Positions 1 to 64,000 of a stretch of DNA of 64,000 nt are shown here, in pieces (positions within the stretch are counted from its first letter, which is position 1; each line of letters starts with the position of its first letter). The stretch lies in the NCBI GenBank assembly GCA_026989535.1, contig JALSJD010000048.1, forward strand, positions 24,702-88,701. Direction: 5' to 3'. The position numbers and the translations under genes were made by a program. The notes beneath the pieces were generated by a model. It did no database searches, had not been told where the DNA came from, and was given only the letters and a program-made list of their open reading frames with translations. This stretch comes from Cyclobacteriaceae bacterium. Its GTDB lineage: Bacteria; Bacteroidota; Bacteroidia; Cytophagales; Cyclobacteriaceae.

Positions 1-1
1 A

Positions 2-178
2 ACAGTAATAAGAATAAAAAAACCATTTATCATTAAACGAAATCCAGATAAATCCACTGATAACTTAATTGTAGGGATTGTTAATGGATATAAATTATCA
101 TTAAAACACACGAACATAACTAGTGCTAAACGTATTATTGAAAAGTTAAATAACTATTTCTTTGATTTAAAAACATAA
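2..178 (+). CDS. C-terminal fragment of an unknown protein
   Basis: Reading frame 2 is open from the first base of the window to a TAA at 176-178, giving 58 residues with no start codon needed, so the gene begins upstream of the window. The visible tail is basic and Asn/Ile/Lys-rich, ending ...IIEKLNNYFFDLKT. I do not recognise the family; it is not HisF, the usual neighbour of hisIE. It is absent from the ORF track because it is short and cut by the window edge. It could also be a chance open frame in AT-rich DNA, although the amino acid composition looks protein-like. Confidence 0.45.
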   Translation, partial: TVIRIKKPFIIKRNPDKSTDNLIVGIVNGYKLSLKHTNITSAKRIIEKLNNYFFDLKT

Positions 179-315
179 ACAAATACACTGCTACATTCGC
201 TCAAACAGCATAAGGGGCTAGTGCTAAACTGTAAATTCGTGGTTTTAGATTTTCCTACGCGGCTTAGTGTGCCGTTAGAGTCAATAAGCACTATGCATTA
301 GCAAACCTAAACACG

Positions 316-333
316 AAACCGTTAAAACGGTTT
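316..333. other. small perfect hairpin in front of hisIE
   Basis: AAACCGTT and AACGGTTT form a perfect 8-bp stem around a two-base centre, 12 bases before the hisIE start codon. No U-tract follows on the plus strand. It may be the end of an upstream transcript or a translational control hairpin; the sequence alone does not decide. Confidence 0.3.
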
Positions 334-345
334 TCAAAATAAATT

Positions 346-942
346 ATGAACATAAATTACGACAAAACCACAGGTCTAGTGCCTGCCATTATCCAAGATT
401 ATTACACTCATAAAGTATTGATGTTGGGCTATATGAACGAGGAAGCATTTACCCGCACCCAAGAACTTGGCAAAGTTACTTTTTTTAGTCGCTCGCGTAA
501 AAGGTTATGGACAAAGGGCGAAACGAGCGGCAATTTTTTATGGGTGAAAGAAATAAAAAATGACTGCGATAGTGATTCTTTATTAATTAAGGCGACCCCT
601 GTTGGCCCAGTTTGCCACACCGGTGCAGATACGTGTTGGAACGAAGAGAACAAATCCAACCTCCAATTTTTAAGTACGCTGGAAAACATCATAGAAAGCC
701 GCAAAAAGAACCCAACAGACACCTCTTACACATCCTTATTATTTAAAAAAGGCATTAATAAAGTAGCCCAAAAAGTAGGGGAAGAAGCGGTAGAGTTAGT
801 AATTGAAGCCAAGGATAATGATAAGAACTTATTTTTAAACGAAGCCGCTGATTTACTTTACCACTATCTAATCTTATTGCAAGCCAAAGAATATAATCTA
901 AATGAGGTGATTAAGGTGCTAGAAGAAAGGCATAATAAGTAA
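346..942 (+). CDS. hisIE: bifunctional phosphoribosyl-AMP cyclohydrolase / phosphoribosyl-ATP pyrophosphatase
   Basis: The protein catalyses steps 2 and 3 of histidine synthesis: hydrolysis of PR-ATP to PR-AMP (HisE part) and opening of the adenine ring to ProFAR (HisI part). The HisI domain, about residues 25-100, shows WTKGETSG, the acidic metal motif DCDSDSLL and the zinc cysteines in GPVCHTGADTCW. The HisE domain, about 108-198, shows KVGEEAVELVIEA. At 198 aa it has the normal size of a HisI-HisE fusion. No other his gene is visible; hisF/hisA would be expected upstream, but the piece of gene there is not HisF. The ATG at 346 places the HisI domain correctly. Confidence 0.96.
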   Translation: MNINYDKTTGLVPAIIQDYYTHKVLMLGYMNEEAFTRTQELGKVTFFSRSRKRLWTKGETSGNFLWVKEIKNDCDSDSLLIKATPVGPVCHTGADTCWNEENKSNLQFLSTLENIIESRKKNPTDTSYTSLLFKKGINKVAQKVGEEAVELVIEAKDNDKNLFLNEAADLLYHYLILLQAKEYNLNEVIKVLEERHNK

Positions 943-1051
943 GCCAAGCTTTCCTGTATTCAAAAATGCAGTTTGCAAACGGATGCCTCGCAGGGGATCT
1001 TGGTTTATAAAACGGTTGCTTGCAAGCTAGAATAATACCCATGTAAAATCT

Positions 1052-2380
1052 TTAAAAATTGGCCTGCAATAACCTTCCGCTTAACTGCAATAGTGTAAGC
1101 TCGGCTACTTTGGCGCTATACTTAGCTTGGTTGTAATTTAAGCTGGCATTTAGGTAGTTTAATTGTGCCTGCCTAAACTCAATAGAGGTTACCTGCCCTA
1201 AGGTATATTGCTCTTGTGTTCGGCTAAAATTACGTTTATTGGTTTGTAAATTTTTCTTTTCGGCCTGCAACACAAATAAGGCTGTTTGGTAAATAGTCCA
1301 GGCATTGCTCACATTACGTTGAGTTTCAAGTTGAGTTCGTTCAAGGTTTAATTGCTGGTTTTCCATTAAAATGAACGTGTTTTGTTTCCTTGTTTTGGTA
1401 AGGCCTCCATCAAAAATATTCCAGGTAAGGCTAGCTCCTATTGTAGGGCCCGCGCTATTTTGCCTATCAAAAAACGAGGTGGCACCAAAGTTATTAATCG
1501 AGTAATTATAAGCAGCACTTAGCCCTATTTTAGGAATGGCGGCTGTGCTAACAATGCGTTGGTCGTGTTGGGTGTTGATGAGCAAAGCCTGTTCTTGCAA
1601 AATGCTTATATTGGTGGTTTTTGCTTCATCAAGCAAAGTGGCTACATGTAAGCCTTGTGCATAGGCAATGGTGGTATCCACCATAAATTGTGTTTGTACA
1701 TCGCGCCCAATAAGTAAATTAAGATTTCTTTTTTGATTTTCGAGCTCTTGCAAAATGGTAAGATAACTGATGCTATCGTTATTATAATCTACCTCGGCAT
1801 TAAGTAAATCCAATTGTGTATTTTGCCCATAATCCGAGCTGTACTTAGCCCTGATAAGCCTGTCTCCTGAAATATCTAACCCACGCCTTTGTGTACGAAT
1901 ATTTTGAGTTAGCCGAGCAACCTCGTAATAAGCAGTAAAAATATTGAGCAACGAATTTTCGATGATTAATCGGGCTTGCAGTTCTGAAAGTTGGTAGGTA
2001 TCTTTTAATTTTTGATAATTATAAGATCTTCCAAACCCATCAAAAAGGGTGTATGCTAAACCTATAGAGCCGTTATAGCGTTTGGTTTGCACTCCACTAA
2101 CACTTTGCACATCGCCACTTTGCAATGTATTTTCTACATCAGAAAAGGAGAAATTTGCACTTCCTGTACCCGTTACCGAAGGCAGATAGCCGCTATTCAT
2201 TAACCCTGCATTATTTTGGGCTATTATTATATTATTTTGGGCTGTTCTTATATCAAAATTATGAGCCAGTGCCAAAGCTACTGCTTCGGTTTTGGTAAGT
2301 ATATTTTGTGCAGTGGCAGGGGCAAAACCAACCCACAATATGGTTGCTATAATTATATTTTTATACCTCATTTTCTTCAT
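1052..2380 (-). CDS. TolC-family outer membrane efflux protein
   Basis: This is the outer-membrane channel of a tripartite efflux pump. It has a signal peptide (MKKMRYKNIIIATILW...ATAQ) followed by two related halves rich in Ala, Gln and Asn, as in the OEP fold. Examples are LALAHNFDIRTAQNNI near the N-terminus and the LGQVTSIEFRQAQLNYLNA repeat near the C-terminus. The track ORF starts at 2440, but its first 20 residues overlap the RND gene and precede the signal peptide. The ATG at 2380 or the one at 2371 is more likely, leaving only a short overlap with the RND stop at 2361. It is the last gene of the marR-adaptor-RND-TolC operon. Substrate unknown. Confidence 0.9.
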   Translation of the reverse strand: MKKMRYKNIIIATILWVGFAPATAQNILTKTEAVALALAHNFDIRTAQNNIIIAQNNAGLMNSGYLPSVTGTGSANFSFSDVENTLQSGDVQSVSGVQTKRYNGSIGLAYTLFDGFGRSYNYQKLKDTYQLSELQARLIIENSLLNIFTAYYEVARLTQNIRTQRRGLDISGDRLIRAKYSSDYGQNTQLDLLNAEVDYNNDSISYLTILQELENQKRNLNLLIGRDVQTQFMVDTTIAYAQGLHVATLLDEAKTTNISILQEQALLINTQHDQRIVSTAAIPKIGLSAAYNYSINNFGATSFFDRQNSAGPTIGASLTWNIFDGGLTKTRKQNTFILMENQQLNLERTQLETQRNVSNAWTIYQTALFVLQAEKKNLQTNKRNFSRTQEQYTLGQVTSIEFRQAQLNYLNASLNYNQAKYSAKVAELTLLQLSGRLLQANF

Positions 2381-5300
2381 AATTTTTTTCAATAATAGCT
2401 CTGGTAACTTCTTCTTTAGTAACTTTTTTACCGGTAACATACCACCTAAAAAATACGGTTAAGGAGTTGCTTACCGATAGTAGCAAAGGCAGCATAAGTA
2501 GGGTTAAAAAAGTGCCAACTGCAAGGCCATACGATATTGAAATGGCCATAGGTTTTAAAAACTGAGCCTGACGACTTTTTTCGAGTAAAAGTGGTGCCAA
2601 ACCGGCAATGGTAGTAATGGTAGTTAAAAAAATAGCCCTAAACCTGGATACCCCTGCCTTAACCAGTGCATCGTCAAATTTTAGCCCTTCTTTTAGGTAA
2701 CTGTTAAACTTGCCCACCAGCACCAGCCCATCGTTAACCATAATGCCCACCAAAGCAATAATGCCTAACCACGATAAAATATTAATAGAAAAGTTGTGTA
2801 CATAATGCCCCCAAACAATGCCTATTAAACTAAAGGGTACCATTAAAATTAGCAATAGTGGTTGGCTGTACGATCTAAATGTAAATGCAATAACCACATA
2901 AATTAGCATAATAATTACCAAGCCCACCGAGTTTACCGAGTTTTTGGTTTTTTCGGCTTCCCTGTTTTGCCCTTCGTAACTTGCAGAAACCGTTGGGTAT
3001 CTTGAAATAATATCTGGCATTATGTGGGTTTTAATGGTGTTCATTACGGCTACTTCGCTGTCATCCGGAGATTTTAAATCGGCTGTTACCTGAATCTCTC
3101 TTTTACCGTTTAAGTGGTTTATAGCCACTTCGCCTCGCTCAATTTGATAGCTAGCAATTTCTGAAAAAGGCACTTTAGATCCGTCAGGAGTAGATATCCA
3201 CATATCGTCTAGGTGTTTGATAGACGACCTGTTTTTTTTATGATACCGTACCCATACTTTAACTTCATCTTGTCCACGTTGGAAACGTTGTACCTGAAAA
3301 CCAAAAAAACCTGAACGTACTTGGTTCATAACCGATTGCAGGTTTAGCCCGAGTAGGTAGGCATCATTTTTTAACTTAACTCGTATTTCTTTAATACCAG
3401 CAGGGTCGTTATCTGAAATATCTTTTAAAGCAGGGTTACTGATTAGGTACTCTTTGAGTTCTTTTTTTGCGGCTTTTAGCTCAGGAATGTTGTTACCCAA
3501 TAACGATACAGCCACAGGGCTTCCGCCAAAATTCATTCCTGAACCAAACGTGAGGCTTTCTACTCCATAAAAGGTTCCAGATTTTTCGCGGATGGCATTG
3601 GTTATTTCATACGAAGCAAAATCGCGCAACTCGCCCGGTAGCAGGTTTACAGTTAAGCTTGCTTTGTTGGTGCCAGGCCCAATACGTTTTATAATATTTT
3701 GAACCACCTGCTCATTATCGGTCTGTTTTTTAGTATAATCGTTGTTTACCAACCACGCAGCCTTTTCTATCTGCGAAATGATAGAATCGGTAATTTTTTC
3801 GTTAGTGCCCTGAGGCATTGTGAGGCTAATCGAAATCCGATCGCTGGCCATTCTTGGGAAAAAAGAAGTTTTAACTATTCCACTTGCAATTCCTCCCACA
3901 GAAAATATTAGCAGAGCAATTGGTATGGCAAATCCTAAAAATTTATTTTTTAAGAAAAACATCAGATAGGGAGCATACATTTTATCTCTTATAAACATTA
4001 AGAATTGATCTGCTCTTTTGTTTATATGGGAGAAAACCTTAAACAATCCTGTGGGTTCTTTCTTTTTACGAATTAGCGCCTTTGAGTGTGCAATATGAGC
4101 GGGCAAAATAATGAGTGCTTCTATTAAAGAAACTCCTAAAGTTAAGATGACAACGGTTGACACTTCTTTAAAAAATTCGCCCATTCGCCCATCTAAAAAG
4201 TAGAAAGTAGAAAAAGCCAACATGGTAGTTAAAATAGCCGAAACGATAGGGGGTATTACCTCAATGGTGCCATCAATAGCTGCCCTAATAGGCGATTTTC
4301 CTTTTTCGTAATGCTGAAAAATATTTTCACCAATTACAATGCCATCATCTACCAAAATACCAATAACGATAATCATACCAAAAAGCGATAATACGTTAAT
4401 GGTAACACCCAATTGCCCCGCAAAAATAAACATGCCAAAAAAGGCAATGGGTAAACCTGCTGCTACCCAAAAGGCAATGCGTACATTTAAAAATAATGCC
4501 AAAAGCAGTAGCACTAATAACATACCAATAACGGCATTTTCGGTGAGCAGTTTTGTTCTTTGTACTAAGGTAATTGAGCGGTCGCTTGCAATATGTAGTA
4601 CCACATTATCGTGCTGTTGGTTAAAGGTTTTAATATAGGATTTAATATCAGTAGCCGAAACTATCAGATCTTCGTTATTGGTGTTATTTACCTGAATATT
4701 GATGGCAATGTCTCCATTATAGAATATCCTATCGGGATTTTCATTCCAAATATCTTTAACATCAGCTACATCTTTTAAGTAAATAATAGTACCGGCTTGG
4801 TTCGCTTTAACAATAATATGACTTAGCTCATTGCCATAATACTGCCTGTTTTTAGCTCTAATCAGGTAATCTTCGGCTTCGGTTTTTATATTTCCTCCTG
4901 TAATTAGCAAATTCGACTGGCTAACCGCATTGGCCACATCTGCAAATGATAAGTTATACGCTCTTAGGTCTATTTCGCGTACGGCAATTTCAATCTCTTC
5001 TTCGGGAAAACCCGTAACAAATACTTGCGAAATGCCGCGCATTGTGCGTAAATCGTTTTCTACATCTCTGGCATATTGCTTTAATGTTGTTAAGGGCACG
5101 TTTTTGCCGCTTAATGTAAAACTTATAGTGGGGGTGGTGTTTTCTACTTTGGCTATTACTGGAGGATCCATGCCCGAAGGAAAAGAGGGTACTCTGTCAA
5201 CGGCATTTTTTACATCGGCCAGCACCACATCAATGTCTTTGTTCATTTCAATTTCCACATTTATAGTGGCGGTGTTTTCGCGCGATACCGATGTAACCCT

Positions 5301-5537
5301 GTCAATGCCAACTACTCCTTTTAAGTTGTCTTCTATTTTTAGCACAATGCCTTCTTCCATCTCTTCAGGAGAAGCCCCGGGGTAAAACAGCGTGATGGTA
5401 ATATTTTTCGAATCGGTTAAAGGGAAAAAGGAGGACTTCATGGTTTTAGCACCTAAAATTCCGAATACTATAAAAGCCATTATTATAACGTTTATAGCAA
5501 CAGGAAATTTAATAAAGTAGGCTATTACTTTTTTCAT
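2361..5537 (-). CDS. RND efflux transporter permease (AcrB/HAE family)
   Basis: This is the inner-membrane proton-driven pump of the efflux system. From the start at 5537 (MKKVIAYFIKFPVAINVI) it is about 1058 aa, the normal RND length; the track's extra 24 N-terminal residues would precede the first membrane helix. The two repeated halves each have an N-terminal helix, a periplasmic loop and a helix bundle. The proton-relay aspartates are seen in GILVDDGIVIGENI in TM4, and the matching TM10 motif in GIMVNDGLVLVGKFN. FFPLTDSKNITITLFYPGASPEEME is a typical HAE-family porter entrance. It lies 25 bases after the adaptor gene and overlaps the TolC gene. Whether it exports drugs, metals or lipids cannot be told from sequence. 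Confidence 0.95.
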   Translation of the reverse strand: MKKVIAYFIKFPVAINVIIMAFIVFGILGAKTMKSSFFPLTDSKNITITLFYPGASPEEMEEGIVLKIEDNLKGVVGIDRVTSVSRENTATINVEIEMNKDIDVVLADVKNAVDRVPSFPSGMDPPVIAKVENTTPTISFTLSGKNVPLTTLKQYARDVENDLRTMRGISQVFVTGFPEEEIEIAVREIDLRAYNLSFADVANAVSQSNLLITGGNIKTEAEDYLIRAKNRQYYGNELSHIIVKANQAGTIIYLKDVADVKDIWNENPDRIFYNGDIAINIQVNNTNNEDLIVSATDIKSYIKTFNQQHDNVVLHIASDRSITLVQRTKLLTENAVIGMLLVLLLLALFLNVRIAFWVAAGLPIAFFGMFIFAGQLGVTINVLSLFGMIIVIGILVDDGIVIGENIFQHYEKGKSPIRAAIDGTIEVIPPIVSAILTTMLAFSTFYFLDGRMGEFFKEVSTVVILTLGVSLIEALIILPAHIAHSKALIRKKKEPTGLFKVFSHINKRADQFLMFIRDKMYAPYLMFFLKNKFLGFAIPIALLIFSVGGIASGIVKTSFFPRMASDRISISLTMPQGTNEKITDSIISQIEKAAWLVNNDYTKKQTDNEQVVQNIIKRIGPGTNKASLTVNLLPGELRDFASYEITNAIREKSGTFYGVESLTFGSGMNFGGSPVAVSLLGNNIPELKAAKKELKEYLISNPALKDISDNDPAGIKEIRVKLKNDAYLLGLNLQSVMNQVRSGFFGFQVQRFQRGQDEVKVWVRYHKKNRSSIKHLDDMWISTPDGSKVPFSEIASYQIERGEVAINHLNGKREIQVTADLKSPDDSEVAVMNTIKTHIMPDIISRYPTVSASYEGQNREAEKTKNSVNSVGLVIIMLIYVVIAFTFRSYSQPLLLILMVPFSLIGIVWGHYVHNFSINILSWLGIIALVGIMVNDGLVLVGKFNSYLKEGLKFDDALVKAGVSRFRAIFLTTITTIAGLAPLLLEKSRQAQFLKPMAISISYGLAVGTFLTLLMLPLLLSVSNSLTVFFRWYVTGKKVTKEEVTRAIIEKNYEENEV

Positions 5538-5562
5538 AACAGATATGGGGCTGAGTGTAAAC

Positions 5563-6687
5563 TTATTTAGGTGTTGATGCACTGTTATAAACCTTAACAG
5601 CCATGCCATAGTAGGCTCCTGGTACAGGTTTAGATATAATTACAGTACCCTCTTTTAGGCCTTTGACCACTACCGTTTTATCTTTAAAGTAAACCGGGGT
5701 TACCTTAACCAACGCAAGTACTGTATCTTGCAACACAAATACTTTTTCGTTATTTATCAACAGTTTTCGTGCGATTTCATAGGCGTTTTTTTCTTGTTTG
5801 GCCACCAAATGGGCTTCAAGGTACATCCCTTCTTTTAAGCCTTTGCCAGCTACCTGAACAAAGGTTTTTACAGTTTGTGTGGCTTGATCAACCTTGCCAT
5901 TAACTCGTATTATTTTCCCCTCCCAACTTTGCGAGCTGTCCAAGGTTTTTAATGTAACAGGGTTGCCTATTTTAAGCAAGTCGATATAACTTGCATTAAT
6001 GGCTACCTCCATTTCATATACATTGGGGTTTATAAACTCGCCTAACTTTTGCCCAGGCCGCACCAACGACCCTGGGTTTACCAATGTTTCGGTTAAAATG
6101 CCATTATAAGAGGCACGAATGGTGTATTTACGTAGCCTTACTTCTAAATTTTTTACGTTGTAGTACGTGGTGTAAATATTTCTGCTCGATACAAAAAACT
6201 TTTCTTTTTCTGAGTTTGTTTGAGGTAATTTGGGTATTGGTTTATTAAAATCAAATCCTGTTAAGTAATTACGCCACTTCTCATATTCCGCAGGAAAATC
6301 AAGCCGAACATCGGGCATAATAGAAGTAATGGTATTGTACAAATTGCTTTTTTGTGCCTGCAAAGTCGCATACTCTTCCTCCTTATTAATCTTTAAGATT
6401 ACTTCTCCCTTTTTATAGGCAACACCAGCTTTAAACTCTTTGGCTGTAGGGTGTAAAACTCCTTGCACTTCGCTAAAAATCTCGATTCTGTTTTTAGCAA
6501 CCAAGTTGCCATTAACTTTAATGGTAATAGGAATGTCCTTGTTTTTAACAATATCAACAAATACTGTTTTAATAATTTTTCTGGCTTTCCGTTCAGGTTT
6601 TTGGTTTGCTGCAATCATGGCTTCAACAATAAAATACGAAGCAATAATTAATGCAATGCCTAATGCGATGGTTATATATTTTCTCAT
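5563..6687 (-). CDS. periplasmic adaptor (membrane fusion protein) of RND efflux pump
   Basis: This protein bridges the RND pump and the TolC channel. It has an N-terminal membrane anchor (YITIALGIALIIASYFIVEAM), then a barrel-sandwich half (VNGNLVAKNRIEIFSEVQG), a short helical hairpin region around residues 110-180, the second lipoyl half (YNGILTETLVNPGSLVRPG) and beta-barrel/membrane-proximal domains. Length 374 aa is normal for the HlyD/AcrA family. It lies 11 bases after marR and 25 bases before the RND gene, so it is almost certainly co-transcribed with both. Confidence 0.92.
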   Translation of the reverse strand: MRKYITIALGIALIIASYFIVEAMIAANQKPERKARKIIKTVFVDIVKNKDIPITIKVNGNLVAKNRIEIFSEVQGVLHPTAKEFKAGVAYKKGEVILKINKEEEYATLQAQKSNLYNTITSIMPDVRLDFPAEYEKWRNYLTGFDFNKPIPKLPQTNSEKEKFFVSSRNIYTTYYNVKNLEVRLRKYTIRASYNGILTETLVNPGSLVRPGQKLGEFINPNVYEMEVAINASYIDLLKIGNPVTLKTLDSSQSWEGKIIRVNGKVDQATQTVKTFVQVAGKGLKEGMYLEAHLVAKQEKNAYEIARKLLINNEKVFVLQDTVLALVKVTPVYFKDKTVVVKGLKEGTVIISKPVPGAYYGMAVKVYNSASTPK

Positions 6688-6698
6688 AATATCAGTTA

Positions 6699-7160
6699 TT
6701 AGGGGTTAGAATTGCCTTCTGCCAGTTTTATATTGGTTACAATTTTTTTTAATACCTGTACAGTAGTGTCTAATTCTGTTTCAGAGATGTTTTTTTGGAT
6801 AGTGTTAATTACATTGTGCAATACTGGAAAAGCCTTTAGCAAGGTATTCCTTCCATATTCAGTTAAATAAACAAGGTTTACCCTTTTGTCATTTTTGGCA
6901 GGCAAGCGTTTAACTAAATTTTTCTTCTCCATTGTATCTACAAGGCGCGCCAACGATGCTTTGTTGCGATTGGTTAAAAAAGCCAGGCTATTTTGGGGTT
7001 GTCCATTATTCTTCATTAACATAATAAGCATAACCAATTGGGGTTGCGATAGCTCAATTCCGTGTGTTCTAAAACTATCGGCTATAAAATAATCTGTTAG
7101 TTTCATCGACCTGCCTAACCAAGGCAAAATCGATTTTTCTATTTCTAAAGGTGCGCTCAT
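6699..7160 (-). CDS. MarR-family transcriptional regulator
   Basis: A 153-aa winged helix-turn-helix protein. The recognition region is LAFLTNRNKASLARLVDTMEKKNLVKR, followed by the wing KNDKRVNLVYLTEYGR, the classic MarR DxRxxxxxLT motif. It is the first gene of the efflux operon and probably represses it, releasing DNA when it binds a small ligand; this is inferred from family and position. The promoter and two palindromes lie directly upstream (see 7178-7245). A second copy of that upstream DNA lies before the ChaN-like gene, which may extend the regulon. Confidence 0.93.
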   Translation of the reverse strand: MSAPLEIEKSILPWLGRSMKLTDYFIADSFRTHGIELSQPQLVMLIMLMKNNGQPQNSLAFLTNRNKASLARLVDTMEKKNLVKRLPAKNDKRVNLVYLTEYGRNTLLKAFPVLHNVINTIQKNISETELDTTVQVLKKIVTNIKLAEGNSNP

Positions 7161-7177
7161 CTAAAATTAATTTTGCA

Positions 7178-7245
7178 CAAAACTAAGGGGGTTACACTTA
7201 AAAGGTTGCAGATGCAACTAATAGTTAGCAAAAACTATATTAGTT
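7178..7245 (-). promoter_or_regulatory. marR promoter and candidate MarR operators
   Basis: On the minus strand TAGTTTTG (7185-7178) fits the Bacteroidota -7 box TAnnTTTG, about 18 bases before the marR ATG. Upstream lie GTTGCA-GA-TGCAAC (7205-7218, perfect arms), AACTA-A-TAGTT (7216-7226) and AACTA-TAT-TAGTT (7233-7245), which are each palindromic and also mirror one another. The first palindrome covers the expected -33 region, so a bound MarR dimer would block initiation. Palindromes and promoter box are seen directly; MarR binding is inference. Confidence 0.55.
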
Positions 7246-7289
7246 GTAAATGGAACTGATTTTGGGAGTTAAATCAGGATAGGTGGTAA
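7199..7289. repeat. duplicated operator segment, copy 1
   Basis: Aligns without gaps to 8762-8852. The core 7205-7269 differs at only 3 of 65 positions, all transitions, and similarity tails off over the last 20 bases. It contains the three marR-upstream palindromes. No third copy was found in the window. Confidence 0.85.
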
Positions 7290-7596
7290 TTGCAAAAAGC
7301 TCTCCGCTTTTAATCGCAGGGCGATATCCCTTTTGATTTAATTCCTCGACCCAAGGGGAGAAAATATTTTGTTTAAAAGGTTGCAGGAGTTGGTGGCTTT
7401 GGGGAATATTAAAACTAAGACTGTTTTAAATAAAAGCAATAACCCCAAACTTGTACGACACAGCACATTAGATTTCGTTTTCTAAATATTATATAATATT
7501 TTTTCTAATTTATTATATTTCGTTTTACATTTGATTTAGTATCAAGTATCTTTAACTTATAAGAAATTTTTTCTAATTAGTGTTGTATCGCAAAAG

Positions 7597-7626
7597 TTGA
7601 TGTTATTTAACTTGACACTAACTTTC
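7597..7626 (+). promoter_or_regulatory. likely promoter of the 7652 gene
   Basis: TTG (7597-7599), a 19-base spacer and TAACTTTC (7619-7626) fit the Bacteroidota -33/-7 consensus with one mismatch in the -7 box. It lies 26 bases before the ATG. Confidence 0.4.
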
Positions 7627-7651
7627 AGAAACTGACCTAAAGCCAAATATT

Positions 7652-8470
7652 ATGAATAGTCTCATTAAAATAACTTTATTTCTATCATTCACTTTTATAA
7701 TTTGCTTTTCAGCTCTGGCTCAGGACAAAATTTATAAGAAGAACAAAGAAGTAATAGAATGTACTATCAAGGAAGTTGGAAGTGAGGATATTAAATATTA
7801 CACTCCGGAAGTTCCAGAAGGTGTTTTACTTTCAATTGCCATTGATAAAATATTAAAAATAGAATTTGCCAATGGCAATCAAATGGCTTTTCAGGATAAC
7901 TTTTCGAATCCTGAAAACTATGTAGATCAGCGAAAAAATGCTATAAAAGCTAATTTTTTAGAACCGTTGAGAGGTAGCACAAGTTTTACACTTGAGCGAA
8001 GTTTAAAGCCTGGGAGAAGCATTGAAGGAACTGTTGGAATAATTGGATTGGGATGGGATCCCAACGGCTATAAAGGTGCTGGTGCGTATGTAGGTTTTGG
8101 GATAAAGTTTTTGTCTAAGCCAGATTATTACTTTAGAAAAATGCGTTATGCGCATATTCTAAAAGGATTTTATGTCAAGCCTGAAATCCTCATCAGTTCT
8201 TACAAAGTACTTCCATTTGAAAGCGGTTATTTTGGTTTGCCAGGAGCACCTGCAAGCTCTTCACAAGAAAAGGTTTCGGTAACCTCCGCTGTGTTTCTGA
8301 TAAATGTTGGCAAACAATGGGTTTTTGATGACGCCTTTGTGTTAGAGTTATTTGGGGGAGTTGGATATGGCTCCAAATCGAGAAATGATGTGCCTCAATA
8401 TTCCATATTTGTTGGAGACGAGACCCCGTTAACAGGGAAGCTTGGTTTTAGGATTGGCTTTCTTTATTGA
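7652..8470 (+). CDS. secreted/outer membrane protein of unknown function
   Basis: 272 aa with a clear signal peptide (MNSLIKITLFLSFTFIICFSALAQ). The following ~45 residues (KIYKKNKEVIECTIKEVG...ILKIEFANGNQ) resemble a small beta-rich module common at the front of Bacteroidota secreted proteins. The remainder alternates aromatic and glycine residues (GAYVGFGIKFL, LELFGGVGYGSKSR, LGFRIGFLY), and the aromatic C-terminus suggests an outer-membrane beta-barrel. I do not recognise a named family. It stands alone, with its own probable promoter. No sorting domain is visible. Confidence 0.7.
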   Translation: MNSLIKITLFLSFTFIICFSALAQDKIYKKNKEVIECTIKEVGSEDIKYYTPEVPEGVLLSIAIDKILKIEFANGNQMAFQDNFSNPENYVDQRKNAIKANFLEPLRGSTSFTLERSLKPGRSIEGTVGIIGLGWDPNGYKGAGAYVGFGIKFLSKPDYYFRKMRYAHILKGFYVKPEILISSYKVLPFESGYFGLPGAPASSSQEKVSVTSAVFLINVGKQWVFDDAFVLELFGGVGYGSKSRNDVPQYSIFVGDETPLTGKLGFRIGFLY

Positions 8471-8592
8471 CTCCATAAGAGCAACTCATGCTTTAATTCT
8501 CAATTAAAAGCCGAAATGATTTGTCCCCAATTGTCTAGACAGTTTTCTTACTATTTGTTATTTGTAAATAAGCAACCATCAGGATTTTCGTC

Positions 8593-8617
8593 ATTACCGA
8601 GCCTTACGCTCGGTAAT
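8593..8617. repeat. ACCGAG/CTCGGT hairpin repeat (short form)
   Basis: ATTACCGAG and CTCGGTAAT form a perfect 9-bp stem around CCTTACG. The same ATTACCGAGCCTTAC start occurs at 28867, where the loop is expanded by a second hairpin. No U-tract follows, so it looks like a dispersed palindromic repeat rather than a normal terminator. Confidence 0.6.
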
Positions 8618-8761
8618 CTCTGGGTTCAACCAAGTCCAAATTAGCATTCCGTTTTACATACTTTTTTATTGTGTTACCTCCTAACTCAAAGGTTATCAAA
8701 ATAAACAATAGAGGCTTGCCATTAATTGACTAAGAAGTGCTGTCGGCTTTAAAGAATGGAG

Positions 8762-8852
8762 TAAAATGTTGCAGGTGCAACCAATAGTTAGCAAAAACTA
8801 TATTAGTTGTAAATGGAGCTGATTTTGGGAGTATTTAAAGGATAAATGGTAA
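8762..8852. repeat. duplicated operator segment, copy 2
   Basis: Copy of 7199-7289. GTTGCA-GG-TGCAAC (8768-8781) and AACTA-TAT-TAGTT (8796-8808) are intact; the middle palindrome has lost one base match (AACCAATAGTT). It lies upstream of the ChaN-like gene. Confidence 0.85.
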
Positions 8853-8959
8853 GTGGCTAAACCAAATAGCACCGAAGCTCCAATAAGGTAAAATGAGATA
8901 CGAAAAGGATTCCCTATTTTTGAGTAATTAGTTAATTTAATCACTTGCAAACAACTCAA

Positions 8960-9832
8960 ATGAAAAACATATTATTCTCTCTTATTGCCATTTTTGCTAT
9001 CGAATTTGCTGCTTTAGCACAAGATAAGCCTGCTTACCAAATCTATAATCAAAAAGGGAAACCGGCTAACTACAATAAAATGATAGAAGATTTAGTCGAA
9101 AGTGATATGGTGTTTTTTGGGGAGTATCATACCAATCCAATCTCGCACTGGTTACAAATTGAAATGGCCAAAAATTTTTATGAAATTAAAGGAGATAAAT
9201 TGTTTTTTGGAGCCGAAATGTTTGAAAATGGTAACCAATTGGTGCTTGATGAGTATTTAGCAGGGCTCTATCCTGAAAAGAAAATGATGCCTGAAATAAC
9301 ACAATTGTGGAAGAACTATAAAACGGATTATAAACCTTTGGTAGAATTTGCCAAAGAGAACAAACTACGTTTTATTGCCACTAATATTCCCAGAAGGTAT
9401 GCTGCCATGATAAATAAGAAGGGGATGGATGCTTTGGATAGCCTAAGCCCCAAAGCTCTTGCAATGATTGGCCCCCTAAAAGCCCATTTCGACTCAACTG
9501 TATATGCAACCATGGCCGATGTAATGGGAGAACATGTGCCTCCTAATATGCTAAACATTCAAACAGCACAAGCGGCTAAAGATGCCACAATGGCTCATTT
9601 TAGTTTAAAAAATTATACAAAAGGAAATCTTCTGCTCCATTTTGAGGGCACCTACCACTCTAATTATAACAGAGGTATTATCTGGTGGGTTAACAAAATA
9701 CAACCCGGTTTAACTATTAAATCAATTACAACCGTAGAGCAATCGGAATGGGATGAGATGACCGAAGATCAAAAAGCTACAATTGCTAACTATACCATTG
9801 TAGTGGTTGATAATATGACACAGACCAATTAG
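8960..9832 (+). CDS. ChaN-like (DUF399) secreted protein
   Basis: A 290-aa protein with signal peptide MKNILFSLIAIFAIEFAALAQ. It has the ChaN/DUF399 signatures VFFGEYHTNPISHWLQ near residue 55, FIATNIPRRYAAMI in the middle and HFEGTYHSNYNRGI near the C-terminus. ChaN proteins of other bacteria bind haem or iron in the periplasm and belong to the EreA/TraB-like fold; the role here is inferred only. The track starts at a TTG (8945), but the ATG at 8960 sits directly at the signal peptide. The lipobox cysteine of E. coli-type ChaN is absent. The duplicated marR-type operator segment upstream hints at co-regulation with the efflux operon. Confidence 0.85.
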   Translation: MKNILFSLIAIFAIEFAALAQDKPAYQIYNQKGKPANYNKMIEDLVESDMVFFGEYHTNPISHWLQIEMAKNFYEIKGDKLFFGAEMFENGNQLVLDEYLAGLYPEKKMMPEITQLWKNYKTDYKPLVEFAKENKLRFIATNIPRRYAAMINKKGMDALDSLSPKALAMIGPLKAHFDSTVYATMADVMGEHVPPNMLNIQTAQAAKDATMAHFSLKNYTKGNLLLHFEGTYHSNYNRGIIWWVNKIQPGLTIKSITTVEQSEWDEMTEDQKATIANYTIVVVDNMTQTN

Positions 9833-9837
9833 ATCAC

Positions 9838-9890
9838 GTCCTGAAATAGGTTAACTAAAATAATAATAAAAAGTCAACCTAAAACAGGAC
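9838..9890. repeat. 53-bp inverted-repeat element
   Basis: The ends GTCCTGAAATAGGTTAAC and, as reverse complement, GTCCTGTTTTAGGTTGAC match at 14 of 18 positions around an AT-rich core. It starts 6 bases after the ChaN-like stop codon. The ends look like insertion-sequence termini with almost no interior, so it is probably a MITE-type remnant. It could also act as a terminator for the gene before it. Confidence 0.5.
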
Positions 9891-9914
9891 AAAAATGTCT
9901 GCCAATCCAGGCAG

Positions 9915-9946
9915 GCTTATCGCTTTAGTGAATCACTCAATTTAGG
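9915..9946. repeat. fragment of the 56116-type inverted-repeat element
   Basis: These 32 bases are the reverse complement of 56120-56151 with a single mismatch. No matching second end was found here, so it is a solo end or a decayed copy. Confidence 0.65.
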
Positions 9947-10037
9947 CAATAGAGAGTTGGCACGACACTAGCAACTCCATGGCTTCATCGGATGCAATCC
10001 CCCTAAAACAAAAGTTATCAAAATAGATAATAGGTAT

Positions 10038-10084
10038 TAACCTGAGCTCGACCAAGGAATAGCTCAGGTTATTAATTATCTTTG
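10038..10084 (+). promoter_or_regulatory. promoter region of the TPR-DUF4292-EnvC operon with inverted repeat
   Basis: TATCTTTG (10077-10084) matches the -7 box TAnnTTTG and ends 7 bases before the ATG at 10092, so the transcript may be nearly leaderless. Just upstream TAACCTGAGCT and AGCTCAGGTTA (10038-10048, 10061-10071) are perfect 11-bp arms around 12 bases and cover the expected -33 position. That fits either an operator or the terminator hairpin of an upstream transcript. Confidence 0.45.
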
Positions 10085-10091
10085 GGTTTAT

Positions 10092-11852
10092 ATGCAGATA
10101 AATTTAGTCGTAAAATTAACCCTCATCCTTGTTTTTGGCTTTTCACTCAATGCAAACGCACAACGTAAAAGCAAAAAAGCTAAACCCAAAAGTGGTTTAT
10201 ACATTCAGCAAGAGGCCGAATATTACTTTATTGAAGGTGAAAAGCAATATATTTTAGAAGATTATGCCAAGGCAGTAACTAACTTTAGGTCGAGCATTCA
10301 GCTAGTGCCAACTAATGATGTTGCCTATTTTAAACTCGCTCAAATTTATAATAAAACCAACCAACTGGCTGCGGCTAAATTATCTATTAAAAAGGCACTA
10401 GAGCTAAATAATAAAAATTCCTATTATTATTTATTAGCGGCCGATATTTACACAAATGCTAATAATCTAAAAGAGGCCACCCAATATTACGAGCTACTTA
10501 TCAGCAAAGTGCCAGGCGAGGAGCATGTTTTTTTTCAACTTGGTGCTATTTATTTATACCTACAAGAGTATGAAAATGCCCTTTTTACCTACCAAAGAGC
10601 CGAAAATCACTTTGGCGTAAATGAGCAAACGAGTGTTCAAAAACAAAAAATATATTTAAAACAAAATCAAATTGATAAGGCGATAGCTGAAGGGCAGAAA
10701 TTAATAGGTGCGTTTCCTAACAACCCCAAGTATGTAATTATGTTAGCGGAGGTATTATCTGCTAATGGTAAAGAAACTGAGGCCATCGGCTTAATTGAAA
10801 ACTTGCTAAACAAATCGGATGATATTGAGGATGTTCGGCTACTTTTGGCAGATTTATACCGCAAAACAAAGCAACTCGATAATTTCGAAGCCCAACTAAA
10901 TCTTGCTTTTGGATCACCCAAGGTGCCAATTGATGCAAAAATAAAAGCGGTTATGAAATACATGGCTTTACTGCCGGATACTAGGTTAGAGGCTATTTTA
11001 CCCAAACTTTGCGATAAAATAGTGAAGGTTCACCCAACGGATTTTAACAGCTTTTTATTACAAGGGGATGTGTATTCTACTTTCTTAGAAAACCAGTTAG
11101 TTAATGATAGCGAAATAAATATGTTTAAGGAGAAAGCTGTACAAGGCTACACCAATTACATACGGTTTGATGAGTCTAAATTTAATGTGTGGCAAAACCT
11201 GCTTAATTTAGAGTTACAGCAAAATGCGTTTGATAGTGTAATTGTTCATAGCCAACAAGCCTTAGCCGTTTTCCCGAATCAAACTTGGTTGTATTTGGTA
11301 AGTGGCGTAGCAAACTTAAGTGCTAATAACTGGAAAGAATCTATCTTCTATTTTGAAGAAGGGGTAAAAAGATCGGGTACCAATAACCAAATGCTTGAGC
11401 TGTTTTACGGCTATTTAGGTGATGGCTATCATAAGATTAAGGAGTATCAAAAATCGGATGAGTATTACGACAAAGCGCTAATGATTAACCCCAATAACGA
11501 ATTAGTATTAAACAACTATAGTTATTATCTATCTTTGCGCGAGCAAAAACTTGAAAAGGCCCATAAAATGTCGCTTAAACTTATGCGACTTAATTCTGAA
11601 AATTTAGCTTATTTAGATACCTACGCTTGGGTGCAGTATAAAATGGGTAATTATGATGAAGCCAAACGTGTACTCAAAAAAGTAGTGGAGAATAAAGAGG
11701 CAAATGCTGAGAATTACGACCATTACGGAGACGTACTTTATAAATTAGGTGAAATAGAAAATGCTAAAATACAGTGGTTAAAAGCCAAAGAGATGGATGC
11801 TGGCATAGAAAACATAAATAAAAAAATTGAACAAGGTAAAATTATTCAGTAA
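10092..11852 (+). CDS. tetratricopeptide-repeat protein, exported
   Basis: 586 aa with signal peptide MQINLVVKLTLILVFGFSLNANAQ and a basic stretch, then tandem TPR motifs over most of its length. Examples are AEYYFIEGEKQYILEDYAKAVTNFRSSI, VAYFKLAQIYNKTNQLAAAKLSIKKAL and, near the C-terminus, YAWVQYKMGNYDEAKRVLKK. It probably acts as a periplasmic or outer-membrane-associated scaffold. It is followed, with a 26-base overlap, by the DUF4292 lipoprotein and then the EnvC-like protein. I recall this order from other Bacteroidota, and it points to a role in the cell envelope. Exact function unknown. Confidence 0.85.
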   Translation: MQINLVVKLTLILVFGFSLNANAQRKSKKAKPKSGLYIQQEAEYYFIEGEKQYILEDYAKAVTNFRSSIQLVPTNDVAYFKLAQIYNKTNQLAAAKLSIKKALELNNKNSYYYLLAADIYTNANNLKEATQYYELLISKVPGEEHVFFQLGAIYLYLQEYENALFTYQRAENHFGVNEQTSVQKQKIYLKQNQIDKAIAEGQKLIGAFPNNPKYVIMLAEVLSANGKETEAIGLIENLLNKSDDIEDVRLLLADLYRKTKQLDNFEAQLNLAFGSPKVPIDAKIKAVMKYMALLPDTRLEAILPKLCDKIVKVHPTDFNSFLLQGDVYSTFLENQLVNDSEINMFKEKAVQGYTNYIRFDESKFNVWQNLLNLELQQNAFDSVIVHSQQALAVFPNQTWLYLVSGVANLSANNWKESIFYFEEGVKRSGTNNQMLELFYGYLGDGYHKIKEYQKSDEYYDKALMINPNNELVLNNYSYYLSLREQKLEKAHKMSLKLMRLNSENLAYLDTYAWVQYKMGNYDEAKRVLKKVVENKEANAENYDHYGDVLYKLGEIENAKIQWLKAKEMDAGIENINKKIEQGKIIQ

Positions 11853-12600
11853 GCAATTAAGTTTCGTGTTGGTGAGCTTAATTATGCTACAATCATGTAG
11901 TAGTAGTAAACTATCGGTATTTAGCAAATCTTATTCTGCCGAAGACCTTAAAATTGAAAAATTAGACTTTGATTACCTTACAATCAAATCTAAAATACAA
12001 TTTAAAGAAACGCACAAAACCACCAAAGCCACCGCTCTTATTCGAATGAAAAAAGACAGCATAATCTGGTTTAACCTTTCAGGAGCATTAGGGGTGCAGG
12101 GCGTGAGAGCTATTATAACCAAAGACTCTGTGAAAATTATAAACAGGGTAGAAAAAAAATACTACCTCTACGATTTTGATGAAGTAAGCAAGGAATTTAA
12201 GTTTCCGATAGATTTTAACCTCATACAGTCTATGATTGTTGGCGATATGCCCAAACCACTTGATAATTCAAACTCCATTAAAAAAAGCGGAGAACAGTAC
12301 ATTATTAAGCAAAATATTGAAAATATTAGGATTACCAACTTGGTAAACTTGCAAACAATGAAACTCGTAGAGGTTAATGTAACAGAGAAAGAAACCGATA
12401 ACTCGTTAAAGTTGCTATACAAAGATTTTAAAGATGTGAACGGGCAAGGGCTACCCTTTTCTATTTTTATTTCCCTCATTCATTATAACGAGTTTGGGGA
12501 GTTAGAAACTCAACTCACCATCAACCATAGTAGAGCAGAGGCTTCTGATAAACCCCTTAGATTTCCTTTCTCCATACCTAAAAAGTATGAAGCCCAATAA
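11827..12600 (+). CDS. DUF4292 lipoprotein (LolA/LolB-like fold family)
   Basis: 257 aa. The start is a TTG (11827) inside the end of the TPR gene. No ATG precedes the lipoprotein signal (KQLSFVLVSLIMLQSC, lipobox ending at Cys 23), so a non-ATG start is needed. A long beta-rich domain follows (DYLTIKSKIQFKETHKTTKATALIRMKKDSIIWFNLS). DUF4292 proteins are thought to resemble LolA/LolB and may bind lipids or lipoproteins; this is family knowledge, not shown here. The overlap on both sides implies translational coupling with the TPR and EnvC-like genes. Confidence 0.85.
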   Translation: MNKVKLFSKQLSFVLVSLIMLQSCSSSKLSVFSKSYSAEDLKIEKLDFDYLTIKSKIQFKETHKTTKATALIRMKKDSIIWFNLSGALGVQGVRAIITKDSVKIINRVEKKYYLYDFDEVSKEFKFPIDFNLIQSMIVGDMPKPLDNSNSIKKSGEQYIIKQNIENIRITNLVNLQTMKLVEVNVTEKETDNSLKLLYKDFKDVNGQGLPFSIFISLIHYNEFGELETQLTINHSRAEASDKPLRFPFSIPKKYEAQ

Positions 12601-13900
12601 ATCATTTTGCAACGCTATTGCAAACGAAACCGATAGCTATCGGGTAGAGAAATCTACCAAAAGAAATAATTGCGTACGCCCACTTTTTACATTTATAAAT
12701 AGCAGTGCAAAGGTCTATTCCTCTCTTTTTTTGTTGCTTTTACTTGTTTTTGGTCCAGCTGCGTTTGCTCAAAAAACGAAGGCGCAGCTTCAAAAAGAAA
12801 AAAAAGAAAACCTCTTAAAAATTAAAGAAGCACAAGCCACGCTTAAAAAAACTTCGGCTCAAAAAGAAGTAAGTATTGGCCAGCTTAATGCCTTTCAATT
12901 TCAAATTAATGCACAAGCAAATTTAATTGCTAATTACAAAAGTGAAATAGCCCTTTTAACCAATGGAATTGAGCAAGACCAACAAATAATTAATGCCTTA
13001 GAAAAAGATGTGCATAACTTAAAGCAGGAGTATGGGGCAATGATTTATGCAGCCTATAAAGCTAGTAAGGGGCAAGATAAGCTCACTTTTTTATTTTCAT
13101 CCAACTCTTTTAATCAGTTTTTTAGGCGCATTCACTACCTAAACCAATACACCGAAGCTCGCAAAAAGCAAGTGCAACAAATAAATGCGGTGCGCAAGAT
13201 GCTTTCTTCCCAAATAAATACTACTGAAGCAAAAAAAACAGAGCAGGTTGAGCTACTAACTGCCCAGTTGCAAGAAAAAGAAAAGCTGGAAAAATTAAAA
13301 AGAAAAGAGCAATCTGCCATTGCCTCATTAGGAAGCAGGGAAAAAGAAATAAAAAAAGAAATAAAAAAGAGGAACAAATCACTTGCTACGCTCAATAAAT
13401 TAATAGACAACATTATTGCCAAAGAAATTAGAGCTGCCGCAGCTGCCGCAGTAAAATCGAAAAGCAGTGCCACTACAACCAAAACATTATCAGCCGATTT
13501 TGCTAAAAACAAAGCCAAATTAACTTGGCCTGTAAAAGGTTTTGTCTCTCAACGTTTTGGCATTTCTAAAGACCCTGTACTTAAAGGAGTGCAGCATAAT
13601 AATCCGGGCATAGATATTCAAACAGAGCCAAACTCGCAAGTTGCCTGTGTGTCAGATGGCAAAGTTTCGCGCGTGTTTATTGTACAAGGGTTTAATAGAG
13701 GGGTTCTTGTTAACCACGGAGACTATTATTCTGTTTATGCAAAATTAAGTACCGTTACAGTAGAAAAAGGACAACTAATTAAAGCAGGCGAAAGCATTGG
13801 TACAGTACACACAGGGGGGGATGGCATTGCTGAACTCCATTTCGAAATTTGGAAGTCGTTTACCAAACTCAACCCAGAAAAGTGGTTGATGGGTAAGTAA
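12587..13900 (+). CDS. EnvC-like LytM-domain (M23) protein, probably non-catalytic
   Basis: 437 aa, with a hydrophobic signal segment (SLFLLLLLVFGPAAFA), a long coiled coil (about residues 60-250) and a C-terminal LytM/M23 domain. This is the EnvC/NlpD layout of amidase activators used in cell separation. The zinc-binding motifs are altered: the HxGID position reads NPGID, the HxH position reads ELHFEI, and the usual YxHL reads VYAKL. It is therefore probably an activator, not a peptidase. The ATG overlaps the DUF4292 stop by 14 bases but leaves about 45 residues before the signal sequence. That extension is encoded by DNA full of hairpins (12606-12658), so the true start may lie downstream. 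Confidence 0.85.
   Translation: MKPNKSFCNAIANETDSYRVEKSTKRNNCVRPLFTFINSSAKVYSSLFLLLLLVFGPAAFAQKTKAQLQKEKKENLLKIKEAQATLKKTSAQKEVSIGQLNAFQFQINAQANLIANYKSEIALLTNGIEQDQQIINALEKDVHNLKQEYGAMIYAAYKASKGQDKLTFLFSSNSFNQFFRRIHYLNQYTEARKKQVQQINAVRKMLSSQINTTEAKKTEQVELLTAQLQEKEKLEKLKRKEQSAIASLGSREKEIKKEIKKRNKSLATLNKLIDNIIAKEIRAAAAAAVKSKSSATTTKTLSADFAKNKAKLTWPVKGFVSQRFGISKDPVLKGVQHNNPGIDIQTEPNSQVACVSDGKVSRVFIVQGFNRGVLVNHGDYYSVYAKLSTVTVEKGQLIKAGESIGTVHTGGDGIAELHFEIWKSFTKLNPEKWLMGK
12606..12658. repeat. three tandem hairpins at the start of the EnvC-like gene
   Basis: TTTGCAA/TTGCAAA (12606-12624), the perfect palindrome CCGATAGCTATCGG (12630-12643) and GGTAGA-GAAA-TCTACC (12643-12658) follow one another within 53 bases. 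The middle one resembles the hairpin at 33618-33635. They suggest a palindromic repeat landed here or that this is a structured translation-control region. Confidence 0.55.
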
Positions 13901-13991
13901 TGTAGGTTATATCTATTTATTTTATAGGCTAATCTATATGAGTTAACCTCTTAATACCTATCTTTACAGCTTAATTTAAGCATATAAAAAA

Positions 13992-14195
13992 ATGAATCTA
14001 CAATTTGCATTTCTAGGAAGCTTAGGTGGTTTTGAAATATTCGTAATAATTTTTGCATTACTTCTTCTTTTTGGAGCTAAAAAAATACCCGAATTAGCAC
14101 GTGGTATGGGTAAAGGCATCAGAGAGTTTAAAGATGCTACCAAAGAAATTAAAGACGAAATTGAAGACGGCATTAGCGAAAAGCCTGTTAAATAA
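13992..14195 (+). CDS. tatA: Sec-independent (Tat) translocase subunit TatA
   Basis: 67 aa with the TatA/E layout: one N-terminal membrane helix ([15 protein letters not shown]), the hinge [19 protein letters not shown], then an amphipathic helix and a charged tail ([14 protein letters not shown]). It forms the pore-associated component of the Tat pathway that exports folded proteins. TatC is not in the window. It lies 91 bases after the EnvC-like gene and 95 before the lytic transglycosylase, so it is close to envelope genes but may have its own promoter (TATCTTTA near 13956). Confidence 0.93.
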
Positions 14196-14290
14196 AGGTT
14201 AAGCACCTTGTTTTAAGCCACATTCATTGCTTTTTTAAGTGTAATGTGGCAGAATTAAAATCTGCATTAGATTTAAGGGAATTTCTATTA

Positions 14291-15625
14291 ATGAAGCATA
14301 CATTTATACTCACACTCCTTATACTTAGCCAATTTTCGATGGCACAAACAGGAGTAGATGCATTTATAGAAAACACCACCTACGATTTAGTACAAGACCG
14401 CTTAAGTTGTATGCAGGGCGAAATGCCCTTGCATTTTAACAATAAGGTCTATGGGTTTATCAACTATTTTGCGGTAAGAAACAGAGACTACACCAAAGAA
14501 GTAATTCGCAGGTCAACCATTTACTTTCCTATTTTTGAGGCCTATTTAAAGCAGTATAACCTACCCGAAGCACTTAAATATTTGGCTATTGTTGAGAGTG
14601 GGTTACGCCCTCAAATTATTTCGAGAGCAGGAGCTGGCGGCCTTTGGCAGTTTATGCCTTATACAGGCAGTATGTTTAAATTGCACCAAGATTGGTATAT
14701 TGACGAACGCTTCGACCCCTATAAAGCTACGGAAGCTGCGTGCAAGTATTTAAGCAGTTTGTACGCTATGTTTGGCGATTGGGAGTTAGCACTGGCCGCT
14801 TATAACTCCGGCCCAGGCAATGTACGAAAAGCCATTCGCAGGTCAGGCTATAAAAAAGGATTTTGGGAAATTTATAAATACCTGCCGCGCGAAACTCGCT
14901 CGTATGTGCCACAATTTGTAGCAGTGGCCTACACCATGCACTATGCAGAAGAGTATAACCTGCTGCCAAACGCCCCAGCTTTTTTTATTGAAAGTGACAC
15001 CCTTATGATAAAAGGATATGCCAATTTAAAAACCTTAGCTCAAAATTTAGATTTTTGCTACGCTGACCTCCAAAAGCTAAACCCTAACCTAAAACGATTT
15101 GGTATAAAATCCACTAAAGTGGCTTACCCCGTACGCCTGCCTGTTGATAAAATTGAAGAAGCTAGAACCAACCGTGATACCTTACTTTACTTGGCTGCTT
15201 TAAATGGCAAAAAAGACTTAGAGTATTTAGCAAGAAAAAGCCCCGGGAGTACTTACGGAAGGGATAAGCATACGTATAAAGTAAAAAGTGGTGATGTATT
15301 AGGCGTTATTGCAAATAGGTATAACGTGCGGGTGTCTGATGTTAAAAAATGGAACAGGCTAAGAAGCAACACCATCCGAATTGGGCAAAAATTAACTATT
15401 TGGACCTATCCTAATACAAAAATAAAAGCTGCCCCTGTTGCTGCACCAGTGGCAAAGCATGTGCCTATAAACTTTAATGGCAAAAAAACCCATACCGTAC
15501 AACCAGGCGATACCCTTTGGGATATTTCTAACATGTACAAAGGTCTAAACATCGAAAAAATAAAGACACTTAATAACCTGCAAACCGACAGGCTAAAACC
15601 AGGGCAAATATTAATTATTGGCTAA
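14291..15625 (+). CDS. MltD-type lytic transglycosylase with two LysM domains
   Basis: 444 aa from the ATG at 14291, which directly precedes the signal peptide MKHTFILTLLILSQFSMAQ; the track's upstream start adds a non-signal extension. The SLT catalytic domain is at about residues 80-230, with the catalytic glutamate in LAIVESGLRP and the motifs AGAGGLWQFMPYTG and ELALAAYNSGPGNVRKAI. Two LysM peptidoglycan-binding domains follow: KVKSGDVLGVIANRYNV and, at the C-terminus, TVQPGDTLWDISNMYK. It cleaves peptidoglycan glycan strands with 1,6-anhydro ring formation. It has no lipobox, unlike E. coli MltD. Confidence 0.93.
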   Translation: MKHTFILTLLILSQFSMAQTGVDAFIENTTYDLVQDRLSCMQGEMPLHFNNKVYGFINYFAVRNRDYTKEVIRRSTIYFPIFEAYLKQYNLPEALKYLAIVESGLRPQIISRAGAGGLWQFMPYTGSMFKLHQDWYIDERFDPYKATEAACKYLSSLYAMFGDWELALAAYNSGPGNVRKAIRRSGYKKGFWEIYKYLPRETRSYVPQFVAVAYTMHYAEEYNLLPNAPAFFIESDTLMIKGYANLKTLAQNLDFCYADLQKLNPNLKRFGIKSTKVAYPVRLPVDKIEEARTNRDTLLYLAALNGKKDLEYLARKSPGSTYGRDKHTYKVKSGDVLGVIANRYNVRVSDVKKWNRLRSNTIRIGQKLTIWTYPNTKIKAAPVAAPVAKHVPINFNGKKTHTVQPGDTLWDISNMYKGLNIEKIKTLNNLQTDRLKPGQILIIG

Positions 15626-15649
15626 CACACGAGTAAATGACAGTAAGAT

Positions 15650-15780
15650 CGTCATTCCTGCGCAGGCAGGAATCCGTAAATATCGGAAAGCTGCAATGAG
15701 AACAAAAACATTAAAACTTAGTCATTACGGCCTTTTTGCAATATCCTGTAGGGCAGATTCCTGCCTGCGCAGGAATGACG
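15650..15780. repeat. 131-bp element with perfect 25-bp terminal inverted repeats
   Basis: The arms at 15650-15674 and 15756-15780 are exact reverse complements; each begins CGTCATTCCTGCGCAGG. No target duplication is visible. This is the 'GTCATTCCTGCG' type of dispersed palindromic repeat seen in many genomes; a single arm-like fragment recurs at 45799. Confidence 0.8.
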
Positions 15781-15981
15781 TGCCACGAGTATTTATGGTT
15801 TGGTAGAGGGTGTTTTGCGGTTAATAGATTACTTCTCCCTCGCCCTTCCGCTTTAAATATTAGAAGGTAGGATGGGGTTCGTAATGATGTTTAGGCTTAA
15901 ATTTGTTAGCAACAACCACACAAAAATAAAATACTGATAATGAGGCACTTATAAGGCATATCAATGGTAGAGCAAAAATGC

Positions 15982-16009
15982 GGATTGCCACGCTACGCTC
16001 GCAATGACG
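15982..16009. repeat. dispersed repeat of the 'cgtcattgcgagcgtagcg' type
   Basis: GGATTGCCACGCTACGCTCGCAATGACG is a sequence type scattered through many bacterial genomes, read here in one orientation only. A degraded relative lies at 37209-37230. Confidence 0.5.
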
Positions 16010-16085
16010 TGAATTGTTTTGCGTAACATCAGTTATATAAGTACCTTTACTAGTTACCTTATCAAAAACTTATTTTCGAATTTAT

Positions 16086-17186
16086 ATGCAAAAACTGTTC
16101 TCTAAAATTATACTATTAACCCTATTAACAGGCTCATTTTCTTGCTCCGAAGAAATGATGAATGAAAGGTTGCTAGTTAAAGCCTCAGGAAAACCGGGAG
16201 AGTTATTTATAGTAATGGATTCTATCCAGTGGAAAGGCGAACTTGGAGAGCTCATTAAAAGCTCAGTTAAATCTCATGTGCCCGGCCTTCCTCAAGATGA
16301 GCCTTACTTTAAAATACATTATATTGAGCCTACACAATTCAAATCCTTTTTAAGAAACGTAACCAATATACTTTTTGTAGCTACACTCGATAGTAAAACG
16401 AAAGGAGGAGCTATTGTAAGGAGTTATATTACCAAAAAATACATTGAGGAACATCCAGATAAATACCGCATTTCGCAACAAGACGTCTATGCCAAAGGGC
16501 AATCTGTACTCTATCTTTTTGGAGCTAACCAAGAAGAACTGGCAAATAAAATTGCGGAAGACTCCGAATTTATCCGTAACTTTTTTAATAAAAAAGAAAA
16601 GGAACGACTTACAAAAGCACTGTATAAAAGCAAAGAACGAAAGGGCATAAATAATACATTGCTTAAAAAGCATAATTTTTATATGCGAATTCCTAATGGC
16701 TACCGAATTGAAGAAGACGTGCCGGGTTTTGTTTGGCTTAGGCAACCCGACCAACGTAATTTAGGAATTGATAAAAACATTTTTGTTTCTTACACTACTT
16801 ATATGTCCGAAGATGCCTTTAAAAAAAGTGCGATTATAGCATGGCGAAACGAAATTACAAGAGAAAGAATTTTTGAAGACCCAGATATGGAAGGTTCGTA
16901 TATGGAAACAGATACGATTAATATTCGTGTAGCGTATAATACAGTGGAAATTGGTGGTAATTTTGCCAAAGAAATTAGAGGGATTTGGAGAACGCACACC
17001 AAAGGTATTGGAGGTCCTTACCTGAGTTATGTAGTGCTGGATAAAGAAGCAAATCAAATTTTTTATATTGACGGTTTTGTAGTGAGCCCAGGCGTACCAA
17101 AACGAGAAACTATGCGCGAACTCGAAACTATTTTAAGTACTTTTAGAACAAAAAGCCAAAGAGTTAAAGCCACAAAGGTCAAATAA
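16086..17186 (+). CDS. DUF4837 family lipoprotein
   Basis: 366 aa with a lipoprotein signal ending LLTGSFSC (Cys 20), so it is membrane-anchored after export. The body matches my memory of DUF4837, a Bacteroidota-specific family: ASGKPGELFIVMDSIQWKGELGE near the N-terminus, then FYMRIPNGYRIEEDVPGFVWLRQP and GIGGPYLSYVVLD. The function of the family is not known to me. It is monocistronic here, with repeats upstream and the toxin-antitoxin promoter downstream. Confidence 0.85.
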   Translation: MQKLFSKIILLTLLTGSFSCSEEMMNERLLVKASGKPGELFIVMDSIQWKGELGELIKSSVKSHVPGLPQDEPYFKIHYIEPTQFKSFLRNVTNILFVATLDSKTKGGAIVRSYITKKYIEEHPDKYRISQQDVYAKGQSVLYLFGANQEELANKIAEDSEFIRNFFNKKEKERLTKALYKSKERKGINNTLLKKHNFYMRIPNGYRIEEDVPGFVWLRQPDQRNLGIDKNIFVSYTTYMSEDAFKKSAIIAWRNEITRERIFEDPDMEGSYMETDTINIRVAYNTVEIGGNFAKEIRGIWRTHTKGIGGPYLSYVVLDKEANQIFYIDGFVVSPGVPKRETMRELETILSTFRTKSQRVKATKVK

Positions 17187-17226
17187 AACGATTGAGTGAT
17201 AGTCCTTCAATAGTAAATAAATTCAC

Positions 17227-17257
17227 TTGTAATTTTATTACATATAATGTAACTTTG
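17227..17257 (+). promoter_or_regulatory. higBA promoter with palindromic operator
   Basis: TTG (17227-17229), a 20-base spacer and TAACTTTG (17250-17257) fit the Bacteroidota promoter consensus exactly. Between and overlapping them lies TTACATATAATGTAA (17238-17252), a perfect palindrome around ATA and a good candidate for the HigA binding site. The -7 box ends 8 bases before the higB ATG, so the leader is very short. Confidence 0.6.
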
Positions 17258-17265
17258 ATGCATTA

Positions 17266-17559
17266 ATGAGAGTAGTAAGCCGTAAGAAACTTGTTGACTA
17301 TTATAGTAATCATTCAACCAGTAAAGTAGCATTAGAAGATTGGTATAAAAAAGTTAACAAGGCAAAATGGATTAATTTCAATCAGCTTAAAAATGATTTT
17401 CTAAGTGCTGATTATGTGGGGAACAATAGAGTTGTTTTCAATATTAAGGGGAATAAATTTAGGTTGATAGCTATTATTATTTACATCTCGCAGAAAGTAT
17501 ATGTTAGATGGATAGGTACTCATGCAGCGTATGACAAGATAAATGCAAAAGAACTTTAG
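17266..17559 (+). CDS. higB: HigB-type toxin (mRNA interferase)
   Basis: 97 aa and basic, with the PF09907 HigB signature: MRVVSRKKLVDYYSNH at the N-terminus, ALEDWYKKVNKAKW, then RVVFNIKGNKFRLIAIIIY and VYVRWIGTHAAYDKIN at the end. Characterised members cut ribosome-bound mRNA. The toxin gene precedes the antitoxin, as usual in higBA, with only two bases between them. Expression is probably repressed by HigA through the palindrome in the promoter. Confidence 0.92.
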   Translation: MRVVSRKKLVDYYSNHSTSKVALEDWYKKVNKAKWINFNQLKNDFLSADYVGNNRVVFNIKGNKFRLIAIIIYISQKVYVRWIGTHAAYDKINAKEL

Positions 17560-17561
17560 AA

Positions 17562-17924
17562 ATGGTAGTAATTAATACAATAAGTCAATATCAAGAAGCT
17601 TTGAACAAAATTGATGTGCTGATGTCGAAAGTGGGTGACAACCTTTCTTATGATAATCCAGAATTTGTTATGTTAGATAGCCTTTCTAACCTAGTTGCTG
17701 ATTATGAGGATAAAAATATAAAAATAGAAACACCTTCTCTTACTGATGTTATTAAGCTCAGAATGTTTGAAATGGGATTAAAACAAACAGATCTTGCCGA
17801 TACTCTTCAGGTTCCAAAAGCAAGGGTAAGTGAATATCTCAGAGGTAAAAGAGATATCACTTTAGAGGTTGCTAGAAAACTTCATCACGAGCTTAAAATT
17901 GATGGTGATATTATATTACAATAG
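17562..17924 (+). CDS. higA: HigA-type antitoxin with helix-turn-helix
   Basis: 120 aa. The C-terminal half is an XRE-like helix-turn-helix (IKLRMFEMGLKQTDLADTLQVPKARVSEYLRGKRDITLEVARKLHHEL). The N-terminal half (TISQYQEALNKIDVLM) is the toxin-binding region of the COG5499 type. It neutralises HigB and should autoregulate the operon. It follows higB by two bases and precedes the nucleotidyltransferase by 18. Confidence 0.92.
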   Translation: MVVINTISQYQEALNKIDVLMSKVGDNLSYDNPEFVMLDSLSNLVADYEDKNIKIETPSLTDVIKLRMFEMGLKQTDLADTLQVPKARVSEYLRGKRDITLEVARKLHHELKIDGDIILQ

Positions 17925-17942
17925 CCTCACAAAACAATAAGT

Positions 17943-18548
17943 ATGAATAGTTTACATTATACACCAAATAATAATTTATTAAGGCTGGCTAAATTGAATG
18001 CTTTTGCTCAAAAAATGTATGATGCCAACCTTGACAACGATCATTTTAAAATGATGGATATAACTAATCAAGAAGTACAAGATTTTTTGCAGAGTTTATA
18101 TGATAATAAAGTTCAGTATATGCTTGTTGGTGGAGTGGCAACTGTTTTTCACGGACATATTCGTACTACTCAAGACTTGGATTTATGGGTAAAAGAAACA
18201 CCCGATAACAAAAAACGATTAATAAAGGCATTCCATCAAGTAGATGTTTCAGCAGCCGATCGTTATGAAAACGTTCCTATGATTCCTGGTTGGAGTACAG
18301 TTACTATTGGAGATAATGGCTTTGTTGCTGACCTTATGGGTTATATGAAGTTATTTAAAAAAGAGCATTTTGACGAGTGCTACAAAAGGGCTAGACACGG
18401 AGAATTTGATGGCATACCCATTACTGTTATAATGCTTAACGATTTAATTGAAGAGAAAGAGAAATCTGCTAGGCCAAAGGATTTAGAAGATGTTAAACAT
18501 CTTAAAATTATTCAAAAGAAAAACAAGAATAAAGGGCTATCTATGTAG
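17943..18548 (+). CDS. nucleotidyltransferase-fold protein (AbiEii/DUF6036-like)
   Basis: 201 aa. The minimal nucleotidyltransferase core is visible: LVGGVATVFHGHIRTTQDLDLWV (GG ... DxD) and a third acidic residue in FVADLMGYM. Such proteins include MNT/AbiEii-type toxins and antitoxins that transfer nucleotides to tRNA or to a partner toxin. It follows higBA closely on the same strand, so it is probably a third gene of the operon. Whether it works with HigBA or is a separate orphan module is not known. The C-terminal tail is lysine-rich. Confidence 0.8.
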   Translation: MNSLHYTPNNNLLRLAKLNAFAQKMYDANLDNDHFKMMDITNQEVQDFLQSLYDNKVQYMLVGGVATVFHGHIRTTQDLDLWVKETPDNKKRLIKAFHQVDVSAADRYENVPMIPGWSTVTIGDNGFVADLMGYMKLFKKEHFDECYKRARHGEFDGIPITVIMLNDLIEEKEKSARPKDLEDVKHLKIIQKKNKNKGLSM

Positions 18549-18608
18549 TCTCACAAAAAGATAAATTATTTCGTAACAATCCCTTACCACCTTGTATCGA
18601 AAAGGAAA

Positions 18609-20891
18609 ATGAAACTAAAAATCAACAAACAGGATGCCCTTGATTATCATGAGCAAGGCCAACCGGGTAAAATAGAAGTTGTTCCAACCAAATCAATGGA
18701 TTCGCAGTTGGATCTGGCCTTGGCATACTCGCCAGGCGTAGCCGAACCTTGCAACGAAATAGCCAAAAACAAAGAAGATGTGTATAAATACACGGCCAAG
18801 GGCAACTTGGTGGGCGTAATATCTAACGGTACAGCGGTACTTGGCTTAGGTAATATTGGCCCCGAAGCCTCCAAACCAGTAATGGAAGGCAAAGGTGTTT
18901 TGTTTAAAAAATTTGCAGGCATTGATGTATTCGATATTGAAGTTGACTCCACCGACCCCGATGAATTTATAAAAATTGTGAAAGCCTTAGAGCCAACATT
19001 TGGGGGCATAAATTTAGAAGATATTAAAGCCCCCGAAAGCTTTAAAATCGAAAAAGCCCTTAAAGAGCAAATGAATATTCCGGTAATGCATGACGACCAA
19101 CATGGAACCGCCATTATCTCTTCGGCTGCTCTTATTAATGCACTCGAAATTATAGGTAAAAAAATAGGCAAAGTTAAACTGGTGGTAAATGGTGCGGGCG
19201 CAGCGGCCATTTCGTGTACTAAGCTGTATAAAAGCCTTGGTGTAAAAGCCGAAAACATTGTTATGTGCGATAGCAAAGGGGTTATTAGGCAAGACCGAGA
19301 AGGGCTGGATGATTCTAAAAAAGAATTTGCCACTTCCAAAAACCTTCATACTTTATCAGATGCCGTTAAAAAAGCAGATGTTTTTATTGGTTTATCCATT
19401 GGCAATATTTTAACAGCCGAAAACCTTAAGTCGATGGCAAAAAAGCCTATCGTATTTGCATTGGCCAACCCAACACCCGAAATAAGCTACGAGCTAGCCA
19501 TTGCCACTCGAAAAGACGTGCTGATGGCTACAGGCAGATCCGATCACCCCAACCAAGTGAATAATGTGCTGGGGTTTCCCTATATTTTTAGAGGAGCCTT
19601 GGATGTTAGAGCCACCAAAATTAATGAAGCAATGAAATTGGCAGCCGTAAAAGCCATTGCTGAATTAACCAAAGAACCTGTACCCGAATTAGTGCTAAAA
19701 GCTTATGGAGACAGAACCATGAATTTTGGCCCTAACTATTTAATTCCCAAACCATTAGACCCTCGCCTAATTTATACTATTTCGCCTGCGGTTGCCAAAG
19801 CTGCGATGGAATCGGGGGTTGCCAAAAAAGAAATAACCGACTGGAATCAATATGAGAATGAGCTCAAAAGCAGAGTTGGAGCTGATCAAAAAATTGTATC
19901 CAACGTAATTGCAAGAGCTAAGCAAAAGCCCAAAAGAGTGGTTTTTGCAGAAGCCGACCATTACAAAATTTTAAAAGCAGCAGAAATCACCTGTTCTGAA
20001 GGCATCTCGATACCTATACTTTTGGGTAATAAAGAAAAAATTGAAGGATTGATAAATCAATACCAAATGAATTTATCAGAAGCCACCATTATTGACCCAA
20101 TGGATGCAGCAACCAAAGATACCATTAAACGGTATGCTGATATTTTTTATAAACTACGAAAACGAAAAGGGGTAACCAATAAGGAGTGCCAAAAATTAAT
20201 GCAAAACCGTAATCATTTTGGTCCTATGATGGTAGAGCAAGGCGAAGCCGATGCCTTTATTTCTGGTCTTACCAAAGATTACGCTCAATCGGTAAAACCC
20301 TCATTACAAATAATTGGCAAAGCCAAAGGTGTTAATAAAGTAACAGGTATGTTTATTATTTCGAGTAAAAAAGGAGATTTCTTTTTTGCAGACACCACCA
20401 TTCAGCTAAATCCAACAGCCGAAGAAATGGTAGAAATCATTGACCTTACTTCTCAAGCGGTAAAAATATTTACCAATAAACCTCCTCGCGTGGCCGTATT
20501 GTCGTATTCAAACTTTGGGTCTTCAAGTGGCGAAGTGCCTCTAAAAGCTAGAAAAGCAGTAAAATTAGCCAAAGAAAAATTTCCTAACCTGGTTATTGAT
20601 GGCGAGATACAAGCCAATATAGCGTTAAACCCAAGCATTCAGCAAGAGGTGTATCCATTTAGCGAAATTGCCGAAGAAGGCGCAAACACATTAATTTTTC
20701 CTGATTTAGCCTCTGGCAATATTGCGTATAAATTATTAATGGAGCTCGGTGGAGCAAGTGCCATAGGGCCTATTTTATTAGGCATGAAAAAACCTGTACA
20801 TATTTTACAAATTGGTACTTCGGTAAAAGAAATAGTTAATATGACAGCCGTTGCAGTGCTTCATGCCCAACTCTTGAATAAAGAAAAATGA
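18609..20891 (+). CDS. maeB: NADP-dependent malic enzyme with phosphotransacetylase-like domain
   Basis: 760 aa, the length of MaeB-type fusions. The malic enzyme part (residues 1-~400) decarboxylates malate to pyruvate: [30 protein letters not shown], and the nucleotide-binding loop [15 protein letters not shown]. The C-terminal part (~430-760) resembles phosphate acetyltransferase ([35 protein letters not shown]) and in known homologues is regulatory, binding acetyl-CoA. It overlaps ruvA by four bases (ATGA), and maeB-ruvA-sprA is a familiar Bacteroidota order. Confidence 0.95.
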
Positions 20892-21481
20892 TTGCTTACG
20901 TTAAAGGAAAACTTGCACATAAAGATCCAGCTCATGTAATAATTGATGCCAATGGCATTGGGTATTATATCCATATTTCGCTTAATACATTTGCTCAAAT
21001 TAAAGACCAGGAAGCCTGCCAGTTGCATACGTATATGCATGTAAGAGAGGACGCCCAAACACTTTACGGGTTTAGTGGTCATGCTGAAAAAAAACTATTT
21101 ATGCACTTAATTTCTGTTTCTGGTATTGGCCCCTCCACAGGGCTGGTAATGCTTTCGTCTTTATCTTCAGAAGAAATCACTTCCGCCATTATAAATGAAG
21201 AAGTAAGTGTGATCCAGAGTGTAAAAGGAATAGGGAGTAAAACTGCCCAAAGAGCTATTTTAGAACTTAAAGACAAACTACGAAAAGAAGGGTTTGAGCC
21301 TGCAGATGATAAACTTTTAGCGGGTTCAAACAATACCTTAAAGCAAGAAGCGTTATCTGCATTACTAACCTTGGGTATTAATAAAAATATTGCCCAAAAA
21401 AGTATTGAAACTATTCTTAAAAAGAGCGATAATTCCATTAATTTGGAAACTTTAATTAAGAAAGCACTTCAAAACGCATAA
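20888..21481 (+). CDS. ruvA: Holliday junction DNA helicase subunit RuvA
   Basis: 197 aa, normal length. It has the N-terminal OB fold ([31 protein letters not shown]), two helix-hairpin-helix motifs ([18 protein letters not shown] and [24 protein letters not shown]), and a C-terminal domain for RuvB contact ([20 protein letters not shown]). RuvA tetramers hold four-way junctions for branch migration by RuvB. It is coupled to maeB by a 4-base overlap and followed 15 bases later by sprA. Confidence 0.96.
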
Positions 21482-21496
21482 GCAACCTAAAGCTTA

Positions 21497-24400
21497 GTGA
21501 TACAATACAATCATAACATATGTTTGATAAGGAGAGGATTGTTTGTTTTTCTCATACTATTTTTTGGCACAAATGCGAATGCTGCATTTCAACAGCCTTC
21601 TGATAGTACAACTGTAAAACAGGATACGATACCCACGAGCCAAGATAATCAGTATCAAAAATATATTCCTTCTACAAGGCCTTCTTTTAGTTCGCCCGAT
21701 AGACTCGGGGACCCTTTTAGTAATAAAACGGGGTATTCCCCCTTATTATTTGGCAACCCATCCAATTTAGAACTTCAATATGAAATAGATACCTCCTTTA
21801 ATTATACTATTTCTGAACGAATGGGAGCCATTTACTATCGACCTATTTCGTCTATTTCTTTTTCAGAGTATGATCGATACCAAACTGAAATAATGCTAAA
21901 ATCCTATTGGAAAGGAAGGGGCGAAGAAGCAGACGGAGAAACCGCACTTACGGGAAGGCGACTCATCCCTAAAATTTACATAAGCCCAGTATTTGACCGG
22001 GTTTTTGGTGGTAGTTATGTAGAAATAAACCCACGAGGATTAGTAAACCTCGATTTTGGCGGCAAGTTCCAACGGATTGATAACCCAAGTTTGCCATTGA
22101 GGCAACAAAGAAATGGAGGATTTGAATTTGACCAACAAATAAGCATGAACGTGACAGGTAAAATTGGCGAAAAACTAAGAGTTACCGCCAATTTTGATAA
22201 TAATAATTCGTTCGATTTTCAAAATAACTTAAAAGTAGAGTTTACAGGCTTTGACGAAGACATTATTAAAAAATTAGAAATTGGCAATGTAAGTATGCCC
22301 ATTAGCAACAGCCTTATTTCTGGCGCACAAAATCTTTTTGGTGTAAAAACGCAACTTCAGTTTGGCAAACTATTTATAACAGGAGTGGCCTCTACCCAGC
22401 GTGGTAAACAAGATCAAGTTACCGTTGATGCCGGAGGTGTTCAGTCGCGAGAATTCAATATTAAAGCCTCTGGTTATGACGAACAAAGGCACTTTTTTCT
22501 TGGGCACTTTTTTAGAGACCACTACGAAGAATGGCTTCAAAACATACCCCGAGTTACTTCTGGTGTTCAGATTAACCGTGTTGAAGTGTACATTATTAAC
22601 ATAAACAATAACACTGAATTTCAACGCAACATAGCTGCCTTTATGGATTTAGGGGAAGGCAGAGTGATTTACCAAAAAAACCAAGGAATAATTAGCGATT
22701 CCGGAAAAGGAGATGTGCCAAACGATAATAGTGCCAACAACTTATTTGAGCAATTACGTGGGCTTAATAGAAACGTAGATGCCATCGATCAAGTGTTAGA
22801 GTCATCTCCTTTTGATATGGTTCAGGCGACACATTATAACAAATTACAGGCCCGTAAGCTAAACGAGCGAGAGTTTTACATAAACGAGCAGTTAGGTTAT
22901 ATATCGCTAACCAGTAAGCTTAATAACGACCAAATGTTGGCTGTTGCTTACGAATATACCTATAATGGCATTCGTAAACAAGTTGGGGAACTTACCGAAG
23001 ATTATGCCTCATTGCCAGAAAATGAGGTTATTTATTTAAAAATGTTAAAACCCAACAAAATTGCTCCATTAGATAATTTTGGCAAAAGAATCCCCACTTG
23101 GGATTTGATGATGAAAAACATCTATTCTTTGGGCGGAAGCCAAGTGAGTAAAGAAGGGTTTCAACTAAGAATTTTATACCGTGATGATAAAACAGGTACC
23201 GAAAAGCCAAGTATAAACGAAGGAGTAAACACAACAGATGTTCCGCTTATTGAGCTATTAGGCCTCGATCAGTTAAATCAAGCTGGAGACCCTCAAAAAG
23301 ATGGAAATTTCGATTTTATCGAAAATATTACCATCAACACCCTGTCTGGTCAAATTGTTTTTCCTGTAGTAGAACCATTCGGGGATTATTTATCGAGCAG
23401 GTTCGAGCCTTTTGAGTTTGAGCTCAAGCAACGATATGTGTACGACACATTATACGGCACCACCAAAGCAGATGCAGAGCAAGACACTAATAAAGATAAG
23501 TTTTTTTTACAAGGCGCTTACAAAGCGGGTTCTTCGAGCGAAATACTTTTAAATGGTATAAAAATCTCCAAAGGCTCTGTAGAAGTTTCTGCTGGTGGTA
23601 TTCCTTTGGTAGAAGGGGTTGATTTTACGGTAGATTATAATTTTGGCAAAGTTCAGATATTAAATGAAAGCATTATAAATTCCGGAAAAGCCTTAAAAGT
23701 TACCTATGAAAAAGCAGACATTTTTAATTTTCAATCGCGTACCTTACTCGGTGCCCGAGCCGATTATCGATTAAGTGATGACATAACCTTTGGTGCCACT
23801 CTTTTACACCATTTTGAGCGGCCATTAAGATCGAGGCCAACCATTGGAGAAGAACCTCCTAAAAATACCAAGTATGGGTTTGATCTAAATTTTAAAAAAG
23901 AGTCAATTCTAGTTACCAAATTAGTGGATGCTATTCCTCTTATTCAAACCAAAGAAAGGTCTATTATAACTGCCAATGGAGAGTTTGCGCAATTAATACC
24001 GGGCACTTCTAACCTGGTGAATGGAGAAGGCACATCGTATATAGATGATTTTGAAAATACCGCTACCCCGTATAGCATGAGTAATTGGATTCGTTGGAAA
24101 CACGCATCAACTCCTAAAACAGAAGATAACCGGTTCGACCCCAGTGCAGGTGCTCAAGATGATATTACGGCTATGTATAAGCGGGCAAAGTTATCGTGGT
24201 ACACCATCGATAATGTTTTTTATAGAACAGGAGGACGCTCTAAACCTCAAAATATAACCGATGAAGACATTGCCAACCATTTTGTAAGACCTATTTCTCC
24301 CCAAGAGCTGTTTCCACAAAGAGATAGAGAAGTAATAAACACTAATTTTCCTACGTTTGATATTGCGTACTTCCCCTCCGAAAAAGGGATTTATAATTTA

Positions 24401-27400
24401 AATCCGGATGTAACTAATAATGGCCTTTTAAGAAATCCGGAAAGGAATTGGGGAGGAATAACTGCCGCAGTAACTACCGAGGTGGATTTTGACAAAGCAA
24501 ATATTGCTTATATCGAGTTTTGGCTGATGGATCCTTTTCTGCAAAGTAGCAGTGGCCTAAATGTAGTGCAAGATGGCATCATCAACCAACCCAATGTAAC
24601 GGGTGGCCAAATGTATTTTAACCTAGGTAATGTATCTGAAGATATTATACGCGACCGTAAAATGGCTTTTGAAAACGGGCTGCCTGCTAATGGTGATAAA
24701 ACAACCGCTACTATTACCGAAAACAACTGGGGCTTTGTTACCAATGCACAATATATTAATAATGCCTTCGATAACGAACCAACCGCTAGGCTAAACCAAG
24801 ACGTTGGGCTGGATGGAATGAATAATGACGAAGAGCTTATAAAATTTCAAAACGAACTAAGCCAACTACCTCCAACCTTAAACTCTGATATAGTTGATAA
24901 GTTTAGGGCGGATCCTTCGAGTGATGATTTTGAATATTTTTTAAGTGAAAAACTGGATCAGGAAAATGCGAAAGTATTGCAACGCTATAAAAATTTTAAT
25001 GGAGTTGATCAAAACTCCCCTGATTTATCAAGCAATACCCTGCCCTATTCTCCTTCGGGCAATACCATACCAGATAACGAAGATTTAAATAATGACCACA
25101 GTATAGGCAACTTAGAAGAATATTATGAATACAAAGTTGACCTAAAACCCGGGCAGCTAAAAGTGGGCGAAGGTTATATTATGGATAAAGTAACGGATAC
25201 CCGCACGGGAGACGAAGTTAATTGGTACTTATTTAGAATTCCAATATCGCAACCGGATAAGGCAGTTGGCAATATCTCGGGGTTTAAATCAATACGATAT
25301 ATACGTATGTATTTAACAGGGTGGTCGCAACCTGTAGTGCTAAGAACCGCTAATTTTAGATTTGTTGGAAGCCAGTGGCGAAGGTTTACAGGCAATCTGG
25401 AAAGCAAAAGGTTTGATGAAATTCCTGAAAGTCAGGATTCGAAACTAACTATATCGGTTGTTAATATTGAAGAAAACAGCCAAGGAGGAGAAACCGGGAT
25501 TCCTTATGTGTTGCCGCCTGGCATACGCAGAGACAGAGACAATACCTCTGTAATTGAAAGAAGCCTCAACGAACAATCGATACAGCTTTGTGTAGAAGAT
25601 TTACCAGATAAAAATGCACAAGCTGCATTTAAAAATGTGGATATGAACTTGGTAAATTATGGGCGAATTAAAATGTTTTTACATGCACAAAGTCAAACAG
25701 CTCAAGATGACGAACTTACTGGCTTTTTTAGGTTTGGCTCAGGTTTCGATAATTATTACGAAATAGAAGTGCCTCTAAAAATTACCCAGCCAGGCACCAA
25801 CGATGCCACCGAAATATGGCCACTAGAAAACGAAATTAATGTACCATTTCCTGAGCTTTACAAGCTTAAAGCCAGTAGAAATGCAAATGGCGTGGGTCTT
25901 GAGTTACCATTTTCTGATACTTTTAACCAATATACCCTTACCATTGTTGGTAACCCAAAACTTAGTGTGGTAACCAACATTATGATTGGTATTAGAAACC
26001 CCGAAAGCCCAGATCAGCTGCCAAAAACCGCTTGTATTTGGGCAAATGAGTTACGTGTAACCGATTTTAACAGGCAAGCTGGTTGGGCAGGCAAGGCCAA
26101 TGTTAACTTAAAACTGGCTGATTTTGCCACCATTAGTGCTTCAACCCGGTACACCAGCTTTGGGTTTGGGGGTGTTCAGTCAAAAATATCAGACCGAACC
26201 CAAGAAACCAGTTTCGATTACGATGTGTCGGGTAATGTAAACCTTGATAAATTTTTGCCCTCAAAAATGGGCATTAAAATACCTGTTTTTGCCAGTTACG
26301 AAAACAAAACAATTACTCCTTTTTTCGACCCACTTGATTCCGATATTCCCTTGGAAAGCAGCCTCGAAGGCAAAGGTGATATTGAGGCTCAGGCAGAATA
26401 TAGGAATGCGGTTATAGATCAAACCGAAAGGCGAAGTTTGAATTTATCGAATATGCGCAAAGAAAAAACCAATCCTGATAAAAAAGACAGGATTTATAAT
26501 ATAGAAAACTTCAGTCTTTCATTGGCCTACAGCGATAGAACCCAGACTAACGCCAGCATTCAATCATACCAACTTAGAAAATATTCGGGAGCTATAAACT
26601 ATAATTTTAGCCCTCAACCCATGGTTTTTGAGCCTTTTAAAAACGCTGAAAAAATGAAATCGGATTGGTTAAAACTAATCAAAGACCTTAATTTTAATTT
26701 TGCGCCTTCTAATATTACCTTACGTGGAGAGTTAGACAGAAGCTACCTAAAAACACAATACAGAAATAAGGATTTAACGATTGATGGAGTGGAGGCCAAT
26801 TATGAAAAGATTTTTACTTTTAATAGAATTTATGGGGTGAAATGGAATTTTACCAAAGCCTTATCATTCGATTATTCTGCTATGGTTCGCTCCATTATTG
26901 ATGAGCCTGAAGGTGAAATAACCGAACAAGCCAAGGAGGTTATTGTAACTAACCTGCAAGGGTTTGGGCGGATGAAAAGTTTTGATCAAAAAATAGGCGT
27001 TAACCTCAAACTACCGTTAGATAAATTGCCTATTATCGATTGGATAAATGCAGATGTTCGGTATTCAACCGATTATAGGTGGACGTCTGCAGCCTTAAAT
27101 CAGATAGATACCTTAGGAAATAGAATTGAAAACGCACGAACAATATCAACCACAGGCAAATTTGATTTAGTAAAATTATATAATAAAGTTCCCTATCTTA
27201 AAAAAATTAACTCACCCAGTAGAAGGCGGTCGAGTAGGTCGAAAACACAAGCAGCTGATACCCTTAAAAAATCTGAATCAAAAGCTGGGAAAGCCTTTTT
27301 AAGGGCATTAATGATGGTGCGCTCCATTAATGCAACCTATAGTATTAAAGACGGAACCACTTTATCCGGCTTTAAAAAGAGCCCCTATTTATTTGGTATG

Positions 27401-28675
27401 GATACCGCTTGGGCTGCCCCAGGCTGGGATTTTATTTTAGGAAACCAAGACCCCTCCATTAGAACGAGGGCTGCCGAAAATGGCTGGCTGGTAAATAATG
27501 CGTTACTAAACGACCCATTTAAACAGTATCAAACCATTGACTTAAACATAAAGGCAACCATTGAGCCATTTAAAGATTTTAAAATTCAAATTGATATAAA
27601 GAAAAATAAAACGGCACAATATCAAGAGATTTTTAGAATTGACTCCCTCGGACAAAATTATGAATCTTTCGCTCCCTCCAGAACAGGTAGTTATAGCATC
27701 ACATTTTTAGCCATCAAAACTTCATTTTTAGACAATCGTACAGATAACGAATCCATTATATTTGAACAATTTATTGAAAACAGAAATGTCATTAGCAGTA
27801 GGCTTAATCAACTTACTGGAGATACGCTATATACAGTTAATAATCAAGATGTGCTGATTCCTGCTTTTATTGCAGCCTATGGTGGCCAAAATGCAGCCAC
27901 AACCGAGTTAACTTCATTTCCAAAAATTCCATTGCCCAATTGGCGGTTAGATTATTCTGGCTTAGGGAAAATAGCGAGTTTACGAAAAAAATTCTCTTCC
28001 ATTACCATTTCACATGCCTATATTTCATCTTTTAGTGTAGCTAATTATGCCAATTCTTTATTTTATAATAATGCCAATGACCTTACACTAACAAACAACA
28101 TCGAAAATCAAAAACCAGCTACAGTTGTTAACGACCAAGGAACATTGGTGCCCACATTCGTGTTTAATCAGGTGTTAATTACCGAGCGTTTTGCACCACT
28201 TATTAAAATAGCCATTAGAACCAGAACAAGGCTTAATGCCTCCATAGAGTATAAAACTGAAAGAAGCATTGCCTTAAACATTGCTAATACTCAAATTACC
28301 GAAATTCAAGGGAAAGACTTTGTCATTTCATTAGGGTTTACAAAGGCCAATGTAAAATTGCCATTTAAAATTCAGGGTAGAACTACCACCCTAAAAAACG
28401 ACCTTGACTTTAGAATGGATTTTACCCTAAAAGACACCAAAACCGTACAACGAAAATACAATGATGGGTTAACAAGTGAAGAGAAACCCACAAGTGAAAT
28501 AACTGGTGGCAATATTAATTTTCAGCTAAGGCCTAACGTAGGGTATTCATTAAACAACAGGCTAACCTTACAGTTTTATTACGAACAAAACATTAATGAA
28601 CCTCGTATATCAAACTCTTTTAAACGAAGCACAAACTCTTTTGGTGTTCAGGTTAGGTTTAGCTTAGCGCAATAA
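21497..28675 (+). CDS. sprA: SprA, outer membrane translocon of the type IX secretion system
   Basis: 2392 aa, close to characterised SprA. In Bacteroidota SprA (Sov) is a giant 36-strand beta-barrel through which T9SS cargo and gliding adhesins pass. Visible here are a signal segment (LFVFLILFFGTNANAA), a Pro/Ser-rich start, the domain RLIPKIYISPVFDRVFGG and GGKFQRIDNPSLP near residue 170, long repeats of alternating beta strands, and the aromatic C-terminal strand FGVQVRFSLAQ. The track start is a GTG (21497); a TTG at 21524 (MIRRGLFVF) is an alternative, and no ATG is available. It sits directly behind ruvA. It implies that the cell secretes proteins by T9SS and may glide. Confidence 0.96.
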   Translation: MIQYNHNICLIRRGLFVFLILFFGTNANAAFQQPSDSTTVKQDTIPTSQDNQYQKYIPSTRPSFSSPDRLGDPFSNKTGYSPLLFGNPSNLELQYEIDTSFNYTISERMGAIYYRPISSISFSEYDRYQTEIMLKSYWKGRGEEADGETALTGRRLIPKIYISPVFDRVFGGSYVEINPRGLVNLDFGGKFQRIDNPSLPLRQQRNGGFEFDQQISMNVTGKIGEKLRVTANFDNNNSFDFQNNLKVEFTGFDEDIIKKLEIGNVSMPISNSLISGAQNLFGVKTQLQFGKLFITGVASTQRGKQDQVTVDAGGVQSREFNIKASGYDEQRHFFLGHFFRDHYEEWLQNIPRVTSGVQINRVEVYIININNNTEFQRNIAAFMDLGEGRVIYQKNQGIISDSGKGDVPNDNSANNLFEQLRGLNRNVDAIDQVLESSPFDMVQATHYNKLQARKLNEREFYINEQLGYISLTSKLNNDQMLAVAYEYTYNGIRKQVGELTEDYASLPENEVIYLKMLKPNKIAPLDNFGKRIPTWDLMMKNIYSLGGSQVSKEGFQLRILYRDDKTGTEKPSINEGVNTTDVPLIELLGLDQLNQAGDPQKDGNFDFIENITINTLSGQIVFPVVEPFGDYLSSRFEPFEFELKQRYVYDTLYGTTKADAEQDTNKDKFFLQGAYKAGSSSEILLNGIKISKGSVEVSAGGIPLVEGVDFTVDYNFGKVQILNESIINSGKALKVTYEKADIFNFQSRTLLGARADYRLSDDITFGATLLHHFERPLRSRPTIGEEPPKNTKYGFDLNFKKESILVTKLVDAIPLIQTKERSIITANGEFAQLIPGTSNLVNGEGTSYIDDFENTATPYSMSNWIRWKHASTPKTEDNRFDPSAGAQDDITAMYKRAKLSWYTIDNVFYRTGGRSKPQNITDEDIANHFVRPISPQELFPQRDREVINTNFPTFDIAYFPSEKGIYNLNPDVTNNGLLRNPERNWGGITAAVTTEVDFDKANIAYIEFWLMDPFLQSSSGLNVVQDGIINQPNVTGGQMYFNLGNVSEDIIRDRKMAFENGLPANGDKTTATITENNWGFVTNAQYINNAFDNEPTARLNQDVGLDGMNNDEELIKFQNELSQLPPTLNSDIVDKFRADPSSDDFEYFLSEKLDQENAKVLQRYKNFNGVDQNSPDLSSNTLPYSPSGNTIPDNEDLNNDHSIGNLEEYYEYKVDLKPGQLKVGEGYIMDKVTDTRTGDEVNWYLFRIPISQPDKAVGNISGFKSIRYIRMYLTGWSQPVVLRTANFRFVGSQWRRFTGNLESKRFDEIPESQDSKLTISVVNIEENSQGGETGIPYVLPPGIRRDRDNTSVIERSLNEQSIQLCVEDLPDKNAQAAFKNVDMNLVNYGRIKMFLHAQSQTAQDDELTGFFRFGSGFDNYYEIEVPLKITQPGTNDATEIWPLENEINVPFPELYKLKASRNANGVGLELPFSDTFNQYTLTIVGNPKLSVVTNIMIGIRNPESPDQLPKTACIWANELRVTDFNRQAGWAGKANVNLKLADFATISASTRYTSFGFGGVQSKISDRTQETSFDYDVSGNVNLDKFLPSKMGIKIPVFASYENKTITPFFDPLDSDIPLESSLEGKGDIEAQAEYRNAVIDQTERRSLNLSNMRKEKTNPDKKDRIYNIENFSLSLAYSDRTQTNASIQSYQLRKYSGAINYNFSPQPMVFEPFKNAEKMKSDWLKLIKDLNFNFAPSNITLRGELDRSYLKTQYRNKDLTIDGVEANYEKIFTFNRIYGVKWNFTKALSFDYSAMVRSIIDEPEGEITEQAKEVIVTNLQGFGRMKSFDQKIGVNLKLPLDKLPIIDWINADVRYSTDYRWTSAALNQIDTLGNRIENARTISTTGKFDLVKLYNKVPYLKKINSPSRRRSSRSKTQAADTLKKSESKAGKAFLRALMMVRSINATYSIKDGTTLSGFKKSPYLFGMDTAWAAPGWDFILGNQDPSIRTRAAENGWLVNNALLNDPFKQYQTIDLNIKATIEPFKDFKIQIDIKKNKTAQYQEIFRIDSLGQNYESFAPSRTGSYSITFLAIKTSFLDNRTDNESIIFEQFIENRNVISSRLNQLTGDTLYTVNNQDVLIPAFIAAYGGQNAATTELTSFPKIPLPNWRLDYSGLGKIASLRKKFSSITISHAYISSFSVANYANSLFYNNANDLTLTNNIENQKPATVVNDQGTLVPTFVFNQVLITERFAPLIKIAIRTRTRLNASIEYKTERSIALNIANTQITEIQGKDFVISLGFTKANVKLPFKIQGRTTTLKNDLDFRMDFTLKDTKTVQRKYNDGLTSEEKPTSEITGGNINFQLRPNVGYSLNNRLTLQFYYEQNINEPRISNSFKRSTNSFGVQVRFSLAQ

Positions 28676-28847
28676 ATTATAACCTGTTTATAGAGAAGAG
28701 GAGCTACTAAAAAGCTATAAACTTTGCTAAACAACGTTTATAGAGGCTATGCAACTGTTTTAGTATTTGCAACTGTTCAACCCGAAACATGCAATAGCAA
28801 CCCTATCGCATCACCCGAGTTCAAGTGTATTAAATTTTAAAAACTTG

Positions 28848-28920
28848 GGCTCGGTAGAACCCATAGATTACCGAGCCTTACCTGCCCTCCGTACAACTTT
28901 GGGAGGCGGGCGCTCGGTAA
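28848..28920. repeat. nested ACCGAG/CTCGGT hairpins (long form)
   Basis: GGCTCGGTA (28848-28856) pairs with TACCGAGCC (28869-28877). Alternatively TTACCGAGC (28868-28876) pairs with GCTCGGTAA (28912-28920) around an inner stem CTGCCCTCC/GGGAGGCGGG. The two outer pairings are mutually exclusive. The second is the expanded form of the hairpin at 8593-8617. Confidence 0.6.
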
Positions 28921-28941
28921 AAACGTTGGTCTCAAGCCTTA

Positions 28942-29098
28942 GGAACTGTAAAGAAATAAGTCGTTGAAATTGACGCATTTATTTTTTTCTTTATCGAGGC
29001 AAAATTTTCAAGCGTAGCCGTAGCTACGGTTTAAAATTTTAACGATGAGAAAGAGCAAGAGAAAAAGTCAAAACGATGAGTTATTTCTTTACAATTCC
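28942..29098. mobile_element. 157-bp MITE-like element with TTA target duplication
   Basis: Terminal inverted repeats GGAACTGTAAAGAAATAA and, reversed, GGAATTGTAAAGAAATAA differ at one position. Both sides carry TTA (28939-28941, 29099-29101), extending to TTAG. The centre holds the perfect palindrome CCGTAGCTACGG flanked by AAAATTTT on both sides. It has no coding capacity, so it would need a transposase elsewhere. Confidence 0.65.
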
Positions 29099-29120
29099 TT
29101 AGTTAAATAAGAGGTGGACT

Positions 29121-30803
29121 TTATCCGTTCATAGAAACCAAGAACTCTGCGTTGTTTCGAGTGCCTTTCATTTTTTGCAATAAAAACTCCATCGACTCTA
29201 CAGAATTCATATCGCTCATAAACTTCCTCAATATCCAAATACGCTGAAGCTCCTCTTTATCCATTAATAAATCTTCTCTTCTAGTACCAGAAGCTGGCAC
29301 ATCAATGGCAGGGTAAACACGCTTGTTAGCAAGCTTTCTGTCAAGCACAAGTTCCCAGTTACCTGTTCCTTTAAACTCTTCAAAAATAACCTCGTCCATT
29401 TTAGAACCGGTATCAATAAGGGCAGTAGCCATAATGGTTAACGAGCCGCCATTTTCTACATTACGAGCCGCACCAAAAAAGCGCTTAGGCTTATGCAAGG
29501 CATTAGCATCTACACCACCTGAAAGTATTTTACCTGAGGAAGGCACTGTTGTGTTATGCGCTCTTGCCAATCGAGTAATTGAATCGAGTAAGATAACTAC
29601 ATCGTGCCCACATTCAACCATTCTTTTGGCTTTTTCAAGTACGATATTGGCCACTTTTACGTGCCTATCGGCTTGTTCATCAAAAGTAGAAGATACCACT
29701 TCTGCTTTTACGCTTCGGGCCATATCCGTTACTTCTTCCGGGCGTTCATCAATTAATAAAATAATAAGGTAAACTTCCGGATGATTTTCGGCAATGGCAT
29801 TGGCCACTTCTTTTAATAAAACCGTTTTACCTGTTTTAGGTTGTGCCACAATCATCCCTCTTTGGCCTTTGCCAATGGGCGCAAATAAATCAACTATTCG
29901 GGTGGAGTAGCGGTCAGCTTTAGAACTAAGGTTTAATTTTTCGTCAGGAAAAAGAGGGGTTAAAAATTCAAAAGGAATTCGGTCTCTAATTTCTTCGGTT
30001 GTTCTTCCGTTTACCAAACTTACCTTGATTAGAGCAAAATACTTTTCGCCTTCTTTAGGAGGCCTAATTTGCCCTCTAACGGTATCGCCTGTTTTTAAGC
30101 CAAATAATTTAATTTGAGAAGGAGATACATAAATATCATCTGGGCTTGCCAAGTAATTATAATCGGATGAGCGCAAAAAGCCGTAGCCATCTTGCATCAT
30201 TTCCAGCACTCCTTCGTTTTCAATGAGTCCTTCAAACTCGCGAATAGTAGCAAGGTTTTTTTTCTTTTCTTGAAAACGCTCACTTCTAACAGGTTTTTCT
30301 ACAGGCTTCGTCTCCTTATTACTCGCTTCCGTTTCACTTTCTGCTTCTGGCTTTTCAGTATTCCCTTTATTTTTTTCTCGTAACTTCAACACGTCAGGAT
30401 GAACACGTCTTTCCTTTTTTTGTTTCGATTCAGGTTTTTTGTCAGTCTTTTCTTTCACGTCTGGCTTAGGAGTAGCTCCTTCTTCAAGGTCAAACGATTT
30501 TAACAAATCATCTGCATTTTCTTTTTCTTCCTTTTTTGTAGCTGGCTTTCTAGGATTTTTTCGAGCAGGACGGGCGTCTTGCTTGGGTTCAGCCTTTGGC
30601 TTGGGTTCAGTCTTTGGCTTAGCTTCTACTTTAGCTTTAGGCTTACTTGGTAAATCTTTTTCAGGTGTAATGGCCTGCTTATCCAAAATTTTGTAGATAA
30701 GTTCTTTTTTTGGTAGTTTTTTAAAGTTAGTTACCTCTAACTTTTCGGCAATCTCCTTTAATTCAGAAAGGAGGTGCACATTTAATTCTTCTAATGTGTA
30801 CAT
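29121..30803 (-). CDS. rho: transcription termination factor Rho
   Basis: 560 aa, about 140 more than E. coli Rho. The order is: Rho N-terminal helices ([21 protein letters not shown]), a long Lys/Pro/Glu-rich insertion (~residues 45-190) typical of Bacteroidota, the RNA-binding cold-shock-like domain ([25 protein letters not shown]), and the RecA-type ATPase. The ATPase has Walker [14 protein letters not shown], Walker [17 protein letters not shown] and the R/Q-loop region [30 protein letters not shown]. It terminates transcription as a hexamer. It stands alone on the minus strand with a 5'UTR hairpin. Confidence 0.97.
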
Positions 30804-30820
30804 AAATTTGTGTAATGTGT

Positions 30821-30836
30821 GTTCTTGATTAAGAAC
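30821..30836 (-). promoter_or_regulatory. hairpin in the rho leader
   Basis: GTTCTT-GATT-AAGAAC lies 18 bases upstream of the rho ATG. Rho genes are often autoregulated, so a leader structure is plausible, but nothing else supports the role. Confidence 0.3.
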
Positions 30837-31088
30837 ATGGTAGTCTGTTAAGATCTATAAAATGTTATTTGTGTGGTCGTTTTAACTATCGGAATGCAAT
30901 AAACGATTTTGATTGAACGGCTACCAGAAATGGCTTTGTTCGTTATTGGTAGTGCAAGTATAGGGGTTTGCTTTATTATTTTCAAAGAATAATCGAGTAT
31001 TTGTACAAAATCAATATTTATGGCAGTGTTAAGTAGCTTTTATTGATGCTTATTACCTTATTTTGCAGCTTAAACACTGCCTAAGGTT

Positions 31089-32363
31089 ATGTTACAAATT
31101 GCCCAAATCAAAGAAAATAAAGAAGTTGCAATTAGCGGATTACTAAGAAGAAACTTTAAAGAGGCTGAAAAAGCAATTAATTCACTTTTGAGTTTGGATG
31201 ACCAACGGAAAGCCATTCAACAGAAAAATGATGATGCATTAGCGGAGGCAAATCAGCTCTCGAAACAAATTGGGCAACTTATGAGCCAGGGCAAAAAAGA
31301 AGAAGCCGAGGATGCAAAAAAGAAAACAGCCGTTTATAAAGCTGAAAGCAAGCAATTTGGCGAAGAGCTAAAAAGTGTGGAGGAAGAATTACAACAATTA
31401 CTTTACACCATTCCTAATGTACCCAACCCTAAAGTGCCAGCGGGCAACTCCGATAAAGACAATAAAGTACTAAGCACGCATGGAGATGTGCCCTCGCTAT
31501 ATGATGGTGCCACTCCTCATTGGGATCTTATTGAAAAATATGACATAATCGATTTTGAGCTGGGTAATAAAATAACAGGTGCAGGGTTTCCTGTGTATAA
31601 AGGCAAAGGAGCTAAACTGCAACGAGCTTTGGTAAATTTTTTTTTAGATGAAGCCACCAATGCAGGTTATAATGAGGTGCAGCCTCCCATTTTAATTAAC
31701 CAAGCTTCGGGTATTGCTACAGGGCAGTTGCCCGATAAAGAAGGGCAAATGTACCATGCCACCGAAGACGATTATTATTTAATACCTACAGCCGAAGTGC
31801 CTATTACCAATATGTACCGTGGCGAAATTTTGAAAGAAGAAGACTTGCCTAAAAAACATGCAGGTTTTACACCTTGTTTTAGGCGAGAGGCTGGTTCTTG
31901 GGGCGCGCATGTACGCGGGCTAAACCGACTTCATCAATTTGATAAAGTAGAAATTGTGCAAATTCAACATCCTGATAAATCGTATAAAGCGTTGGACGAA
32001 ATGAGTAATTACATTCAATCTTTACTTAAAAAACTGGAGCTGCCTTACCGGGTATTGCTGCTTTGTGGAGGCGATTTAGGTTTTACATCGGCCATCACTT
32101 ACGATATGGAAGTATTTTCGGCAGCGCAGAAAAAATGGTTGGAGGTTAGCTCGGTAAGTAATTTTGAAACCTACCAAGCAAACAGATTAAAACTTCGCTT
32201 TAAAGGAGTGGATAAAAAAACGCAATTATTGCACACGCTTAATGGAAGTGCCTTGGCTTTACCACGAATTGTGGCTGCTATTTTAGAAAATAATCAAACG
32301 GCCAACGGTATTAAAATACCGAAGGTATTAGTGCCGTATTGTGGATTTGAGATGATTAGTTGA
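31089..32363 (+). CDS. serS: seryl-tRNA synthetase
   Basis: 424 aa, normal. It has the N-terminal coiled-coil arm that binds the tRNA variable loop (FKEAEKAINSLLSLDDQRKAIQ ... EEELQQLLYTIPN). The class II synthetase core follows: motif 2 FTPCFRREAGSWGAHVRGLNRLHQFDKVEIV, the serine-site residues TAEVPITN, and motif 3 NGSALALPRIVAAILENNQ. It charges tRNA-Ser and tRNA-Sec if present. It is divergent from rho. Its TGA stop overlaps the first bases of a small inverted-repeat element. Confidence 0.97.
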   Translation: MLQIAQIKENKEVAISGLLRRNFKEAEKAINSLLSLDDQRKAIQQKNDDALAEANQLSKQIGQLMSQGKKEEAEDAKKKTAVYKAESKQFGEELKSVEEELQQLLYTIPNVPNPKVPAGNSDKDNKVLSTHGDVPSLYDGATPHWDLIEKYDIIDFELGNKITGAGFPVYKGKGAKLQRALVNFFLDEATNAGYNEVQPPILINQASGIATGQLPDKEGQMYHATEDDYYLIPTAEVPITNMYRGEILKEEDLPKKHAGFTPCFRREAGSWGAHVRGLNRLHQFDKVEIVQIQHPDKSYKALDEMSNYIQSLLKKLELPYRVLLLCGGDLGFTSAITYDMEVFSAAQKKWLEVSSVSNFETYQANRLKLRFKGVDKKTQLLHTLNGSALALPRIVAAILENNQTANGIKIPKVLVPYCGFEMIS

Positions 32364-32433
32364 GTCCACTCCGAAAACACCCAAAACCAAAATAACTCTT
32401 TTTGTGAAAATTGTCTGTTTTCGGAGTGGCCTC
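32362..32433. mobile_element. short form (72 bp) of the GAGTCCACTC inverted-repeat element
   Basis: Ends GAGTCCACTCCGAAAACA and, reversed, GAGGCCACTCCGAAAACA match at 17 of 18 positions. Its right half is nearly identical, in reverse, to the left part of the 199-bp element at 58020-58218, and its left end matches the right end of that element. It is therefore an internally deleted copy. The first bases complete the serS stop codon TGA. Confidence 0.7.
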
Positions 32434-32578
32434 AATACTAAAAAGGGCATAAATAGTAGATTTTCAAAGCTTAAGATTGGTTTTGAGTTCATTTTTAAAA
32501 TATTTATAAATAGTTCGGGCTAGTTCGTAATTAGTCGGTCAACAACTCTACCTAATGCCACGGTTTAAACTGGCCATT

Positions 32579-32614
32579 AAAAAAGCCTCTCCAAAAATTT
32601 GGAGAGGCTTTTTT
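32579..32614. terminator. bidirectional intrinsic terminator of rpmA
   Basis: AAAAAAGCCTCTCC and GGAGAGGCTTTTTT form a perfect 14-bp stem around AAAAATTT, with U-runs in both directions. It lies 21 bases past the rpmA stop (minus strand) and can also stop transcripts from serS. Confidence 0.85.
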
Positions 32615-32635
32615 AATATTAGGGGACAAACAATC

Positions 32636-32896
32636 TTATGCTTCTACTTCATCCACCGAAACATACGAACGATTGTTTCTTCCTTTAGTGAAATTTACCA
32701 CACCTGATTTGAGTGCAAACAAGGTGTGGTCTTTACCTAAACCAACATTGATTCCCGGGTGGTGTTTCGTTCCTCTTTGACGAACAATAATATTGCCTGC
32801 GATTGCAGCCTGACCACCATATATTTTAACGCCAAGTCGTTTACTTTCCGACTCTCTTCCGTTTTTAGAACTACCTGCTCCTTTCTTATGTGCCAT
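32636..32896 (-). CDS. rpmA: 50S ribosomal protein L27
   Basis: 86 aa with [24 protein letters not shown] at the N-terminus and the core [30 protein letters not shown]27's N-terminus reaches the peptidyl transferase centre. There is no cleavable Firmicutes-type extension before AHKKG. It follows rplU by 8 bases and ends at a strong terminator. Confidence 0.98.
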
Positions 32897-32904
32897 TATC
32901 TATC

Positions 32905-33216
32905 TTAGTTAGAAATACCTTCAATTAAAACCTTTGTGAAGTCTTGGCGATGCCCGTTACGAACCTTATAGCCTTTCCTCCTCTTTTTCTTAAAGACAAT
33001 TACTTTGTCTCCTCTTACATGCCCCAGAATTTTACCTGAAACCTTGGCGCCCTTAACTGTGGGTGCTCCTACTTCAACCTTGCCATCGTTATCCATTAAC
33101 AATACTCGGTCGAATTCTACGGAAGCGCCTTCCTCGCCTTGCATTTTTGGTGCATAAACGAATTGGTCTTGTGTTACTTTGAACTGCTTGCCGCCTATTT
33201 CTACTATTGCGTACAT
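32905..33216 (-). CDS. rplU: 50S ribosomal protein L21
   Basis: 103 aa: MYAIVEIGGKQFKVTQDQFVYAPKM, then a beta-rich body and the basic loop KVIVFKKKRRKGYKVRNGHRQDFT that binds 23S rRNA. It is the first gene of rplU-rpmA, the standard pairing. Its promoter is visible 43-73 bases upstream. Confidence 0.98.
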   Translation of the reverse strand: MYAIVEIGGKQFKVTQDQFVYAPKMQGEEGASVEFDRVLLMDNDGKVEVGAPTVKGAKVSGKILGHVRGDKVIVFKKKRRKGYKVRNGHRQDFTKVLIEGISN

Positions 33217-33714
33217 CTTAATTATTTAACTTTATCTCAGATTTTCCAAAATGGAGTGCAAATTTAGGGGTTTAGTTTTCTAAAACCAAGCCTTTTTAAA
33301 ATGTGGCAATTATTTACAAAAACCTCAACTTGTTAGGCATCAATATTTTTGAGCGCATATTACAAATATTTTCAAATTTGCAATTGTCTCAAAATGAGAT
33401 ATATAGAATTAAGTTATAAATTCAACACTTGTACATATATAGTTGATTATCAATAAGATATACTAGTTTTTTGTATTATTTTAATAGCAAATATGGCAAA
33501 AAAATCTTTTTTTAAAGTGCTTGATTTTTCCATATTGTTTCCTCTTTTTTGTAGGCGGTGAACCCACCAAAAAGCGCTTTTTTGTAGCAATTTCAATTGT
33601 GAAATAAATATCGTTTCTCCCGATTGCTATCGGGATGCTTTTTATTGATTACACACAATATTTAGCGGGGAGTACTATGTTTAATTTGAGCAGTAATTAT
33701 AAATTATAAGTCTA
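33217..33714. other. divergent intergenic region rplU / nrdB
   Basis: 498 AT-rich bases. It contains the rplU promoter, the palindrome AAAAAGCGCTTTTT near 33570, and the hairpin TCCCGAT-TGCT-ATCGGGA (33618-33635) followed by a T-run. The last lacks any upstream gene to terminate. No clear NrdR box pair was found before nrdB, although ACACAATAT near 33653 resembles a half-site. No gene seen. Confidence 0.5.
33259..33289 (-). promoter_or_regulatory. rplU-rpmA promoter
   Basis: On the minus strand TTG (33289-33287), a 20-base spacer and TAAATTTG (33266-33259) fit the Bacteroidota consensus fully, giving a leader of roughly 35 bases to the rplU ATG. Confidence 0.6.
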
Positions 33715-34686
33715 ATGTCTGAAGAACCCATATTAAAAGAAAACAAAGGACGGTTTGTTCTTTTCCCGATAGAGCATGATGATATATGGGAATATTATAA
33801 AAAAGCAGAAGCAAGCTTTTGGACAGCCGAAGAAATAGACCTTAGCCAGGACATAAAAGATTGGGCTAATTTAAACGATGGCGAACGCCACTTTATTAGC
33901 CACGTACTAGCCTTTTTTGCGGCAAGCGATGGCATTGTAAACGAAAATTTAGCAGAAAATTTTGTATCTGAAGTACAATACACCGAAGCTAAATTCTTTT
34001 ATGGTTTTCAAATTGCCATCGAAAACATACATTCGGAAACATACTCATTACTTATAGATACCTACATTAAGGACAATAAAGAAAAAGACAAATTATTTAA
34101 TGCCATTGATACCCTGCCGTTTGTAAAGAAAAAAGCGGACTGGGCTTTACGTTGGATTGATGAAGGCTCTTTTGCAGAAAGACTTATTGCTTTTGCTGCC
34201 GTAGAAGGCATTTTCTTTTCTGGTAGTTTTTGCTCTATTTTTTGGCTAAAAAAGAGGGGTTTAATGCCCGGCTTAAGCTTTTCTAACGAATTAATATCAA
34301 GAGACGAAGGTTTGCATTGTGATTTTGCCTGCCTCCTTTATAATAACCACGTGGTTAACAAACTCGACCCTCAGGTTATCACCAATATAATTGTAGATGC
34401 GGTGGATATGGAAAAAGAATTTGTGACAGAAGCATTGCCCGTTGGCCTTATTGGTATGAATGCTGAACTAATGTGCCAATACATTGAATTTGTGGCCGAC
34501 CGTCTATTAATGGAGGTAGGTTGCAAAAAACAATATGGAGTATCTAATCCATTCGATTTTATGGAGCTTATTTCCTTGCAAGGCAAAACCAACTTTTTTG
34601 AGAAAAGAGTTGGAGAGTACAAAAAAGCAGGCGTTACCTCCGACCAAGACGAAACACCTAAGTTTAGTTTAGACGAAGACTTTTAA
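33715..34686 (+). CDS. nrdB: class I ribonucleotide reductase, small (radical) subunit
   Basis: 323 aa, eukaryote-like R2. Diiron ligands and radical tyrosine are visible: [31 protein letters not shown] (Glu, His and the radical Tyr in E-x2-H-x3-Y spacing), [12 protein letters not shown], and [10 protein letters not shown]. This suggests a tyrosyl-radical class Ia enzyme. The C-terminal tail (FSLDEDF) is the peptide that docks into NrdA. It lies 37 bases before nrdA on the same strand. The order small-then-large subunit is opposite to that in E. coli. Confidence 0.96.
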
Positions 34687-34723
34687 AACCCATTTATTAT
34701 CCTACCCAAACCTGAATAACCCA

Positions 34724-37087
34724 ATGCTAGTAGTAAAAAGAGATGGCCGACACGAATCGGTAAAGTTTGACAAAATAACAGCGCGAATTGAGAAGCTTTG
34801 CTATGGATTAGATTCTAAATACATCACTCCGATTGATATTGCCAAAAAAGTAATTGCAGGTATTTACGATGGTGTTTCTACGGTTGAGCTTGATAATTTG
34901 GCAGCTGAAACTGCTGCTTCGCTAACCACAAGCCACCCCGATTATGCCAAGCTAGCAGCAAGGGTAGCCATTTCAAATCTCCATAAAACTACTAGTAAAT
35001 CTTTTTCAAACACTATGAAAAGGCTTTACACCTATATTGACCCTAAAACCAATAAAAATGCACCTCTAATTTCGAAAGAAGCCTATGGGGTAATTAATAA
35101 GCATGCCGCTTTATTAGATTCTAGCATTATTTATGACCGTGATTTTGGGTACGATTATTTTGGATTTAGAACACTAGAGCGTTCGTATTTAATGCGATTA
35201 GATGGGCAAGTGGTGGAACGCCCTCAGCATATGTTAATGCGTGTGGCTATTGGTATCCACATGAGTGATGTGGATGCAGCCATTGAAACCTACAACTTAA
35301 TGAGCGAAAAGTGGTTTACGCATGCCACACCTACGCTGTTTAATGCGGCTACCCCTAAACCACAAATGTCATCCTGCTTTTTACTTACCATGAAAGACGA
35401 TAGCATTGATGGGATTTATGACACGCTAAAGCAAACCGCTAAAATTTCGCAATCAGCGGGTGGTATTGGCATAAGCATTCATAATGTACGGGCAACAGGC
35501 TCTTACATTCGGGGCACCAACGGCATCTCCAATGGCATTGTTCCTATGCTTCGCAACTTTGATATGACCGCCCGCTACGTTGACCAAGGGGGGGGCAAAC
35601 GTAAAGGCAGCTTTGCCATTTATTTAGAGCCTTGGCACGATGATATTTTCTCTTTCTTAGACCTTAAGAAAAACCACGGTAAAGAAGAATTAAGAGCCAG
35701 AGATTTGTTTTATGCCCTTTGGATTCCTGATTTATTTATGCAAAAAGTAGAAGCCAACGAAGATTGGGCACTATTTTGCCCGAACGAAGCACCCGGCTTA
35801 GCCGATTGCTATGGCAATGATTTTGAAAGACTTTATAATAAATATGTAAAGGAAGGCAAGCAGCGTAGAATGGTGAAAGCCCAAGATTTATGGTTCGAAA
35901 TCCTTGAATCGCAAATGGAAACAGGCACGCCTTATATGATGTATAAGGATGCCGCCAATAAAAAATCGAATCAAAAGAATTTAGGGGTAATTAAGTCTAG
36001 TAATCTTTGTACTGAGATTATTGAGTACTCTGCCCCTGATGAAGTGGCCGTGTGTAATTTAGCTTCATTATCGTTACCCAAATTCGTCATTGATGGCACC
36101 TTCGATCATCAAAGATTATACGATGTAACTTATACCGCTACTAAAAACCTGAATAAGGTAATTGATGGGAATTATTACCCGGTAGAAGAGGCAAAAACCT
36201 CAAATATGCGCCACCGCCCTATTGGGCTAGGCGTGCAAGGGTTAGCCGATACGTTTTTATTGCTTCGTATGCCATTTGAATCGGAAGAAGCAAAAGCATT
36301 GAACAAAGACATCTTTGAAACGATGTACTTTGCTTCGATGACGGCATCTAAAGATTTAGCGATTAAAGATGGTGCGTATGAAACCTTTAAAGGGTCACCT
36401 GTTTCTAAAGGAATCTTCCAGTTTGATATGTGGGGTGTAAATCCTTCAGATAGATGGGATTGGGCAGGGTTGAAAAAAGAAGTGAAGAAAAATGGAGTTA
36501 GAAACTCTTTATTGATGGCACCTATGCCAACGGCTTCAACTTCTCAAATAATGGGCAATAACGAAACGTTTGAGCCTTACACCACCAATATTTATAATAG
36601 AAGGGTGCTTTCGGGTGAGTTTGTGGTGGTTAATAAGCATTTATTAAAAGACCTCATCAAATTAAACCTTTGGGATGATGCAATGAAAAACCGATTGATT
36701 CAAGCCAATGGGTCGGTACAGGATATTCCTAACATTCCTCAACATATAAAAGACCTGTATAAAACGGTGTGGGAGATTTCGCAAAAAACGATAATTGATA
36801 TGGCGGCAGACCGAGGTGCCTATGTATGCCAATCGCAAAGTATGAATGTGCATATATTAGACCCTAACTTTGGCAAATTAACCTCTATGCACTTCCACGC
36901 TTGGAAAAAAGGGTTGAAGACTGGCATGTATTATTTACGTTCTAATGCGGCCACTAATGCCATTCAGTTTACGGTAACCAAAGAACACGAACAAGAAGTA
37001 AATACCGAAGCACTTAAAGAGCAAAACCAAGCAGATATGGCTTGCTCATTGGATAACCCCGATGAGTGTATTGCGTGTGGTAGTTAG
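34724..37087 (+). CDS. nrdA: class I ribonucleotide reductase, large (catalytic) subunit
   Basis: 787 aa. It has an N-terminal ATP-cone for allosteric activity control ([23 protein letters not shown]), then the catalytic barrel with [15 protein letters not shown], the active-site stretch [25 protein letters not shown] and the radical-transfer [17 protein letters not shown]. The C-terminal redox pair is CIAC in [11 protein letters not shown]. It reduces ribonucleoside diphosphates to deoxy forms with NrdB. It is probably co-transcribed with nrdB. Confidence 0.97.
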
Positions 37088-37120
37088 AACTTTTTTTAGA
37101 TGTACATAAAAAGAACGTTT

Positions 37121-37139
37121 CCCCGCACTTGTTGCGGGG
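37121..37139. repeat. CCCCGCA/TGCGGGG hairpin after nrdA
   Basis: A perfect 7-bp GC stem around five bases, 34 bases after the nrdA stop. A short T-run follows only after several bases, so it may be a weak terminator. The sequence type 'cccgcaacaagtgcgggg' is also common as a dispersed repeat. Confidence 0.45.
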
Positions 37140-37262
37140 TCTCCATTTTTAAGGACGGGACAGGACATGTTTTCTGTCATTTACCTACGCTGATCCGCCA
37201 ACTGGTCGGATTCCATTCTTGCAATGACGTATAATTAATATTATCTTTCGTATCTTTACTAT

Positions 37263-37484
37263 ATGAATTATCAACAGGTTTTGGAGATACGAGCAGACAA
37301 GCGATTTGGGAAACCTTGCATCAAAGGAACTCGAATCACCGTTTACGATGTATTAAACTGGCTCTCTAATGGAATGAGTCGGGAAGACATAAAGTCGGAT
37401 TTTGAAGAACTAACTGATGAGATGATTGATGCCTGCCTTGCATACGCTGCGGACAAAGAAAGAAGGTTGATTACTGTTACGTGA
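37263..37484 (+). CDS. DUF433 family protein (probable antitoxin)
   Basis: 73 aa matching the DUF433 pattern: ILEIRADKRFGKPCIKGTRITVYDVLNWLSNGMSREDI is seen almost intact, with the small winged-helix-like fold of VapB-type antitoxins. Its stop overlaps the GTG start of the DUF5615 gene by four bases, the usual arrangement for this pair. It probably binds DNA and restrains the downstream PIN-like protein. TATCTTTA at 37250-37257 could be its -7 box. Confidence 0.85.
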   Translation: MNYQQVLEIRADKRFGKPCIKGTRITVYDVLNWLSNGMSREDIKSDFEELTDEMIDACLAYAADKERRLITVT

Positions 37485-37819
37485 ACCTCCTGTTTGATCA
37501 GAACATATCACCCAAAATACTAAAATTTCTACCCTCTGGTTTTTCCAATTGTCAACAAGTGCGCTTCGTTGGATTGGAAAATTCATCAGACTTTGAAATT
37601 TTTGAGTACGCCAAAAATAATAATTTTGCGGTGGTCACTTTTGATTCAGATTTTGTTGACCTTAATGCTATGTATGGGACACCTCCGAAAATAGTGTATC
37701 TTAACACAGGAAATCTAACAACCAATAATGTTTCTGAGCTGCTTATTTGCAATGTTTTGAGAATTAATCACTACTTAAATTCAGAATCTGACGATATACT
37801 TGAGATATTAAAGAATTAA
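37481..37819 (+). CDS. DUF5615 PIN-like protein (probable toxin)
   Basis: 112 aa starting at a GTG within the end of the DUF433 gene. It has the PIN-like N-terminus MNLLFDQNISPKI with a conserved Asp, and the second acidic cluster FAVVTFDSDFVDLNAMYG, as in the Mut7-C/DUF5615 group of putative RNases. The tight coupling with DUF433 suggests a toxin-antitoxin pair; activity has rarely been shown for this group. The C-terminus is shorter on conserved motifs. Confidence 0.82.
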   Translation: MNLLFDQNISPKILKFLPSGFSNCQQVRFVGLENSSDFEIFEYAKNNNFAVVTFDSDFVDLNAMYGTPPKIVYLNTGNLTTNNVSELLICNVLRINHYLNSESDDILEILKN

Positions 37820-38197
37820 CACGTTATTTCGTAGTGCAACGGAAAAGTCTTATTCATTTATAAAGGCCTCCTAATGGTTAAGACTCCTGCGGAGTGACTT
37901 TCTAAATTAATGAGAGATTCCCTACCATTGACGCTACTACTACCCGCCATTATCCTGCTTGACGAACCACCTGACAAGCACGAAGTCCATCAATGTTCTG
38001 TATACGCGTAACAGTACCGTTAATCACTTTACCAACAACGCCTACTACAATCGTCATTGTCTGGTCGTATGCCAGACAATCTCGTCCGTAACCAACGGAC
38101 ATTTACAAGGTGGTTATGGTCTAAGGGATCCCCCGACATTTCTGAAGAAGAAATTCGTGGTATGACGTGCAGGAGTGGTGAAAAGGAAATTAGGAGA

Positions 38198-38371
38198 ATG
38201 ACGTTTGTTAAGAGCAGTTTTATTTCTAGTATTTCTATTGCCTCGCAACAATTCCTGTTTTACATTTGCCCCCTCGTGAATAACAGACAAACCATATTTA
38301 CTACCATAACTGCCATTCAAGGCAGGATGATGTTTGGTATTACGATGACATGTATTACCCGTAGGGGTTAA
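38198..38371 (+). CDS. candidate threonine/isoleucine-rich leader peptide of thrABC
   Basis: A 57-codon frame from an ATG (38198, preceded by TAGGAGA) to a TAA, 72 bases before thrA. Its second half is Thr/Ile-rich: TIFTTITAI and GITMTCIT, with 7 Thr and 5 Ile in the last ~31 residues, as in thr attenuator leaders. A shorter version could start at the in-frame GTG near 38273. Mutually exclusive hairpins follow (38382-38410). Against it: the peptide is long for a leader and the region contains repeat-like sequence. Confidence 0.3.
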   Translation: MTFVKSSFISSISIASQQFLFYICPLVNNRQTIFTTITAIQGRMMFGITMTCITRRG

Positions 38372-38381
38372 TATATCTTAC

Positions 38382-38410
38382 CTCCGCCACGGAGTTTATG
38401 CGTAAACTCC
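38382..38410 (+). promoter_or_regulatory. mutually exclusive hairpins before thrA
   Basis: CTCCG-CCA-CGGAG (38382-38394) and GGAGTTTA-TGCG-TAAACTCC (38391-38410) share GGAG, so only one can form at a time. This is the geometry of an attenuator, but no clear U-tract follows (TCTCTCAATT). It could also be a dispersed palindromic repeat. Confidence 0.3.
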
Positions 38411-38443
38411 TCTCTCAATTACAACACTTTTCTTACTACAATA

Positions 38444-40879
38444 ATGCAAATTTTAAAATTTGGTGGCACTTCCGTTGCCAACGCAGAAAACATAAAACGC
38501 GTAAAGGACATTATAAAGTCCAAATCGCAAGAACAGCCGCTCATTATCGTGGTTTCGGCCTTTAGTGGTGTTACTAATAAGCTAGAGCAAATAGCCAAAG
38601 AAGCTGCCAATGCAGATAAGTTTTACATTAAAAGCATTTCAACACTTGAAAACCAGCACAAAGAAGCGGTTGCTCAATTATTTGAGCATAAGAACACTGC
38701 TGCTCTTTTAGCAAAGGTTGATGAACTCATTATTAAACTTCAGGAGGTGTGTAAGGGGGTTTCTTTGGTAGATGAACTAACCACCAGAACCTACAGCCAA
38801 GTTGTAAGCTTTGGAGAGCGACTTTCTTCATTAATTATAGCAGAATATGTAAAGTTAGAATTGCCAGAAGCCACATTGCTCGACCCAAGAACTTTTATTT
38901 TTACCCAAACAGGTACTTCTTCGGTAGATTTTAATAAAACCAACAAAGCCATTATTGCGGAGCTAGGCAATTGCCAAGGCATCCATATTTGCCCGGGTTT
39001 TATTGCCTCCTCCAAAGCCGGGTTCTTATCTACCCTCGGCCGAGGAGGCTCCGACTATACGGCTGCCATTATTGCTGGGGCTTTAGGTGCTTCTATCTTA
39101 GAAATTTGGACTGATGTAAGTGGTATGATGACGGCTGACCCTCGAATTGTGAAGCGAGCGCACGTTATCGAAAAAATCTCTTACGAAGAGGCGATGGAAC
39201 TATCTCACTTTGGGGCTAAGGTGATTTATCCTCCCTCTATAATGCCTGTTTTAAAGAAAAAGATACCTATTCAAATTAAAAACACCTTTGCCCCTGCCCA
39301 TCCTGGCACCTTAATTTCAGAAGACTCGAATGGTTCAAGTACCATTATTAAAGGCCTAACCAGCATAAAAGATATCGCCTTGATTTCCCTCCGAGGGCCA
39401 GGAATGGTAGGAATCCCTAATTTTTCTCACCGCTTATTTAGGGCATTATCCAATGCAGAAGTAAACGTAATTTTAATTACGCAAGCCTCCTCAGAGCATT
39501 CTATTTCGGTGGCTATTTTGCCCGATGTAGTTGAAGCCGCTCGCGAAGCCATTGAACAAGAATTTGAGTTGGAAATAAATGTGGGAAAAGTAGCCCCCCT
39601 TAAAATTAAAACTACACTTTCCATTATTTCCATTGTGGGCAATAAAATGCGCGACCAGGTAGGTGTAAGTGGTAAAATGTTTAATACCCTTGGCCATAAT
39701 GGGGTAAATGTGGTGGCCATTGCCAATGGTTCTTCGCAACGAAATATTTCGGTGGTAATCTATTATAAAGATTTAAAAAAGGCCTTAAACAGTGTACACG
39801 AAGCCTTCTTTTTATCAGACACTAAATCACTAAACGTATTTATTGTGGGTGTAGGTAATGTGGGAGCCACTTTATTAGATCAGATAAAATCGCAACAATC
39901 CTATTTATATACCAAACACCAACTAGATGTAAAAGTGGTAGGCTTGGCCAATAGCCGCACGATGAGTTTTGACACAGATGGGGTTTCTTTAGAAAATTGG
40001 AAAGAGGTGTTGGGCAAAGGACAACCGATGCAAATTAACTCGTTTATAGCAAAAATGAGTGAACTCAACCTACGAAACACCGTTTTTGTTGATAATACAG
40101 CTTCCGAAGACGTTGCCTCTACTTATGCCCGTGTGTTAGCAGAGAGTATTTCTATTGTAACTCCAAACAAAGTAGCTTGTTCTTCTAGTTATGCCAATTA
40201 CAGTGAGTTGAAGACATTAGAGCAAAAATTTAGAACTACCTTTTTGTTTGAAACCAATGTGGGCGCAGGGTTACCCGTAATTTCTACCCTTAATGATATG
40301 GTGAAAAGTGGAGATGAAATTTTGGAAGTGCAAGGAGTTCTTTCGGGGAGTCTTAATTTTATTTTTAACACCTATAATGGCATCAAAAGTTTTGCCTCCG
40401 TGGTGCGCCAAGCCAAAGACGAAGGTTATACCGAACCCGACCCAAGGCTTGATATTAGTGGCAAAGATGTAATGAGAAAACTACTCATTCTCGCCCGTGA
40501 AGCAGGAAATGAATTGGAAGAAAAGGATATTAAAACAACTCCTTGTGTGCCTGTTCATTGTATGGAGTATGAAGGGGAAGCCTTTTTTGAAGCTCTTGAA
40601 AAAGAGGAAGCCTTTTTTAAGAAGCAATACGAAGCCGCTCAAAAAAATGGCAAAAAGCTAAAGTATGTAGCCAAATTTAATGCCGAAGAAGCTTCTACAC
40701 AACCAATGGAGGTAGCTTCTGATCATCCATTTTACCATTTAGATGGCAAGGACAATATTGTATCTTTTAAAAGTAGAAGGTATTTTTCGCAGCCTTTGGT
40801 AATTAAAGGTGCCGGTGCCGGTGCCGAAGTTACGGCCAGTGGTATTTTTGCCGATATTATTAAGTCGGCCAATACGTGA
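38444..40879 (+). CDS. thrA: bifunctional aspartokinase / homoserine dehydrogenase I
   Basis: 811 aa. The N-terminal aspartokinase (MQILKFGGTSVANAENIKRV; GFIASSKAGFLSTLGRGGSDYTA) is followed by two ACT regulatory domains (~residues 300-450, e.g. TLSIISIVGNKMRDQVGVSGKMF). The homoserine dehydrogenase part (~460-811) has the NAD(P) loop VFIVGVGNVGATLL and the catalytic region GVLSGSLNFIFNTYNG. It performs the first and third steps from aspartate to homoserine, and in homologues threonine feeds back on it. It is first in thrABC. Confidence 0.97.
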   Translation: MQILKFGGTSVANAENIKRVKDIIKSKSQEQPLIIVVSAFSGVTNKLEQIAKEAANADKFYIKSISTLENQHKEAVAQLFEHKNTAALLAKVDELIIKLQEVCKGVSLVDELTTRTYSQVVSFGERLSSLIIAEYVKLELPEATLLDPRTFIFTQTGTSSVDFNKTNKAIIAELGNCQGIHICPGFIASSKAGFLSTLGRGGSDYTAAIIAGALGASILEIWTDVSGMMTADPRIVKRAHVIEKISYEEAMELSHFGAKVIYPPSIMPVLKKKIPIQIKNTFAPAHPGTLISEDSNGSSTIIKGLTSIKDIALISLRGPGMVGIPNFSHRLFRALSNAEVNVILITQASSEHSISVAILPDVVEAAREAIEQEFELEINVGKVAPLKIKTTLSIISIVGNKMRDQVGVSGKMFNTLGHNGVNVVAIANGSSQRNISVVIYYKDLKKALNSVHEAFFLSDTKSLNVFIVGVGNVGATLLDQIKSQQSYLYTKHQLDVKVVGLANSRTMSFDTDGVSLENWKEVLGKGQPMQINSFIAKMSELNLRNTVFVDNTASEDVASTYARVLAESISIVTPNKVACSSSYANYSELKTLEQKFRTTFLFETNVGAGLPVISTLNDMVKSGDEILEVQGVLSGSLNFIFNTYNGIKSFASVVRQAKDEGYTEPDPRLDISGKDVMRKLLILAREAGNELEEKDIKTTPCVPVHCMEYEGEAFFEALEKEEAFFKKQYEAAQKNGKKLKYVAKFNAEEASTQPMEVASDHPFYHLDGKDNIVSFKSRRYFSQPLVIKGAGAGAEVTASGIFADIIKSANT

Positions 40880-40886
40880 AATTCAA

Positions 40887-40971
40887 CGCCATTCTGTAGC
40901 GACACGAAGTGAGTGAATAATCTCATCAATATATAAAGGGATTCTTCAGTCGTTCCTCCTTCTGAATGACG
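40887..40971. repeat. REP-like palindromic element between thrA and thrB
   Basis: Starts CGCCATTCTGTAG and ends TTCTGAATGACG, with inner complementary pieces GAATAATC and GATTCTTC. It is the 'cgtcattct...gaatctc' type often found in Bacteroidota. The track's thrB start at 40966 is the ATG inside its terminal arm. Confidence 0.6.
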
Positions 40972-40983
40972 AAAAAACAAACA

Positions 40984-41913
40984 ATGACGAATAATAAAAT
41001 AAAAGTATTTGCCCCAGCCTCCATCGCAAACGTATCGTGTGGGTTTGATGTATTTGGGTTTGCAATACCTAAGCTGGGTGATTTTGTGGAGGTGTGGTTT
41101 AACGACACAGGCAAACTCATCATCGAGTCGATTACGGGAGCAGAAGGATTGCCAACCGAACCCGAGCTAAATGTAACCACGGTAGCTGCTAAAGCTCTGC
41201 TTGATGCCGTGGGAGAAAAAAGAGGCGTTTCGTTCAGCATTCAAAAAACCGTAATGCCAGGTAGTGGGCTAGGTTCTTCTTCCTCGGCAGCAGTAGCAGG
41301 AGCTTTTGCGGTTAATGAGCTATTGGGCAACCCATTTACCCGAAAAGAGTTACTGCCCTTTGCTGGGGCAGGCGAGCAGCTAGCCTCCAATCAGCTTCAT
41401 TTCGATAATGTGGCTCCTTCTTTACTAGGTGGATTTTCGGTAATTAGGAGCAATAAAGAAATGGATGTGTTGTCCATTTCTTATCCTGATGATTTATGGA
41501 TAGTAGCAGCTCACCAGCAAGTAGAAATTAAAACCAAACAAGCCAAGCGAATGCTAGGTCAAACAATGCCTATTTCTAATGCCGTTATTCAATTTGGCAA
41601 TGTGGCGGGTTTGGTGCTGGCGTTAACCTCTCATAATTACGATTTGCTAGGCCGCTCGATGGTGGATATGCTTGCCGAACCTAAGCGGTCAACCCTTATT
41701 CCTCAGTACGATGAAGCCAAAAAAGCAACCTTAGCCGCAGGTGCCATCGGTACCAATATTGCAGGCTCAGGGCCCACCATTTTTAGCTTTTGCAAAGGAA
41801 AAGAATCTGCCCAAAAAGTGCTGCAAGCCTATAAAAAGGTTTTTCAGCACGCCAATATTAAAGTCAATTATTATCAATTTCAAATTAATCCACAAGGAGC
41901 TATCCGTGTATAA
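40984..41913 (+). CDS. thrB: homoserine kinase
   Basis: 309 aa from the ATG at 40984, chosen because the upstream ATG (40966) lies in a repeat. It is a GHMP-family kinase: the N-terminal VFAPASIANVSCGFDVFGFAI, the ATP loop VMPGSGLGSSSSAAVAGAFAVNEL and the C-terminal GTNIAGSGPTIFSFC are all present. It phosphorylates homoserine for threonine synthesis. It is followed two bases later by thrC. Confidence 0.95.
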   Translation: MTNNKIKVFAPASIANVSCGFDVFGFAIPKLGDFVEVWFNDTGKLIIESITGAEGLPTEPELNVTTVAAKALLDAVGEKRGVSFSIQKTVMPGSGLGSSSSAAVAGAFAVNELLGNPFTRKELLPFAGAGEQLASNQLHFDNVAPSLLGGFSVIRSNKEMDVLSISYPDDLWIVAAHQQVEIKTKQAKRMLGQTMPISNAVIQFGNVAGLVLALTSHNYDLLGRSMVDMLAEPKRSTLIPQYDEAKKATLAAGAIGTNIAGSGPTIFSFCKGKESAQKVLQAYKKVFQHANIKVNYYQFQINPQGAIRV

Positions 41914-41915
41914 AT

Positions 41916-43211
41916 ATGAATTATTTTAGTACCAATAACCCCTCCCAAAAAATAAGTTTTCAAGAAGCCGTTCGTAAAGGATTGCCCGAGGATAATGGCC
42001 TTTTTTTGCCCGAAGAAATCCCTGTTTTGCCCGATGCTTTTTTTAACAACCTACCCAACCTAAGCTTACAAGAAATTGGGTTTGAGGTAGCCAAATTATT
42101 TATTGGAAACGAAATTCCTGAAAATGAGCTAAAAACATTGGTGTACGAAGTGCTTTCGTTTGAAACCCCTGTGGTTAAGGTGGAAGAAGATGTGTATTCG
42201 CTAGAGCTTTACCACGGCCCCACGTTAGCATTTAAAGATGTAGGTGCTCGGTTTATGGCACGTTGTTTAAGTTATTTTAACAGAGTTAAAAAAGAAGAAG
42301 TAACTGTGCTGGCTGCCACTTCTGGCGATACAGGCAGTGCCGTAGCCAATGGGTTTTTAGGCGTTGAAGGCGTGCAAGTTGTGCTGCTTTACCCCAAAGG
42401 AAAAGTAAGCCCATTCCAAGAAAAACAAATGACTACCCTTGGTAAAAATATTAAAGCCATAGAAATTGAGGGGAACTTTGACGACTGCCAACACTTGGTA
42501 AAAAAGGCCTTTTTAGATAAAGATTTGAACCAAGAGTTAGGTTTAACCTCTGCCAACTCCATTAATATTGCACGGTTAATACCGCAGACTTTTTATTATT
42601 TTTATGCCTATGGGCAATTACAAAAAAGCACCAACAAACCCATCGTGTTTTCAGTGCCCAGTGGTAATTATGGCAACTTAACCGCAGGCTATTTTGCCCA
42701 ACAAATGGGGGCACCCATTCATCATTTTGTGGCCTCCACTAATGCAAATGATATTGTGCCTAACTACTTAGCTACTGGAGTATTTACACCTAAACCAAGC
42801 GTGCAAACCATTTCCAATGCTATGGATGTGGGCAACCCAAGTAATTTTACCCGCCTTAATTATTTATTTGGCAAATCTCAAAACAAGTTTAAAGCGGCTG
42901 TTTCTGGATATACTTACACCGATAAGGAAACCAAAGTATCGTTAAAGCATCTTCAGCAACTGGGCTACACAGCCGACCCACACGGAGCTGTAGGCTATTT
43001 AGGGCTAAAGGAATATCAAAAAGGGCATGAGGTAACGGGCGTATTTTTAGAAACTGCTCATCCTATCAAGTTTAAAGAAGTGGTAGAACCTACACTAGGC
43101 ATTAAATTGGAAATTCCTGATTCGCTAAAAGTGTTTTTAGAAAAAGAAAAGGAGGCGCTTAGTTGTTCAGCTAACTACGAAGATTTTAAAAATATCATAC
43201 AGCATTTATAG
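41916..43211 (+). CDS. thrC: threonine synthase
   Basis: 431 aa, PLP-dependent. The N-terminus has YFSTNNPSQKISFQEAVRKGLPEDNGLF. The PLP lysine sits in GPTLAFKDVGARFMA, the phosphate-binding region in AATSGDTGSAVANGFLG, and the substrate region in SANSINIARLIPQTFYYF and VPSGNYGNLTAGY. It converts O-phosphohomoserine to threonine. It ends the thrABC operon at a strong terminator. Confidence 0.97.
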   Translation: MNYFSTNNPSQKISFQEAVRKGLPEDNGLFLPEEIPVLPDAFFNNLPNLSLQEIGFEVAKLFIGNEIPENELKTLVYEVLSFETPVVKVEEDVYSLELYHGPTLAFKDVGARFMARCLSYFNRVKKEEVTVLAATSGDTGSAVANGFLGVEGVQVVLLYPKGKVSPFQEKQMTTLGKNIKAIEIEGNFDDCQHLVKKAFLDKDLNQELGLTSANSINIARLIPQTFYYFYAYGQLQKSTNKPIVFSVPSGNYGNLTAGYFAQQMGAPIHHFVASTNANDIVPNYLATGVFTPKPSVQTISNAMDVGNPSNFTRLNYLFGKSQNKFKAAVSGYTYTDKETKVSLKHLQQLGYTADPHGAVGYLGLKEYQKGHEVTGVFLETAHPIKFKEVVEPTLGIKLEIPDSLKVFLEKEKEALSCSANYEDFKNIIQHL

Positions 43212-43248
43212 CATAAAAAAGGGAAGCAATTGCTTCCCTTTTTTATGC
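43211..43248. terminator. bidirectional terminator between thrC and the OMP gene
   Basis: A perfect 38-base palindrome with arms of 19, core AAGGGAAGCAATTGCTTCCC and A/T runs on each side. It starts at the last base of the thrC stop codon and serves the convergent gene at 43258 as well. Confidence 0.88.
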
Positions 43249-43257
43249 TAATTTCTT

Positions 43258-43686
43258 CTACATTTTCATGGTTACTCCAACTCCGCCTAGTACACCAGTA
43301 CCACCACCAACTTCAGCATTTACACCCCATTTGTCATCCCAAAACCACCTAGCTCCAACTTGAAGACCAAAATTAACACCATCATTGCCTGTCTCAACTC
43401 TCCAACCAAGGTTAGCTCCTGCATACACATCCCATGAGCTATCCAATTCAAATACCTCATCTAAATAAAAGTTGGCCTTTCCTGCAATTACAAGTGTATT
43501 AAAATTGTAGTTAGTACTAAACTGAGGCGCAACAGTTATTACTGAGCTGACAGGAAATTCTATACTTCCATAAAACCCTGTGCCGGCTCCGCCAATATTT
43601 AAATATTTTTGTGCCTGCGCATTTGCTACATTCGAGCCAAAAAACATTACTCCTACAAGCGCAATAGTCGTTAATAATTTCTTCAT
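43258..43686 (-). CDS. small outer-membrane beta-barrel protein
   Basis: 142 aa with signal peptide MKKLLTTIALVGVMFFGSNVANA. Alternating glycine/aromatic strands follow (YLNIGGAGTGFYGSIEFPV, WDVYAGANLGWRVETG, FGLQVGARWFWDDKWGVNAEVGGG), as expected for an eight-strand-type barrel. No named family recognised. It lies alone on the minus strand, ending 10 bases from the terminator shared with thrC. Confidence 0.78.
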   Translation of the reverse strand: MKKLLTTIALVGVMFFGSNVANAQAQKYLNIGGAGTGFYGSIEFPVSSVITVAPQFSTNYNFNTLVIAGKANFYLDEVFELDSSWDVYAGANLGWRVETGNDGVNFGLQVGARWFWDDKWGVNAEVGGGTGVLGGVGVTMKM

Positions 43687-43862
43687 GGTTTTTAAAATTA
43701 ATTTAATTATATAATGAGACCCAAATATACAATAAATCTTGATTTGGTCTGTACAGCGTATTATCTAATTTTTGCTCTAATGCCAAAGTGCTATTTTTTT
43801 ATTATGATAGGTTTATAAATAATAGGATTTAACTTTACATACTATAAGCACTTAAATTAGTT

Positions 43863-44624
43863 ATGAGAAAAAAGATTGTTGCAGGAAACTGGAAATTGAA
43901 TAATACCTTGGAAGAGGGGTTAAAACTTGCGTCTGAAATTACCAATATGGTAACCGATGAGCTAAGAGATGAAGTAACTGTGGTTTTAGGAACACCGTAT
44001 ATTCACCTTTCGGCTGTTGGTAAATTAACCGAAAATGTGGAGAAGCTGCATGTAGCTGCACAAGATTGTAGCACACATGAATCTGGTGCTTACACAGGCG
44101 AAATATCTGTTTCAATGATTCAATCGACAGGTGCAAGCTATGTAATTATTGGGCATAGCGAGCGAAGAGAATACCATAACGAAACCAATGAGCAACTAGC
44201 CACCAAGGTTGAGTTGGCCTTAAAAGCCGATTTAACCCCCATATTTTGCTGTGGCGAATCATTGAACATAAGAGAATCTGGCAAACATGAACGTTTTGTG
44301 AGTGCCCAAATTACAGAAAGCTTGTTTCACCTAACGGAAGAACAAATGAGCAAAGTGGTAATTGCCTACGAACCTATATGGGCCATTGGCACAGGAGTTA
44401 CGGCTTCCTCAGACCAAGCACAAGAAATGCACAAGGCATTGCGTGCACATATTGCTTCCAAATTTGGAAATACAATAGCCGATGAGGCTTCTATTTTATA
44501 CGGGGGCAGTTGTAAACCAACCAATGCCAATGAGCTATTTAGCCAACCAGATATCGATGGGGGGCTTATCGGTGGAGCCTCTTTAAAATCGCGCGATTTT
44601 ATGGACATAATCAACTCATTTTAG
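43863..44624 (+). CDS. tpiA: triosephosphate isomerase
   Basis: 253 aa, TIM barrel. The catalytic residues are all visible: Asn/Lys in VAGNWKLNNT, His in VIIGHSERREY and Glu in VIAYEPIWAIGTG, plus the phosphate loop YGGSCKPTNANELF and GLIGGASL. It interconverts DHAP and glyceraldehyde-3-phosphate. It is followed after one base by the DUF6150 gene and then prmA. TAACTTTA at 43830 may be the -7 box. Confidence 0.97.
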   Translation: MRKKIVAGNWKLNNTLEEGLKLASEITNMVTDELRDEVTVVLGTPYIHLSAVGKLTENVEKLHVAAQDCSTHESGAYTGEISVSMIQSTGASYVIIGHSERREYHNETNEQLATKVELALKADLTPIFCCGESLNIRESGKHERFVSAQITESLFHLTEEQMSKVVIAYEPIWAIGTGVTASSDQAQEMHKALRAHIASKFGNTIADEASILYGGSCKPTNANELFSQPDIDGGLIGGASLKSRDFMDIINSF

Positions 44625-44625
44625 C

Positions 44626-44961
44626 TTGGTAAAGTATCTCATATTCCTCGTAGCTTTTTTTGCAATAGGGTTTAGCTCAACTGCTCAAAACCAACCCTAT
44701 TGCCGTTTGCAAGGAGCCGTTTACGAAACCCCCACCAAGCAAGGGGCAGACTTTTGGGTATTTGAAGAAGAATCAGAAGCTTTTGCTGATATGCTTATTT
44801 ATGAGGAAGAAAATAAGTTATATGCCGACCAGCCAGGGATGTGGTTTTTTGTGGAGAATATAGGATTAGCTGATTTTGCTATTTATTTTACCAAGGATAA
44901 AAGCGAAGCTGACTTTGTTGTCTGTTTTACTGAATCACCCACGTTTGCCGGCTGCCAATAA
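44626..44961 (+). CDS. DUF6150-like secreted small protein
   Basis: 111 aa starting at a TTG one base after the tpiA stop. Signal peptide VKYLIFLVAFFAIGFSSTAQ, then CRLQGAVYETPTKQGADFWVFEEESEAF and the repeated LADFAIYFTKDKSEADFVVCF, which looks like DUF6150. Three cysteines remain in the mature part. No ATG would preserve the signal peptide, so the non-ATG start is accepted; it is probably translationally coupled to tpiA. Function unknown. Confidence 0.78.
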   Translation: MVKYLIFLVAFFAIGFSSTAQNQPYCRLQGAVYETPTKQGADFWVFEEESEAFADMLIYEEENKLYADQPGMWFFVENIGLADFAIYFTKDKSEADFVVCFTESPTFAGCQ

Positions 44962-44971
44962 CGCCTTTGCT

Positions 44972-45796
44972 ATGAGCTACCAAGAGTTTACAATTACATG
45001 CCGCCCCGAGTTTACGGAAATACTCATTGCAGAATTTTCAACCTTGGGGTTCGATACCTTTCAAGAAACAGCCACAGGTTTTATTACTTTTTTAGAAGAG
45101 GAATTTAACGAAGCACTCTTAAATGACATCCATGAGCGATACTCCTCAACAGCCAATTTTAGCTTTGTACACAAAGAAACGATAAAACAAAATTGGAATA
45201 AGGAATGGGAAAAAAATTACGACCCCATCATTATAGACGAAACTTGTGTGGTAAAAGCACCTTTTCATACCCATTTGCCTGTTTACCCCATTGAGTTAAT
45301 CATAACCCCAAAAATGAGTTTTGGTACGGGACACCACGAAACTACCCACCTAATGTTGGCAGAAATGTTAACGTTAGATGTTAAAGATAAATCTGTGATG
45401 GATGCGGGTACAGGAACAGGCGTTTTAGCTATTCTGGCAAAAAAGCAAGGAGCCAAATCCGTATTTGCCTTTGATATTGACGACTGGTGTGTGGAAAACA
45501 CAATGGAAAATGCCGAAGTGAATAATGTTAGGGTTCAAGTAGTGAAAGCATCCATTGAGGAGGTAAAAATAGATAATGGCTACGATGTTATTTTAGCCAA
45601 CATCAACAAAAATATATTAATAAGCCAAATGCATTATTATAAAAAATCGTTGAGTGCCAAAGGCGGAACCGTTTTGTTAAGTGGCTTTTATGAAACAGAT
45701 TTGGGTGATATAATTAAATGTGCAAAGGAAGTTAATCTCGACTATGTACATCATAAAGTGCGCAATAAATGGACAATGGCTCGTTTTAAAGGATAA
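44972..45796 (+). CDS. prmA: ribosomal protein L11 methyltransferase
   Basis: 274 aa from the ATG at 44972; the track's longer start lies within the DUF6150 gene. The N-terminal substrate domain (EFTITCRPEFTEILIAEFSTLGFDTFQE) is followed by a SAM-dependent methyltransferase: SFGTGHHETTHLMLAEML, the SAM loop VMDAGTGTGVLAILAKK, and the catalytic-loop LANINKNIL. It trimethylates L11. It ends the tpiA-DUF6150-prmA group. Confidence 0.93.
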   Translation: MSYQEFTITCRPEFTEILIAEFSTLGFDTFQETATGFITFLEEEFNEALLNDIHERYSSTANFSFVHKETIKQNWNKEWEKNYDPIIIDETCVVKAPFHTHLPVYPIELIITPKMSFGTGHHETTHLMLAEMLTLDVKDKSVMDAGTGTGVLAILAKKQGAKSVFAFDIDDWCVENTMENAEVNNVRVQVVKASIEEVKIDNGYDVILANINKNILISQMHYYKKSLSAKGGTVLLSGFYETDLGDIIKCAKEVNLDYVHHKVRNKWTMARFKG

Positions 45797-45816
45797 TTGT
45801 CATTCCTGCGAAAGTG

Positions 45817-45846
45817 CAAAGAAACAAGTTTTTTAGTGTTTCTTTG
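45817..45846. terminator. possible terminator hairpin after prmA
   Basis: CAAAGAAAC and GTTTCTTTG form a perfect 9-bp stem around 12 bases, 21 bases after the prmA stop. No U-run follows directly, so this is a weak call. The sequence before it (GTCATTCCTGCG) is a fragment of the 15650-type repeat. Confidence 0.4.
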
Positions 45847-45943
45847 AGCCTTAGGGTCTTAGTGGCGTAGTTTTACTACCTTAATAATTACTAAAAAATA
45901 AACATCTCACCTCTATTCTTCCTAAATTTCGTGGTTTAAACAA

Positions 45944-48900
45944 ATGAAGAAACTTCTCATCATAGCTGTTCTTGGAATATTAAGCCTCAAAGGGCAAGGG
46001 CAAGAGTTTGAATTTACCTATAAGTTAGGGGTATTTGGTGATGAGGTACGCACATTGCTAAGCCAAACCAATAATGAAGAAATAGCCGCCATTGGCGAAT
46101 CTTTTGCCATTGCCTGGAAAGACTACTCGCCCGAATTGCAAGCAAAAATTACCAAGCAAACCAAACAATTAAAAAACCAAGGAGCTAAAACGAGGGGTCA
46201 CCTTAAAGAGTATTTTGGAGCCCTTGCTTCCGCCATAAATGACGAACACGCATCGGCAAAAGTACTCACCAGCTTTTTGCTCGTTTCTCAAAAAGTGCTT
46301 AACGAATATCCATTAAGCAAATCTATCACATTTTACCAAACAACTCGCCTCTTTTTTGAAACCGGAGCATTATACCACTCCAAAGGGTATCAACTTTATG
46401 CACAAAATAGAGAGTATGTATTTTTATATGGAGTCGAAGAAATTGAGCCTATTGAAGAACCTCCGGCAACCGAAGAAGACGTATTTGAGGATTGGAACGA
46501 AGAAGAAAACTACGATGATGCTTGGGGAACTAGCTGGGAAGAGGACACCACCAATTTTGAGGAAGAGCCTGTTAATGAAATAGTAGTAGAGGAAGTACTT
46601 ACAAGACCCATATTAGGTCCAGCCATCGTTTTTGAACGAGTAAATTTGGAAATTACTACTCCTTTTGATACCAGTGTGGTAAAAAATAGCAAAGGGGCTC
46701 TTCTTATTATGGCCCAAGTGTTTGTTGGCCAAAAGGGGCAATTCGATTGGTCTTCGGTTGGCTTATCTCCCGATTCTGTGTATGTGGAGTTTAAAGGATT
46801 TGAATTTGATATTACTCAAACACTTTTTTATGCAAAAGGGGCTAATCTTACATACATTCCTATGTTGGAAGAGCCAATACCAGGTGTTTTTGAATACAAA
46901 CCACAAGAGAACAAAGACCCCAACAAACTCTCATATCCAAGATTTAAATCATTAAGTAATACGGTAAATGTGCAACACCTTGGAGGGGCTGAGTTTTATT
47001 ATAAAGGAGGGTTTTCCCTTGCCGGCAAAAAAATAGTAAGCGAAGGCAAGTTTAAGGGGCTTGCAGAAATTAGGGTAGAAAGCGCAGGAGGAACTAAGTT
47101 TAAAGCTAAATCATTTCGGTTTGTTTTTGCAGATTCTATTGTAACAGCCCAATTAGCCTCTATCGTAATTTATGATAAATATGATTCTATCTATCACCCA
47201 GCCGTGCAGGTTAGTTACAACCTTAACTCACAAACACTCATCGTTACGCGCGAAAAAGGCGATTTTAGAAATACCCCTTATGTAGCAAGTATGTACGATA
47301 TTAACTTTACAGCTGATATGATTAAATGGCACTTGCCAGAGGACAGCCTTTATGTATCTACGATATCTGCCCGCACCGAAATACCCTTATTAATTCAATC
47401 AAATGAATATTACGATCGTAATATGTTTAATGAAGTGGTTGGTTTATACGATTATAACCCATTAAAACTAGTGCTTTACTATGCGCAAAAAGAAAAAACA
47501 GACCAGTTCTACTCCGATGATTTAGCTGAAGCCAGAAAACTTGACCCGAAAGTATTGAGAGGAGCTATGCTCGATTTAATGAGGAGAGGGTATATAAATT
47601 ATAACACCCTATCCGGAGAGATTACACTTACCGAAAAAGCCAAACATAAGGGCCGTGCGCAAAAAGGAAAAGCAGATTATGATAACATCTTGTTATTCTC
47701 TAAAATTGATCGTGGCTTTAATGGAATTTTAGACCTTGCTTCTCAAGAATTTCATTTTAATGGTGTTGATAAATTTTACCTCTCTCAAATCTTAGATGTT
47801 TCGGTTGACCCCGATAGCAATAGGGTAACTATGATGCCCAATAAAGACATTAAATTTAACGGAAAGCTAGCGGCAGGTAATTTTGATTACGTGGGCCACG
47901 AATTTATTTTTAGGTATGATAGTTTCTTGGTGGAAATGAATCAAATTGATTCTATCCAGTTCTACATACTCGAAGAAGACAGCCGAGGGGGCAAACGAAA
48001 AAAAGTGGACAACTCTTTGGCGGGTATTCCCAAAGAAGGGTTAGAAGTAAAAATAGACTCCTCGGCTACCCAACCACCAGCAGGCACTACAACAACCGGC
48101 TTTGACCAAACCGAAGCACCTACCATAGCCAACAATAACCAGCCCAAAGACATGTCGGCCATTAGTGGCACCTCGGGGGTGCTTTACATTAGCAAGCCCA
48201 ATAATAAAGCAGGAAAGGAGGTAATACCCAATTACCCCAAATTTAAAGGGGGAGGTACAGGCTCGGTTGTTTATTTTGATAGGCCCGAAATATTAGGTGG
48301 AGCCTACGACAAATCAATGTATTTTAAGCTACCCCCTTTCGACTTAGATAGCTTAAGCGATAGTGATTTTTCGGCTATTCAGTTTGTTGGCACCTTTTTT
48401 TCAAATGGCTGGTTTCCTGAATTTGCCGAAAACCTGCATATTATGCCCGATTATTCCTTGGGCTTCGAGCACAGTGTTCCACCCGAAGGGTACCAACTAT
48501 TTGGAGGCAACGGGCGATTATTTAATAGGCTATCGCTCGATAAAAGAGGCTTAGTTGGCAATGGGAAACTAGAGTTTTTAACCACGGTACTCGAAAGTGA
48601 AGCTTTTATTTTCTACCCCGACTCTGTTGCCAGTAGTGGATTTCAGTACGAAATGCGCAACGAAGAGTTTAATGGCGTGACCTTTCCCCACGCCACAGCC
48701 GCTACTTATCACATGCAGTGGTTGCCTCAAAAAGACAGTATGTATGTGCGTAATATAGGCGAGCCGTTTAGCCTTTACGAGGGCGATGGAACGCTAGACG
48801 GTTCTTTAATTGTAACCAATAAAGGGGTAAAGGGTAGTGGTACATTGCTCACCCATAATTCAGAAACCTTTTCTTCCAATTACAGCTTGGGTGGCGAAAG

Positions 48901-50827
48901 CTATAAAGCAAGGCATGCCCGGTTTAATATTAAATCAGACAACCCGGAAAAGCCTGCCTTTTTGGGTAATAACGTGAGAGTGAGCTTTGATTTACCTTCT
49001 AAAAAGGCCGAAATTAATCCCGAAATAGCCGGAGATGCCGCCATCGAGTTTCCGTATGCCCAATTTAACACCTCCATTACACGAGCCGTTTGGGATTTGG
49101 AGAACCAGAAAGTGTTTATGTCTAAGCCCGAAAATGTACCCATAGAAGATTCGTACTTTTATACGACACGCAAAGATTTGGACTCCTTGGCATTTAATGC
49201 TACTGCGGCTGAATACGATATGCAAACGTTGGAGCTTAAAGTAAGCGGTATTCCGTACATTATAGTGGCCGATTCTAAAATTACACCCGAAAACGGAGAA
49301 GTGCTTATTTTAGAAGATGCAAGAATTGGCACATTAGTAAATACAACCATTATTTTAGATACATTAAATGAGTTTCATGAAGTATATGATGCCACTGTAA
49401 CTGTTATTTCCAGAAACGAGTTTGAAGGAGATGGAACCTACCGTTTTATCAACTCAGAAGAAGATACTTTTGCCATTCAACTAAGCGATTTTCACTTAGA
49501 AGAGTTTTCCGAAGGAAAAAGAGGACGAACAGCCAAGCACACCGTAGCAAATGGCACGATTGAAGAAGCAGACCAATTGGTAATATCGCCAGGTATGTTT
49601 TACCGTGGCAATGTAAAAATGTTGGCTCACAAGCCGGCCCTTGAGTTGGATGGTTTTGTTAAACTCGACCTAAAAAGTATTCCTGATTATGACACTTGGA
49701 TTGCGTATAATAGTAGTGGAGAACAAGAACAAGTGGTATTTAAATTTGATGAAAGTTTAACCTCTCAAGGCAAACTACTATCTGCCGGCCTCCATTTTAA
49801 GTACCAGGATTTTAGCTTATATAGTACGTTTTGTTATGATAAAGAAGACGAGCAGGACGAAGACTTTTTTAAACCTTCGGGTTTTTTAAGCTTTAAAGCG
49901 GATAGTAATGAGTTTGTGATTATAAGCAGAGATAAAGACCTTGGTTTATCCTACTCTGGCAAAGTATTTGGATATGACGAAATAACTCGAAATATTAGGT
50001 TCGAAGGTCCAGTGCGCTTTATTGATAATAGTAAAACGCGTGCCATTAAGGCCTCCGCCATTGGGCTGGGCAATATGGCTACCAACGAGCTCGAATTTAC
50101 CAGTTTTATGACTATGAATTTTAAAATACCAAGCGCATTATTTGATATGATGGGTGATGATTTTAAAAATGTGGTGGAAGAAATTGGTGCACCCGAAGCC
50201 ATTGAAGACCGAACGGAATTACTCTATTTAATGGCCGAAATCATAGGCAACCGAGCCACCAAAGCGTACGAAGAAAAATCATCTTTGGAGTATGTGCCAC
50301 TTGCATCAATGTCGCCAAATTTAGTAAGACCCCTTGTTTTTTCTAACATAAAATTTAAATGGAGCGAAGACCAAAAAGCTTTTTACAACGATGGGTTTGC
50401 GGGTATTTCTAATGTATTACGAACAGATATAAACGCAGAGTTTGAAAGCTTTTTCGAAATTAGAAAAACCGAAGGAGGAGAAACCATTAACTTATTTATA
50501 AAAGCATCTCCCGACTCATGGTATTATTTTAGTATGGAAGAAGATAAGCTGTTAATGTACTCCTCCAACGAAGCATTTAATACTTTTTTAACCAGTAAAA
50601 GCAATATGGGCAAAGCCAAAATTGGTGAGTTTCAATTTGGCCCCATCGACCGAGCTGAAACACTCCAATTTATTAATACATTTAGAGCCATCTATTTTGA
50701 TATTGATGAAGACTATAACCTTAGCGACCCTACTGCCATTGATGACTCCCCCATTACCCCCACAGATGACCTGCCTAAAGAAGACGATGGGTTTGGCGAT
50801 GAGGAGGAAGATGATGACGGGTTTTAA
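45944..50827 (+). CDS. very large secreted protein of unknown function
   Basis: 1627 aa with signal peptide MKKLLIIAVLGILSLKGQG. No membrane helices are evident after it. Visible parts are an N-terminal helical region (residues ~20-160), an acidic Glu-rich linker (~160-215), long beta-rich stretches in which motifs like FNGVDKFYLSQILDVSVDP and FEGDGTYRF recur in loosely repeated form, a Pro/Thr/Asn linker near 705-735, and an extremely acidic tail (LPKEDDGFGDEEEDDDGF). I do not recognise the family and see no T9SS sorting domain. It is monocistronic between prmA and the convergent CNNM gene. It is probably periplasmic or surface-associated; the acidic tail suggests calcium or protein binding, by inference only. 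Confidence 0.8.
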   Translation: MKKLLIIAVLGILSLKGQGQEFEFTYKLGVFGDEVRTLLSQTNNEEIAAIGESFAIAWKDYSPELQAKITKQTKQLKNQGAKTRGHLKEYFGALASAINDEHASAKVLTSFLLVSQKVLNEYPLSKSITFYQTTRLFFETGALYHSKGYQLYAQNREYVFLYGVEEIEPIEEPPATEEDVFEDWNEEENYDDAWGTSWEEDTTNFEEEPVNEIVVEEVLTRPILGPAIVFERVNLEITTPFDTSVVKNSKGALLIMAQVFVGQKGQFDWSSVGLSPDSVYVEFKGFEFDITQTLFYAKGANLTYIPMLEEPIPGVFEYKPQENKDPNKLSYPRFKSLSNTVNVQHLGGAEFYYKGGFSLAGKKIVSEGKFKGLAEIRVESAGGTKFKAKSFRFVFADSIVTAQLASIVIYDKYDSIYHPAVQVSYNLNSQTLIVTREKGDFRNTPYVASMYDINFTADMIKWHLPEDSLYVSTISARTEIPLLIQSNEYYDRNMFNEVVGLYDYNPLKLVLYYAQKEKTDQFYSDDLAEARKLDPKVLRGAMLDLMRRGYINYNTLSGEITLTEKAKHKGRAQKGKADYDNILLFSKIDRGFNGILDLASQEFHFNGVDKFYLSQILDVSVDPDSNRVTMMPNKDIKFNGKLAAGNFDYVGHEFIFRYDSFLVEMNQIDSIQFYILEEDSRGGKRKKVDNSLAGIPKEGLEVKIDSSATQPPAGTTTTGFDQTEAPTIANNNQPKDMSAISGTSGVLYISKPNNKAGKEVIPNYPKFKGGGTGSVVYFDRPEILGGAYDKSMYFKLPPFDLDSLSDSDFSAIQFVGTFFSNGWFPEFAENLHIMPDYSLGFEHSVPPEGYQLFGGNGRLFNRLSLDKRGLVGNGKLEFLTTVLESEAFIFYPDSVASSGFQYEMRNEEFNGVTFPHATAATYHMQWLPQKDSMYVRNIGEPFSLYEGDGTLDGSLIVTNKGVKGSGTLLTHNSETFSSNYSLGGESYKARHARFNIKSDNPEKPAFLGNNVRVSFDLPSKKAEINPEIAGDAAIEFPYAQFNTSITRAVWDLENQKVFMSKPENVPIEDSYFYTTRKDLDSLAFNATAAEYDMQTLELKVSGIPYIIVADSKITPENGEVLILEDARIGTLVNTTIILDTLNEFHEVYDATVTVISRNEFEGDGTYRFINSEEDTFAIQLSDFHLEEFSEGKRGRTAKHTVANGTIEEADQLVISPGMFYRGNVKMLAHKPALELDGFVKLDLKSIPDYDTWIAYNSSGEQEQVVFKFDESLTSQGKLLSAGLHFKYQDFSLYSTFCYDKEDEQDEDFFKPSGFLSFKADSNEFVIISRDKDLGLSYSGKVFGYDEITRNIRFEGPVRFIDNSKTRAIKASAIGLGNMATNELEFTSFMTMNFKIPSALFDMMGDDFKNVVEEIGAPEAIEDRTELLYLMAEIIGNRATKAYEEKSSLEYVPLASMSPNLVRPLVFSNIKFKWSEDQKAFYNDGFAGISNVLRTDINAEFESFFEIRKTEGGETINLFIKASPDSWYYFSMEEDKLLMYSSNEAFNTFLTSKSNMGKAKIGEFQFGPIDRAETLQFINTFRAIYFDIDEDYNLSDPTAIDDSPITPTDDLPKEDDGFGDEEEDDDGF

Positions 50828-50891
50828 AGGCAGGAATCTTATAAAGAAACATAAACCAACTTATAAAGTATCTGCTAAAGGCTAGTAAAAA

Positions 50892-52163
50892 CTAACCAAT
50901 TGTTAGTTTTATGGTGATAATGCGTTTTTCTTCCATTTCAACTATTTGTGCGGAAAAACCCTCAAAGTCAATCACTTGGCCTGCTTTCGGAATATCTCCT
51001 ATAATGGAGAGAATTAGACCTCCTAATGTTTCATATTCGCCTTCTGGGAGGTTCCAGCCGTACTTATCGTTTAGATACTCAACCTCGTGCCGTGCACTTA
51101 GTGTATAAGTGTTCTCATTTATTTTCTCTTCTTCCAAGGCTTCAACATCATGCTCGTCATGAATTTCGCCTACAATCTCCTCAATTAAGTCCTCTAAACA
51201 TACAAGGCCACTTGTGCCTCCGTATTCATCTACCACTACAGCAATTCCTTTTTTATCGGTTATAAATTTAACCATTAGCTCCTGAGCACGCATCGTTTCA
51301 GGCACAATCACTATGGGTGTCATAATTTGCTTTATGCCTTCGGGCTTTTTAAAAAGCTCATGTGCATGGCAGTACCCTAAAATATTATCGATATTGTACT
51401 CATACACCAGTACCTTGGAGTGGCCACTTTCTATTAACGATTCTGCGAGGTCTTCTATTTTAGCTGTAATATCAATCGCTACAATCTCCGTTCTGGGAAT
51501 CATACAGTCACGTATTTGTAAATTTTTAAACTCTATGGCATTTGTAAATATTTCTTCATCTACATCTGGTATGTCTTCTGCCCCAGGCACTAAGCCGGTT
51601 GGGGTTACTAAGTTTTTAAGGTAGGTGTTTAAATCGGCCAGCCCATATACAGGTTTAGATTCGCTGTATGGAAGCCTAAAAACGTAGGTAATTAATTGTT
51701 TAGATACCCACGTGATTATAGAAGTGAGTACCCAAAGCAAATAGTAGATTAACAACATAGGCAGAGCTAACCACTTAAGCACTCGGTTAGGCTCTAGCAT
51801 AAACAAACTTTTGGGCAAAAACTCGGCTGTAAACAACACAATGAGCGTAGATATTAACGTTTGCAGCACCAAGTGGCTGATTGGCTGATTGATAACAGCA
51901 GGTAGTGTTTGGCTTAGCCAAGGGTCAATGGCTTTGGCCATAAAGATGCCGTAAACTACCAAGGCAATATTATTGCCAATAAGCGTAGTGCCTAAAAAGC
52001 CTGATTGGTTGGTTAAAAATTTAGCTAATATCTTATCAGACCAATCTCCACTTTTTGCTTGCACTTCTAACTGCAATTTATTAGCAGAGATAAAAGCTAT
52101 TTCTATTCCTGAGAAAAAAGCAGAAAAGAATAAGGCAATCAGTATGATATTTAGGTCTTCCAA
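50892..52163 (-). CDS. CNNM/CBS/CorC-domain membrane protein (HlyC/CorC family, GldE-like)
   Basis: 423 aa. The CNNM (DUF21) membrane domain is at residues 1-~180 (NIILIALFFSAFFSGIEIAFISANKL; GNNIALVVYGIFMAKA). Two CBS domains (~190-310: IRDCMIPRTEIVAIDI, IMTPIVIVPETMRAQELM, KKGIAVVVDEYGGTSGLV) and a C-terminal CorC_HlyC domain (YLNDKYGWNLPEGEYETLGGLIL) follow. Family members take part in magnesium or cobalt efflux; Bacteroidota also have the gliding-associated paralogue GldE, from which this cannot be separated by sight. It is preceded, 14 bases away, by a small membrane protein gene on the same strand. Confidence 0.9.
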   Translation of the reverse strand: MEDLNIILIALFFSAFFSGIEIAFISANKLQLEVQAKSGDWSDKILAKFLTNQSGFLGTTLIGNNIALVVYGIFMAKAIDPWLSQTLPAVINQPISHLVLQTLISTLIVLFTAEFLPKSLFMLEPNRVLKWLALPMLLIYYLLWVLTSIITWVSKQLITYVFRLPYSESKPVYGLADLNTYLKNLVTPTGLVPGAEDIPDVDEEIFTNAIEFKNLQIRDCMIPRTEIVAIDITAKIEDLAESLIESGHSKVLVYEYNIDNILGYCHAHELFKKPEGIKQIMTPIVIVPETMRAQELMVKFITDKKGIAVVVDEYGGTSGLVCLEDLIEEIVGEIHDEHDVEALEEEKINENTYTLSARHEVEYLNDKYGWNLPEGEYETLGGLILSIIGDIPKAGQVIDFEGFSAQIVEMEEKRIITIKLTIG

Positions 52164-52177
52164 CGAATTTTGTTCTC

Positions 52178-52417
52178 CTAATGATTTCGATTCATATAGC
52201 GCTTAGCCCTTCGGTTCATCGGAGGTTTGTTTTCTTCTTGTTTTTTCTTGTTTTTTCTAATTTGGTAATATAAAAACAAGGCAATTGATACCATAAAAAT
52301 CCAATACGAATTTTCAAATCCACTATTAATGGTTTCGTTAATTCCTATTATTATTATACCTCCACTAAAAAATAGCAGTAATATATTTATAAGGTTCGTT
52401 TTTGGCTTTTCTTGCAT
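52178..52417 (-). CDS. small two-helix membrane protein
   Basis: 79 aa with two hydrophobic helices (LINILLLFFSGGIIIIGI and SYWIFMVSIALFLYYQI) and a very basic C-terminal tail (RKNKKKQEENKPPMNRRAKRYMNRNH). No family recognised. The short spacing to the CNNM gene and the credible membrane topology support it as a real gene, possibly an accessory to its neighbour. Confidence 0.6.
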   Translation of the reverse strand: MQEKPKTNLINILLLFFSGGIIIIGINETINSGFENSYWIFMVSIALFLYYQIRKNKKKQEENKPPMNRRAKRYMNRNH

Positions 52418-52790
52418 TTTGTTATACGCGTTACAATATTATTAGCAAAAGTAAATATTTAGGAGGAACAAACAGAACCTGTGATAGATTACTGCTTTTT
52501 AGCTCCTGTTCATAAACGCCAATAAACAAAAATCAAATACCTGCCGACTGGCTGAAACCTCCATAATAAAAATTAAAAAAAACCTGCTAAGAGTTTGATT
52601 ATTAGATATTAACCCCCATCAGAGTCCTCTGCGAGAGACTCTGATGGGGGTACTTTGTCATAACTTTAGTTTTTTTTATAAAGTTAAACAATTGCGACAA
52701 TTTGAAAGGCATCCTTTTTTTTAGCAGACCCTCAATAATAGCCCAAGAAAAAGGTTCTATTATAAAAACCCTATATTTTTCGCAAACTTA
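52418..52790. other. divergent spacer with a very strong orphan hairpin
   Basis: Between the small membrane-protein gene (leftward) and the met operon promoter (rightward). It contains ACCCCCATCAGAGTC (52612-52626) pairing perfectly with GACTCTGATGGGGGT (52637-52651). No transcript from either flanking gene should read toward it, so it is unexplained as a terminator. No gene was found. Confidence 0.6.
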
Positions 52791-52822
52791 TTTGGAAACA
52801 TTCTAAATGCTATTTAGGTTTG
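52791..52822 (+). promoter_or_regulatory. promoter of the met leader/operon
   Basis: TTTG (52791-52794), a 20-base spacer and TAGGTTTG (52815-52822) match the Bacteroidota -33/-7 consensus exactly. Transcription should begin just before the riboswitch at 52841. Confidence 0.7.
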
Positions 52823-52840
52823 CACCTTCAATTAGATACT

Positions 52841-52961
52841 CGTTCAAGAGTGTCCAGTTTATAAAGAAGCGTGGAGAGGCAGGCTCTAAGAAGCGCTAGC
52901 AACCACTCTGGTTCTGCATTAAAGAAACAGAAAAGGTGCTAAATCCTGATCCCAAGGAACG
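52841..52961 (+). ncRNA. SAM riboswitch (S-box/SAM-I clan)
   Basis: The conserved pieces occur in order: CGTTCAAGAG at the 5' end, GGAGAGGCAGG, AGAAGCGCTAGCAACC and AAGGTGCTAAATCC. The P1 helix is visible as CGTTC (52841-52845) pairing with GAACG (52957-52961). A hairpin GTTTATCA-AG-TGATAAAC follows directly and may belong to the expression platform. It lies upstream of OsmC-metY-metX, a classic S-box target, and should reduce expression when SAM is plentiful. The assignment rests on motif reading, not a covariance search. Confidence 0.8.
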
Positions 52962-53002
52962 TTTATCAAGTGATAAACACGGGAGAATATAAGTTGTATA
53001 TA

Positions 53003-53122
53003 ATGAAAAATTCAATTCAACACCAGTCAGGATATCAAAGCACCAACTTGTCGCTTTGCGATACCCTTCTTTCTTTTTTTAAGCACTCATATTATAGTAT
53101 GTGTTGCTGTAGCTGCTGCTAA
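53003..53122 (+). CDS. 39-aa cysteine-ending leader peptide of the met operon
   Basis: An ATG 41 bases after the riboswitch P1 helix opens a 39-codon frame to TAA. Its last seven codons read MCCCSCC, with an alternative internal start at 53099. Six of the seven final codons are Cys or Ser, and all are in frame with the longer ORF. A Cys-rich leader before a sulfhydrylase gene suggests ribosome stalling when Cys-tRNA is low, as in amino-acid attenuators. It is too short for the ORF track. A weak hairpin with T-run follows 22 bases later. The ORF is seen; the regulatory role is inference. Confidence 0.6.
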   Translation: MKNSIQHQSGYQSTNLSLCDTLLSFFKHSYYSMCCCSCC

Positions 53123-53144
53123 GGCACACTTTTAAGTAAGGCTC

Positions 53145-53165
53145 TTAGCTTGCTAATAGTTTTTC
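53145..53165 (+). terminator. possible attenuator hairpin
   Basis: TTAGC-TT-GCTAA followed by TAGTTTTT, 22 bases after the Cys-rich leader stop. The stem is only 5 bp, so the call is weak; it matters because of its position between leader ORF and operon. Confidence 0.3.
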
Positions 53166-53293
53166 TCCCTGTTAAAATGGGTGTAGAAAACACTATCGCA
53201 AAAATCCAATCTCTTACCGGCAGTTTGCAAAATTTGTAAACAGAGTTGTCGGTTCAATCTTTATTTTACACCATTTCAAAAATAAGTATCATT

Positions 53294-55055
<1,762 letters not shown>

Positions 55056-55056
<1 letters not shown>

Positions 55057-56081
55057 TGAACCAATTGCCGTCTAAAGTTTCTGTTTTTAAATATAACCAA
55101 GAGTTTAGTTTGGAGTGTGGCAGCACACTCCCTAAACTGGAGGTTGCCTATACAACCCATGGTACATTATCGGCCAATAAAAACAATGTAGTATGGGTGT
55201 TTCATGCCCTTACGGCAAATGCAAATCCTTTAGAATGGTGGCCGGGGCTAGTTGGTAAAGATTTCCTTCTCAACCCTGATAACTATTTTATTGTGTGTGC
55301 TAACATACTGGGTTCTTGCTATGGCACCACGGGCCCTGGTAGCATTAACCCTGCCACTGGGCAAAAATACGGCATGGATTTTCCTTTAATTACCATTAGA
55401 GATATGGTAAATGCACATGAGCTTTTGAGAAAAGAATTAGGTATTGATAGCATTTATTTAGGAATTGGGGGTTCAATGGGAGGGCAGCAATTATTAGAGT
55501 GGAATGTAATGAACCCTAGCTTATTTAAAAACAGTTGCCTTATTGCAGCTAATATGAGGCATTCGGCCTGGGGAATCGCTTTTAACTCGGCACAGCGGCT
55601 GGCCATGGAAGCAGACCAAACGCTACATTTTAAAGAGGAAGGGGCAGGCAGAAATGGATTGAAGGCTGCACGAGCCATCGCAATGCTTTCGTATAGAAAC
55701 GCCACTATTTATAGAAAAAAACAAACCGATACCGAAGATAAAATTGATGGTTTTAAGGCAGATAGTTACCAATACTATCAAGGCGAAAAACTATGTAATA
55801 GATTTACTGCACATGCTTATTGGTATTTAACCAAGGCTATGGATAGCCATAATGTTGGAAGAAACAGGAAGGCAATTCGTAAAGAACTTAAACAGGTAGA
55901 GTCCAATGTATTGGTAATTGGTATTAAAACAGATTTGCTTTTTTCGTATATAGAGCAAAAATTTATAGCCGCAAATTTTAAAAATGGCAAATTCGAACTA
56001 ATAGAATCGTTATACGGGCACGATGGGTTTTTAATTGAAACCGATAAAATTAGTGACCTTATTAAAGGTTTTTTGGATTAA
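55056..56081 (+). CDS. metX: homoserine O-acetyltransferase
   Basis: 341 aa, alpha/beta hydrolase fold. It has HALTANANPLEWWPGLVG near the N-terminus, PGSINPATGQKYGMDFPLITIRDMV, the nucleophile serine in LGIGGSMGGQQLLEW, the catalytic Asp in IKTDLLFSYIEQ and His in YGHDGFLIE. It acetylates homoserine and so provides the substrate for MetY. The acyl group (acetyl or succinyl) cannot be fixed by sight, but the MetY partner favours acetyl. Last gene of the met operon. Confidence 0.95.
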
Positions 56082-56790
56082 TTAAGTGTCTGTCCATAAG
56101 GTCGGCTCTCTGCGTTATACCTAAATTGAGCGATTCACTAAAGCGATAAGCACTAATGTACTGAGTTAAAAAGACTTCCAAAAATCCTCACAATACCTTT
56201 CAGGTGTTCCTGCGTTTTTTGTAAGCTTTTAATTCTCAGTCTCTTAGCACCAGCCAAAAGGCAGGCAGGCTTTCTCACCTCTACTGAATCGCTCAATCTA
56301 GGTTATACTCATTTTAAAAATGCTCATCCCGAGTATCGGAACTCCACTTTTTGAAATTTCGCAAGCCTTTGCCCACCGTACTTTGTACTAAGGAAGGCGA
56401 GGCTTAATAGCCAACTTTCTGAATCAGACACCGAGTTTATAGATGGGTACTTTTGTATGCAGGCATGTTCTTTCGGCTATGCCTATACTTGGTGGCATAA
56501 AATGAATAATGAATATCTCCGCCTGCCACATAAATAACTTGCAAAGTTGGGCCAGGGTTAACCTCCGCCAATTGGCAGATAAGAGATGTCTTGAATACTT
56601 CAAAATTCGTTAATCGATGTTCGATATGTTTTAAAACATGCGTGTCGCTTCGCAACCGCTAAAGCTTTTAGCGAACGCGGAGAAGCTTTAGCATAAGCAC
56701 AAAAACTGCCAAAGCCCCCTTCTAAAAAGGTGTATTTTACTCCGTTTAAAATAATGTTGTAAAGGTGCTACTGCTTATTTTTGAGAACAA
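56082..56790. other. repeat-rich intergenic region
   Basis: 709 bases holding the 56116-56307 inverted-repeat element, then AT-balanced DNA with a perfect CGCTAAA-GCT-TTTAGCG hairpin (56657-56673). The track ORF 56437-56655 has no recognisable family and sits in this repeat-like DNA. Confidence 0.55.
56116..56307. mobile_element. 192-bp MITE-like element
   Basis: Left end TATACCTAAATTGAGCGATTCA and right end, reversed, TATAACCTAGATTGAGCGATTCA match except for one gap and one mismatch. No coding capacity and no clear target duplication. The left end recurs, reversed, at 9915-9946 with one mismatch over 32 bases. Confidence 0.6.
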
Positions 56791-57984
56791 TTGAAAACAA
56801 AAACCCTCATAGCCTTTGCTTATTTTTTAGTTGCCGCTGTTTTCGGTTTGCTTATGCGGTTTGCTTTTGTACAAAATCTTGGAGTACCCTATAAACACCT
56901 ACTACATACGCATTCGCATATTGCATTGCTAGGCTGGCTATATAATTTAACCTTGTTATTTATTGGCTACCAGTTTTTTAAAGAGGATTTAAAAACGTTT
57001 AATCGTATATTTTGGGTTAGCCAAATTACCTTTTTAGGGATGATGTTTTCATTTCCTTTTCAAGGGTATGCATTTTGGTCAATTAGCTTTTCAACGCTGT
57101 ACTTATTTGCCAGTTATTGGTTAATCTTCAAGATTTACAAATCATCCCAAAAGCTGAAGCAGCAAGCTGAATACAAGCTCATAAGGGCAGGATCTGTGTT
57201 TCTGTTTTTATCGAGCATCGGGCCATTTGCACTTGGTGGCATACTTGCAACAGGTTTGCACCAAACTATTTGGTATAACCTATCTGTCTTTTGGTTTTTG
57301 CATTTTTTATTTAATGGATTTTTCTACACTGTTTTTTTGGCTTTACTCATCAAAGAACTAAAAAAACCTATTGCTATTTCTGCTAAAAAAATTAAATGGG
57401 TGTATGCTTTAACCGTGTTTTCGGTTATCCCATTATATGCTGAGTTTGCGCTCGATTTAGTGGAGCTTAATTGGCTAATAATAATTGCATTTTTAGGGGC
57501 ATTTGCCCAATTGGTAAGTGTAGGGTTACTGTTTAAAGAACTCACACTTTATTTTAAGCAAATCAAGTCGTTCTTAAAAAAAGTTATTTTTGGGTTGTCG
57601 GTTATTAGTTTACTGCTAAAAGTAAGTTTCCAATTACTAGCTAGTTTTCCAGCATTAAACGCCTTGGTGTTTAACTCTAAGCCAACCCTCATTATTGGGT
57701 ATTTGCACCTGGTAATGTTGGGTATGTTTAGCTTATTCTTTATTTGGGCATTGCTGCAACAAAAAATTATAAAGGCTAACAAACTCTTTAAGTGGGGTGT
57801 TTGGGTTTTTATTTCAGGGATTCTATCTTCTGAAATCGTATTATTTACCCAAGGGTTAGCCAATTATTTTTGGCAATATAACCTGCCTAATTATTATGTG
57901 GTATTATACTCGGCAAGTGCACTTTTGCCTTTAGGGATTTTGGGGATGCTAGTTTCATTGTTTTTCTCTCGCAAATTGCGCTGA
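56791..57984 (+). CDS. polytopic membrane protein of unknown function
   Basis: 397 aa with about 12 hydrophobic helices. It starts at a TTG (56791); the next Met is inside the first helix. The motif LLHTHSHIALLGWLYNL near residue 40 and the later HFLFNGFFYTV and IGYLHLVMLGMFSLF have histidines in helices, as in haem-copper oxidase-like or NnrS-like proteins. I infer a possible haem- or metal-binding membrane protein but cannot name a family. It is monocistronic, flanked by repeat elements on both sides. Confidence 0.75.
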   Translation: MKTKTLIAFAYFLVAAVFGLLMRFAFVQNLGVPYKHLLHTHSHIALLGWLYNLTLLFIGYQFFKEDLKTFNRIFWVSQITFLGMMFSFPFQGYAFWSISFSTLYLFASYWLIFKIYKSSQKLKQQAEYKLIRAGSVFLFLSSIGPFALGGILATGLHQTIWYNLSVFWFLHFLFNGFFYTVFLALLIKELKKPIAISAKKIKWVYALTVFSVIPLYAEFALDLVELNWLIIIAFLGAFAQLVSVGLLFKELTLYFKQIKSFLKKVIFGLSVISLLLKVSFQLLASFPALNALVFNSKPTLIIGYLHLVMLGMFSLFFIWALLQQKIIKANKLFKWGVWVFISGILSSEIVLFTQGLANYFWQYNLPNYYVVLYSASALLPLGILGMLVSLFFSRKLR

Positions 57985-58019
57985 TTTTTCGCAGAAGGGG
58001 CAGCTCTTATTTTACAGAG

Positions 58020-58218
58020 GAGTCCACTCCGAAAACAGACATTTTTCACAAAAAGAGTTATTTTGGATGAGATTTTTATTTTTCGAGATTCGGTAATGCC
58101 TTGCTCTGCCATAGCGGCTACGCAAAGGCGATGCTTGAGTATCAGCTAATTGAGGGAAACGAAAAGGTCGCCATCCGCGGTTGGCAGGATTGATTTTGAG
58201 TGTTTTCAGAGTGGACTC
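58020..58218. mobile_element. long form (199 bp) of the GAGTCCACTC inverted-repeat element
   Basis: Ends GAGTCCACTCCGAAAACA and, reversed, GAGTCCACTCTGAAAACA match at 17 of 18 positions. Flanks read ACAGAG on the left and ACAGAT on the right, a possible imperfect 6-base target duplication. A 72-bp deleted copy is at 32362-32433. Its right end supplies part of the TGA that ends the broken DUF1801 gene. Confidence 0.7.
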
Positions 58219-58765
58219 ACAGATACAACCCAATAGCCTCCTCTAAAATCTCATTAATCACTTCAATGGGCAGGTCTTCTTTAGCCTGTATAATTCATGA
58301 ATCTTCGTGATGAGCATTTCAAGTGGCTGTTAATCAGGTACTCACGGAGAATTTTGAAACGGAAGCGTAGCGAGCTACGTTGAGTAGCAAAATTTGAGTA
58401 AAGCCTGTACCGTACTTTAGTCGGTATGCCTGAGTGATAGTCAATTGGAATGCGTAATAGATTATTCATGAATTATACAGGTTAGGGTTAATTCGTAAAA
58501 TTTTCATTCGTTTACGATTGCCTTGCTCTAGTAATGGGTGGTCTATATTTCTGCCTTCTACAAAGCCAATGTAGGGCAAGCCTGTTTTTCGGTCGCTCCA
58601 AAAGTAGCAGAACATTTTTTTCTTATAAAGAAAAAAGGGCAGGCGGTATTTCCAAGCCTCTGTAATATGCTCATTATACTCTACAATATAATCTCGTAGG
58701 GCTTGCATACAGCTTTTGGTTGGCTCTTGCAGGTTAAGGAAGTAATTATCTATATCGCGTAGCAT
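58217..58765 (-). pseudogene. DUF1801 family gene interrupted by a MITE-like element
   Basis: The 5' part (58765 to about 58482) encodes 96 residues of a DUF1801 protein: YFLNLQEPTKSCMQALRDYIV, then WKYRLPFFLYKKKMFCYFW and PYIGFVEGRNIDHPLLEQG. After MKILRINP the frame enters a 197-bp inserted element and stops within a few codons. The missing end, KEDLPIEVINEILEEAIGLYL and a stop, is encoded just beyond the element (58281 to 58217). Removing the element plus one copy of the TTAG duplication restores a continuous frame. The shortened protein may or may not fold, so the gene could be a pseudogene or a truncated functional gene. Confidence 0.85.
58285..58481. mobile_element. 197-bp MITE with perfect 18-bp ends and TTAG target duplication
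   Basis: CCTGTATAATTCATGAAT at 58285-58302 and its exact reverse complement at 58464-58481. TTAG flanks both sides (58281-58284 and 58482-58485). The core contains GCGTAGCGAGCTACG flanked by AATTTTG and AAAATTT, the same design as the core of the element at 28942-29098. Non-coding; the track ORF 58281-58469 is an artefact. Confidence 0.88.
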
Positions 58766-59030
58766 TTATTTTAGTTGTTACCCAGAACCTAGGTTAAGAG
58801 GCAATTCAAAGGTTCTGTCTCCTCTCAAATGGGCTATATCCTTTCAATTATAAAAAACAAAAATGGGCTAACCCAAAAGATCTGCTCAAATTTTATCCCG
58901 TTGAGCAGGAAAAATAAAATAAAGGCTTCCGTTTTTATTATTATTGTGGCTAAAGCGCAAATTGGTTGAAACTTGCTCTTTATGCTATTTTATTGCATAC
59001 TTTATACTATAAATATTGTATTATTATCTT

Positions 59031-60872
59031 ATGTCCGCAAAGCTGTTATATTCTATTGTTGATAATCAACAAGTTAAAAAGGTTGTAAAACTCGCATCAT
59101 ACAGGCAACTATACACTTTTTATGTACTGTTCCTAGTAGTTGGCACCCCCCATTTAGTAAGGGCTCAGGAGAATATGAGCAATTCAGCAATTGAAAAAGC
59201 ACTGAGTATGGCATCCAAGTATGAAGCTGAAGGGGATTTTAAAGAGGCTACACGCTATATTAATGAAGCAGGCATTACAGCTTGGGAGAACAAGGATTAT
59301 TTGAATGCAATAGATTACTTTAACCGATCAATTGAGCTTAATAGCAAAATAAATAATGAAAGCGGTATTTCTAAATTGCAAAGCAATTTGGGTATGATAT
59401 ATACCGATATGAGGCAATATAAAAACTCGTTAAACTATTTTCAATTAGCACTAGATTATCGTTTGGTATATGGGCAAAGAACAGAAATTATTTCTACTTA
59501 CATAAATGTAGCTGTTGTACTTAATAACTTAAAACGATACGAAGAAGCCGCAAAAAACTTGGAAAAAGCACTAACTATTGCCACCGAAATGAACGATGCC
59601 GCACAAATGAAAAGCTGCTATGGTATGTTGGCCGAAACCTACGAAAGAGCAGGCAATAATGAAAAAATGATTCATTATTTTAACCTTTATAAAACTTTTC
59701 ATGAAATGATTCAGCGCAATAAAGTAAACAAAGCCCAAAAACAGGTTGAATCAGAGCATTTGCATGCATTACAAGTAGAATTGGAGAGAAAAGAAAAGGA
59801 ACTGCAACTGATAGCCGCTAACAAAGAACTAGAGCAAACAGAAGAAGAACTATCTAATTTAAGCCTGGCAGCCAGGGAGTTATATTCGGCTAATAGCAAA
59901 CAGGAATTGGCAATTAGCCTGCTTGAAAGCGAAAATAAACTTGATAAATCGATAATTCGGGCCAATAAGATAACGCAGGGTTTTCAAAGAAAAATAATAT
60001 TGATTTCAATTGCTGGACTGGTTATTCTGATTTTGCTGGTGTTAGTGCTTTACCGGAATTACCGATATAAGAAACAAGTAAATATTCAGTTGGTTTCTCA
60101 AAACAAAAAAATTATTGAACTGAACGACAATTTGGAAGCAAGAGTGAAAAACAGAACTAGGGAGCTAGAGATTACAATGCAACAACTGGAAAGAAAAAAT
60201 AAAGACTTGGATGAGTTTTCGCATGTTATTTCGCATAATTTACGTGCACCTGTTGCAACTATTTTAGGTTTAAATGAGATAATAGACACTAAAAACCCTG
60301 GAGCACCTACAAACCTTAAAATATTTAGCCACTTGGCTGGGGTTGTTAAAAATCTTGATGAAATAGTAAAAGACCTTTCAATTATTCTTGAAGTAAGGGA
60401 TGCCATATCATTACCATTTAAAAATGTTGAAGTTAATAAGGTGTTAGATGCAGTTAAAGTACAATTACAGCAAAGTATCAGCAAATCAAAAATCACAATA
60501 AATTTTGACGATTCAGAGGCTCCTGTTGTGCGAACAGTTGAATCCTATTTTGATAATATCCTTTATAATTTACTGTCTAATGCTATTAAATACAGGTCAT
60601 TAAAGCACCCCAAAGTTAAGATTAAAACTAGGAGGGTGGATGCCGGTTTTAAAATGATTGTAGCTGATAACGGGATTGGAATAAGTGAGGAACACCTTTC
60701 TAAAATTTTTATGCCATACAAACAATTTGCTAATACCGAAGAAGGTAAAGGGTTAGGGCTTTACCTAGTACATGTACAAATAGAAGCACTGGGTGGAGAG
60801 ATTAACGTGTCGAGCAAGTTAAAAGTAGGTACTACATTTGAAATAATTCTTCCTGATAACACTACTAATTGA
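59031..60872 (+). CDS. TPR-containing sensor histidine kinase
   Basis: 613 aa from the ATG at 59031. In order: signal/anchor segment (LYTFYVLFLVVGTPHLVRAQ), periplasmic TPR repeats (residues ~45-225; YLNAIDYFNRSIELNSKI, SLNYFQLALDYRL, YEEAAKNLEKALTIA), a coiled coil (~225-310), one membrane helix (IILISIAGLVILILLVLVLY), a second coiled coil and the kinase core. The phosphorylated His is in DEFSHVISHNLRAPVATILG, and the ATP site shows NILYNLLSNAIKY, VADNGIGI and GKGLGLYLV. No receiver or output domain is attached, and no response regulator is nearby. It is followed 7 bases later by a secreted repeat protein, so it is probably in an operon with it. Confidence 0.9.
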   Translation: MSAKLLYSIVDNQQVKKVVKLASYRQLYTFYVLFLVVGTPHLVRAQENMSNSAIEKALSMASKYEAEGDFKEATRYINEAGITAWENKDYLNAIDYFNRSIELNSKINNESGISKLQSNLGMIYTDMRQYKNSLNYFQLALDYRLVYGQRTEIISTYINVAVVLNNLKRYEEAAKNLEKALTIATEMNDAAQMKSCYGMLAETYERAGNNEKMIHYFNLYKTFHEMIQRNKVNKAQKQVESEHLHALQVELERKEKELQLIAANKELEQTEEELSNLSLAARELYSANSKQELAISLLESENKLDKSIIRANKITQGFQRKIILISIAGLVILILLVLVLYRNYRYKKQVNIQLVSQNKKIIELNDNLEARVKNRTRELEITMQQLERKNKDLDEFSHVISHNLRAPVATILGLNEIIDTKNPGAPTNLKIFSHLAGVVKNLDEIVKDLSIILEVRDAISLPFKNVEVNKVLDAVKVQLQQSISKSKITINFDDSEAPVVRTVESYFDNILYNLLSNAIKYRSLKHPKVKIKTRRVDAGFKMIVADNGIGISEEHLSKIFMPYKQFANTEEGKGLGLYLVHVQIEALGGEINVSSKLKVGTTFEIILPDNTTN

Positions 60873-60879
60873 TAAAAAA

Positions 60880-62544
60880 ATGAAACATTACTATTTAACC
60901 TTATTTTTATTTTTGCCAATTATTATTTTTGGTCAGCACCCCGAGCACCCAAAAAAAATGTTTGTAGATAGCACTGGGCGCTATTATCAACAGGCATCTC
61001 TCCCACTCTTTTTTTTTATAGGTACATCGGCTAATGATAAACCGCTACCATTACAAGCTGTACAAAAAACAGAACTCTATCTTGAGGGGCATGGAGTACA
61101 TTCTTTTAAGCATAAAAACTCTATAACTAATAAATTTGATGTGCTTACAATTTATGCAGATGGAAGAGCACCTATTACCACTCCTAAATTTTTAAATGCG
61201 CCCTCTTATAGTACCAATAATAATGTATTTTATGGCTCAAATCTTGAAATAACACTTAGTTCTAAAGACGAAATGTCTGGGGTTGATGCCATCTATCATT
61301 CTTTAAGCGGCAGTAGTTTTTCTAAGCATGATGGCAAATCGACCTCGTTTAAAACAGAGGGCGATTTTGTGTATAAATATTATGCGGTTGACCGCACCGG
61401 AAACGTAGAAAACATTAAAGAAAAGAATTTTACGGTTGACTTAACCGCTCCTTCGTCTTTTCATAACATTATCAGCATTTCTTCTGATAATGTTATTTCA
61501 ACTAATTCATCAATATATCTTTCCGTATCTGATAGTACATCAGGAGTAGCTAAAACCTATTATAAATTTGATAAGGAAAAGTTTAGAACCTATTCAGGAA
61601 AAAATATCGCCTTCAAATATTTGCCTGATGGCTACCATACAATCACCTATTACTCGGTTGATCATGTTAAGAATAAAGAAACAGCCAAAAGCTTTACATT
61701 TTATTTGGATAAAACAGCACCAATTATGTCGGCCGATATTTTAGGCGATAAATTTTTAGTAGGCGATAAAGTTTATTTTTCTGGCCGTACTAAACTTAAA
61801 TTAACTGCGGTTGACAATAAATCAGGCATAAAGCGTGTAATGTTTTCGATTAATGGGCGAAAAGAAGTAGCATATTCTACCCCTTTTTATTTACCTAACA
61901 AATCTGGGTTGCATAATGTAGAGTTTTATGCAATAGACAATACAGATAACCGCATAAAAAGCGATTTTAAGCATAGTGTGGGTGTTATCTATGTTGATTT
62001 AACAGGCCCCTCAATAAACCACTCGTTTACAAACCCTAATTTTGTAAAAGCAGATACTGTTTATATAAGCCCAGCAACAAAAATTGTTTTAAAAGGAAAT
62101 GATCCTGAGGCCGGGTTGAAGAAAGTTACCTATAGTTTGGGCGATACTAAGAGCGAAACCTCTTATATAAAACCTTTTAGCATAGAAACTAAAGGGCTGT
62201 ATCATCTTAACTATTTTGCGTATGACAACGTAAACAACAGAAATTCTAAAGCAACCTATTTTATTGTTGATGCAAATGGGCCTGAAATCACCCACCAATT
62301 TTCAACTCAACCAAGTAAAGATGGGAAATATCCCTCTTATACCACCATTTATCTTGCGGCAGTAGATATAGAAGTGGGTGCCGGAAAAATCCGTTATCGT
62401 ATAAATGATGGAGCAGAACAATTCTATAATGCCCCATTGCAGGGGTTTAAAAAAGATAAAGAGTATAAGATTACAATAAAGGGCTATGATTTACTTGGTA
62501 ACCTTTCTGAAACAGAGCTTATTTTTAAAACAGACACTTATTAA
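60880..62544 (+). CDS. secreted protein with five OmpL47/Ig-like repeats
   Basis: 554 aa with signal peptide MKHYYLTLFLFLPIIIFGQ. A unique N-terminal ~100 residues is followed by five repeats of about 90 residues. Each has an SGV/SGI-type turn and ends in a 'YYAVDRTGN'-like strand: KYYAVDRTGNVE, TYYSVDHVKNKE, EFYAIDNTDNR, NYFAYDNVNNR and IKGYDLLGNLS. This is the pattern of OmpL47-type or bacterial Ig-like domains, usually found in surface proteins. No C-terminal sorting domain is recognised. The close spacing behind a periplasmic-TPR histidine kinase suggests that they work together. Confidence 0.82.
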   Translation: MKHYYLTLFLFLPIIIFGQHPEHPKKMFVDSTGRYYQQASLPLFFFIGTSANDKPLPLQAVQKTELYLEGHGVHSFKHKNSITNKFDVLTIYADGRAPITTPKFLNAPSYSTNNNVFYGSNLEITLSSKDEMSGVDAIYHSLSGSSFSKHDGKSTSFKTEGDFVYKYYAVDRTGNVENIKEKNFTVDLTAPSSFHNIISISSDNVISTNSSIYLSVSDSTSGVAKTYYKFDKEKFRTYSGKNIAFKYLPDGYHTITYYSVDHVKNKETAKSFTFYLDKTAPIMSADILGDKFLVGDKVYFSGRTKLKLTAVDNKSGIKRVMFSINGRKEVAYSTPFYLPNKSGLHNVEFYAIDNTDNRIKSDFKHSVGVIYVDLTGPSINHSFTNPNFVKADTVYISPATKIVLKGNDPEAGLKKVTYSLGDTKSETSYIKPFSIETKGLYHLNYFAYDNVNNRNSKATYFIVDANGPEITHQFSTQPSKDGKYPSYTTIYLAAVDIEVGAGKIRYRINDGAEQFYNAPLQGFKKDKEYKITIKGYDLLGNLSETELIFKTDTY

Positions 62545-62774
62545 TAGTTTCATTGCTTTTCTCCCGCTGATTTCGCAGAAGAAATCGCTCATTTATTAAA
62601 ACATAGGTGCTATCATAGTTTTCTGTAAAAGACAAAGAGGCAGTAAAAACCATTTGTTTTCTCAGAGTTAAATATTACTCTGGAAAGAGTCAAAGTTGCT
62701 ACTGCCCATTCACCAGATACTGGCTTGTAATTTCAGAACAACTGACCCATACCATCAGAAAAAAATTTATATAA

Positions 62775-63876
62775 TTGATTTTCAATGATCTGGTACAAAC
62801 CTCCAGAGTTGAAGGAAAAGTAAAACAACGGGTCATTCTTTATCTCGGATCTGACCCCATGCTTAAAGATAAAGACAACAGATCAACTGTTTTACAAATC
62901 CTAAAGGCCAAAATATTTAGCCAGCCTGAGCTATTTCCATCAGAAACCCCTCAACCCCTCTAGGTTTTGGCTGAAAGTTATTTTAAAAAGTATGAGGTAA
63001 AATATGGCACAGAGGCCATTGGGAGAGTTTCCTTGCCTCCCAAACCTGATAAGGCCGATTACCATCGAGTAGATATTGAAGGGCTGGAAGTGGAAGATGT
63101 TAGAACCTTTGGGGGCGAGCATTTATGCCATCAAACACTTGAGAAGTTACAATTGGAAGAATGCCTGTTAAGCTCCAAAGAAGCTGACAAGGCATTAATC
63201 AGCATCGCAGCACGCGCATTATTTGCCAGTTCTGAGCACAAAACAGCGAATTACAACACTGTTTTGGTTTTAATGAAACCATTTCACACAGAGCACTTTA
63301 CAGTGCATCTGACACGCTTTACAAACATAAAAGCACGATAGATAAATTTCTATATCAACGCCTTAGCCATATGTTTGAGCTCAATGATAAGTTAGTAATC
63401 TTTGACATAAGTAATACGTATTTTGAGACCACCAAACGCAAAAGCAAATTAGCCAAGCATGGCCGAAGAAAAGCGAAGCGACTGCCCGTTAGTTGTATTT
63501 ACAGGCGTTATAGATTCTTGTGGGTTATCCGGCACTCTCGCATATATGAGGGCAACAAAGCCGATGCCAGCACGTTGGCTGATATGCTCTCAGACCCAAC
63601 CTACGGTGGTGATGCCTGCGGCAAGGATGCAGGCATTGCCACCGTAGAGAACCTGAAACTAATCACAGAAAAAGGATACAGGTATGTATGTACAAAGCGA
63701 TTCAAAACGAAAAAAGGAACAATCCATAGATGAAAAACTTAGCAAACAATGTGAGCAAGAAATTGATACTATTAAAAATGCCCTCTATAAAAAAGGGGGG
63801 AACCAAGCTAATAAACAAAGTATGGGAGCGCATTGGCAGGCTCAAAGAGCGGAACAAAAGAGTAGCTGCTAACTAG
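62775..63876 (+). pseudogene. decayed IS1634-family (IS4-like) transposase
   Basis: The pieces of one transposase run in order through several frames: VEGKVKQRVILYLG (62775 frame), an in-frame TAG (62961-62963), then FKKYEVKYGTEAIGR. A frameshift near 63310 leads to YKHKSTIDKFLYQRLSHMFELNDKLVIFDISNTYFE. Further shifts near 63470 and between about 63540 and 63700 bring KEKRSDCPLVV, then KDAGIATVENLKLITEKGYRYV, a DDE-transposase motif. The end KKGGTKLINKVWERIGRLKE is in yet another frame. At least four disabling changes make it inactive. Neither terminal repeat of the element was identified, and the natural C-terminus seems cut short. Confidence 0.85.
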
Positions 63877-64000
63877 TGCCTGTTTGAAAAGGCAAAAAGC
63901 GGTTTTTTATTGTTCCCAAGTTTTTTTTTGCACAAAAAAGCATTTTGAATGTGAGACGAAGTAGTTACGTATTTGCAAATAAAGAAGGGTTAGCTATTTT

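Follow-up and report, generated by a model that had tools for sequence, protein, structure and literature searches.

A predicted MarR operator duplicated from an RND efflux operon to a ChaN-like gene in a member of the Cyclobacteriaceae

In a 64-kb window (the whole stretch of DNA analyzed here) two similar segments of 91 bp were observed, one upstream of a gene encoding a MarR-family repressor that heads an efflux operon, and the other, 1.5 kb away, upstream of a gene for a haem-binding-like (ChaN-like) protein. This raises the question of whether the segment contains the operator of the repressor and whether its second copy brings the ChaN-like gene under the same control, as a sequence-only reading of this DNA had proposed.

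The efflux operon and its predicted operator

Gene marR (6699..7160, minus strand) was assigned by its orthologues and by a MarR winged-helix domain in its product (PF01047, 43.6 bits versus a cut-off of 24.6). It is adjoined, in the same direction, by genes encoding an RND periplasmic adaptor subunit (5563..6687; PF13437, with TIGR01730 above cut-off), an RND permease of the AcrB family (2361..5609; PF00873) and a TolC-like outer-membrane efflux protein (1052..2440; PF02321), all on the minus strand. For comparison, a profile scan of genome contigs yielded 80 loci of related marR genes, almost all of them in Bacteroidota. Among the 70 relatives with enough sequence, an adaptor-sized gene was next to marR in 69 and a recognizable RND permease was present in 43. 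Residue 66 of the MarR protein is N, replacing a mostly conserved D of the winged-helix stretch NRDKASLAR; the same replacement was found in 3 of 76 relatives scored.

Footprinting across the 80 loci showed a site like the consensus TAGTTGCATATGCAACTA just upstream of marR in 70 of them, none of which had a second site within 260 bp, and the palindrome is conserved upstream of marR relatives within the same taxonomic family. In the window this site, O1 (7203..7220, minus strand), lies at the same position and reads TAGTTGCATCTGCAACCT towards marR, departing from the consensus at the flanks and centre. In the related loci the consensus operator usually ends 18–19 bp before a perfect TAnnTTTG box, and such a box was found 17–20 bp after the operator in 48 of 71 loci, as compared to 0.26% at random positions. 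Bacteroidota promoters have TAnnTTTG as their −7 and TTTG as their −33 element (PMC6847099), so that the operator is placed over the −33 element. In the window, 20 bp separate the TTGCAnnTGCAA core of O1 from the −7 box of marR, TAGTTTTG (7178..7185, minus strand). A conserved palindromic predicted operator hence overlaps the promoter of marR itself, as expected for an autorepressor.

A position weight matrix (PWM) trained on other genomes only, with the window left out, gave 7203-7220 the highest rank in the window and 8766-8783, in the second copy, the next highest (respective E values of 0.026 and 0.051 per 64 kb). The TTGCAnnTGCAA core occurs at these two places only in the window, against 0.17 occurrences expected. 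Six exact RTTGCAnnTGCAAY sites were found in the genome by pattern searches, and all were classified: the four besides the two copies are inside genes. For sites with mismatches, 15 loci among the matches listed were read; those outside long ORFs include L116 and L121, at contig ends, and L128. Likewise, the remaining above-threshold sites in the 828 kb surrounding the 80 marR relatives all fell within genes, with none in intergenic DNA. Combined, these results strongly support the proposed identification of the GTTGCAnnTGCAAC palindrome as the predicted MarR operator. MarR would autorepress the marR-adaptor-permease-TolC operon through O1, which lies over the −33 element of a promoter of the Bacteroidota type.

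A second palindrome of the segment, AACTAnnnTAGTT, had also been taken for an operator. It is unchanged in both copies (7233-7245 and 8796-8808), as had been stated, and its only exact matches are these two; allowing up to one mismatch gave 5 matches versus 4.4 by chance. Its role as a separate operator is unsupported. More convincing as a second candidate is a site that overlaps it, TAGTTGTAAATGGAACTG (O2, 7241..7258, plus strand; three mismatches to the consensus, PWM score 9.5, p=5e-5 per position), a putative weak operator that helps to account for the inverted repeat of the core. Its counterpart in the second copy (8804-8821) is degraded, with a PWM score of 4.5.

The duplicated segment and the ChaN-like gene

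Copy 1 (7199..7289) and copy 2 (8762..8852) are in direct orientation. Realignment without gaps showed 79 of 91 positions identical, with 12 mismatches, and BLASTN with small gaps gave 88% identity (E 4e-28); homology ends sharply outside 7199-7289. The left 71 bp contain four substitutions (copy 1/copy 2: 7204 G/T, 7212 A/G, 7219 T/C and 7255 A/G) and the last 20 bp contain eight; the 65-bp core (7205-7269) shows exactly three differences, all transitions, in agreement with the original description. The GTTGCAnnTGCAAC palindrome is unchanged in both copies (7205-7218 and 8768-8781), the left-part substitutions sparing all 12 of its symmetric bases, although this is uninformative alone, having a probability of about 0.46 by chance according to our own arithmetic. 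The difference in conservation between the left (4/71 substituted) and right (8/20) parts gave a Fisher p of 4e-4, or 0.02 if indels are counted as single events, and weakly favours constraint on the left part, with edge effects weakening the test. Because the copies have diverged from each other, an assembly duplicate is unlikely, and we infer that the operator was duplicated, within a segment of about 91 bp, in the lineage of the window.

The ChaN-like gene (hereafter chaN; 8961..9832, plus strand) has an ATG start in an ORF open from 8945, and its product matches PF04187 (E=5e-51). Its upstream region holds the strong predicted operator site O1', ATGTTGCAGGTGCAACCA (8766..8783), and on the basis of the site model MarR very probably binds copy 2. 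That chaN is thereby controlled is less certain, because copy 2 lacks the marR −7 box, the rightward box of the segment is imperfect and chaN has a perfect box of its own. The copied segment stops short of the marR −7 box, which lies outside the repeat, so that copy 2 has no matching leftward promoter. The imperfect rightward box, TATATTAG, is present in copy 1 (7236..7243, plus strand, 18 bp from the O1 core) and in copy 2 (8799..8806, plus strand, 18 bp from the O1' core), where it points at chaN. It differs from the −7 consensus by one mismatch, at a nearly invariant position (T in 49 of 50 marR promoters), and a box as good or better is expected by chance in about 3.7% of cases. The perfect box, TATTTTTG (8915..8922, plus strand), is likely part of chaN's own promoter; at about 130 bp to the right of O1' it is too far for the usual kind of block, whereas the imperfect box at 8799 is within reach.

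With the operator-bearing segment copied to directly upstream of chaN, MarR at copy 2 might put this gene under the inducer of the efflux operon, either by acting on a rightward promoter within the segment or by impeding transcripts that run into chaN. That chaN responds in either way is possible but on balance doubtful: its proposed control by MarR is made plausible by the upstream operator copy, and is weakened by the promoter features described above.

Control by MarR had been suggested, with a "perhaps", also for the gene between the copies, here called gene 7652 (7652..8470, plus strand), which encodes a secreted protein of 272 aa that matched no family in Pfam or NCBIfam. This is unlikely, because about 360 bp separate copy 1 from the start of the gene, which also has a promoter-like sequence of its own, with a −7 box at 7619-7626, about 330 bp beyond copy 1. 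Homologues were found in only two of 10 other genomes, G003 (67%) and, partially, G069 (38%).

Origin of the arrangement and alternative explanations

Congener G001 carries marR and chaN on a single contig, where they point the same way and are separated by 6.3 kb; the only operator is at marR, and chaN has none. There, chaN is the last in a run of co-directional peptidase-like genes. The marR-chaN interval of the window is different and its chaN is without those upstream genes; having lost them, it could have been in need of a new promoter. At 29 other chaN loci of the taxonomic family no operator was detected close to the gene, and no closer relative carries the arrangement. Since no such site was detected there or in other intergenic DNA of the 828 kb surrounding the marR relatives, the predicted link between operator and chaN, if real, is lineage-specific. 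Congeners G003 and G004 were uninformative on the ancestral junction; in G003, marR was not found and the contig with chaN begins about 20 bp before the gene.

The interval between marR and chaN and the stretch after chaN are filled with short dispersed intergenic repeats of several families (7308-7374, 7386-7443, 8514-8570, 8582-8650 and 9834-9960), up to 98% alike and with copies elsewhere in the genome; a hairpin, ACCGAGCcttacGCTCGGT, lies inside 8582-8650. In addition, an 18-mer, TAGCTGCAAGTGCAACTG, is shared by L116:77-94, L120:1501-1518 and L121:1501-1518, in each case within about 100 bp of a contig end, which suggests a repeat that breaks the assembly.

The strongest competing explanation is that copy 2 arose as a by-product of rearrangement, for instance when the segment with gene 7652 was inserted at an ancestral marR-operator-chaN junction, and that it does not affect regulation, even should MarR still be able to bind it. 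The 7652 segment is flanked by the two copies as direct repeats, the gene has a homologue located elsewhere in G003 and none detected in G001 or G002, several dispersed-repeat families occupy the interval, and chaN has a promoter-like sequence of its own. Against this, the operator palindrome is unbroken and the left 71 bp are better kept than the right 20 bp, subject to the edge effects already mentioned. We regard this explanation as a serious contender, somewhat short of an even chance. The presence of other dispersed repeats could also suggest that the 91-bp segment is itself dispersed or mobile and came to both places by chance, and many dispersed copies had been named as an observation that would speak against the regulatory reading. 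However, searching the entire genome (3.82 Mb in 252 contigs, 99% complete) returned the two copies only, and the best match in a congener was a 35-bp stretch inside asnA, so that this origin is extremely improbable. The match (G002, L019:1501-1535; 83% alike, E 0.007 in a five-genome search) does not extend further and was taken as chance, and derivation of the segment from asnA was rejected; no asnA was found in the window's own genome.

Instead of being a DNA operator, the conserved core could function as an RNA hairpin or a small ORF. On either strand, none of 200 shuffles folded as well as copy 1 (z −3.9 and −4.7), but copy 2 showed no significant fold (z −1.4 and −1.7), no Rfam match was found in the repeat, and most of the hairpin is accounted for by the half-sites of O1 and O2, which are inverted. 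In the reading frame that stays open through the core, each of the four substitutions alters the amino acid. Both versions were rejected, and together they retain very little probability. Two strong sites in one orientation might, finally, loop the DNA over 1.56 kb and so tighten repression of marR; yet MarR proteins usually act as single dimers and the 70 site-bearing relatives have a single nearby site, which makes looping a most improbable function.

The favoured explanation, in which O1 serves autorepression, the operator segment was duplicated, MarR binds copy 2 and chaN is perhaps co-controlled, is, taken as a whole, evenly poised between being right and wrong. Its evolutionary extension, that in one lineage duplication of the operator recruited chaN to the efflux regulon after loss of the ancestral upstream genes and in this way linked efflux to a haem/iron-related or stress function, is offered only tentatively.

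Relation to known regulatory systems

For a MarR that is widespread in Bacteroidota and encoded beside efflux genes, the analysis provides an operator defined by its sequence, TAGTTGCATATGCAACTA, and positioned on the −33 element; literature searches for a Bacteroidota MarR efflux operator, or for this operator, gave nothing relevant. The locus is also a small, testable example of how a regulon may grow through operator duplication and, if the proposal is true, a haem/iron-related or stress function would be tied to drug efflux in one lineage.

As in marRAB of E. coli, a MarR protein would repress its own operon through a TTGC-N4-GCAA-type operator whose flanks are similar, such a site being visible in a primer for the E. 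coli mar promoter (PMC8614764). Unlike marRAB, the operon here encodes the RND pump itself and no marA, its promoter is of the Bacteroidota −33/−7 type, and an extra copy of the operator lies upstream of an unrelated gene. A regulator of the MarR family encoded beside an RND pump is also found in MexR of mexAB-oprM, and structures of MexR (multidrug resistance operon repressor, 1lnw) match the profile. However, mexR is divergent from its pump genes, unlike the present marR, which heads the pump operon. Compared to Bacteroidota promoters with TTTG and TAnnTTTG elements, the marR promoter is ordinary, with the operator placed on the −33 element, whereas copy 2 has no perfect −7 box to match. The mechanism is of an already known kind, and the addition of one new target gene is plausible.
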